A DNA stretch of 38,873 bases from Saprospiraceae bacterium (GTDB lineage Bacteria > Bacteroidota > Bacteroidia > Chitinophagales > Saprospiraceae): positions 1 to 38,873 of the forward strand of contig JAJTEZ010000007.1 of the NCBI GenBank assembly GCA_021298335.1, read 5' to 3'. The notes under the pieces are model-generated. The model was not told the origin of the DNA. It saw only the letters and a list, made by a program, of their open reading frames with translations, and did no database searches. A program made the translations under genes and the position numbers. This document shows, piece after piece, positions 1-38,873 of the stretch; within the stretch, counting starts at the first letter, position 1, and every line of letters begins with the position of its first letter.

Positions 1-1795
1 AAATATATTGTTCTATGTATTGATAATGCGCAGTTGCCTGTACTTGGAAGCCGGACCGAACCTCTCCCGTCCACTCCGTGGATATGCGGTAGGCCCTTTC
101 GGGTTGAAGTGATCGATTTCCTTCCTCAATGCCACTGACTCCCTGGTGAAGTCCCTGGCTAAACTGTTCGTTGACATCAGGCGGTCGCTGAGTGAATGAA
201 AAGTCTGACTTCCATTTTCTTGTTCGGGCAAGATTTTTCTGAACTCCGGCATTGAATGCGTAGCCCTGAAAATGCTGGCTGATTTTTTCAACTGTCTGGT
301 TGCTTTGGATGAAATAAACTGTATTCCACTTCCATTCGGAGCGAAGGCCACATTCTGCCGACCAGTTTTCTTTTTGCCATTGAATCAGTCCAAAGAATGC
401 TCCCTGATGCTGCAAATAATCAGGAATCAGCGGGCGTACTCCTGTGCCCGGCTGATTTGTGTTATTTGCATTTTTATATTGGAATCCTACTTGACCATGT
501 ATATCTCTGACAGGATTGGTTAAATGCAGCGAGAGCTCATAAAATTGACTGAGTAAGGCCAGGTCGAGAGAGGGCTTTGACTCCCTACCTGATCGTCTGA
601 CGTCAAACTCTTCACGCAAGTTGGCCTGAAACCCTGCTTTCATTCTTAGGAAATAATCTTCTTTGAGAAGGAATTTCTTTTCTCCCGATACCATATGGTG
701 TGCAACCAATTGCCGGGGGGCTTCAATTTTGTATGAAAATGAATCTCTGGTAAACAATGGGACCTGCAACGTAAAAGCTTTCTCCAGATCAGCCAGGCTG
801 CCAGGATGCGCCCCTTTGAGCATGCCCTGAGACGAATGGAAATAACTATAATATAGGTTTAATGGGTGGGGACTTGTCTGGCTGTTTGCATAATACACGG
901 AAGCTGCAACTTGCTTTTGTCCGGTATTTGTCAGAAAATACCCGGGTGTTTGCATGTCACCGCTCAGATTTCCGCTAGCAGCAACCCTCCAGCGCGATGT
1001 CGTTCCATTTTTTCGAAAGATTGCCTGCCCTCCGGCCTTTCTGCCATTAGTCTGGAAAATGGTTTTTACTGATCCATGCCAGTGTGGGTCCGGTGAATCC
1101 CAGGAAGGTTCTACACTGATGATACCACCCATGGCCGATACACCGTACCTTACGGACTCTGCACCCTTGAAAACCAGTATTTTATCACCCGCTTCCGCAT
1201 CTACTTCCGGAGCATGGTCATTGCCCCACTGCTGGGATTCCAGTGCCAGACCGTACTGAATGATGCCTATCCGGTTGCCGGTCATACCCTGGATCACCGG
1301 CTTGCCCAAGCCAGGACCTGAACGAAGAATTCTAACACCTGCAATTTTTGAAGTCAACTCGCTGAGAGTTGACCCACTTTGTTCAAGCATTTGCTCTTTG
1401 CTGATGATCTGTCTACTGGTCCCCAATCTACTATCCGTAGGATTAGCCTGGATGTGCACTACTTCAAGTTGAGTGGCAGAATGGTTTAAAGTAAAATCTA
1501 TCAATGTATCCGACTTCAATGGAAGAAATACCACTTTACTTTCACAACCTACATGCGAAATAACAATGTGAATATCACCTGGACATAAGCTTTTCATTTC
1601 AAATTGCCCTTCCTCGGACGCAATTGTTCCTTTACCTGATTCTTGCACATATACTGTGGCAAATGCCAATGGTTCACGAGTATGCAAATCCACAATAGCA
1701 CCTTTCAGGGTGAAGTAGCATTCTTTAACCTGAGAATAGACGCATTCAGGTATTGCCGTGAAAAGTAAAAACACGTACAGAATCAAATGTTTCAT
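1..1795 (-). CDS. TonB-dependent outer-membrane receptor, C-terminus cut by window edge
   Basis: Reading the minus strand from the ATG at 1795-1793 gives about 598 codons without a stop to the window edge. A signal peptide (MKHLILYVFLLFTAIPECVYS) leads into a carboxypeptidase-regulatory-like beta domain (about residues 28-110, with EPLAFATVYV), then a plug domain containing GKPVIQGMTGNRIGI and WGNDHAPEVD, then the start of the barrel. The last third of the barrel lies outside the window. Receptors of this kind bring scarce ligands across the outer membrane using TonB-ExbBD energy. The HAPEVD/GVSAMGG plug signature recalls metal-type receptors such as ZnuD; that comparison is from memory and the ligand is an inference. 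It is divergent from the TolC gene, and its promoter carries a 15-bp Fur-family-like dyad. Confidence 0.88.
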   Translation of the reverse strand, partial: MKHLILYVFLLFTAIPECVYSQVKECYFTLKGAIVDLHTREPLAFATVYVQESGKGTIASEEGQFEMKSLCPGDIHIVISHVGCESKVVFLPLKSDTLIDFTLNHSATQLEVVHIQANPTDSRLGTSRQIISKEQMLEQSGSTLSELTSKIAGVRILRSGPGLGKPVIQGMTGNRIGIIQYGLALESQQWGNDHAPEVDAEAGDKILVFKGAESVRYGVSAMGGIISVEPSWDSPDPHWHGSVKTIFQTNGRKAGGQAIFRKNGTTSRWRVAASGNLSGDMQTPGYFLTNTGQKQVAASVYYANSQTSPHPLNLYYSYFHSSQGMLKGAHPGSLADLEKAFTLQVPLFTRDSFSYKIEAPRQLVAHHMVSGEKKFLLKEDYFLRMKAGFQANLREEFDVRRSGRESKPSLDLALLSQFYELSLHLTNPVRDIHGQVGFQYKNANNTNQPGTGVRPLIPDYLQHQGAFFGLIQWQKENWSAECGLRSEWKWNTVYFIQSNQTVEKISQHFQGYAFNAGVQKNLARTRKWKSDFSFTQRPPDVNEQFSQGLHQGVSGIEEGNRSLQPERAYRISTEWTGEVRSGFQVQATAHYQYIEQYI

Positions 1796-1816
1796 ATACT
1801 ACATAACACAATCAAA

Positions 1817-1831
1817 TGCAACATTGTTGCA
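1817..1831. promoter_or_regulatory. 7-1-7 inverted repeat, probable Fur/Zur-family operator
   Basis: TGCAACA-T-TGTTGCA is a perfect dyad with 7-bp arms around one central base. It begins inside the TTTGCA of the receptor's -7 box (1830-1837, minus strand) and covers the expected transcription start, where a bound repressor would block the gene. The 7-1-7 geometry is that of Fur-superfamily operators. The regulator and the metal are inferred, not shown. Confidence 0.5.
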
Positions 1832-1837
1832 AAAATA
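1830..1837 (-). promoter_or_regulatory. -7 promoter box of the TonB receptor
   Basis: The minus strand reads TATTTTTG followed by CA, matching the Bacteroidota -7 consensus TAnnTTTG. A TTTG at 1855-1858 lies 17 nt upstream as a possible -33 element, slightly closer than the usual 19-21 nt. Confidence 0.6.
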
Positions 1838-1921
1838 CATAGAAAGTAAAAAATCAAAGGTGGTTAATCTATACGAAAGGCTGTTTTATATAAATTTTTT
1901 TTTCAAAGCACGAATTCCCCT

Positions 1922-1929
1922 TAATTTTG
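1922..1929 (+). promoter_or_regulatory. -7 promoter box of the tolC-like operon
   Basis: TAATTTTG followed by CA fits TAnnTTTG. The predicted start is about 5 nt further on, leaving a leader of about 13 nt before the ATG at 1947. This placement is the main reason for rejecting the upstream in-frame ATG at 1758. I see no clear -33 box. Confidence 0.6.
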
Positions 1930-1946
1930 CAGAAACAACTCCCTGC

Positions 1947-3257
1947 ATGAAGATTGGAAAGTTAATAATAATAGCCTTAGTGGTTCTGGCTTGCAGGCCC
2001 GGTTTGAATGGACAAAAAATCTGGAATCTTGAGGCATGCATCAGACAGGCAGTAGAAAAAAGTCTTCAGGTCGAATCTGCAGTGCTGGCCGTAGAGAATA
2101 CTGAAGTGACAGCAACCCAGACACAGCACTCGAGGTTTCCTACTTTAAATGCTTCAACAAATGCAACGTGGAACTTTGGTAGAACAATCGATCCGACAAG
2201 GAATGAATTTATCACAGAAACGTTTTTCAACAATGGCGTTTCATTATCTACGGGTGTGACATTATTTAATGCAGGCCGGATTTCGAATTCAATCAAGCAA
2301 TCGGCGATGGATAATAGAGCGGCCGTGCAGAACCTGGAGCAGGTCAAAAGAGATATTGCCCTGAATGCTGCCACATTTTACCTCAATATTTTGTTTGCCA
2401 AGGAATCCATTGTCAATGCTCAAAAGCAGCTCGCCCAGACCAAAAATCAGCAACAGTTGCTGGAAAAGCAAATAGCAGTGGGTAACCGACCCGAAAATGA
2501 TCGGATAGAACTTGAGGCACAACTTGCAGCAAACGAACAAACTCTGGTGGAAGCAGAAAACCAGTTTCGACTTGGCACCTTAAATATGAAGCAATTGCTG
2601 CGATTACCTCCAGAAGAGGCTTTCGATATTGAAGTGCCTCAGAATCTGGGTCCCAGTACCGATCCGGATGAGGTAACGTTTGAAATTCTTTTGCAGGGAG
2701 CAATGGCAACTCAGCCATCAGTCGCTGCGAGCGAGTGGAGTTGGAAAAGTACTATTCTGGGAGAAAAAATAGCCGCCTCCCAGTTGTATCCTACAATAGG
2801 AGTTGGAGGTAGTTTGAGATCAAATTATTCAAATAAAGGTTTCGATATTTCCGGCTACGATGAGCAGATCATTAACCAAACTGTATATATCAATGGACAG
2901 GAAGTCACTGTCGGTTTTCCGCAAAACATACCGAGAATAGAGCAAACTCCGTACATCAGTCAGTTCCAGGATAACCTTTCCTATGGTTTTGGTGTCACTA
3001 TGTCCATTCCTATCTACAACAATTATGCTGCCCGTCTGGGGGTGCAAAGAGCAAAATTGGGTCAGGAGTCTGCGAGAGTTAACTTCGAACAGGTAAAAGA
3101 ATCACTAAAAATCACAGTTGGCCAGGCCCTGAATGATGCTAAAGCCACCAAAGCAAGATTTATCGCGGCTGAAAAAACCCGCAGGGCCCAGCAAAATCTG
3201 TACAACAAATTAGACCTTAACCCATGCAAAAATCTCCAAAACGTAAATGGATACTGA
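1947..3257 (+). CDS. TolC-family outer-membrane efflux protein, C-terminus damaged
   Basis: The ATG at 1947 gives a signal peptide (MKIGKLIIIALVVLACRPG) and then the two outer-membrane efflux repeats: helical and strand segments from WNLEACIRQAV (about residues 28-40) through LNAATFYLNILFAKESIVNA and, in the second repeat, GFGVTMSIPIYNNYAARLG. TolC proteins form the trimeric exit duct of tripartite pumps. The second repeat stops abruptly after AEKTRRAQQNLYN. The family normally has some 50 more residues there (the last helix pair, ending near a DFY motif), but here about 16 unrelated residues run into the adaptor gene. Stops in the other two frames (TAG 3211, TAA 3218) sit just before the adaptor's ATG, as expected if the natural end was there and an internal block was lost with a frame change. 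It is first in an operon with the HlyD-type gene. Confidence 0.82.
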   Translation: MKIGKLIIIALVVLACRPGLNGQKIWNLEACIRQAVEKSLQVESAVLAVENTEVTATQTQHSRFPTLNASTNATWNFGRTIDPTRNEFITETFFNNGVSLSTGVTLFNAGRISNSIKQSAMDNRAAVQNLEQVKRDIALNAATFYLNILFAKESIVNAQKQLAQTKNQQQLLEKQIAVGNRPENDRIELEAQLAANEQTLVEAENQFRLGTLNMKQLLRLPPEEAFDIEVPQNLGPSTDPDEVTFEILLQGAMATQPSVAASEWSWKSTILGEKIAASQLYPTIGVGGSLRSNYSNKGFDISGYDEQIINQTVYINGQEVTVGFPQNIPRIEQTPYISQFQDNLSYGFGVTMSIPIYNNYAARLGVQRAKLGQESARVNFEQVKESLKITVGQALNDAKATKARFIAAEKTRRAQQNLYNKLDLNPCKNLQNVNGY

Positions 3258-4612
3258 TAGGCTTATCTATCCTAGTAGTTCTTGCACTTGCAACAACGCT
3301 GATTCGCAGGTACACTGCGCCCAAGGGAACGGAAGTGACGCTCGCCATGTCTGAGACCAGAGAGATCAGGGAAACGGTTTCTGCCAGTGGAAAAGTATTT
3401 CCTGAAAGTGAAGTTAAAATCTCTTCTGATGTGTCAGGTGAAATCGTGGAGTTATACGTGAAGGAAGGAGACTCTGTCGTCATTGGTCAGGTCCTTGCAA
3501 AAATTAATCCCGATACGTATGTTTCTGCCGTAGAACGAGGGGAAGCTTCCGTCAATAGCAGTAAAGCGCAGCTGGCAATTTCCAGAGCTCAGATTGAATC
3601 GAGTACTGCGCAAAAAGAGCAGATTGCTGCGCAGCTTGAAAACGCAAGGACAATCCATAAGCGCAATGAACAACTGAAAAAAGATGGGGTTATCTCCCAG
3701 GCAGAATTTGATCAGACGTTGGCCACAGTCAAACAACTGGAGGCTAATTTTCGGGCTTCTGAAGCGAGTATCCGCTCTGCCCAACAAAATGCTCAGGCTT
3801 CAGAGTTCAGTATCAAAGGGGCGATGGCCTCGTTGAATGAATTGCGTACTAGTCTCAACAGGACAACCATCAAGGCTCCTTCCAGTGGCATTGTATCAAA
3901 ACTTTCCGTAGAGCAGGGAGAGAGGGTAGTGGGCACAATCCAGATGACCGGTACAGAAATGATGCGCATCTCAAATCTCAATGCCATGGAGGTTCAGGTT
4001 GATGTCAGTGAAAATGATATTCTCAAAGTCAAAGTAGGGGATGAAGCTGACATTGAAGTGGATGCGTATATCGGTAAAAAATTTAAAGGCATCGTCACAG
4101 AAATTGCCAGTTCTGCATCAAATATCTCTGCCACAGCAGCGTCTCTCAATACTGATCAGGTGACCAATTTTGTGGTTCGTATCCGAGTGGATGAAAAATC
4201 ATACCAGGACATCATCACAGATCAACTGAAATACCCATTACGCCCCGGCATGAGTGCCTCAGTGGATATTTATACGGATGAAGTTCAAGGGGCAGTGGCT
4301 GTTCCGATTCAGTGCGTAGCTGTTAGGGAAAAAGGTGGTCCAAAAAAAATTGAAGAGGCTCCCGCCGAGGAAGGTATCGCTGAAACTGAAAAAAAGGAGC
4401 AAGACTTTGACGAGGTAGTTTTTCTGATGGATGCCGATACCGTTAAAATGATCAAAGTGGTCACCGGAATCCAGGATGACGAATTTATTGAAATAAAACA
4501 GGGATTGAAGACTGGACAACAAGTCATCTCCGGACCCTACGTCGAGGTGAGTAAAAACCTCAAATCGGGAGACCGTGTAAGAAAAAAGAAGGAAGAAGAA
4601 GAGGAAAATTGA
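3224..4612 (+). CDS. HlyD/RND-type periplasmic adaptor (membrane fusion protein)
   Basis: This 462-aa protein has one N-terminal membrane anchor (about residues 9-27, ILIGLSILVVLALATTLI). A biotinyl/lipoyl-like half follows (VSASGKVFPESEVKISSDVSG and VKEGDSVVIGQVLAKI, about 50-95), then a long alpha-hairpin coiled coil (about 100-215), the second lipoyl half (RTTIKAPSSGIVSKLSVEQG), beta-barrel and membrane-proximal domains. A charged EEAPAEEG/KKEQD insertion (about 375-395) and a Lys/Glu tail are unusual extras. Such adaptors join an inner-membrane pump to a TolC duct. The usual MacB-type ABC pump does not follow; a DUF2064 gene does. The start ATG at 3224 follows directly on the expected end of the TolC gene. 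Confidence 0.9.
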   Translation: MQKSPKRKWILIGLSILVVLALATTLIRRYTAPKGTEVTLAMSETREIRETVSASGKVFPESEVKISSDVSGEIVELYVKEGDSVVIGQVLAKINPDTYVSAVERGEASVNSSKAQLAISRAQIESSTAQKEQIAAQLENARTIHKRNEQLKKDGVISQAEFDQTLATVKQLEANFRASEASIRSAQQNAQASEFSIKGAMASLNELRTSLNRTTIKAPSSGIVSKLSVEQGERVVGTIQMTGTEMMRISNLNAMEVQVDVSENDILKVKVGDEADIEVDAYIGKKFKGIVTEIASSASNISATAASLNTDQVTNFVVRIRVDEKSYQDIITDQLKYPLRPGMSASVDIYTDEVQGAVAVPIQCVAVREKGGPKKIEEAPAEEGIAETEKKEQDFDEVVFLMDADTVKMIKVVTGIQDDEFIEIKQGLKTGQQVISGPYVEVSKNLKSGDRVRKKKEEEEEN

Positions 4613-4624
4613 CAATTTGATTTT

Positions 4625-5165
4625 GTGGAATGTAGCAAACATGTGCTTGTTTTTGCAAAAAACAATGTGGTCTCCAGGGTCAAAACAAGGTTAGGTGCTA
4701 TTGTGGGCTTTCCGGAGGCAAGCCGAATCTACCATCAGCTTTGCCTGTTGACAAGGCAATGCTTGCATCCTGAAGAATACCAATGCTACATCTACTTTAG
4801 CGAGCATATTTCGGATGAAGCACTGTGGAGTGATGCGCGGTTGATTCGCAGAGTTCAAAAAGGACTTACCCTTGGAGAGCGAATGTTTTCTGCTTTTGAA
4901 GACGTCTTTCTTGCCGGCCCAAAATCTCCACAAGATCCAGATTTTCTGCACAAGGTGATTATCATCGGAACAGACTGTCCGTACCTTACTCCTGAGATTA
5001 TTTCTGAGTCTTGGGCTTCTCTGGACACACATGATCTAGTGATCGGTCCCGCTAAAGATGGAGGTTATTATCTCCTGGGTATGAAGCATCTCCAACCGGC
5101 TTTGTTTGCATTGCCGGAATGGAGTACTTGACTGGAAAAGATACCAGCAGTTTTGCCATCGGTAA
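4625..5165 (+). pseudogene. DUF2064 (TIGR04282-like) glycosyltransferase-A-fold protein, internally deleted
   Basis: Translation from a GTG at 4625 gives VFAKNNVVSRVKTRLGA, LGERMFSAFEDVF, IIIGTDCPYLTPEII and IGPAKDGGYYLLGMK, the ordered signature of the DUF2064 family of GT-A-fold proteins, which are thought to use nucleotide sugars but have no settled function. The frame stops at TGA 5129-5131 right after PEWST, where relatives continue for about 40 residues. One base over, a short remnant (DWKRYQQFCHR, 5130-5162, stop TAA 5163) resembles the family's C-terminal D-x-x-x-DW end. An internal block of perhaps 20-30 codons therefore appears lost. The gene starts 12 nt after the adaptor gene and is probably in the same operon. 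The translated open frame alone is 4625-5131 (168 aa). Confidence 0.72.
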
Positions 5166-5210
5166 ATGGGGCCCATGACCGCCATCATTGTAAAAAGGGC
5201 GGATAATGCA

Positions 5211-5218
5211 TATCTTTG
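5211..5218 (+). promoter_or_regulatory. -7 promoter box of the thiolase gene, with -33
   Basis: TATCTTTG followed by CA is a consensus -7 box. ATTG at 5187-5190 lies 20 nt upstream, at the expected -33 spacing. The leader to the ATG at 5248 would be about 25 nt. Confidence 0.65.
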
Positions 5219-5247
5219 CATTTTTACCCTAACAACCAACCAACCAA

Positions 5248-6426
5248 ATGAACGAAGTATATATTTACTCAGCAGTCCGAACGCCAATTGGTAGTTTTGG
5301 AGGCAAATTGGCGGGCATTCCCGCGACAACTTTAGGTGGAATTACGATTCGTGAAGCTGTAAGCCGTGCAGGAATTGCTAGTGACCATATCGATGAAGTG
5401 TTTATGGGCCAGGTCGTGCAGGCCAATGCGGGACAAGCCCCTGCAAGACAGGCTGCTCTTGGAGCAGGTCTGTCAACTTCAGTTCCCTGTACTACCGTCA
5501 ATAAAGTCTGTGCTTCGGGTATGAAAGCGGTCATGCTGGGGGCCCAATCGGTACAGTTGGGCCAGAATAAGACTGTTGTGACCGGTGGCATGGAGAATAT
5601 GTCTTCTATCCCGTATTATGTGCCGCGTGGCCGTTATGGATATCAGTACGGTCATGGGGAAATGCTGGACGGCCTGGTACGCGACGGTCTTGCAAACGTC
5701 TATGATGGTGTCGCAATGGGCTGCTTTGCAGATGCTACAGCTGAAAAATTCGGTATTTCACGTGAAGCTCAGGACGCCTATGCTATTCAATCCTATCAGC
5801 GAACAGCCAGAGCCTGGGAAGAAGAAAGGTTTATCGGTGAGGTCATTCCTGTTGAACTGCGTGATAGAAAGGGCAATGTTTCTTTGTTTGGAAACGATGA
5901 AGAGTACACACAGGTGTTTTTTGACAAGATTCCCTTACTGAAACCTGCTTTTACCAAGGAGGGAACAGTGACTGCTGCAAATGCCTCTACCATCAATGAC
6001 GGAGCGGCGGTGGTGGTACTTGGAACCCTGGATGCTGCAAGGTCTCACGGAGAAAAACCACTGGCGCGTATTGTCTCTTATGCAGATGCGGCACAGGAAC
6101 CTGCCTGGTTCACGACAGCCCCAGTCCTGGCTGCACAAAAGGCTCTTGACAGGGCCGGACTTTCCATGGACGACATTGATTTTTTTGAAGTAAACGAAGC
6201 ATTTTCAGTGGTGGCCCTCGCATTCATCCAACATTTTGGACTTTCACAGAGTAAGGTGAATGTGCATGGAGGAGCAGTATCGATGGGGCATCCCTTGGGA
6301 TGTTCAGGCGCCAGAATAGTAGTAACACTCAGCCACGTCTTGCAGCAACACGGAGGCAGATATGGTCTTGCCGCCATTTGTAACGGAGGAGGAGGGGCGA
6401 GTGCCATGATTATCGAGCGAATGTAA
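5248..6426 (+). CDS. Acetyl-CoA C-acetyltransferase (thiolase)
   Basis: This 392-aa protein has the full length of a type II thiolase. It shows the N-terminal SAVRTPIGSFGG, the acyl-accepting Cys88 in NKVCASGMKA, His348 in SMGHPLGCSGARI, and the catalytic Cys378 in CNGGGGASAM. It condenses two acetyl-CoA to acetoacetyl-CoA or runs the reverse cleavage. The degradative or biosynthetic direction cannot be told from sequence. It is monocistronic, has its own promoter, and converges on the threonine aldolase gene with a 28-nt gap that has no strong hairpin. Confidence 0.93.
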   Translation: MNEVYIYSAVRTPIGSFGGKLAGIPATTLGGITIREAVSRAGIASDHIDEVFMGQVVQANAGQAPARQAALGAGLSTSVPCTTVNKVCASGMKAVMLGAQSVQLGQNKTVVTGGMENMSSIPYYVPRGRYGYQYGHGEMLDGLVRDGLANVYDGVAMGCFADATAEKFGISREAQDAYAIQSYQRTARAWEEERFIGEVIPVELRDRKGNVSLFGNDEEYTQVFFDKIPLLKPAFTKEGTVTAANASTINDGAAVVVLGTLDAARSHGEKPLARIVSYADAAQEPAWFTTAPVLAAQKALDRAGLSMDDIDFFEVNEAFSVVALAFIQHFGLSQSKVNVHGGAVSMGHPLGCSGARIVVTLSHVLQQHGGRYGLAAICNGGGGASAMIIERM

Positions 6427-6454
6427 GAGTCGAAAGAGAGCTTTTTGGTTTGAC

Positions 6455-7486
6455 TTAAAGCACAGAGGGTAATTCCTTTAATGCACTCTCTGCCATTTGT
6501 TCTGAAATGTCAAGATGGTAGACAAATCGGATGGTATTGCCTCCAAATGGAGCTGCGAGTATGCCTTTGGCTTTGAGTTTTTCCAGAAAATAGTGATCTT
6601 TGATGTCATCTTGTAATGTAAATATGACAATGTTTGTGAAAGTGGGCTTCACAGATTTTACGTAGGGTAGAGTGGCCAGTAATTCACCTGCCTGCCTGGC
6701 TCTTGCATTGTCAGTTTTGAGTCTGTCAATGTTGTGATTCAGAGCGTAGATGCAGGCTGCGGCCAGGTATCCTGCCTGTCGCATTCCTCCTCCCATCACC
6801 TTTCGAAGCCTTCTTGCTTGCCTGATTTGTTCAAAGCTTCCTATGAGCAACGAACCAACAGGTGCGCCAAGACCTTTGGACATACATACAGAAATCGTGT
6901 CAAAGGATTTGCCCCAGGCATGTGTGTCTTCTCCGGTTTCGACCAAGGCGTTGAACAGCCGTGCGCCATCCAGATGCAGAGCTAAGTTTTTATCGTGACA
7001 GACGGTTGAAATATCCTGAACTTCATCCAGAGAATAGTATGAACCACCACCTTTATTGCATGTATTTTCCAGTACGACCAGCCTGGAGATAGGCTGCCAG
7101 TCAAATCCGGGCTTCACAGCGCTTGATATCTCTTCTGCTGTGATTTTCCCATTCATGCCCTGAATTAGATTGACGGCTACCCCACTGTGGAACGCATAGC
7201 CCCCCGTTTCAGATTGATAGACGTGTGAGTCGATATCACAAATCAGTTCATCCAAAGGATGAGTATGGATCTTGATGGCAATCTGGTTGGTCATAGTACC
7301 CGACGGACAGAATAAGGCGGCTTCCTTGCCGAACATAGTAGCTATCTTTTGCTGGAGTTCGTTGACAGTAGGGTCTTCTCCGAATACATCATCCCCTACG
7401 GAAGCCTGCATCATAAATTCCAGCATGCCTTTGTCCGGCCTGGTCACTGTATCGCTTACGAGATTGATCATTGCCTTTGTCATCAC
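6455..7486 (-). CDS. ltaE: Low-specificity L-threonine aldolase
   Basis: This 343-aa fold-type I PLP enzyme cleaves L-threonine or allo-threonine to glycine and acetaldehyde. It has the family N-terminus (NLVSDTVTRPDKGML), GDDVFGEDPTVNELQ, FCPSGTMTNQIAIKIH, the substrate-binding HLDGARLFNA and the PLP-lysine segment CMSKGLGAPVGS. Three in-frame Met codons lie within the first six residues; ATG at 7471 (MINLVSD) matches relatives best, while 7486 is the longest choice. It lies 70 nt behind the coiled-coil gene on the same strand, so co-transcription is possible. Confidence 0.92.
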   Translation of the reverse strand: MMTKAMINLVSDTVTRPDKGMLEFMMQASVGDDVFGEDPTVNELQQKIATMFGKEAALFCPSGTMTNQIAIKIHTHPLDELICDIDSHVYQSETGGYAFHSGVAVNLIQGMNGKITAEEISSAVKPGFDWQPISRLVVLENTCNKGGGSYYSLDEVQDISTVCHDKNLALHLDGARLFNALVETGEDTHAWGKSFDTISVCMSKGLGAPVGSLLIGSFEQIRQARRLRKVMGGGMRQAGYLAAACIYALNHNIDRLKTDNARARQAGELLATLPYVKSVKPTFTNIVIFTLQDDIKDHYFLEKLKAKGILAAPFGGNTIRFVYHLDISEQMAESALKELPSVL

Positions 7487-7556
7487 ACATTTCGGTCTTT
7501 GTACCCCCGTGAGGCTGCATCGCCACTTGCTGGAAGTACTGATATTCAGGTCCTGG

Positions 7557-8516
7557 TTATTTCAGACGAAACTGTCCTTTTCCCACCATAAAACCATTAT
7601 TGTAAATCTCGATTTTGTAATCTCCCTTTACCATGGTGTCGCCTACACTCCAGTCGATACAAGCATTGGTGTCTTCGTTTTTATAATTGACCTCGCCGGA
7701 AGTAGTATATCTCACCTGGGTATTATCCAGTTTATTTGTCAGAATTCCCGATCCCTTGTCTTCAATGGAAATAGTTTGTCCCTGCGGATTTATCAAGCGG
7801 ACATAAAACTTTTTCTGTCCAGGAGCAGTGACAAGGTTAGTTTCTGTCAAAAAGCAGACGCGAAGCATCTGAATATCTTTCGCTTTACTTTTTTCCTTAA
7901 TTTTTCCTTTACTGGAGAGTTCATATCCTTTCACATCAATAAAGTTGATTTTGATGGCGTTGGCCATGTCTACTTTTGTGCTTAGGGCTGCATTTGATTT
8001 TGAAAGCGTTTCCTTTTCCTCAGAAAGTGCTGATTTTGCCTGAAGAGCTTCTTCTTTTGCTTTAATTTCTTCTTCCACACGAATAGTCAACGTAGCGTTG
8101 TCTTTTGAAAGCAACTGATTTTCTTCCTGCAATTGCTGGATGTCTGCAAGGTATCTGGCAACGCTGGCATTCAAATTCTGAATTTCCTTTTTCGCTTTAT
8201 CCAGTTCCTTTTTAGACCAGATCAGGTTGTTGATTTTATCCTTCTGGGCCTTTAATTCACTTTTCTGGCTTTCAATCAGGGCATTCAGCTGTGAATTGTC
8301 ACTTTTCATCTCATCCAGACTTTCAAGGGCAGTCTGATATTCCTGATCGAGTTCCTCCTGTATTTTTTGCAATTCCATCATCTCCGTCTTTTGCGTTTCA
8401 TTGGTAGAACTGAGTTTGCTGTTGACATACCACTGGTAGGCATTCAGGCCTAAAAGGGCGATGATGATGATGATTGAAAGGGCGGTAATATTTTGCTTGG
8501 TTTGTGCCGTGCTCAT
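7557..8516 (-). CDS. Membrane-anchored coiled-coil protein, function unknown
   Basis: This 319-aa protein has one N-terminal membrane helix (about residues 10-28, ALSIIIIIALLGLNAYQWYV). A long, Glu/Lys/Gln-rich coiled coil follows (about 35-180, with heptad-like repeats such as LQQLQEEN-type segments), then a compact beta-rich C-terminal domain (about 190-319, FYVRLINPQGQTI ... MVGKGQFRLK). No catalytic motif is visible. The order TM - coiled coil - globular domain suggests a periplasmic or cytoplasmic spacer/scaffold protein. It is divergent from the exonuclease gene across an 85-nt region. Similar proteins in Bacteroidota are often labelled hypothetical or loosely chromosome partitioning; I would not adopt that name. 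Confidence 0.8.
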   Translation of the reverse strand: MSTAQTKQNITALSIIIIIALLGLNAYQWYVNSKLSSTNETQKTEMMELQKIQEELDQEYQTALESLDEMKSDNSQLNALIESQKSELKAQKDKINNLIWSKKELDKAKKEIQNLNASVARYLADIQQLQEENQLLSKDNATLTIRVEEEIKAKEEALQAKSALSEEKETLSKSNAALSTKVDMANAIKINFIDVKGYELSSKGKIKEKSKAKDIQMLRVCFLTETNLVTAPGQKKFYVRLINPQGQTISIEDKGSGILTNKLDNTQVRYTTSGEVNYKNEDTNACIDWSVGDTMVKGDYKIEIYNNGFMVGKGQFRLK

Positions 8517-8565
8517 ATGAAAATAAATTTGAAGATTAACGATGTAAAAGTATTGATTTATTGCA

Positions 8566-8573
8566 TAATTTTG
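8566..8573 (+). promoter_or_regulatory. -7 promoter box of the exonuclease gene
   Basis: TAATTTTG matches TAnnTTTG and lies 28 nt before the ATG at 8602. It lacks the following CA seen at most other promoters here, and I see no -33 box at the right distance. Confidence 0.45.
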
Positions 8574-8601
8574 TGATTAATTTGAAAAAAATGAAGATGC
8601 T

Positions 8602-9384
8602 ATGAATCAACAACTTACTAAAACTGAAAATCTAGTGCTGCCGGATACTTCTTCACTCCGAAAAACTCTTTTTTTAGACATTGAAACTGTATCAGAATTT
8701 CCCGATTTTTCGGAGTTACCTTCTCAATTTCAGAAACTCTGGGCAACTAAATGCCGGATTTGGCTAAAAGAAGTTGAAGGCGATGACGAGCAGGCAATCC
8801 TTCCGGAATTGTATATTCAAAAAGCAGGTATTTTTGCTGAATTCGCAAAAATTGTCTGTATTTCTATGGGTTTTCTTCACGATGAACAGGATGAGCCATC
8901 TACCATTCGCATCAAGTCAATTTCGGGTGATGATGAAAAAGCCTTATTGTTTGAGTTTGGACAGTTGCTTGAACAGCATTATCCGGATGGAAATCAGCAC
9001 AGGCTATGTGGGCATAACATTCGCGAGTTTGATATCCCTTTTCTTTGCAGGCGGATGATGATTCATCGAGTACCATTGCCTGCCATACTGAGCATTAGCG
9101 GAAAGAAGCCCTGGCAAACCACTCATATACTGGATACGCTTGATATGTGGCGTTTTGGTGATTATAAAAACTACACATCCCTTCAATTGCTCTCCGCTGT
9201 GATGGGAATTCCTTCACCCAAAGACGATATTGATGGCAGTCAGGTGGGAGAAGTGTACTGGAATGATAAGGACCTACCCCGGATCGTGACCTATTGCCAA
9301 AAGGATGTGGTGACAGTGATCCAACTTGTTCTCGCCTTTTCCGGACTTCAACCCATTGAAGCCGAAAGGATTGAAATAGTCTGA
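8602..9384 (+). CDS. Predicted 3'-5' exonuclease of the PolB-like family (DEDD fold)
   Basis: This 260-aa protein has the RNase H-like DEDD exonuclease motifs: FLDIETV (motif I, about residues 25-31), CGHNIREFDIPFL (motif II, about 137-149) and YCQKDVVTVIQL (motif III, about 232-243, a D with a Tyr four residues before it, so DEDDy-like). This matches the family called predicted 3'-5' exonuclease related to the PolB exonuclease domain (PF10108). No polymerase domain is attached. A role in DNA repair or RNA turnover is possible but cannot be read from the context. Confidence 0.85.
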   Translation: MNQQLTKTENLVLPDTSSLRKTLFLDIETVSEFPDFSELPSQFQKLWATKCRIWLKEVEGDDEQAILPELYIQKAGIFAEFAKIVCISMGFLHDEQDEPSTIRIKSISGDDEKALLFEFGQLLEQHYPDGNQHRLCGHNIREFDIPFLCRRMMIHRVPLPAILSISGKKPWQTTHILDTLDMWRFGDYKNYTSLQLLSAVMGIPSPKDDIDGSQVGEVYWNDKDLPRIVTYCQKDVVTVIQLVLAFSGLQPIEAERIEIV

Positions 9385-9541
9385 ATGTCAATAATCAGGC
9401 GTCCAGATATGGTTACCGAAATCATCTGAGATTTGGAGGGTATGGAAATCAATACCTCTTCAGGAAGTTGCGTTCCGGCAAATATTCTGTGTCATGAAAA
9501 ACATACCGCGGGGTAAAGTGTTAAATAGCGACAAGGTTTTA

Positions 9542-9549
9542 TATCTTTG
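9542..9549 (+). promoter_or_regulatory. -7 promoter box of lepA, almost on the start codon
   Basis: TATCTTTG is followed by CACCG and then the ATG at 9555. At the SRP RNA promoter in this window the transcript begins just after the same TTTGCACC, so the lepA mRNA is predicted to start at about 9554, one base before the ATG. I see no clear -33 box. Confidence 0.6.
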
Positions 9550-9554
9550 CACCG

Positions 9555-11148
9555 ATGAAGAATATTCGAAATTTTTGTGTCATCGCACACATAGATCACG
9601 GGAAAAGTACGCTTTCTGATCGTTTGCTTGAATACACCAAGACAATTTCAGAACGTGAAATGCAGGCTCAGGCTCTTGACGACATGGATCTGGAGAGGGA
9701 GCGAGGCATTACCATAAAGAGTCACGCGATTCAAATGTATTATCACCACAAAGATGGGCAGATGTATACATTCAACATGATTGATACTCCAGGTCACGTA
9801 GATTTTTCCTACGAAGTGTCTCGGTCGATTGCGGCGTGTGAAGGAGCTCTTCTTTTGGTAGATGCTTCACAGGGAATACAGGCGCAGACCATCTCTAACC
9901 TCTACCTAGCCATCGAGCACGATCTGGAGATTATCCCTGTTTTGAATAAAGTGGATATGGAGTCAGCCATGATAGATGAGGTGTCAGATCAGGTGATTGA
10001 GCTCATTGGCTGTAAAAAAGAAGAAATTATCCTCGCCAGTGGAAAGACTGGTATTGGAATAGAATCTCTGATGGAGGCGATAGTAGACAGAATTCCAGCT
10101 CCGAAGGGCAATCCTGAAGCTCCTTTACAGGCGTTGATTTTCGATTCAATGTTTAATTCATTTCGCGGTGTAATCGCTTATTACAGAATATTGAACGGTA
10201 CAATCCGAAAAGGGGATAAGGTACGCTTTTTTAATACTGGAAAGCATTATGAGGCTGATGAAATTGGAATACTGCAAATGCAGCAGATCCCTAAGGATGC
10301 TTTATCTGCCGGAAATGTAGGATACATTATAACGGGAATCAAAGAATCAAAGGAAATCAAGGTAGGGGATACCATTACCCACCATGACTCTCCTTGCTCT
10401 GAAGCCATTCATGGTTTTGAGGAGGTTAAGCCCATGGTTTTTGCAGGTATTTATCCTATTGAAAACGAAGACTTTGAAGACCTTAGGGATAGCCTTGAAA
10501 AATTACAGTTGAATGACGCTTCGCTGGTGTTTGAACCGGAATCATCGATTGCTCTGGGTTTTGGCTTCAGATGTGGATTCTTGGGGATGTTGCACCTGGA
10601 AATTATCCAGGAACGCCTTTCGAGAGAGTTTGATCAGGAAGTAATCACGACTGTACCCAACGTTTCCTATTTTTCATACGACCACAAAGGCGTAAAAACC
10701 CTGATCAATACTCCGAATGATCTGCCTGACCCGACACTTTTTAGCAAGGTAGAGGAGCCATATATCAGGGCACAGGTCATTACGAAACCGGAATATATCG
10801 GTTCCATAATGACTTTATGTATGGAGAAACGGGGTATTTTGACAAAACAACATTACCTGACCAAAGGCTGAATATATCGGTCGAAAAATGTGCCTGAAAC
10901 TGAAGGAGCTTTTACCCAGACAGCAATTCATGATAGCTATCCAGGCTTCTGTAGGTGCCAAAATTATTGCCCGGGAAACGATTTCTGCACTCCGAAAAGA
11001 TGTGACAGCTAAATGTTATGGAGGTGATATTTCCAGAAAGAGAAAACTTTTGGAAAAACAAAAGAAAGGAAAAAAGAAAATGCGCCAGATTGGCAATGTT
11101 GAGGTGCCTCAAAAGGCATTCTTGCAGGTATTAAAATTGGAGGACTAA
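9555..11148 (+). pseudogene. lepA: Elongation factor 4 (LepA), internal deletion plus frameshift
   Basis: LepA is a ribosome-associated translational GTPase acting on stalled or initiating ribosomes. The N-terminal frame (9555-10871, 438 aa) has the P-loop [27 protein letters not shown], beta-barrel and EF-G-like domains up to [18 protein letters not shown], then hits TGA. The C-terminal frame restarts in another phase around 10880 with [17 protein letters not shown] and runs through [21 protein letters not shown] to VLKLED, stop at 11146. Family members are about 600 aa. Roughly 65-70 residues between YLT and GRKMC (the start of the LepA-specific C-terminal domain) are missing. The 12-mer GAATATATCGGT occurs at 10792-10803 and again at 10870-10881, next to the junction. 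Confidence 0.9.
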
Positions 11149-11771
11149 TGACAATACTGAAGGCAAATTTTCTGATATGTGTTTTTTTGATTCTAGGGAA
11201 TTGTGTGATTGGTCAGAAAGAGGTCGTTATCGTTGAAGAAAAAGTCGGAAAACAGATTCGCCTCTTTTTGTTGAACAAGACAAAGCAGGAACAGGAAGTC
11301 CAGCTGACTGTGGAATACTCTGGATGCACTTCTGCTGAACCAAAACAAGTTGCAAAGAAACTCACCGCAGGAGAGAAAAGCTACGCCATGACCTTGAATA
11401 TTGTACAAGGATCTCCCTGCATGTACAGAAGCAGCATTCAGATTACCGGAAAGACTGTTTATGATCCAGCTTCTCCAGATTTACCTGTGTCGCCTACGCT
11501 TGTGTCTGAACTTGTTGAAAATCAAGTGAATATTTTTACAAAAAAGGGATGTAGCAGGTGTAAATATGTGCTAGAGCAACTCAAGGTAAGGAAGATTCCT
11601 TTTAAAGAATTTGATACCTCTGGAATCCCTGAGCACAACCTTTTGATGTTTGATTTACTCCGTCAAAATGGGTACTCAAAAAATTCTGTAGATATGCCCG
11701 TTGTCGTCAGTAAGGGAAAAATTGAGTACAACCTGCCGAATCTCGATCAGTGGGTGCAATCCCAGCATTAA
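11148..11771 (+). CDS. Secreted protein with C-terminal glutaredoxin-like domain
   Basis: This 207-aa protein carries a signal peptide (about residues 1-22, ANFLICVFLILGN). A beta-rich N-terminal region of about 90 residues with Cys60 and Cys91 follows, then a thioredoxin-fold domain with the redox motif CSRC at 135-138 (FTKKGCSRCKY) and the cis-Pro region VDMPVVVSKG. This fits a periplasmic glutaredoxin/NrdH-like thiol oxidoreductase; the substrate is unknown. The ATG overlaps the lepA stop as TAATG, indicating translational coupling to LepA. NhaD follows 115 nt later without an obvious promoter, so it may be in the same transcript. Confidence 0.78.
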   Translation: MTILKANFLICVFLILGNCVIGQKEVVIVEEKVGKQIRLFLLNKTKQEQEVQLTVEYSGCTSAEPKQVAKKLTAGEKSYAMTLNIVQGSPCMYRSSIQITGKTVYDPASPDLPVSPTLVSELVENQVNIFTKKGCSRCKYVLEQLKVRKIPFKEFDTSGIPEHNLLMFDLLRQNGYSKNSVDMPVVVSKGKIEYNLPNLDQWVQSQH

Positions 11772-11886
11772 GTTTGCGTTTATTTTTTCTGGTCATTTTG
11801 CTTCTCTTTGAATTTAAATTATCTTGGGACTGAATTTAGCTTGTACGACACGCTAGAACACTGAATGATAACCAAATGTACAAGAG

Positions 11887-13236
11887 ATGATTTTTGCGGT
11901 TCTTACAGTTTTTATCATTGGATATGTATCCATAGTATTTGAGCATTCACTGCGTTTGGACAAGCTTGCCACCGCGCTTTTAATGGGAGTGATCATGTGG
12001 ACTGTTCTTGCATTGGGCTTTCAATCAGGTCAACTTTCCATCATTGATAACCAAGGCGTAGTGCATGATTTCAATGTTGGTCCGGATGGGGCAGGTCAGC
12101 ATGCACTTTCAGAAATTCTTTTGCACCATTTGGGAAAGATTGCAGAGATTATGATTTTTCTCATTGGTGCCATGGCTATGGTTGAACTCATTGATTTGCA
12201 TAAAGGATTTGATGTGATTCGACAGTGGATCAGGACACGGAAAAAGAGAAATCTGCTTTGGATTACCGGTGTCATTGCATTTATACTTTCTGCCATCATC
12301 GATAATTTAACAACGACGATTATTTTGATCAGTATTTTACGAAAGATGGTGCCTGATAAAAAGGACCGACTTTGGTATGTTTGTCTCGTGATTACTGCAG
12401 CAAACGCGGGAGGAGCTTGGTCACCCATTGGAGATGTCACGACGACTATGCTTTGGATAGGGGAGCGCATTACCACTGCAAATCTGGTGGAGCATGTAGC
12501 ATTGCCATCGATAGTCTGTTTTGCTATTCCCTATTTGCTTGCATCCAGAAAAAAAATATTTGATGGGCTCCTGTCAGAACAGGGCCATACAGGGGAAGCA
12601 GAAGGGATACTTCCTTCTTCAAAAACGATGTTGCTTTCCGGGCTTGCTTTGATTGTTTTTGTACCCGTGTTTAAAACACTCACTCATTTGCCTCCGTATG
12701 CAGGCATGATGCTAAGTTTTTCTATTCTTTGGGTCATAGCAACTTTTATTGTGCCTTCGGGTCCTGAAGGCCACACTCATCAGAGTCATCTTTCTCCTTT
12801 CAAGGCACTTTCGCGCATTGAACTGCCCAGTATTTTATTTTTTCTGGGCATCCTGCTGGCTATAGCTGCTTTTGAAACTGCATCTTCCAATGGCGTTTCA
12901 CTGCTTCGTGGAGGTGCAGAAGCGGTTTCTTCCGTAATTCCGCAACAGCAGGTAATTGCTGTACTTTTGGGAATTGTGTCAGCGATTATTGACAACGTTC
13001 CTCTGGTGGCAGCAGCTATGGGAATGTACACAATGCCAGTCGATGATACTATGTGGCATTTTATTGCCTATACAGCAGGTACGGGTGGAAGCTTGCTTGT
13101 CGTTGGCTCTGCAGCTGGCGTAGCTGCTATGGGCATGGAGAAAATCGACTTTTTGTGGTATCTGAAAAATATATCTTTACTCGTATTTCTAGGCTACGCT
13201 GCGGGCTGTTTTGTGTTTATTGCAATGAATTATTAG
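11887..13236 (+). CDS. nhaD: NhaD-type Na+/H+ antiporter
   Basis: This 449-aa integral membrane protein of the ion-transporter (IT) superfamily has about 11-13 helices. The family hallmarks are the two internal-repeat loops SAIIDNLTTTIILI (about residues 137-150) and SAIIDNVPLVAAAMGMY (about 363-379), plus AANAGGAWSPIGDVTTTMLWI (about 170-190) and the late GTGGSLLVVGSAAGVAAMG. NhaD proteins extrude Na+ or Li+ in exchange for protons and are common in marine and saline organisms. A His-containing hydrophilic loop (GPEGHTHQSH, about 295-304) is a possible pH-sensing or metal-contact feature; that is inference. Confidence 0.92.
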   Translation: MIFAVLTVFIIGYVSIVFEHSLRLDKLATALLMGVIMWTVLALGFQSGQLSIIDNQGVVHDFNVGPDGAGQHALSEILLHHLGKIAEIMIFLIGAMAMVELIDLHKGFDVIRQWIRTRKKRNLLWITGVIAFILSAIIDNLTTTIILISILRKMVPDKKDRLWYVCLVITAANAGGAWSPIGDVTTTMLWIGERITTANLVEHVALPSIVCFAIPYLLASRKKIFDGLLSEQGHTGEAEGILPSSKTMLLSGLALIVFVPVFKTLTHLPPYAGMMLSFSILWVIATFIVPSGPEGHTHQSHLSPFKALSRIELPSILFFLGILLAIAAFETASSNGVSLLRGGAEAVSSVIPQQQVIAVLLGIVSAIIDNVPLVAAAMGMYTMPVDDTMWHFIAYTAGTGGSLLVVGSAAGVAAMGMEKIDFLWYLKNISLLVFLGYAAGCFVFIAMNY

Positions 13237-13383
13237 GAATGAAATCGAATGGCTTAGAGCGATGGGTTTGAATGAGTTTTATATCACATACTCATTTGCC
13301 CCCCACACAAACAGCTATGATGATTTGTCTTAAGCATATCCTTTGGTAATGTTAACGAGTCACAGGGAGAGCGACGAACTATG

Positions 13384-13419
13384 AATAAATACATGAATAT
13401 AAATTATATTGTATTTATT
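13384..13419. terminator. AT-rich hairpin between convergent nhaD and lytTR genes
   Basis: AATAAATACA (13384-13393) and TGTATTTATT (13410-13419) form a perfect 10-bp inverted repeat. The right arm runs into T-rich DNA and the left arm is A-rich upstream, so it could serve both strands as a weak bidirectional terminator. The low GC of the stem makes this uncertain. Confidence 0.35.
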
Positions 13420-13445
13420 TTAAATGATGTATATATGTGTATAAA

Positions 13446-14174
13446 TTACAATTTGTTTTGGTTGATAATGTCATCAAGTTCATCTTTATAATTTTTTCCG
13501 ATCGGAATTGTTTTGACTTTACCGGCTTCGGTAATTTCAACATGGTTTCCATGTATGGAAATGATCTTTTGTGTATTCACGATATAAGACCTGTGGATTC
13601 TTCTGAAAACATCCCGAGGCAGCTTGTCTTCCAGGCTCTTCATCGTTTGCAGTGTGATAATCCGACCTTTGTCCTGGCGGATGATCACATAATCCTTGAG
13701 GCCTTCGATGTATAATATATCTGAATAAAAAACCTTCATCAGTTTTTTATCGGCTTTCACGAAAAAAAACTCATCCTGTGGTTCTTTATTTGCTGTAAAA
13801 TCCTCTCTGGACTGCTGCAAAGCGCTCATAGCTTTGTGTACGGCCTTTTCAAATCTTTGAGGTGAAAAAGGCTTAAGCAGATAGTCTATCGCATTCAATT
13901 CAAACCCTTCGAGCGCATAATCCGGAAAAGCTGTGGTAAAGATAAACACCGGAGGATGTTCCAGTGATTTTATGAAGTCAATTCCCGAAAGGATTGGCAT
14001 TTGAATATCCAGAAAAATCAAATCCACTGTTTCCGATTGTAAAATATTATTTGCCTGAAATGCATTTGAGCAAGACCCGACAAGTTCCAGCTGATCAAAC
14101 TGTCTGATTAGCGTTTCCAGAATTTCCAAAGCCAGTGGTTCGTCGTCTACAATGAGTGTTTTTATGGGCTTCAT
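13446..14174 (-). CDS. LytTR-family response regulator
   Basis: Starting at ATG 14174 (MKPIKTLIVDDEP) the protein is 242 aa. The receiver domain (about 1-125) has the acidic pair D10-D11, phosphoacceptor D56 in IFLDIQMP, and Lys106-region LLKPF. The C-terminal LytTR DNA-binding domain (about 145-242) includes DILYIEGLKDYVII and RIHRSYIVN. The longer start at 14228 adds a non-family leader and is less likely. It sits 44 nt behind its histidine kinase on the same strand, giving a LytS/LytR-type two-component system. The signal and targets are unknown. Confidence 0.92.
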   Translation of the reverse strand: MKPIKTLIVDDEPLALEILETLIRQFDQLELVGSCSNAFQANNILQSETVDLIFLDIQMPILSGIDFIKSLEHPPVFIFTTAFPDYALEGFELNAIDYLLKPFSPQRFEKAVHKAMSALQQSREDFTANKEPQDEFFFVKADKKLMKVFYSDILYIEGLKDYVIIRQDKGRIITLQTMKSLEDKLPRDVFRRIHRSYIVNTQKIISIHGNHVEITEAGKVKTIPIGKNYKDELDDIINQNKL

Positions 14175-14218
14175 GTGCTTGTGTTTGTTTGTTACGCATT
14201 CTTTGGCATGAGTCACTT

Positions 14219-15364
14219 TCAAATACATTCTTGTATTAGGAAGAGAATCAAAGAGGATTGCGAGTAAAGCATACGTTTAGTTTTTGCTGTGTTTGCAACG
14301 GGTGTATGAAGAACTTCGTGTTGATGTAACGTCAATTGAAGATTCACCGTATATGTATTTGGTGTTTCATGAATGACAATCGTATGTTGGGTGGGGTAGA
14401 GAATTTCCATTCTTCGCTTCACATTTATCAGTCCGATTCCTCCTGAATTGGATGCATTTGCCCTTGGGCCCTGGCTACTTTTGCTGTTTACCAGTTCCAT
14501 CTGCAGTCGATTTTCATCGATGGTAAGTGTTAAATTGATAAATCCCGGCTCGAGTTGCTGGCTGATGCCATGCTTGAATGCATTTTCCAGAAAAGGAATG
14601 AATAAGAGTGGAGAAATGCGCTGTTTTTCAATTTTTCCACTTACTTGGTACTGAATATCAACCTTTTGGCCATGTCTTATTTTTTCCATTTCAAGGTAAT
14701 TTTCCAAATAGGTGAGTTCTTTTTGCAGCAGCACTTCCTTTTCGTTACATTCATATAGCATATAACGCATCATTTCTGCCAGACGAAGTACCATTTCAGG
14801 TGCTTTGTCTGATTTTTTTAGACTTAAGGCATAGAGACTGTTGAGCGTATTGAAAAGGAAATGTGGATTGATCTGGGATTTTAAAAAATTCAGCTCCGAC
14901 TGAAGAGTTTTGTTTTCAAGTTCTTTTTTGTCTCTTTGTTGCTTGACCCACTCCGTCATGATTTGATAAATGGTAGACGACAATGCGACAAAAAAGGTAG
15001 ACAGGAAAATGTACAGTTGATTTTGAATGTAGAACGATTGTAAACGGGTATTCCCGGAGGAGGCATAGAATAGGCTGAGTGTTTTGATTGGGGTCAGGAT
15101 AATAGCTCCGGCAAGAAGCAAGCCGATATGAATCCAAAGATTTTTTTCCTTCAGATATTTTGGGAAAAGATAGTATAGATTAAAATACACAATGACTCCA
15201 AAGAAAATCAAGTTGATGGCTGATGTCACAGTTGCCAGAAGCCAGGGCATTTCAAGGTGCCCTGAGTAGATCATGATTCCAAAAAGAATTAACCAGAATA
15301 AAACGTGGAAGAGTTCGCTTTTCCTTATTGTTTTGGGCGACCAAAGATGCATGATTCCAGACAT
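14219..15364 (-). CDS. LytS-type sensor histidine kinase (His_kinase family)
   Basis: This 381-aa protein has four predicted membrane helices in the first 140 residues (FHVLFWLILFGIMIY, INLIFFGVIVYFNLYYLF and two more). A short coiled coil follows, then the His_kinase (PF06580) phosphoacceptor region with SQINPHFLFNTLNSLYAL (His about residue 173) and an ATPase domain with FIPFLENAFKHG and GGIGLINVKRRM. This class usually lacks a classical extracellular sensor. The last 30 or so residues after LQLTLHQ extend beyond the usual end of the fold. It is the first gene of the two-gene operon with the LytTR regulator. Confidence 0.9.
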   Translation of the reverse strand: MSGIMHLWSPKTIRKSELFHVLFWLILFGIMIYSGHLEMPWLLATVTSAINLIFFGVIVYFNLYYLFPKYLKEKNLWIHIGLLLAGAIILTPIKTLSLFYASSGNTRLQSFYIQNQLYIFLSTFFVALSSTIYQIMTEWVKQQRDKKELENKTLQSELNFLKSQINPHFLFNTLNSLYALSLKKSDKAPEMVLRLAEMMRYMLYECNEKEVLLQKELTYLENYLEMEKIRHGQKVDIQYQVSGKIEKQRISPLLFIPFLENAFKHGISQQLEPGFINLTLTIDENRLQMELVNSKSSQGPRANASNSGGIGLINVKRRMEILYPTQHTIVIHETPNTYTVNLQLTLHQHEVLHTPVANTAKTKRMLYSQSSLILFLIQECI

Positions 15365-15392
15365 ATTGGATAAAAACGAGGTCAGGAGAAAT

Positions 15393-15400
15393 CAAATATA
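15393..15400 (-). promoter_or_regulatory. -7 promoter box of the LytS/LytTR operon
   Basis: The minus strand reads TATATTTG, matching TAnnTTTG, about 28 nt before the ATG at 15364. The 235-bp region up to the divergent RluA gene otherwise shows only AT-rich sequence and no clear promoter for that gene. Confidence 0.45.
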
Positions 15401-15599
15401 CTAAACTGGAGGGAGCTGCTCTAATTTATATAGACGAAAAGGCTGAATTTTAAGATAAGCATGTTTAAACAACTCATTTTTATCTAAAAATCCTGCTATC
15501 ATGTGGCATATCATTCAGAATTCTGAAAAATAAACCAGGAATGCATAACCTCAAAGGTGATTTTCTTGTTCATAGCCTAGTAACGAATCAATAGACATC

Positions 15600-16301
15600 A
15601 TGGGACGACCCTCAGAATTTCATAATTTATCGGTGATTTTTGAAGACAATCACTTAATTGCAATCAATAAACCTGCGGGTTCTCTTGTCCATGGTGATGA
15701 TACAGGTGATGATACACTGGCGGATGCTGTTAAGGAGTATATTCGCATCCGTTATGGTAAGCCGGGAGATGTTTTTTTAGGTGTCATTCATCGCCTGGAC
15801 CGTCCGGTGAGTGGGGTTGTGATTTTTGCACGAACGTCAAAGGCGCTGACCCGGATGAATGAATTACTGAAGATGAAGCAAATACAGAAAACATATCTGG
15901 CCATTGTCGGTCACAGGCCTGAGGAGCTTTCCGGTTCACTGACACACCACCTTGTGAAAGATGAGGAGAAAAATATTACAAGGGCCTATGCCAGCAAAAA
16001 GCCGGGGTCAAAGGAGGCTTCTCTGACCTATTCCGTGCGGGGTGAGCTCGATGGGAAAATCCTGCTGGAGGTCCATCCCATCACCGGCAGACCACACCAG
16101 ATCAGAGCACAACTCAGTAAAATAGGCTGCAGCATTTTAGGGGATCTCAAATATGGAGCAGAGTATCCGCTCCAGGACAAATCGATTGCTCTGCATTGCA
16201 GATCTATGACGTTCATACACCCGGTCAGGCAAGAGTTGGTGACGATTCGATCGGAGGTTCCTTCCAGGTTTCCTTGGAATATTTTTTCCTATGATGAATG
16301 A
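15600..16301 (+). CDS. RluA-family RNA pseudouridine synthase
   Basis: This 233-aa protein converts specific uridines in rRNA or tRNA to pseudouridine. It has the N-terminal ILYEDNHLIAINKPAG-like segment (here IFEDNHLIAINKPAGSLVHG, residues 13-32), the catalytic Asp67 in VIHRLDRPVSGVVIFART, and the C-terminal EVHPITGRPHQIRAQL and LHCRSMTFIHPV. There is no S4 domain, as in RluA or the Bacteroidota single-domain members, so the target site cannot be assigned. The gene ends 39 nt before the SRP RNA and the SRP RNA promoter lies between them. Confidence 0.92.
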   Translation: MGRPSEFHNLSVIFEDNHLIAINKPAGSLVHGDDTGDDTLADAVKEYIRIRYGKPGDVFLGVIHRLDRPVSGVVIFARTSKALTRMNELLKMKQIQKTYLAIVGHRPEELSGSLTHHLVKDEEKNITRAYASKKPGSKEASLTYSVRGELDGKILLEVHPITGRPHQIRAQLSKIGCSILGDLKYGAEYPLQDKSIALHCRSMTFIHPVRQELVTIRSEVPSRFPWNIFSYDE

Positions 16302-16304
16302 TTT

Positions 16305-16336
16305 TTTGCTTTTTAGGAAATTTGGACGTACTTTTG
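16305..16336 (+). promoter_or_regulatory. Promoter of the SRP RNA gene
   Basis: A -33 TTTG at 16305-16308 is separated by 20 nt from the -7 box TACTTTTG at 16329-16336, the textbook Bacteroidota arrangement. The RNA hairpin begins at G16341, directly after TTTGCACC, which calibrates the transcription start for other promoters here. Confidence 0.75.
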
Positions 16337-16340
16337 CACC

Positions 16341-16430
16341 GTGAGGAGCATTCGGCCAGCTCCTTCCGAATCCCCCAGGGTAGAAATGCAGCAAGGGTAG
16401 GAGGTTGAGCGGCTCGGGGTGTTTCCTCAC
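16341..16430 (+). ncRNA. ffs: Signal recognition particle RNA, small bacterial type (4.5S-like)
   Basis: The transcript would be about 90 nt. The ends pair as a closing helix, GTGAGGA (16341-16347) with TCCTCAC (16424-16430). The apex holds the conserved SRP core: CCAGGGTAGAAATGCAGCAAG around 16375-16395, with the asymmetric and symmetric loops that bind the Ffh M domain. A T-run (16431-16436) follows the closing helix and can act as terminator. With Ffh and FtsY this RNA targets membrane proteins co-translationally. The identification rests on the core motif and the terminal helix; a covariance-model search would settle exact ends. Confidence 0.9.
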
Positions 16431-16461
16431 TTTTTTCCCTTCTTCACTTATTCACTGAAAT

Positions 16462-17124
16462 ATGAAATTTTTTATCGATACTGCCAATCTTGATCAGATT
16501 CAGGAGGCGGCTGATTTTGGTATTCTCGATGGAGTCACTACCAACCCCTCACTCATGGCCAAAGAAGGCATTTCAGGTGAGAAAAATATAATTTCCCACT
16601 ACAAGAAAATCTGTAAGATTGTCGAGGGTGACGTTAGCGCTGAGGTGATTGCGACTGACTTAAAAAACATGATTACTGAAGGTGAACGGCTGGCAGACCT
16701 TGCAGACAATATTGTGGTCAAAGTTCCTATGACAAAAGACGGAGTCAAGGCCATCTCGTACTTCTCAGAAAAAGGTATCAATACAAACTGTACCTTAGTA
16801 TTTTCAGCTGGTCAGGCGATACTGGCCGCAAAAGCAGGGGCAACGTACCTTTCTCCTTTTGTGGGCAGAGTCGATGATATCAGCTGGGATGGAATAAAGT
16901 TGATCGAAGAAATCGTATCCATTTACTCCATACAGGGCTACTCCACAGAAATCCTAGCTGCCTCAATTCGTACCCCGCTGCATATCGTGCAGGCTGCCAA
17001 AGCAGGTGCTGATGTCGTCACATGACCTTTGTCCTGTATTCTCGGTCTGCTCAACCACCCTCTGACAGACATTGGTCTCGCAAAATTTCTGGAAGACCAC
17101 CAGAAAGCTCAGGCAAAGGGATAA
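16462..17124 (+). pseudogene. tal: Transaldolase (small, TalC/Fsa-like type) with in-frame TGA
   Basis: The frame begins MKFFIDTANLDQIQEAADFG and carries DGVTTNPSLMAKEG, the Schiff-base lysine in NIVVKVPMTKDG, NCTLVFSAGQA and SPFVGRVDDIS. It stops at TGA 17023-17025 (codon 188), just after GADVVT. The same frame then continues with family sequence PLSCILGLLNHPLTDIGLAKF and ends at TAA 17122, giving the full family length of 220 codons. Relatives have Cys or Gly at this position, so one base change (TGC, TGT or GGA to TGA) explains it. The enzyme transfers dihydroxyacetone units in the non-oxidative pentose phosphate route. The ORF as it stands is 16462-17025. Losing the last helix would probably hurt oligomer or active-site packing. 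Confidence 0.88.
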
Positions 17125-17140
17125 GGCAAACCTGGCTTCA

Positions 17141-18464
17141 TCAACAGTCAATCAGATTTACAGCTGTGGCGAGTCCTCCTTCTGAAGTTTCCTTATACTT
17201 CCTGTTCATGTCTTTTGCTGTTTCCCACATAGTTGAAATCACATGATCAAGGGAAACTTTTATATCTAAAGGATTTCGGTCCATCGCAATGGCAGATGCG
17301 TTGATTGCTTTGATGGCTCCCATCGAGTTCCTTTCAATGCAAGGTATCTGCACCAAACCTCCAATCGGATCGCAGGTCATACCGAGGTGGTGTTCCATCG
17401 CAACTTCGGCAGCAATTGTGCATTGTTCAGGTGTGCCTCCCAACAGTTCTGTCAGACCCGCCGCCGCCATCGCAGAAGAAACACCGATCTCGGCCTGGCA
17501 CCGCTTGTTGGTTGACAAAGCACAGATAGTACATCAAAACGGCAGGAATCACTCCGGCACTTCCATTTGTAGGAGCTGTGACCACACGTCCGAAGGAAGC
17601 ATTGATTTCATTGACCGCAATCCCAAAACTGCCCACCCACTTGATGGTTTCCTGAAAACCAGGTTTTTTTTGACGGATCTGTTCCATCCAGCCATGTCTG
17701 TCATGGTAGTTTTTTGTGCCAATCATTTTGTCTGTCACTTCTCCTGCCCGGCGTTTGACCTGTAGAGATCCCGGTAGATATCCCCAGCTATGACAACCCT
17801 GATACATACATTCCAGCATGACATCCCAGATTTTCAGCAAGCCCTCTTCGATTTCGTGATGCTTACGGTCTACCAGTTCATTTTGCATAACCACAGATGA
17901 TATGTTCAACTGATGTTTCTGACAATGTTGGATCAACTGCCTGCTGTGGCTTACAGGATATGGGTGAGTGTTGGTGTGTGCCATCTCTGCGGCACTTTCT
18001 CCTTCCCACATGATAAATCCTCCGCCCACAGAATAAAACGTTTCACTAAATACTTCACCCTGGGTATTTTCAATCAAAAACAACAAACCATTGGCATGGA
18101 AGGTCAGGAACTCCTTTTCAAAGACAATATCCTTTTCAGGATCGAAAACAAGCTCATGCATGTTAAACTTTACAGACTTTTGTTGCTTGATCTCCTCGAT
18201 GTAGTCAGGAATCAGCTCAGTTGCCACTGTCTCCGGATCAAAGCCCATCAGACCCATCATCACGGCGAGATCTGTTGCGTGCCCTTTGCCGGTCAATGAT
18301 AATGAACCATATAAATGGACGCGCAACACACTTTGATTCTGCAACCATCCCTTTTCTGAGGCATGTTTCATAAACTGTAAAGCTGCCTTCCAAGGACCAA
18401 GGGTGTGCGAAGATGATGGTCCCACACCAATTTTAAACACATCAAATACACTTATAAATTCCAT
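17141..18464 (-). pseudogene. sdaA: L-serine ammonia-lyase (iron-sulfur type), internal deletion plus frameshift
   Basis: This enzyme deaminates L-serine to pyruvate and ammonia with a 4Fe-4S cluster. The N-terminal frame (from ATG 18464) shows SVFDVFKIGVGPSSSHTLGPW, the beta domain, and [21 protein letters not shown]; it then derails near 17508 and ends at 17427. A second phase picks up [41 protein letters not shown] (the cluster cysteines) and runs to TGA 17141. Compared with E. coli SdaA (454 aa) about 30 residues between CF and CQAEIG are missing. The gene begins 12 nt behind hddC, so it is probably the last gene of the heptose operon, and it converges on transaldolase with 16 nt between them. 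Confidence 0.88.
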
Positions 18465-18476
18465 ATCCTCAATGCT

Positions 18477-19205
18477 TTACTTTCTTTGTAATTGTATATG
18501 CTTATTTAAAAAATCTTGTTGTGCTTTCAAAAAATCCTCCGGTACTCCAATATCGATAAAATACTGATCTGAAACGTGTCCAAATATTTTTCCTTTCTTC
18601 ACTTCTTTTTCTAAAATATCTTTTTCAAAAGAGCATTTTTCAGGCAAGTCAAGTTCGGTAAGCCATTTTTTTTGAATTAAATACACACCTCCATTGATTA
18701 ATCCGCTGGTTTGTGGTTTTTTTTCGAGAAATTCAAGAATTCTATGGCTATCTTCCTCGATTCTGACGGTGCCGTATCGGTCTGCCTTGGGCATCTGTCT
18801 GAGTCCCATAGTGAGAGATGCTTTTGTTTCAACATGCTGGCTTACCATGGTTTCAAGATTGATTTCAAAGAGTGTGTCTCCGTTTACCAGAAGAAAATCA
18901 TCATGCAAGACAAGTTCAGAGGCCTTCCTGGCTGCTCCACCGGTACCCAAAGGTTGGTCTTCGATACAACAGGTAAAGTAGGATGGCTTAAGGTTTTCTT
19001 GAACATATGCAACCACAGACTCTGACATGTGACCCAGTGAGAAGATACATTTCTCTATGCCCTGCTTGAATAAGAAATCCATCACAAAATCTAGGAATGG
19101 TCTGCCGGCTACCGGTGCCATACATTTTGGCAATCCAGGGACAGTACTTTGCAGTCTTGTTCCCAGTCCTCCTGCCAGAATGACTGCTTCTGTTACATGA
19201 CTCAT
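18477..19205 (-). CDS. hddC: D-glycero-alpha-D-manno-heptose 1-phosphate guanylyltransferase (HddC-like)
   Basis: This is a 242-aa nucleotidyltransferase. The GTP-binding signature AVILAGGLGTRLQS lies at residues 6-19, followed by PKCMAPVAGRPFLDFVMDFL, LGTGGAARKA, LVNGDTLFEI and a late FIDIGVPEDFLKAQ. The neighbours hddA and gmhA make the GDP-D-glycero-alpha-D-manno-heptose pathway by far the best reading; in isolation it could be another sugar-1-phosphate nucleotidylyltransferase. The ATG at 19205 overlaps the gmhA stop as TGATG, so the longer start at 19265 is rejected. Product: activated heptose for S-layer, capsule or O-glycan synthesis. Confidence 0.88.
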   Translation of the reverse strand: MSHVTEAVILAGGLGTRLQSTVPGLPKCMAPVAGRPFLDFVMDFLFKQGIEKCIFSLGHMSESVVAYVQENLKPSYFTCCIEDQPLGTGGAARKASELVLHDDFLLVNGDTLFEINLETMVSQHVETKASLTMGLRQMPKADRYGTVRIEEDSHRILEFLEKKPQTSGLINGGVYLIQKKWLTELDLPEKCSFEKDILEKEVKKGKIFGHVSDQYFIDIGVPEDFLKAQQDFLNKHIQLQRK

Positions 19206-19777
19206 CAGGTGGTCAGATTTTCTTCCACAAGCTGGCAAATGATATGGCCTATCAGAATATGGCATTCCTGAATCCTAGGCGTATCATCTGAAGGTACATT
19301 GATTAAAATTTGGCTGAATTCCTTCATCTTGCCGCCTGTTTGACCTGTCATGCCAATCGTCTGCATGTCAAGTTGAAGGGCCATTTCCAGCGCATTGACA
19401 ATATTTCTACTATTGCCACTGGTAGAAATACCCACCAGGATATCTCCCGGCTTTCCAATACCTTCGATCAGTCGTGAATACACAACGTCAAAACTATAAT
19501 CATTGGCGACGGCTGTTAGATAGGAAGTGTTGGCATGCAACGCTTCAGCAGGCCATGCTTTCCTGTCTTTGTAAAAGCGACCGCTGAATTCTGCTGCCAG
19601 GTGTTGCGCATCAGCGGCACTTCCGCCATTTCCACAGAACAAAATTTTCTTTCCGCTCCTCAGGGCCTCCGAAATTTGACGAACACATTGCTCAATGTTT
19701 TCCAGCAATTCATCCGATTGGAGAATCTGTCGTTTTGTGTCTATGGATGCCTGGATGATGCTTGATATTCGGCTCAT
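19205..19777 (-). CDS. gmhA: Sedoheptulose 7-phosphate isomerase
   Basis: This 190-aa SIS-domain protein shows FCGNGGSAADAQHLAAEFSGRF (read as FCGNGGSAADAQ then HLAAEFSGRF, residues 46-68), LTAVANDYSF and GISTSGNSRNIVNAL, the phosphosugar-binding motifs of GmhA. It converts sedoheptulose 7-phosphate to D-glycero-D-manno-heptose 7-phosphate, the first step of heptose synthesis. It lies 3 nt behind hddA and overlaps hddC by one base. The phosphatase GmhB needed between HddA and HddC is not in this window. Confidence 0.92.
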   Translation of the reverse strand: MSRISSIIQASIDTKRQILQSDELLENIEQCVRQISEALRSGKKILFCGNGGSAADAQHLAAEFSGRFYKDRKAWPAEALHANTSYLTAVANDYSFDVVYSRLIEGIGKPGDILVGISTSGNSRNIVNALEMALQLDMQTIGMTGQTGGKMKEFSQILINVPSDDTPRIQECHILIGHIICQLVEENLTT

Positions 19778-19780
19778 TGT

Positions 19781-20821
19781 TTATGCTTTATTACTGGATT
19801 TCCACTGGACCAGCCCATGTTCAGTAAATAAAAATGGAATTGTTTTACCTTCGAAGGCAGATAATGCCTTTAAGACATTGTAGCGAGAGTCGCCGGGACA
19901 ATAAAAGATCATAAAACCACCGCCTCCGGCACCGCTAATTTTTGCTCCGGTAGCCCCTGCAGCTTTTGCTGCGGCTGCTATTGACTCCAGGTGATCATTG
20001 CTGATCTTAGAAGCCATATTTTTTTTATGTTCATGGCCAAACTCAAAAATTTCACCGATTCGATGCAATTCACCTTTCAGCAGGGCCTCCTTCATCATGG
20101 TTGCCTGTTCACGGATGTGATGCATTGCCTCTATGGACTTTTGATTTCCTGTCTTCACGTTGCTCACCTGCTCGTCAATAATCCGAGAGGATTCCCGACT
20201 GCGCGAGGTGTAAAAAAGGACGATATTTTTTTCCAGTTCGTAAATATATTCCGGTTTGATCCGCAGTGGGTTGACGATGGTTTTATTTTCTTTGTAAAAT
20301 TCCATAAAATTAAACCCACCGAAAGTTGCCGCGTATTGATCCTGTTTCCCCCCCGACATTTTGAGCTCGTTACGTTCAATGTCAAACGCATATGAGGCAA
20401 TGTCGTATTCTCCCAAGGGTAAATGCAGCATTTCGGCAAAGGCCCCGATGAGCGCTACCACCAATGTAGAAGAGGAGCCAAGCCCTGAGCCTGGAGGCGC
20501 CTGAACGTAACTTGTGATTTTCAGGCCCTTATTTTCAAAAGGATAGTCTTTACAAATTCTCAGATAGACGCCTTTCAATAAATTGAGTTGTCCTTCCGGG
20601 TAAATCGTTTCACCCAATTGATAGCTTTCTGTCGTTTCAAAATCTTTCGACTCGAAAGTCACCTTTCCATCATGGGTTTTTTCAATGTCCACGTAGGCAA
20701 ATAAGGAAATGGTGGCATTGAGTACCTGCCCCCCGTAGAGGTCACAATACGGACTTACATCTGTGCCACCACCCGCCAGGCCAAGTCGCAACGGGGCTCT
20801 ACTTCTGAATATTTTACCCAT
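19781..20821 (-). CDS. hddA: D-glycero-alpha-D-manno-heptose 7-phosphate kinase (HddA-like GHMP kinase)
   Basis: This is a 346-aa GHMP kinase. The N-terminal RSRAPLRLGLAGGGTDVSPY (residues 6-25) is typical of the HddA branch. The ATP-binding APPGSGLGSSSTLVVAL is at about 108-124, and the third GHMP motif GAKISGAGGGGFMIFYC at about 294-310. It phosphorylates heptose 7-phosphate at C1 to the alpha-1,7-bisphosphate. L-fucose or other sugar kinases of this family are alternatives, but gmhA and hddC next door settle it. Its start overlaps the end of the glycosyltransferase gene by 8 nt. Confidence 0.9.
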   Translation of the reverse strand: MGKIFRSRAPLRLGLAGGGTDVSPYCDLYGGQVLNATISLFAYVDIEKTHDGKVTFESKDFETTESYQLGETIYPEGQLNLLKGVYLRICKDYPFENKGLKITSYVQAPPGSGLGSSSTLVVALIGAFAEMLHLPLGEYDIASYAFDIERNELKMSGGKQDQYAATFGGFNFMEFYKENKTIVNPLRIKPEYIYELEKNIVLFYTSRSRESSRIIDEQVSNVKTGNQKSIEAMHHIREQATMMKEALLKGELHRIGEIFEFGHEHKKNMASKISNDHLESIAAAAKAAGATGAKISGAGGGGFMIFYCPGDSRYNVLKALSAFEGKTIPFLFTEHGLVQWKSSNKA

Positions 20822-21953
20822 GAACTTTGGTTTTTGCCTTCATTGAAAGAATGGTTCGAACAAATGAAGGCCATCCATATTTTTGTTTTTCCAACACGAT
20901 TTGTTCTTGAAAAGTGTGAATATCAAACGATTGGATTTCTTTCATGGCGGCACAAATCGATGCTTCAGTGGGCTGACAAACCAAGCCAATCCGGGGTGGA
21001 ACCATGTCAGGAAGTGCACCCACATTGGTCACAATCATAGGTGTTTCAAAATGATAAGCCAAGGGTGTCACACCACTTTGAGTTGCATTTCTGTAAGGTT
21101 GGACCACACAATCGGCAGCTCCGAAATACCTGCTAATTTCTTCGTCCCTGACAAAATGATCGTGAAGAATGATGTCATTTCTTGCAGATGAATTGGATAT
21201 TAATTTTTTAATTTCCTCTTCATCAGAATAAAATTCACCTGCTATCAACAGTGTGATATCTGAATTTGGTTCTTTTGCAAGCTGTTCAAAGGCACGAATC
21301 AGTAAATCCAATCCCTTGTAATGTCTGATAAAACCAAAAAAAAGATACACGTAGGTACTGTTGTTTAGCTGCAACTCTTCTCTGGCTTTTGTTTTCTCTG
21401 TTTTTTGACCAAAATGGTCGTACAATGGGTGGTGAGCTACCAAAACGTCTTTCTTTGTGAAATCCTGAAGGTCATCTTTTACTTTCCGGCTCATAGCCAC
21501 AAATCCATCCGCTGCTGCGACAAAATAACGTGTGAGTACTGCGTCGGCTATCCTTTTTTCATGGGGAATGGCATTGTCGACCAGTGCAATGATCCGTGCT
21601 TTTGACTTACGTCGACAAACGCGAAGTATTGTTCCCAATGCGGGTGCCATAAACGGAATCCAATAACGCACAATGATGATATCTGCCTGTTCTGCAGCGA
21701 GTTGATTGCCCGTTCGGATCCAGTTGATTGGGTTGACTGAGTTGATCACTTCGCAGATGTTGAGATCTTCCGGCGGAGTACTTTGGCTATATTGTGTCTT
21801 TCCAGGGAATAATAGAGATGGATATTGCAGGGAAAACGTATAAATCTTTACCTCATGTCCCTCGTCTTGCAGGGCTCTTGCCATGCGTTCGTTGAAAGAG
21901 GCCAATCCTCCTCTGAGTGGGTATGCCGGTCCGATGATGATAATCCTGCTCAA
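20814..21953 (-). CDS. GT-B fold glycosyltransferase (family 4-like)
   Basis: This 379-aa protein shows the GT4 arrangement. The N-terminal Rossmann half has an acceptor loop (IIIGPAYPLRGGLASFNERM, residues 4-23). The C-terminal donor-binding half has LFFGFIRHYKGLDLLIRAFE (about 205-224) and the E-x7-E-like stretch in VQPYRNATQSGVTPLAYHFETP. No signal peptide or membrane helix is seen, so it acts at the cytoplasmic face. As the first gene of the heptose operon it may transfer heptose or another sugar onto a surface glycan; donor and acceptor are not known. Confidence 0.88.
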   Translation of the reverse strand: MSRIIIIGPAYPLRGGLASFNERMARALQDEGHEVKIYTFSLQYPSLLFPGKTQYSQSTPPEDLNICEVINSVNPINWIRTGNQLAAEQADIIIVRYWIPFMAPALGTILRVCRRKSKARIIALVDNAIPHEKRIADAVLTRYFVAAADGFVAMSRKVKDDLQDFTKKDVLVAHHPLYDHFGQKTEKTKAREELQLNNSTYVYLFFGFIRHYKGLDLLIRAFEQLAKEPNSDITLLIAGEFYSDEEEIKKLISNSSARNDIILHDHFVRDEEISRYFGAADCVVQPYRNATQSGVTPLAYHFETPMIVTNVGALPDMVPPRIGLVCQPTEASICAAMKEIQSFDIHTFQEQIVLEKQKYGWPSFVRTILSMKAKTKVHG

Positions 21954-21972
21954 TCCATTCTAATCTTGGATG

Positions 21973-21980
21973 CAAATGTA
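21973..21980 (-). promoter_or_regulatory. -7 promoter box of the glycosyltransferase-heptose operon
   Basis: The minus strand reads TACATTTG followed by CA, matching TAnnTTTGCA, with a leader of about 15 nt to ATG 21953. It would drive the glycosyltransferase, hddA, gmhA, hddC and serine dehydratase genes, which are all spaced by 12 nt or less. Confidence 0.55.
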
Positions 21981-22061
21981 TCAAATTTCGTTGAACTGAC
22001 ACTCCCATATTTCAGCTAAACCAATTCGAAGAATGTCTTGTTTAAAGAAAAAGTTTATCAT

Positions 22062-22439
22062 ATGCGCTTGAGTCTCTTAGCTTGGTTAGTGTTTCTTCCG
22101 TTGGCTGGATTTTCCCAGCTAAAAGGTGCAGTAAGCCAGGAAAATTTACCTCCAAAAGCCGGTGAAAAAAGGGAGTTATCATCTTCGGCCCCAAAAGAAG
22201 TAGCAAAAAATAATGCTGATAAGTTGAAAGTGAGTCTGAAACTTTCCAATGAACAATACACTGCATTATTGAAGGCGTTTGTAGAATATGAAACAGAATT
22301 GGCGAAAGTGCAAAAAAGCAAGCTCTCAAAGCAGGTAAAGTTTGATCAATCGAATTCGCTCAGTCTGCTGCGAAGGAAGAAAATGAAACAAATTCTGACT
22401 ACCGAACAATACCAGGCCTACATCATGTCCTTTCCTTAA
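22062..22439 (+). CDS. Small secreted protein, unknown function
   Basis: From ATG 22062 the product is 125 aa, with a signal peptide MRLSLLAWLVFLPLAGFSQ. The mature part is Lys/Glu/Ser-rich and mostly helical (LKVSLKLSNEQYTALLKAF, VEYETELAKVQKSKLSKQ), ending in KKMKQILTTEQYQAYI. The repeated LS-NEQY and LTTEQY segments resemble the LTxxQ-type helical repeats of periplasmic CpxP/Spy-like proteins, but similarity is too short to name it. The start at 22038 would place a charged leader before the signal peptide and is rejected. It stands alone, divergent from the heptose operon. Confidence 0.65.
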   Translation: MRLSLLAWLVFLPLAGFSQLKGAVSQENLPPKAGEKRELSSSAPKEVAKNNADKLKVSLKLSNEQYTALLKAFVEYETELAKVQKSKLSKQVKFDQSNSLSLLRRKKMKQILTTEQYQAYIMSFP

Positions 22440-22457
22440 CGGAAATTATAAGGTAGT

Positions 22458-22985
22458 TTAGGAAGTTTTCTCATGCCGAAGTAAATGTCGGAGGTATTCT
22501 TTCAAGCGGAATTCTGTGAGGAAGCCAATGCCTAGTTCTGCGATGCCAGTCATAGCCACAGGAATGCAAGTTCCGAGCGTGATCGATTTCCAGAAAGTAA
22601 AAACTCCAAAGGTGCTGCAGATACCACAGCAAAGAATCGCCCACAAATAAACTCTTCGACTTTTCTTTTTCTTTATAATTCGTTGGCGGGTTGCATCAAT
22701 TTCACGGAGAATTAATGGCTGATTCGGGGTGGTTAAATGTAGAAAGGACTGATATTTTTTTCTTGCAATGGCAAACAGAAACAATCCTTTTCCGAGACAG
22801 TAAGCAGAAAACATCTGAAATCCGATAGAAAGATAGGTAAAGCCCGGTGTCAATTCCAGTCGATATAAAAGAAGTGAGATAAGAAATAAGCACAGAGAGG
22901 ACAACAAATAAAAGGCGGCAGCCCACATATCACCTCTGTACAACAATCGTATGATATCAGGTAGGGTGGGAGCTGATGCCGTCAT
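22458..22985 (-). CDS. Four-helix membrane protein, unknown, coupled to urocanase
   Basis: This 175-aa protein has four hydrophobic segments (about residues 21-40 AAFYLLSSLCLFLISLLLY, 48-75, 113-133 VYLWAILCCGICSTFGVFTF, 136-158) and a strongly basic cytoplasmic stretch RQRIIKKKKSRR between the two pairs. I do not recognise a family. Its ATG (22983-22985) overlaps the natural stop of the urocanase gene as ATGA, so the two are translationally coupled once the urocanase frame is restored. That makes a link to histidine or urocanate use possible, but unproved. Confidence 0.7.
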   Translation of the reverse strand: MTASAPTLPDIIRLLYRGDMWAAAFYLLSSLCLFLISLLLYRLELTPGFTYLSIGFQMFSAYCLGKGLFLFAIARKKYQSFLHLTTPNQPLILREIDATRQRIIKKKKSRRVYLWAILCCGICSTFGVFTFWKSITLGTCIPVAMTGIAELGIGFLTEFRLKEYLRHLLRHEKTS

Positions 22986-25011
22986 TTGACTATTCTTTTC
23001 AACAGCTTTTTATCTACAAGGTGTGGCAACGTAACGACGAGTTTGTCGTGATGATTCATGGCGCTTTGTATGGCTTGCATTGCTCCTTCGTTTCGGGCCC
23101 AGCTGCGCCGTGCAATGCCATTGTTGACATCCCAGAAGAGCATATTTCGGATGTTTTTGTCAGATTTTTTGACCCATCGATGACCATGCCGAATCCACCA
23201 TTGATGACTTCTCCCCAGCCTACGCCTCCACCATTGTGCAATGAGATCCAGGTGGCACCCCGAAAACCATCCCCTGCAAAATTATGTACAGCCATATCTG
23301 CTGTAAATTTTGAACCATCATAAATATTGGCGGTTTCCCGGAATGGCGAGTCTGTTCCCGATACATCGTGATGGTCTCTTCCAAGGACAATTGGACCAGA
23401 GAGCTTGCCTTTCTGAATTGCTTTGTTGAATGCGCGTGCGATGGCTATACGGCCGTTTGAATCTGCGTACAAAATCCTGGACATTGAACCCACAACGGGT
23501 ATGTTTTTGCCTGCCTGTTCTATCCAGTGTATGTTGTCACTTAGCTGGACTGCAATGTCAGGACTTGCTTTTTTAGAAAGTTTCCTGAGTACCTTTGTTG
23601 CGATTCGATCTGTTATATTGAGATCTTCCTGATTGCCTGACAGGCAAACCCACCGAAATGGTCCAAAACCGTAATCAAAACAAAGGGGTCCCATGATATC
23701 CTCTACATAGGAGGCATATTTGTAAATTTTCTTTCGCTTGCTTTTCCAGATCTCTGCCCCTGCTTCTCCGGCTTCTTTCAGAAAGGCATTGCCGTAATCC
23801 CAGAAATACATGCCTCTTTCTGCCAGCAAGTTGATGGCCCTCACATGTCTTACAAGTGTTTTTCGCACTTCCAGAGCAAATTTTTTCGGGTTTTTGCCCA
23901 ATAATTCCTTTGCTTCGGCAAAGCTATAGCCAGCCGGGCAATAACCGAGATTTTCAATGTTGTGTAGTGAGGTCTGATCGGAACCCAGCTCAATGTGTAT
24001 ATTTTCTTTGACTGCAGACTCCCATAAATCCACGATATTTCCATGATAAACCAGGCTTGCTGCAATTTTCTTTTTTTTGTATTGGATGGCTTTCGCCCAA
24101 AGCTTGTCTAAATCCGTAAAAACATGATCTTTTTGGATATATCCGTCGGTAATTCGCTGATTTACTGCGTCTGTATCTACTTCGGCGATGATACCTACAG
24201 CTCCTGTAATCACTGCAGCAATCGATTGGGCACCAGACATTCCTCCCAGTCCTGAAGTGACAAAAAGTACGCCATTCAGATTGTCTGTACCGAGTCCTTT
24301 CATCCTGCCGGCATTCAGTAGTGTAAGCGTTGTGCCGTGGACAATTCCTTGTGGACCGATATACATAAATGATCCTGCAGTCATTTGTCCGTAGGAGGTC
24401 ACTCCCAGGGCATTGTACTTATTCCAGTCATCTTTCTTTGAATAATTGGGAATCATCATGCCGTTGGTTACCACGACTCTGGGGGCATTCTTCGTGGAGG
24501 GAAAGAGGCCGAGAGGATGCCCAGAATATAGTGCAAGTGTCTGGTCATCAGACATTTCAGATAAATATTTCATGGTAATCCTGTACTGCGCCCAGTTTTG
24601 GAATACAGCACCATTGCCTCCGTATGTAATCAATTCCTCAGGGTGTTTTGCGACTTTAGGATCAAGATTATTCTGTACCATGAGCATGATAGCTGCTGCC
24701 TGTCTAGATTTTGCAGGATAATCTTCTATCGGCCGGGCGTGCATGGGTTCTTCGGGCATAAACCGGTACATATAGATTCTTCCGTAAGTCATCAACTCGT
24801 TGTAAAACTCCGATGCCAGGATTTTATGCTGATAAACGGGAAAATAGCGCAATGCATTTTGAATGGCTAGGGAGACCTCTTCTTTCGACAATAAGTCCTC
24901 AATATTCCGCTTTGGAGCATGGGAAACTGAAGGGTTGGGAGATTTTGCAGTGGGAAGTTCTGCAGGAATTCCCAGGGTCATTGCGTAGGTACTTTCTTTT
25001 TTGCCAGACAT
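22982..25011 (-). pseudogene. hutU: Urocanate hydratase with a one-base frameshift near the C-terminus
   Basis: Urocanase hydrates urocanate to imidazolonepropionate, step two of histidine breakdown, using tightly bound NAD+. The frame from ATG 25011 (MSGKKESTYAM) carries LITYGGNGAVFQNWAQYR, SGHPLGLFPS, TSGLGGMSGAQS, CFDYGFGPFRWVCLSG, GRDHHDVSGTDSPFRET and NGGGVGWGEVINGGFGM. At the run of six A (plus-strand T 23165-23170) the phase slips and translation would end near 23056 in unrelated residues. Adding one base restores NMLFWDVNNGIARRSWARNEG and DKKLLKRIVK, ending at TGA 22982-22984, for about 676 aa. No hutH, hutI or hutG is in the window. It has its own promoter box at 25033-25040. Confidence 0.92.
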
Positions 25012-25032
25012 TTTGATTGGGTTTGCGTTGTG

Positions 25033-25040
25033 CAAAGATA
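25033..25040 (-). promoter_or_regulatory. -7 promoter box of hutU
   Basis: The minus strand reads TATCTTTG followed by CA, the same extended -7 box as lepA and bamD. It lies 21 nt before the ATG at 25011, supporting that start over the upstream in-frame Met at 25152. Confidence 0.6.
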
Positions 25041-25077
25041 CACAAAGGATACTGAATCGTTTAGAAAGGCAAAGGGC

Positions 25078-25107
25078 AAAAAAAAAGCCGGCAATTGCCG
25101 GCTTTTT
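25078..25107 (-). terminator. Rho-independent terminator of the Cys-rich protein gene
   Basis: GCCGGCAATTGCCGGC (25087-25102) is a perfect palindrome flanked by nine A on the left and five T on the right. Read on the minus strand it is a GC-rich hairpin followed by nine U, placed 16 nt after the stop of the Cys-rich gene. It is nearly symmetrical and might also work on the plus strand. Confidence 0.85.
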
Positions 25108-25123
25108 ACATCTTTTAGAGATA

Positions 25124-25591
25124 TTACTTGTTGCTTTGCTTTTGAGCTGCACAAGATTTTGCAGCGCCGCTCTTGCAGCATGCTTTACCTTCCATTTTTC
25201 CTGCGCAAGACTTAGTTTCTACCTTTGCGCCGTTTTCATCTTTTTCCATGCTTGCAGAAGCTACCTTTGTAAAGGCCTTTTTGTCTGCGTCATACTTCAC
25301 TTCATCCCAGCTTACCTTTCCGGACTGAGAACAAACAGATTTTTCAAAATATGTCGTTGTTCCTGACATTTCACAAGTTCTTTTTGTGATGGTTCCATTG
25401 GAAGCTGCTACTGCTGCTTCTGCCTCCATTGTAAAACTAGCGATCTGCACACCATTCTCTGCTGAAGCACTAGCTGAAGCTGACTTTTTTGCAGCACAGC
25501 ATGATTTTCCTGCTGCAGCCTTACTGCACTGAGCCTGGGCAGAAGAGGCGAAAACTAAAAACATTGAGAAAATAAAAATTACATTTTTCAT
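25124..25591 (-). CDS. Small secreted Cys/Ala-rich protein, unknown
   Basis: This 155-aa protein has a clear signal peptide (MKNVIFIFSMFLVFASSAQA) and nine cysteines, all in the mature part. They include CC pairs in GKSCCAAKKS near the N-terminus and KACCKSG plus KSCAAQK at the C-terminus. The middle holds a beta-like segment TTYFEKSVCSQSGKVSWDE. Ala, Lys and Ser dominate. Paired cysteines suggest disulfides or soft-metal binding in the periplasm, but there is no recognised family. It has its own promoter and terminator, so it is monocistronic and may be strongly expressed. Confidence 0.75.
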   Translation of the reverse strand: MKNVIFIFSMFLVFASSAQAQCSKAAAGKSCCAAKKSASASASAENGVQIASFTMEAEAAVAASNGTITKRTCEMSGTTTYFEKSVCSQSGKVSWDEVKYDADKKAFTKVASASMEKDENGAKVETKSCAGKMEGKACCKSGAAKSCAAQKQSNK

Positions 25592-25615
25592 GGCATATTC
25601 ATTTTAAGTGATATG

Positions 25616-25623
25616 CAAAAATA
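25616..25623 (-). promoter_or_regulatory. -7 promoter box of the Cys-rich protein gene
   Basis: The minus strand reads TATTTTTG followed by CA. A CTTG at 25643-25646, 19 nt upstream, is one mismatch from the -33 TTTG. The leader to ATG 25591 is about 20 nt. Confidence 0.55.
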
Positions 25624-25758
25624 AGGATTATTTATGAATTTTCAAGAATCTGGTGTGTATTTAGCAGAATTTTAAGAAAATCCTGAGAAATACCAAGTTT
25701 TGGATACCAGACTCGTTATAAATTGACAATTAACAAGACAAAAAATTGAAAAAAGACG

Positions 25759-25766
25759 TATCTTTG
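25759..25766 (+). promoter_or_regulatory. -7 promoter box of the bamD-rpoZ-coaBC operon
   Basis: TATCTTTG is followed by CACC and then CTT-ATG at 25774. By comparison with the SRP RNA promoter, transcription should start at about 25771, leaving a leader of about 3 nt. The 12-mer TATCTTTGCACC is identical to that at lepA (9542-9553). No good -33 box is seen. Confidence 0.6.
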
Positions 25767-25773
25767 CACCCTT

Positions 25774-26574
25774 ATGAAACTTTGGCTCTGGTTTTTCACG
25801 TGTTTACTTTTCATTCTTTCAGCGTGCAAGTCTGAATTTGAGTTGTTGCGTACAAGCAATCAACCTGAAAAAATTTATATCGCTGCAAACAAATATTACG
25901 ACGAGAAAGACTACGACAGGGCAATTGCATTATATGACATTATCATCCAGTATTACAGGGGCAAACAGGAGGCAGAGGATTTGTTTTACCGATATGCCTG
26001 GGCGCATTACAATCAGTCAGATTTTATCCTTGCATCTACTTATTTTAAAAATTATGCGAGTACATTCTCCAACAGTCCTAAGAAAGAGGAAATGGAGTTT
26101 ATGTCAGCATACTCCAATTATCGTTTGTCACCTAACTACAAGCTGGATCAGTCTTACACTACAAAAGCCATTGAAGGTTTTGAGCAATTTATCAATCAAT
26201 TTTCTCAGTCTGAGAGGGCGCAACAGGCAAATCAGCTGATTGATGAAATGCGCAGAAAGCTCGAACAAAAATCGTTTGAACAAGGCAATCTATACTATAA
26301 AATCGGAGAATATCAGGCCGCGGTGACCTCCTTCCAGAACACATTAAAAGACTTCCCCGAGTCAAAAAAAGTCGAAGAAGTCCGGTTTCTGATCCTTCGA
26401 TCGAGTTTTATCCTCGCTACCAATAGTATTTTTGAAAAGAAACTGGAGCGATTTAACGAAACATTGACTCATTATCAGACGTTTGTGAAAAAGCATCCCA
26501 AATCAAAATGGTCCAAAGAGGCCAGAAGCATAGAAAAGGAAACATTGGCAGAATTGAAAAAATTGAAAGTATGA
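25774..26574 (+). CDS. bamD: Outer-membrane assembly lipoprotein BamD
   Basis: This 266-aa lipoprotein has signal and lipobox FILSAC with the lipidated Cys at 18. Five TPR-like helix pairs of the BamD/YfiO type follow: KIYIAANKYYDEKDYDRAI, YYRGKQEAEDLFYRYAWAHY, IEGFEQFINQFSQS, LYYKIGEYQAAVTSF and TLTHYQTFVKKHPKSKW. BamD sits on the inner face of the outer membrane and with BamA folds beta-barrel proteins such as the two TonB receptors in this window. Its stop overlaps the rpoZ start as ATGA, and the order bamD-rpoZ-coaBC is a known Bacteroidota arrangement. Confidence 0.93.
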   Translation: MKLWLWFFTCLLFILSACKSEFELLRTSNQPEKIYIAANKYYDEKDYDRAIALYDIIIQYYRGKQEAEDLFYRYAWAHYNQSDFILASTYFKNYASTFSNSPKKEEMEFMSAYSNYRLSPNYKLDQSYTTKAIEGFEQFINQFSQSERAQQANQLIDEMRRKLEQKSFEQGNLYYKIGEYQAAVTSFQNTLKDFPESKKVEEVRFLILRSSFILATNSIFEKKLERFNETLTHYQTFVKKHPKSKWSKEARSIEKETLAELKKLKV

Positions 26575-26921
26575 CAATAGATATCAAATCAAAAGTACAG
26601 GGCTTGGATCCAAATATTAGGGCAAGGGACATAAAAGGCATCAGCGCATCCACGCACAATATTTATGAAACTATCGCAGTGATATCCCGGCGAGCAGAGC
26701 AAATCGCTGTCGACCTGAAAAATGAATTGCACAGTAAGTTGGATGAATTTGCCACTACTTCTGAAACTATTGAGGAAATTCTTGAAAATAAAGAGCAGAT
26801 AGAAATTAGCAAATTTTATGAGCGGTTGCCAAACCCTGCCATTATTGCGACGGAGGAGTACATCAATAAAGAACTCACGTTTGCGTATGAGGAGCCACGG
26901 CAATTGGCCGAGGAAGCCTGA
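26571..26921 (+). CDS. rpoZ: RNA polymerase omega subunit, Bacteroidota Rpb6-like form
   Basis: This 116-aa protein starts at ATG 26571, overlapping the bamD stop by four bases (ATGA). The core DIKGISASTHNIYETIAVISRRAEQIAVDLKNEL (around residues 21-54, quoted here only to locate it: SASTHNIYETIAVIS then RRAEQIAVDLK) matches the omega/Rpb6 helices that clamp the beta-prime subunit. A C-terminal tail (FYERLPNPAIIATEEYI) is specific to Bacteroidota. An upstream in-frame Met at 26508 lies within bamD and is rejected. Confidence 0.9.
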   Translation: MTIDIKSKVQGLDPNIRARDIKGISASTHNIYETIAVISRRAEQIAVDLKNELHSKLDEFATTSETIEEILENKEQIEISKFYERLPNPAIIATEEYINKELTFAYEEPRQLAEEA

Positions 26922-26929
26922 TACGATCG

Positions 26930-28123
26930 ATGTTGGAAGGTAAAAAAGTCATCGTAGGCATCACCGGGAGTATTGCGGCCTATAAGGCAGCCTTCCTCGT
27001 TCGCCTGCTTATGCAGCAAGGAGCAGAAGTGAGGGTGGTGATGACTCCATCGGCTGTAAATTTCATTACACCTTTAACTTTATCTTCCCTGACGGGAAAT
27101 CCAGTACATGTTCAGTTGCAGGACCAGGATACCTGGCATAGCCACATTGAGTTGGGACTATGGGCTGATCTGATGATCATAGCGCCCTGCACGGCCACCA
27201 CTTTAGCAAAGATGGCGATCGGCCAGGCAGATAATTTACTGTTGGCCGTATACCTTTCACTGCGCTGTCCGGTGATGATTGCACCTGCCATGGATGTGGA
27301 TATGTGGCGTCATCCATCAGTGCAACAGAATGTGCAAATTCTGGTTGGTCGCTCTCATATATTGATTCCAGTTGGCAACGGAAAACTTGCCAGCGGACTG
27401 ACAGGTGAGGGGAGGATGGCAGAGCCCCAGGAGATAGTAGAGTCAGTGCAGACTTTTTTTTACAAAAACCTCACATTAAAAGGGCTTCGTGTTCTGATTA
27501 CTTCCGGTCCCACCAGGGAACCATTGGATCCTGTACGTTTTTTGACAAATCGCAGCTCCGGTAAGATGGGAGCTGCTTTGGCAGAATCATTTCTGAAAAT
27601 GGGGGCTGAAGTTACAATTGTTTCAGGACCGGTTGCTGAGGGCTTGTATCCTCCGAATGCGAAAGTGATACAGGTAGAAACAGCAGAAGAAATGCTGAAT
27701 GCCTGTCTTGATTCAGCAGATTCGGCCGACTGGTTTGTTTTTGCTGCTGCAGTCGCTGATTACCGACCTGAGGAAGTATCTGCAGAAAAACTGAAAAAAA
27801 ATCATCCTGAGTGGACAATCCGGATGGTCAAGAATCCGGATATTGCCCGGGAAATCTCTTCCAGGCGAAAAAGCCACCAGCGAATGATTGGCTTTGCCCT
27901 CGAAACAGAGCATGAACGTGAACACGCCATTCAAAAATTACATACCAAAAACCTCGATTGCATCGTTTTAAACTCACTGAAGCACCCTGGCGCAGGTTTT
28001 GAAACAGATACAAACAAAGTGACTGTTTTTTGTAATGACAAATCAGAGGTTGATATAGATTTGCGCAAGAAAAGTGAGGTGGCAGAAGGCATTGTTTCTT
28101 TTTTGATTTCAAAATATATCTGA
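26930..28123 (+). CDS. coaBC: Bifunctional phosphopantothenoylcysteine decarboxylase / synthetase
   Basis: This 397-aa fusion carries out two steps of coenzyme A synthesis. The N-terminal CoaC flavoprotein half has VGITGSIAAYKAAFLVRLL, the catalytic His in DTWHSHIELG, APCTATTLAKMAIGQADNLL and APAMDVDMW. The C-terminal CoaB half (about 185-397) has ITSGPTREPLDPVRFLTNRS, SGKMGAALAE, AAAVADYRP and, near the end, FALETEHE and NSLKHPGAGFETDTN. It follows rpoZ by 8 nt and precedes the DUF4835 gene by 3 nt, so it belongs to the bamD operon. Confidence 0.95.
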   Translation: MLEGKKVIVGITGSIAAYKAAFLVRLLMQQGAEVRVVMTPSAVNFITPLTLSSLTGNPVHVQLQDQDTWHSHIELGLWADLMIIAPCTATTLAKMAIGQADNLLLAVYLSLRCPVMIAPAMDVDMWRHPSVQQNVQILVGRSHILIPVGNGKLASGLTGEGRMAEPQEIVESVQTFFYKNLTLKGLRVLITSGPTREPLDPVRFLTNRSSGKMGAALAESFLKMGAEVTIVSGPVAEGLYPPNAKVIQVETAEEMLNACLDSADSADWFVFAAAVADYRPEEVSAEKLKKNHPEWTIRMVKNPDIAREISSRRKSHQRMIGFALETEHEREHAIQKLHTKNLDCIVLNSLKHPGAGFETDTNKVTVFCNDKSEVDIDLRKKSEVAEGIVSFLISKYI

Positions 28124-28126
28124 TCT

Positions 28127-29035
28127 ATGCACAAGGGAATGACATTTGTTCTGCTGATAACATGCCTGACTGGTATTTTTTCGCAGGAGTTAAATTTTAA
28201 AGTTAACGTAGTCACGCAATCCTCCATCAATTCACTGACGAATGATCCTGCTTTTTTTGCAGATCTTGAGAAAAATCTGACCGAATTTCTAAATACTACA
28301 AAATGGACAGAAGACGAGTTTCAGGCACAGGAGCGGATCAAAGGGGCAATTCAGTTGACTATCACCGAAGAATTGCAGGCAAACGTATTTAAGGCAGAGA
28401 TGGTCTGGCAGTCTGAACGGCCTGTGTTCAATTCTGCTTACAGCACTCCCCTGATTAGCCTCATCGATAAAAATGTATCTTTTACCTGGACAGGACTAAA
28501 CCCACTGCTCAAAACGACCAATACTTTTTACGACAATCTGTCGGCTATATTAAGCTTTTATGTGTACTACACACTGGGTATGGATTACGAATCCTTTGCA
28601 CAAAATGGTGGTGAAGCGCATTTTGTGAGTGCACAAGGCATTATAAATTCCTTGCCCTCAAATTATGTCAGAGATGATGGGTGGAAAAACGATGGCAGTA
28701 CGAGAAGAAACAGATACTGGCTCATGGAGAATGTATTAAATCCGCGCATGCGTCAGTTTAGACAGGCATTTTATGAATACCACAGGCTTAGTCTTGACAA
28801 AATGTATGAAGATACCGATAAAAGCCGTGCCATTATGTTGAGTGCTCTTACCTCGATCGGACAAAGCAATATTGAGTATCCGGATACTTATTTGATTCAG
28901 ATGTTGGGAGATACAAAAAAAGATGAAATTATAGAGATTTTCAAGATGGGCGATAAAGGCCAGAAATCCAAAGTAAAGGCGATTATGGTAGGTATGGATA
29001 AGGCGAAGGGTGATAAGTACGAGGTACTCAACTAA
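28127..29035 (+). CDS. DUF4835 family secreted protein
   Basis: This 302-aa protein has a signal peptide (MHKGMTFVLLITCLTGIFS) and the DUF4835 pattern: an N-terminal beta segment ELNFKVNVVTQSSI, FADLEKNLTEFLNTTKWTED, QLTITEEL, SEWSYRVQ-like QSERPVFNSAYSTPLISL, and YYTLGMDYESFAQNGG. The function is unknown. Members sit next to coaBC throughout Bacteroidota, and a role in envelope biogenesis is only suggested by the linked bamD. In many relatives recN follows; here purN does. Confidence 0.88.
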   Translation: MHKGMTFVLLITCLTGIFSQELNFKVNVVTQSSINSLTNDPAFFADLEKNLTEFLNTTKWTEDEFQAQERIKGAIQLTITEELQANVFKAEMVWQSERPVFNSAYSTPLISLIDKNVSFTWTGLNPLLKTTNTFYDNLSAILSFYVYYTLGMDYESFAQNGGEAHFVSAQGIINSLPSNYVRDDGWKNDGSTRRNRYWLMENVLNPRMRQFRQAFYEYHRLSLDKMYEDTDKSRAIMLSALTSIGQSNIEYPDTYLIQMLGDTKKDEIIEIFKMGDKGQKSKVKAIMVGMDKAKGDKYEVLN

Positions 29036-29050
29036 CAACACCGATTGACT

Positions 29051-29632
29051 GTGGCCCAACAATGGAATCTTGCAATTTTTGCCTCAGGGGGTGGAAGTAA
29101 TGCCCGGGCTTTAATTGAATATTTCGCCGGACACCCGTCCATTCATATCAGACTGATCATCTCCAGTCATCCTTCGGCCGGTGTTTTCCAAATTGCGGCA
29201 GAACATGCAATTCCGGCTGTGTATCTGGACAATAAGAAATTTGCTAAAATAGCTGAGGTTATGGAAGTACTCAACAAATTCCAGGTCAATTTCCTTGTTC
29301 TTGCTGGCTTCCTTAAAAAAGTTCCCGAAGCGCTCCTGGATGAATTTCCAGATAAAATAATCAATATTCACCCTTCTCTGCTCCCCGCCTATGGGGGAAA
29401 GGGTATGTATGGCCATTTTGTTCATGAGGCTGTACACCACAACAGAGAAAAATCGTCTGGCATGACAATCCATCTTGTAAATGCTCACTACGACGAGGGC
29501 AGGATCCTTTTCCAGGCTGCAATTCCCCTGAGTCCTGAAATGACTCCTGCTGATATTGCCCGAGAGGTTCTTGTATTGGAACACCGGCATTATGCTGCTG
29601 TGCTGGAAGATTATCTCGAGTCTATAGGTTGA
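29051..29632 (+). CDS. purN: Phosphoribosylglycinamide formyltransferase
   Basis: This protein transfers a formyl group from 10-formyl-THF to GAR in purine synthesis. It shows IFASGGGSNARALIEYF (phosphate-binding loop), FLVLAGFLKKVP, the catalytic Asn-His in INIHPSLLPAYGGKGMYG (family N-x-H ... with the downstream Asp in HYDEGRILFQ), and a closing LEHRHYAAVLEDYLE. No in-frame ATG exists near the start. GTG at 29051 gives 193 aa beginning VAQQWNLAIF; TTG at 29045 is the other choice. It is 15 nt behind DUF4835 and probably co-transcribed. Confidence 0.92.
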   Translation: MAQQWNLAIFASGGGSNARALIEYFAGHPSIHIRLIISSHPSAGVFQIAAEHAIPAVYLDNKKFAKIAEVMEVLNKFQVNFLVLAGFLKKVPEALLDEFPDKIINIHPSLLPAYGGKGMYGHFVHEAVHHNREKSSGMTIHLVNAHYDEGRILFQAAIPLSPEMTPADIAREVLVLEHRHYAAVLEDYLESIG

Positions 29633-29728
29633 TGGTGAATCCAAATACGATTCTGTATATCTGAGATAAACATCCTGTTAAAGTTTGTTAAATTTCTATT
29701 AAATAGATTTTCAGAGAACAATATATTG

Positions 29729-29736
29729 TAATTTTG
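29729..29736 (+). promoter_or_regulatory. -7 promoter box of the CBM48-type gene
   Basis: TAATTTTG fits TAnnTTTG and lies 52 nt before the GTG at 29789. The CA extension is absent and I see no -33 element. It marks the likely break between the purN operon and the next gene. Confidence 0.4.
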
Positions 29737-29788
29737 TTTTGTGTATCATTGACACTAACTATTTTTTTACAATAAAAACATTTCACAG

Positions 29789-30223
29789 GTGAGTGTAACA
29801 AAAAAAATGCAAGCAGGGAAAGGCACCTGCCAACTGACGTTTGAATTGCCGTTGGAAGTAGCACAGGGAGCAAACCAGATTCAGGTTTTAGGAGATTTCA
29901 ACGACTGGAATCCGACCCAGGCTCCAGCCATGAAAAAGGGTAAGAGCGCCTACACTGCCCAGCTTAGTGTGGAAGCAGGAACGTCATATCAGTTTAAGTA
30001 TCTGATTGATGGTCAGCAGTGGATGAATGACAATCAGGCAGACAGGTATGTTGCAGGCCCTTTTGGTTCCGAAAACAGCGTACTGGACGTGCCTGCAGCA
30101 TCCACGGAAAAGTCAGCTGCTGCTCCTAAGGCAACAAAAAAGTTGGAAACCAAAAGTGATGCACCTACAGCGGCAGCCACTCTAGTCGCTCCAAAAGCGA
30201 AGAAAGCAGCGACAAAAAAATAA
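29789..30223 (+). CDS. AMPK-type glycogen-binding (CBM48/E-set) protein with Lys/Ala-rich tail
   Basis: This 144-aa protein starts with GTG 29789 or the in-frame ATG at 29807. Residues of about 15-100 form a CBM48/E-set domain of the AMPK-beta type: CQLTFELPLEV, VLGDFNDWNPTQAPAMKKG and YQFKYLIDGQQWMNDNQAD, with the Trp and Lys that contact glucan in this family. Residues of about 105-144 switch to a low-complexity Ala/Lys/Pro/Thr tail (SAAAPKATKKLE, APKAKKAATKK) that resembles histone-H1-like tails. There is no signal peptide, so it is cytoplasmic. The domain is named with confidence; the meaning of the tail is open. Confidence 0.8.
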   Translation: MSVTKKMQAGKGTCQLTFELPLEVAQGANQIQVLGDFNDWNPTQAPAMKKGKSAYTAQLSVEAGTSYQFKYLIDGQQWMNDNQADRYVAGPFGSENSVLDVPAASTEKSAAAPKATKKLETKSDAPTAAATLVAPKAKKAATKK

Positions 30224-30308
30224 TAAGCCATAGAATCATCGGGATTCATTTCGGTGACTGAGTTAGGATTTTTACCCGTGCATCAGTATATTGCGTAAAA
30301 AAACGCAT

Positions 30309-32021
30309 ATGCTAGGAAAGTTGTGTCTGGGTATTTGTTTTATGCTGCTGATTTCGGCGTGTAAGGTCACACAACACCCTGAACTTATTGTTTACAATGC
30401 GGTAGTATATACAGGTGATACGTTGTATGCCGGGGACGCTGTAGCAGTGAGAGATGGTAAGATTACAGACATAGGAACCTGGGCAGATCTACAGTCCTCC
30501 CTAGGGTCTGATACAAAGGCCATCGATGCCGGCGGTCATTTTTTGATGCCGGGTTTTATTGAAGGTCATGGTCATTATTCGGGACTGGGCTACAGCTTGA
30601 TCAACCTGAACTTTTTAACATCGGGCAGTTGGGAGGAAATAGTTGAAAAGGTTAAGGTTCGTACAAAGTCCGTGCCCCAGGGGGACTGGATTGTGGGCAG
30701 AGGCTGGCACCAGGAGAAATGGGATAGCATCCCGGTTTTGAACGTACAGCACTACCCATACCACTATCGCTTATCTGAGGTTTCGCCTCATCATCCTGTT
30801 GTTTTATACCATGCCTCTGGTCATGCATTGTTTGCAAACCAAAAAGCGATGGAGTTGGCAGGCATTTCTCTGGAAACGCCTGATCCGGCAGGGGGTAGGA
30901 TTGTTCGGGATGTCAACGGAAAAGCGATAGGCGTCTTTGAGGAACGAGCCATGAAAATGGTCCAGGACGCCTACAACTCATATTTGAAAACTCTGGACCA
31001 GAGAAGGTTGGATTCCGTTTGGCAGGAAGCAATTTTTCTGGCTGAGTCGGAATGTCTTAGTAAGGGCATAACATCATTTCAGGACGCGGGTAGCACATTT
31101 GACGAATTGAGACGATATGAAAAACTTGCGAATTCCGGCAAGTTGAAGGTACGTCTGTATGTGATGGCCAGAGAAAAAGCCGATGAGCTAGTGGGCCAGG
31201 TAGGCAAGTACAGGCGCATAGATGTGGGCAATCGATTTTACACCTGCCGCTCTATAAAATCTGAAGTAGATGGTGCATTGGGAGCGTTTGGTGCATGGCT
31301 GTTACAGCCTTACTCCGATAAGCCTGGCTTTTATGGGCAGAATACAACAGATATTTACGATGTCAAAAAAATTGCCGATGCCGCCATCCGCGAAGACATG
31401 CAGTTTTGTGTCCATGCTATTGGAGATCGAGCGAACAGGGTAGTTCTGGATGTTTATGAAGGTTTAATGGATCAGTACGGTGAAAAAGACGATTTGCGCT
31501 GGCGTATAGAACATGCACAACATTTAGATACGGCCGACATACCCCGCTTTGCCAGAAGAAAGATCATTGCTTCCATGCAGGGCATACACTGTACTTCCGA
31601 TGCACCTTTTGTGGTGAGTCGACTTGGGCAGACAAGATCGCGGCTGGGTGCCTATGCCTGGAGGTCACTTTTAGACAATGGTGTAATTATTGCCAATGGC
31701 ACAGATGCGCCTGTAGAAGATGTAGACCCGCTGAAAAGCTTCTTTGCTTCAGTGACACGACGCAGAGAAGACAGTGGACTCGTTTTCTTTGCTGAACAAA
31801 AAATGACCCGTGAGGAGGCACTTCGGTCCTACACTGCAGGCAATGCGTTTGCCGCTTTTGAGGAGTCGTGGAAAGGGACTCTGACTCCAGGAAAAGTGGC
31901 GGATATGGTGCTGTTATCGAATGACCTTAGGACTTGCAGTGACGACGATATTTTGAAAACAAAGGTTTTGCTGACAATCACTGACGGCAAAATCAGGTAT
32001 GATCGCAACAGGCCCAAATAA
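30309..32021 (+). CDS. Lipoprotein amidohydrolase of the YtcJ/exoenzyme-regulatory type
   Basis: Starting at ATG 30309 the 570-aa product has a lipoprotein signal with lipobox LISAC (Cys18). The metal-dependent hydrolase fold follows: MPGFIEGHGHYSGLG (first metal ligands), VVLYHASGHALFANQKAMELAG, the metal-binding region SEVDGALGAFGAWLLQPYSD, FCVHAIGDRANRVVLDVYE, RIEHAQHL and ANGTDAPVEDVDP. This matches the amidohydrolase_3 (YtcJ-like) family, for which the substrate is usually unknown. An alternative TTG start at 30291 adds six residues. It is followed at 49 nt by a carrier gene, suggesting that the extracytoplasmic enzyme feeds the carrier. Confidence 0.85.
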   Translation: MLGKLCLGICFMLLISACKVTQHPELIVYNAVVYTGDTLYAGDAVAVRDGKITDIGTWADLQSSLGSDTKAIDAGGHFLMPGFIEGHGHYSGLGYSLINLNFLTSGSWEEIVEKVKVRTKSVPQGDWIVGRGWHQEKWDSIPVLNVQHYPYHYRLSEVSPHHPVVLYHASGHALFANQKAMELAGISLETPDPAGGRIVRDVNGKAIGVFEERAMKMVQDAYNSYLKTLDQRRLDSVWQEAIFLAESECLSKGITSFQDAGSTFDELRRYEKLANSGKLKVRLYVMAREKADELVGQVGKYRRIDVGNRFYTCRSIKSEVDGALGAFGAWLLQPYSDKPGFYGQNTTDIYDVKKIADAAIREDMQFCVHAIGDRANRVVLDVYEGLMDQYGEKDDLRWRIEHAQHLDTADIPRFARRKIIASMQGIHCTSDAPFVVSRLGQTRSRLGAYAWRSLLDNGVIIANGTDAPVEDVDPLKSFFASVTRRREDSGLVFFAEQKMTREEALRSYTAGNAFAAFEESWKGTLTPGKVADMVLLSNDLRTCSDDDILKTKVLLTITDGKIRYDRNRPK

Positions 32022-32070
32022 ACCACAGATTATCCTGTAATCAGGTTGACAAATGTAAATTGCGTGTATT

Positions 32071-33465
32071 ATGGCAAAGAAAAAATGGCATCAGTTTATT
32101 CCCCACCCTGTTGTGATGCTGTTTGGCATGTTATGCCTTGCAGCAATACTCAGTCACTTGATTCCAGCGGGTGAGTTTGAAAGAATTTTGGTGGATGGCA
32201 GAGAACGGGTGGTGCCTGGCTCATATTCACTGACTTCTTCAACGCCCCTTTCTGTTTTTGAAATGTTTTTAGCCATCCCCACCGGATTTAAAACCGCCAT
32301 TGACATCATTTTTATCGTTCTTGCCAGCGGAATTATGTTTGGCTTCATGGAAGAGTCCGGTGCTATCGAAAATGTGATTGGCACGCTCGTCAGATCACTG
32401 GGCGCGGACAACAAGGCTTTTTTGATCGTGCTGATGACTTTCATTTTCGGATCAATGGGTGTATTTGTGGGCTATGAAAACAACATTGCGCTTGTACCCA
32501 TCGCCTGCGTCCTGTCATTGGCCATAGGCAGTGATTTGATGCTGGCGGCAGGCCTTTCAGTGGCTGCTATAACCGTGGGATTTGGTACATCTCCGTTTAA
32601 TCCCTACACCATCGGAACAGGTCAGCGTATTGCGGAGCTTCCTTTATATTCAGGAGCTTGGCTCAGAGGCATCCTTTGCCTTGTCTCCTTGTCTGTATTG
32701 GCATGGTATAATGTCAGGTATTATCAGAAAATACGCCGTAACCCCTCTGCCAGCCTGGCATTGGACCTCGATACCTCGGGATTTGCATTGTCCCGGCCGC
32801 TGGAGTCTTATACAATGAAAGGAAAGGATATTGCAGTATTTGGTGCATTTTCTTCAGGCATTCTAGTGATTCTTTGGGGGGTATTCACCCACCACTGGTT
32901 TATCAATCAGATCTCTGCTGTTTTTTGTATTTTGGTGGTGGTCATCGGACTCATTACCCGGAAATCTGCTGCGGAATTTGGCAGGATTACGCTAAAATCT
33001 GTGGCTTTGGTTGCGCCAGGAGCGTTTATGGTTGGTTTGGCCACATCAGTGAAAGCTGCACTTGAGGCTGGGAAGATCAGCGATACCATTGCTTATTTTC
33101 TAGCTGAAAGCCTGTCGGGTTTGCCCCTGACTCTGGCAGCTGTTGCCATGACAGTGGGTCAAACCTTTATGAACTTTATCATTCCATCAGGAAGTGGACA
33201 GGCGCTGGCTACTTTGCCGGTTTTGTTGCCGGTAGGTGAATTGATCGGGATGACCAGACAAACCACCATCCTGGCATTTCAGGTGGGAGATGGTGTATCT
33301 AATCTGATCAATCCAGCATTGGGGGGCATTGTAGCCATGCTTTCACTTTGCAGAATACCTTTTGACAGGTGGCTGCAGTTTATTCTTCCCTTATTTCTGA
33401 TTGTCTGGGTCATTTCGATCATCACTGTAGTAGCCAGTGTGTATCTTGGATATGGTCCTTTTTAA
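32071..33465 (+). CDS. YfcC/C4-dicarboxylate-type anaerobic carrier family permease
   Basis: This 464-aa protein has about 11-12 membrane helices. It begins KWHQFIPHPVVMLFGML and contains SHLIPAGEFER, IIFIVLASGIMFGFMEESGAI, IFGSMGVFVGYENNIALVPI, ITVGFGTSPFNPYTIGTGQ, FMNFIIPSGSGQALATLPV and FQVGDGVSNLINPALGG, the signature loops of the YfcC family in the ion-transporter superfamily. Such proteins are thought to move amino acids, peptides or C4-dicarboxylates. The neighbour lipoprotein amidohydrolase suggests that the substrate is a product of that enzyme. It converges on the response regulator with only 5 nt between the stops. Confidence 0.87.
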   Translation: MAKKKWHQFIPHPVVMLFGMLCLAAILSHLIPAGEFERILVDGRERVVPGSYSLTSSTPLSVFEMFLAIPTGFKTAIDIIFIVLASGIMFGFMEESGAIENVIGTLVRSLGADNKAFLIVLMTFIFGSMGVFVGYENNIALVPIACVLSLAIGSDLMLAAGLSVAAITVGFGTSPFNPYTIGTGQRIAELPLYSGAWLRGILCLVSLSVLAWYNVRYYQKIRRNPSASLALDLDTSGFALSRPLESYTMKGKDIAVFGAFSSGILVILWGVFTHHWFINQISAVFCILVVVIGLITRKSAAEFGRITLKSVALVAPGAFMVGLATSVKAALEAGKISDTIAYFLAESLSGLPLTLAAVAMTVGQTFMNFIIPSGSGQALATLPVLLPVGELIGMTRQTTILAFQVGDGVSNLINPALGGIVAMLSLCRIPFDRWLQFILPLFLIVWVISIITVVASVYLGYGPF

Positions 33466-33470
33466 TCGGA

Positions 33471-34154
33471 TCATGGGGTAAATTTGTAACCCACTCCCCG
33501 TATAGAATGAAAAAATCTGGGTTCCCGGGGATCGTCTTCAAAATATTTTCGGAAAGAAAGTATAAAATTATCAATCGTCCGGGTTGATGGGTATACATCG
33601 TAGCCCCAGACCGTTTGCAGGATCTGATTTCTGGACACGACTTCATTCTGACGATCAATCAGGAGCCGTAGTAAGAGTGCTTCCTTTTTTGTGAGATGAA
33701 AAAGCCCCCTTGTACCTGAAATTTCATACTTTTTGAAGTCTATTCTGGTCTTTCCTATAGAGTACAAATCCAGTTCCTGTAAGGCTCCGGTTTGCGTGCG
33801 TTGAAGTAGCTTACGTACCCTGAGCAACAGTTCCTCCAGGTGAAAAGGCTTAGTCAGATAATCATCCGCGCCAGTTTTTAAGCCAAGAATTCTGTCATAG
33901 GGAGTATCCTTCGCAGATAAAATCATGATAGCAACATCTCTGTTTTGCAGGCGAACCTGCTCGCAAATGGAAATACCATCTACGTCGGGCAACATAATAT
34001 CCAGTATGAGCAAATCAAAATGTTGCTGGCTGACGTATTCTAATGCCTTTTTACCGCTTTCTGTGGCAACAACCTCAAATTGTTCCAGTTCGAGATTCAT
34101 CGCAATGGCCTTCCTGATATTTTCTTCGTCTTCCACCAACAAAATTCTATGCAT
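33471..34154 (-). CDS. OmpR-family response regulator
   Basis: This 227-aa protein has a receiver domain (about 1-118) with the acidic D9 in ILLVEDEE, phosphoacceptor D52 in LLILDIMLPDVDG and TGADDYLTKPFHLEEL. A winged-helix domain follows (about 130-225) with TRIDFKKYEI, LTKKEALLLRLLID, NQILQTVWGYDVYPSTRTID and SIRGVGYKFTP. It is downstream of its sensor kinase, separated by 126 nt that holds an imperfect inverted repeat. Targets are unknown. Confidence 0.93.
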   Translation of the reverse strand: MHRILLVEDEENIRKAIAMNLELEQFEVVATESGKKALEYVSQQHFDLLILDIMLPDVDGISICEQVRLQNRDVAIMILSAKDTPYDRILGLKTGADDYLTKPFHLEELLLRVRKLLQRTQTGALQELDLYSIGKTRIDFKKYEISGTRGLFHLTKKEALLLRLLIDRQNEVVSRNQILQTVWGYDVYPSTRTIDNFILSFRKYFEDDPREPRFFHSIRGVGYKFTP

Positions 34155-34232
34155 CGTTGATTGTTTTATTTGTGATCATTGATATGTATCATTTATCCAG
34201 TTTACCATTTTTTTGTTAGTCAAAGGTGTCAG

Positions 34233-34277
34233 GAGCACAGAACGAGTGAATATTCCTGAAGCCTATTCTGTGTGCTC
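34233..34277. repeat. Imperfect inverted repeat between sensor kinase and response regulator
   Basis: GAGCACAGAA (34233-34242) is mirrored by TTCTGTGTGCTC (34266-34277), with two extra bases in the right arm and a 23-nt loop. On the plus strand it is followed by five T; on the minus strand, the direction of the kinase and regulator, no U-run follows. It might be a processing hairpin, attenuator or operator between the two genes. Confidence 0.35.
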
Positions 34278-34280
34278 TTT

Positions 34281-35246
34281 TTATGATGACTGAATCTTCG
34301 GCAGCATGATAGTAAACACCGTTCCTTCGGGTTGGTTCGGATATACCTTGATTGTCCCCTTATGAGCATGAACTATTTTTTGAACAATAAACAAGCCAAG
34401 TCCTGTTCCCTTGGTCTTTCTGGTTTCTTCGTTGCCCACACGGTAAAATTGATCAAAAATACGCTCCCTTTCCTTTTCAGGAATACCGATACCTGCATCA
34501 GTAATACTCATCCTCACATCACTTTGATGTTCCTCTAACCTAAGGTCAATTTGTGGTTTTTTACCAGAATATTTGATGGCATTTTCTAGCAGATTGCTGC
34601 ACATCGACTGGAAAGCCATTTTGTCAGTCTGGCATTTTACGCCTGAAGACGGACAATCTACTTGAATGCTGGCCTCTGGATACTGTTGTCTGAAATGATC
34701 CACCTGGGTCTGGATTAAAGGACAAAGGTCAATGGTCTCAAAAAAGTATTGATAGCCAGCATTTATTCTGGAAGCAATCAGAATGTTGTCAACAAGATTG
34801 CCAAGTCGATCACTTTCGTATAAAATGCCTGATTTTAGTTCGCCGGCCTTTTCCTCACTCAACTTTCGTTTCATCAGCGTTTCCGTCAGCAAACGGATAG
34901 AGGCAATCGGAGTTTTTAATTCATGGGTGATGGAAAGCAAAAAGTTTTTCTCTTTTTGAGATTGTATGACTTCTCGAGTATGAGCACGCTGGATAAACCA
35001 CATGCCTGCAATGAGTGACAGTCCGAATACCAGTCCTTCACCCCAGATCATCAGCCTGTTGCTTTCAAAATCTTTTTGAACTTCTCCCAGCTGTAACTTT
35101 AGGGTATCTTTGGGTGATAAAACCTGCATTTGGATCAGCTCTTTGTTTTTTTCAAAGATGAGCTTGTTGTTTCTGGAAAGGAGGATCGTCCACCATACCA
35201 GTGCCATCAACATGTACACCATGACTCCGTAGGAAAGAAACTTCAT
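34281..35246 (-). CDS. Two-helix sensor histidine kinase (EnvZ/PhoR-like)
   Basis: From ATG 35246 the protein is 321 aa, with two membrane helices (about 5-24 and 66-85) bracketing a short periplasmic loop of about 40 residues. A HisKA domain with His108 in SITHELKTPIAS follows, then an HATPase domain with N-box SNLLENAIKYSG, DAGIGIPEKERERIFDQFYR and KGTGLGLFIVQKIV. The longer in-frame start at 35357 adds a highly basic leader without family resemblance and is less likely. It forms a two-component system with the downstream OmpR-type regulator. Confidence 0.9.
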   Translation of the reverse strand: MKFLSYGVMVYMLMALVWWTILLSRNNKLIFEKNKELIQMQVLSPKDTLKLQLGEVQKDFESNRLMIWGEGLVFGLSLIAGMWFIQRAHTREVIQSQKEKNFLLSITHELKTPIASIRLLTETLMKRKLSEEKAGELKSGILYESDRLGNLVDNILIASRINAGYQYFFETIDLCPLIQTQVDHFRQQYPEASIQVDCPSSGVKCQTDKMAFQSMCSNLLENAIKYSGKKPQIDLRLEEHQSDVRMSITDAGIGIPEKERERIFDQFYRVGNEETRKTKGTGLGLFIVQKIVHAHKGTIKVYPNQPEGTVFTIMLPKIQSS

Positions 35247-35496
35247 TGACTTTTTTTTAACACACTTCGTTTTGCGCGATACGTATATTCTAAACTGAAT
35301 TCTGGAAAGAAAGATTTCCAAATGGTTTGGTTCATTCTTCCAGCTTTTAATTCGCACTGCAATTTACCGGAAAAGGATTTTTTTTCGGTTAGAACAGGAA
35401 CGAAAGTCCTAAATTATGCATAAATCACATTTTTTTTAGAAAATATCCGAAATTGGCACAGTTATTTCAACCTTATTCAGGATTAGTCTCTCTGAA

Positions 35497-36414
35497 ATGC
35501 ACTTACATGATTCAATAAGTCGGTTGTATGGAATGTTGATGAAGCACGGCATGGTGTCTATACACCAGCTAGGTTTATTTTCATTGCAAAAAACTTCGGC
35601 TGAATTTATTGAAAGTGGCACAAGGTTGACTCCTCCGACTACACGCCTGGTCTATACTGCTGCGGAAAATGTAGCATACTCATTGTGTACGTTGCTAATG
35701 GAAGAAGGGGAAGCACCGGATGCTGCAAGCAGCGCAGAGAACACACTTTCTCAATGGTTCGTGTTGCTGAGGGAGAGGGGAGAGGAGGCTCTGCTACCAG
35801 GCTTTGGGAGGTTTACAACAGAGGAGTTTGTTCCTCTGTCATCTGAATGGTTTAATGCGTACCATGGTATGCAAATTGTTGAGGTTCCAAAGGTGTCTTT
35901 ACAAACTGCTGAGGCTAAACTTGTTGCTCCAGAACCTGATCCCAGTCAATTTGTAGCAAAGCCATTTTGGAAATCTTCTTTTTTTTGGATTTCTGCAGTA
36001 ATTATTTTGTTTTTGGTGGTGTTAGCTGTCTTTTTGATGCCTCATGCTCCTTCTGACTCCTCAATGCCTGAGCCCGTGCGTAAGACCCGGATCATTGACA
36101 CGCGAGATAGCCTGACAGGGGATGCAGCGGCAGGTAAAACGGATTCGTATGGGCAAAGTCTTTCTGCAAATCAATCCTCGACCGATGCCAGTTCACTTCA
36201 GTGCACTATCATAGTAGGAGCCTTTAAACAAGGTGATAATGCGGAAAAAATGAAACAAAAAATCTTGAAGGAGGGCTATCCGATCTTTGAAGAAAAACAC
36301 AATGGCCTGACACGGGTAGGTGTGATACTTGAATGTGATCAACAAGAGCCCGAAATTGCTAAGGCGGCTGCAAGAAAATTCAATCAGGAGGCATGGCTTT
36401 TACGTCATGAATGA
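35497..36414 (+). CDS. HU-like (CCDC81-type) and SPOR domain membrane protein
   Basis: This 305-aa protein has two short beta-rich HU-like halves (about 15-60, MVSIHQLGLFSLQKTSAEFI; and about 99-132, LLPGFGRFTTEEFVPLSSEW). One membrane helix lies at about 161-181 (WISAVIILFLVVLAVFL), then a Ser/Thr/Asp-rich linker and a C-terminal SPOR domain (about 234-305, LQCTIIVGAFKQGDNAEKM). SPOR domains bind denuded peptidoglycan strands at division sites, so the C-terminus should be periplasmic and the HU-like part cytoplasmic. This architecture is found in Bacteroidota and hints at a link between chromosome or cytoplasmic partner and septal wall; the partner is unknown. The 250 bp upstream hold no clear TAnnTTTG box. 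Confidence 0.82.
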   Translation: MHLHDSISRLYGMLMKHGMVSIHQLGLFSLQKTSAEFIESGTRLTPPTTRLVYTAAENVAYSLCTLLMEEGEAPDAASSAENTLSQWFVLLRERGEEALLPGFGRFTTEEFVPLSSEWFNAYHGMQIVEVPKVSLQTAEAKLVAPEPDPSQFVAKPFWKSSFFWISAVIILFLVVLAVFLMPHAPSDSSMPEPVRKTRIIDTRDSLTGDAAAGKTDSYGQSLSANQSSTDASSLQCTIIVGAFKQGDNAEKMKQKILKEGYPIFEEKHNGLTRVGVILECDQQEPEIAKAAARKFNQEAWLLRHE

Positions 36415-36492
36415 TGTTGCGCATTTCAGGTTCGCAGTTACTTCTGGGATTAGAATCACTTGACACGTTCCCAAAGTAAAGTAGTATAAAAA

Positions 36493-36522
36493 AGAAAGCC
36501 GGACACAAAGGTCCGGCTTTCT
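36493..36522. terminator. Bidirectional terminator between SPOR gene and TonB receptor gene
   Basis: A 12-bp perfect stem, AGAAAGCCGGAC (36493-36504) with GTCCGGCTTTCT (36511-36522), closes a 6-nt loop. The A-rich left side and T-containing right side place it between two convergent genes, after the stop at 36414 and before the end of the receptor gene at 36543. It resembles the other GCCGG hairpin at 25078-25107. Confidence 0.8.
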
Positions 36523-36542
36523 CATTCATTTGGTAAAGGTAC

Positions 36543-38873
36543 TTAATTGAAAGTATATCTGATACCAAGCTGTGCCTGCCAAACGTTATCTACTGTGATT
36601 GACTTTCTGAATGAGTCTTTCAACAATACTGTCTGGCCGTCTACAACCTGCGTTGTAAATCTGTATGAAGGTACACCATTGGCATCCACTGCAGCAACTG
36701 CGAGTGGTGTTGCAATTCCAAATGCACCAGTTGTAGATACATTACCTACACCCCAGCTATTGTTCAGCAGGTTGCCGAAGTTAAGCATGTCCAATCTGAT
36801 CTGGAGGTTGTTTTTCTTGCCACCAACTTTCAGATAGATATCCTGTGCAATGGTTAGGTCAAATCGAGTCAACCATGGCAAAGCGTCGCCATTTCTGTCC
36901 ACAATTTGTCCTCTCTTGCTGCTCAGGTAAGGGTTGTTGTCTACAAATATGTCAAGAGCTGCCTGCTGCTCAGCAGGTGTGAAAGTTTTTGCTGTTGCAC
37001 CTGAACCTACAGTCAGTGGCGCAAAAACCAGGTCAGCTCCTTTGTTAGGAATAAAAATCAGGTCATTGTTTTGACCATCACCATTCATATCATTGCCATA
37101 TGCATAGCTGATAGGAGCTCCGGAACTGGATATCATACCCAGTGAGATGGAAGTTCCGCCACCGAAGTCACTTCCGTAATCCAATTTATAATTGAGAAAA
37201 CCAACAACTCTGTGCTGTAAGAACTGATCGCTGATTGATTCCTGCAAGTAATTCTGTCCCAAGGATGTGACAATATTTGCCTGAACTGTACTACCGACTG
37301 ACTGGATGTCACGGGCATCTCCATAGGTGTAGCCGATAAATCCACCTACGCCATTTTCAGCAGATTTTTCCAGTTTTCCAGTAAATGTGTATGAGTATCC
37401 CTTGTCAGTGTTTCTCAGTACAAACACGTTTGTTGTGGCTGCATTGATCAAACGGCTGCTTGGGAATCTGTCTCTGGTGTCAGGTCCTGAGAACTTTCTG
37501 TCTGGTGCCTTCAGGTTGGCATCAATATAGCGCAATGCCTGTAATGTCTTGTTGTAAATACCTTCCACTGTCAGGTTTAATCCATAAGGGAGTTTTTTGT
37601 CAAACGCAAGACTTGTCTTCCAGACTGAAGGATACTTCAGGTCTTCTGAAGATGCATTGATGACATAAGGAGGCAATTTTGTAATATCAGTTGTAGTAGG
37701 TATAAACTTGCTAGGATCTGTTGTAAACGGATAAGCCTTCGTATTATCAGCTCTAATCACGGCGGTGTTAACACCATTGTTTCCTAACTGATTAGACACA
37801 AGAACCTGTGGGATTCTTGAAACAAAGATTCCCGTTCCTCCACGGACCTGGAAGCTTCTGTCTTCACTGAGGTCATAATTGAATCCGAGTCTTGGAGACA
37901 GTAATACAGCTGCCTTAGGGAAGGCACCAGTATTTACTTTCAGATCATTTCCGTTTTCATCCTTGTAGGTCAGAGCGGCAACAACTGGGTTGTAAAAGTC
38001 TTCAGCTGTTGAATTGTCATACGCGATATAATCAGCTCTAACACCTAAGGTCAATTTCAGTTTGTCGTTTACAGTAAATTCATCCTGAGCATATCCTGAC
38101 CATGTTGAGGTCTTCAACACCTGGAGAGGCTCGGCACCATCCGGCAACAGAGAGTATCTGAGGTTATAGCGTGCGAGTTCGACAGGTGAAGTTGCATTGG
38201 TTGGGTCATTGATAAACTGAAGTGCAGCGGTTTTGAAGTCTGCGATAGACTTATACACATATACACCCTGTGAAGAAGGGAAAAATACGTTGTTTGATTT
38301 GAAATATTCAAACGAAGCTCCGAATGTCATTTGGTGTTTGCCCGTGAAGTAAGACAAGTTATTTGTGACGTTCAGTGTTGAATAGTTCAGCTTGTTATTA
38401 GGCGTAAATGGATCAAATCCAATTGAAGTATAGGTACTTCCATCTTTCAGAATGTCAATCGTTGGGAATAAGTCTGTCTTGTATTTTCTATCTTCAATCT
38501 GCCTGTTATAACCCACAATCAAATTGTTAGACAGATTAGACTTCAGGATAGAGTTGAGTTCGAGTGCGATGGAACGAGTATTATCCTGGATGATGTATCC
38601 TGTATTTTCCGGAGAAATTGCCAGGGATCTGTTCGTTCTGTTTCCGTTTCCGGCAGTATTGGAGCTATTACTATCAGAAATTCTCTGACCTGACTCAGAA
38701 TTATGGTGAGAGTATCGAAGAGCCAGCTTATGTTTTTCATTGATGTTGTAATCCAGACGGACCAGGCCTTTATTGCTGATTACATTGTTGTTAAAGCCAT
38801 CAAATGCACCTAAGTCTCTGTTAAAGTTGGTCTTCATGAAATTGGATAAATCCAACATATCCTCCTCCGTTAC
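36543..38873 (-). CDS. TonB-dependent receptor (Oar/SusC-like large barrel), N-terminus outside window
   Basis: The minus-strand frame is open from the window edge to TAA 36543, giving at least 776 residues, and ends in LGIRYTFN, the C-terminal aromatic signal of outer-membrane barrels. Segments such as [83 protein letters not shown] (split here at [11 protein letters not shown] and [13 protein letters not shown]) and [19 protein letters not shown] are typical of large Oar-like receptors with barrel strands alternating with long loops. The plug and signal peptide lie upstream, outside. The ligand is unknown. Amino-acid composition (Asn, Thr, Gly, Tyr) fits an extracellular-loop-rich barrel. 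Confidence 0.88.

Follow-up and report, generated by a model that had tools for sequence, protein, structure and literature searches.

Why does the transaldolase gene in the draft genome of a Saprospiraceae bacterium carry an in-frame TGA ahead of its last 32 codons? We addressed this question in a window of 38,873 nucleotides, the whole stretch of DNA analyzed here (contig JAJTEZ010000007.1 of assembly GCA_021298335.1, forward strand), which is contig C56 of a draft that totals 2.97 Mb over 218 contigs and is 83.7% complete. Judged by profile comparison, positions 16462 to 17124 on the forward strand encode a TalC/FSA-type transaldolase of 220 codons with predicted activity, presumably in the nonoxidative pentose phosphate pathway. 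The ATG at 16462 and the TGA at 17023 to 17025 share one frame. Codons 1 to 187 (16462 to 17022) end at the TGA, which is codon 188 and is counted among the 220, and the last 32 codons follow and are closed by a TAA at 17122 to 17124 (together 17026 to 17124). The original prediction of an otherwise complete transaldolase that continues past the TGA for 32 codons to a length of 220 therefore holds. With the TGA read through, TIGR00875 (fsa_talC_mipB) is matched at 287.4 bits (cut-off 245.95) over model positions 1 to 212 of 213, and the part at 16462 to 17022 matches PF00923 over positions 1 to 223 of 285 by itself. The best solved relative, 1vpx, is an annotated transaldolase and spans residues 1 to 215. 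We take the part after the TGA to be the region that carries the swapped C-terminal helix in FSA; an uninterrupted frame that includes this helix is absent from the assembled gene, owing to the TGA at codon 188. The 5′ neighbor is ordinary, a small SRP RNA at 16334 to 16434 on the forward strand (Rfam RF04183, Bacteroidales_small_SRP; 65.4 bits, gathering threshold 55.2), and the DNA upstream of the transaldolase gene aligns with three relatives from 16328-16329 onward. By eye, a similar-looking stretch lies 5′ of the transaldolase copy in the more distant genome G050.

To judge whether the sequence past the TGA behaves as coding sequence, we paired codons without gaps against four genomes of the same genus. 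Amino acid identity was 86 to 93% over 28 codons after the TGA and 89 to 93% over the 187 codons before it, and the 28 downstream codons carried 14 to 19 synonymous versus 2 to 4 nonsynonymous differences. On these comparisons, the conservation of the frame past the TGA is far beyond chance. At codon 188 itself, 36 relatives have Cys (31), Ala (3), or Ser (2) and never a stop, with Cys in eight of the nine same-genus relatives. Among the matches listed, 80 loci from named genomes, a few of which also supply the 36-relative set, have Cys (45), Gly (24), Ala (7), Ser (3), or Thr (1), which broadly agrees with the Cys or Gly originally proposed for relatives. The 15 loci from a viral collection have Met (7), Ala (5), or Gly (2), with one locus not covering the position. 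No internal stop was found in the aligned part of these 95 loci, and the window's own gene is the only homologue compared with a stop at codon 188. Transaldolase identity to named relatives reached at most 78% among the matches listed (metagenome-assembled Bacteroidetes, Saprospiraceae, and Chitinophagales), a set of 80 from which records very near the window may be absent. Two simpler ideas were discarded: the TGA in G050, a candidate second genome with the same codon, is that gene's own terminal stop, and an insertion or deletion at the TGA is contradicted by the gapless pairing of the coding sequence with relatives.

The gene is close to universal among the genomes examined. It was found in 59 of 60 genomes (the bacterium's own included; three matches partial), and no other internal stop was present in it across the 60 genomes searched. 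Within the draft, a profile search with PF00923 returned a single match, the window transaldolase, and no second transaldolase that could cover its loss was found in this 84% complete sequence.

The TGA is not the only lesion in the window. On the forward strand, lepA (9555 to 11148) contains the junction of a 200-bp deletion with a frameshift at 10838 to 10890 (net −200 relative to the LepA of all six relatives compared, with DNA alignment as further evidence). About 480 bp from the TGA, on the reverse strand, sdaA (L-serine dehydratase; 17141 to 18464) has lost about 92 bp, with a frameshift, at a junction placed at 17500 to 17518 (net −92 relative to five relatives and −89 relative to one), and TIGR00720 matches it as two halves. 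The sdaA of one relative, G005, is also frameshifted, by one base. Further along the reverse strand, hutU (urocanate hydratase; 22985 to 25152) has a −1 frameshift near its 3′ end at 23140 to 23180 (net −1 relative to nine relatives), with the upstream frame matching TIGR01228 over positions 10 to 508 of 545. A TolC-family outer membrane gene on the forward strand (1758 to 3257) has lost its C terminus at 3200 to 3260: three relatives of 474 to 477 amino acids match it only as far as residue 418 to 427, leaving about 50 last residues missing, and the spacing to the next gene is approximately 170 to 200 bp shorter than in three relatives.

Similar damage was observed in other contigs of the draft (genome handle G000). 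The panB gene (locus L170, 7020 to 7785; G000 C101) lies in two frames, with a net difference of −104 from one relative, its sole yardstick. At locus L178 (8000 to 11440; G000 C181), the first 33 model positions are missing from murG, which is fused with ftsW in one frame of 727 amino acids, as seen in the draft itself with no relative compared. After this frame lies murC, in two frames (net −112 against one yardstick); the ftsW-murG-murC region looks like collapsed sequence. The release factor gene prfB (locus L240; G000 C169:9455-10352) is likewise in two frames, matching its model at positions 13 to 63 (a weak piece of 25 bits) and 92 to 352; in each of the seven relatives compared, a single frame runs from model position 12 to 14 through to position 352. 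Many prfB genes contain a programmed frameshift, which usually sits further upstream. Because the split here falls between model positions 63 and 92 and the relatives have a single frame, it is not that programmed frameshift. Most bacteria cannot live without murC, murG, and prfB, so an artefact of assembly is the most likely origin of the deletions.

We then counted broken genes in the draft and in nine genomes of the same genus; the counts are samples, limited to genes for which the sampled stretches contained a relative. With the draft's own open reading frames among the yardsticks, 6 of 52 genes were broken, compared to 7 of 386 in the nine genomes, two of these seven control genes resting on one open reading frame of the window as sole yardstick. 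With the draft's own frames excluded as yardsticks, the excess of broken conserved genes persisted (5/52 versus 7/362; Fisher's exact test, one-sided P = 0.010, a comparison made after the window lesions had been seen). The sdaA gene was counted in the 6 of 52 and dropped from the 5 of 52 because its G005 yardstick, with its own sdaA split, showed no event. Outside the window alone the excess was not significant (2/24 versus 7/362; P = 0.10). By the own-frames-excluded count, 5 of 73 genes were broken in G005, showing that lesions of this type occur in drafts of the genus.

Taken together, these observations suggest that the TGA is probably a consensus error, arising in assembly or base calling, in a damaged draft; among the explanations weighed, this is the most likely cause. 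By comparison with relatives, the living cell probably has an ordinary sense codon at position 188, Cys, and would then make a transaldolase of the TalC type with the normal 220 residues. The single-base change to TGA may share the cause of the other lesions or stem from low coverage underlying them. Several lines of evidence favor this reading: the breaks in lepA, sdaA, hutU, the TolC-family gene, panB, murC, murG, and prfB within one draft, the difficulty of crediting a living lineage in which murC, murG, and prfB are all broken, the constraint that continues past the TGA, and the status of this gene as the only PF00923 match in the draft. The available portion of PMC11017572 also links many putative pseudogenes to assembly errors. 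Against it, most of the other lesions are losses of about 90 to 200 bp or of one base, whereas the TGA is a substitution without gaps relative to relatives; across 19,891 aligned codons no other TGA interrupts a frame that is otherwise intact, and as a single substitution it need not share the cause of the other lesions. The nonsignificant excess outside the window and the broken genes of G005 also weaken the argument. Nevertheless, the deletions are most probably due to assembly or consensus error, an explanation that we extend to the TGA; a draft of this quality offers little ground for relying on a single base.

The main rival is a real, recent nonsense mutation in the strain or population, a one-base change from TGC or TGT to TGA; we regard it as a serious possibility, though a less probable one than error. 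If the mutation were real, translation would end after residue 187, the C-terminal helix would be lost, and transaldolase activity would be lost or impaired. In FSA, the swap of the C-terminal helix makes cyclic pentamers, according to the portion of PMC7008512 available, and the truncated product would probably be inactive because the helix that builds this pentamer is gone. In favor of the mutation, TGA is one base away from the codons of 31 of the 36 relatives, the coding sequence pairs with theirs without gaps, and this genome uses TGA as a regular stop, at the ends of 27 of the 55 own genes whose ends match relatives. Conservation that carries on unbroken past the TGA is as compatible with a recent event as with an error, and a truncated form that is probably defective, as the FSA helix swap suggests, is what such a mutation would yield. 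However, it would cost the bacterium the sole transaldolase found in the 84% complete draft, in a gene that 59 of 60 genomes carry, none with another internal stop, and the remaining damage in the draft would hardly be tolerable to a living cell. Deletions and frameshifts in several other conserved genes of the draft, including murC and prfB, thus rank sequence error above real nonsense.

Far less probable is that UGA is read as sense, either by leaky readthrough of a UGA followed by C or through loss of release factor 2 with reassignment of UGA. A real UGA at this usually-Cys site, translated by readthrough or under a weakened release factor 2, would give both a short and a full-length transaldolase, an outcome we hold to be very unlikely. 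UGA before C is a weak stop context, the assembled prfB is in two frames against one in all seven relatives, and the 29 tRNA matches in the 84% complete draft (150 of 161 candidates scored) included no tRNA-Cys. The prfB lesion is, however, of the same kind as the lesions in unrelated genes, and codon use also speaks against the idea. In columns where all aligned relatives have Trp, the draft's own codon was TGG 124 times and never TGA; in Cys columns it was TGT or TGC 117 times and TGA once, at codon 188, where the TGA is not conserved. The tRNA-Trp has anticodon CCA, as read from its anticodon loop, and none of the tRNAs read by ARAGORN has a UCA anticodon. This CCA tRNA (locus L277, 1501 to 1573; G000 C112:30503-30575) is an Rfam match with no ARAGORN call, and its acceptor stem has nonstandard pairs. 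Five TGA codons occurred in the 19,891 aligned codons, in columns where relatives have R, S, C, R, and N; two, at 10869 and 17429, sit at the lepA and sdaA lesions, and two, at 16456 and 28121, lie just 5′ of start codons with a single yardstick each, leaving codon 188 as the only one inside an otherwise intact frame. A code with UGA reassigned was therefore rejected, given the 27 of 55 genes that end in TGA, the TGG codons at conserved Trp, and the CCA anticodon.

Least probable of all, and scarcely credible, is that SelB and tRNA-Sec recode the UGA so that selenocysteine replaces the usual Cys at codon 188. The predominance of Cys in relatives is the classic Sec/Cys pattern, and the 61 nt from position 17020 fold somewhat better than shuffled sequences (−14.3 kcal/mol, z = −1.97; an equally good fold arose in 6 of 200 shuffles). 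SelD, which speaks for selenium use, is present (421.8 bits; cut-off 125). Its gene (locus L389; G000 C106:25366-26298) lies at a contig end beside the C-terminal part of mnmH (tRNA 2-selenouridine synthase), a fragment that is cut short by the contig edge and does not reach the cut-offs of the models. According to the available portions of PMC5029168 and PMC1794560, the selenouridine trait depends on SelD and YbbB/MnmH but does not require the Sec genes, so the adjacent mnmH fragment accounts for SelD where neither SelA nor SelB was found. SelA (PF03841) had no match in the draft (84% complete) or in nine genomes of its genus; from other genera of the family, three genomes gave weak partial PF03841 matches of 22 to 48 bits. 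None of eight matches to the SelB model TIGR00475, one of them the window's lepA, exceeded the cut-off (best 183 versus 242), and none of eight matches to tRNA-Sec (RF01852) exceeded gathering (best 45.2 versus 47; 150 of 230 candidates scored), ARAGORN reading those eight as three Ser, three Leu, one Glu, and one His tRNA. Around the TGA, Rfam gave no family except one chance-level snoRNA hit (E values up to 10), and no other homologue compared has TGA at codon 188. In the literature, no transaldolase selenoprotein was found with the terms transaldolase, selenocysteine, and in-frame UGA, nor by word search of the available portions of PMC13188914 and PMC1794560, and the available portion of the latter, a 2006 survey, detected Sec decoding in no Bacteroidetes. 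Selenocysteine was rejected on the failure to find SelA and on SelB and tRNA-Sec models that stayed below cut-off; these absences are strong and not absolute, because the draft is 84% complete.

Selenocysteine and readthrough or reassignment together, that is, any translated UGA, remain most improbable, and recoding of the TGA is not supported. The search for selA, selB, selC, and other in-frame TGA codons called for at the outset returned no SelA in the 84% complete draft, sub-cut-off SelB and tRNA-Sec matches, and no second TGA inside an intact frame among the codons aligned. The explanations originally put forward (nonsense mutation or sequence error, with recoding as a less likely third) are thus supported as a set, recoding having been rightly ranked last, with TGA an ordinary stop, and sequence error now standing ahead.

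Relative to the TalC/FSA/MipB family (TIGR00875, PF00923), the gene is typical in its full-length match through the TGA and its single copy among draft matches, and atypical in that its assembled frame is broken at codon 188. Bacterial selenoproteins with Sec/Cys alternation share a TGA at a usually-Cys position; unlike them, this gene occurs where SelA was not found, SelB and tRNA-Sec were sub-cut-off, no other homologue compared has TGA, and TGA is otherwise an ordinary stop. Transaldolase is also absent from the top 20 bacterial selenoprotein families in Table 3 of PMC5029168, within the portion of that paper available. Cooley and Wright (2024; PMC11017572, available portion) report that many putative pseudogenes in public genomes are assembly errors, that internal-stop counts track assembly correctness, and that high coverage is needed to avoid errors. 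The present case resembles the spurious pseudogenes of that account in having an internal stop in a conserved gene and other unexpected breaks in the draft, and differs in that most breaks here are deletions of about 90 to 200 bp and not stops.

We conclude that the transaldolase itself is most likely ordinary, with an error in a damaged draft as the cause of its TGA. The case is a caution: a lone in-frame TGA at a Cys position mimics selenocysteine, yet the same draft has deletions in murC and prfB. Calling any gene of this assembly a pseudogene, a fusion, or a recoded gene requires recourse to the reads. A TGA that nonetheless proved genuine and translated would represent unexpected UGA recoding for the Bacteroidota.
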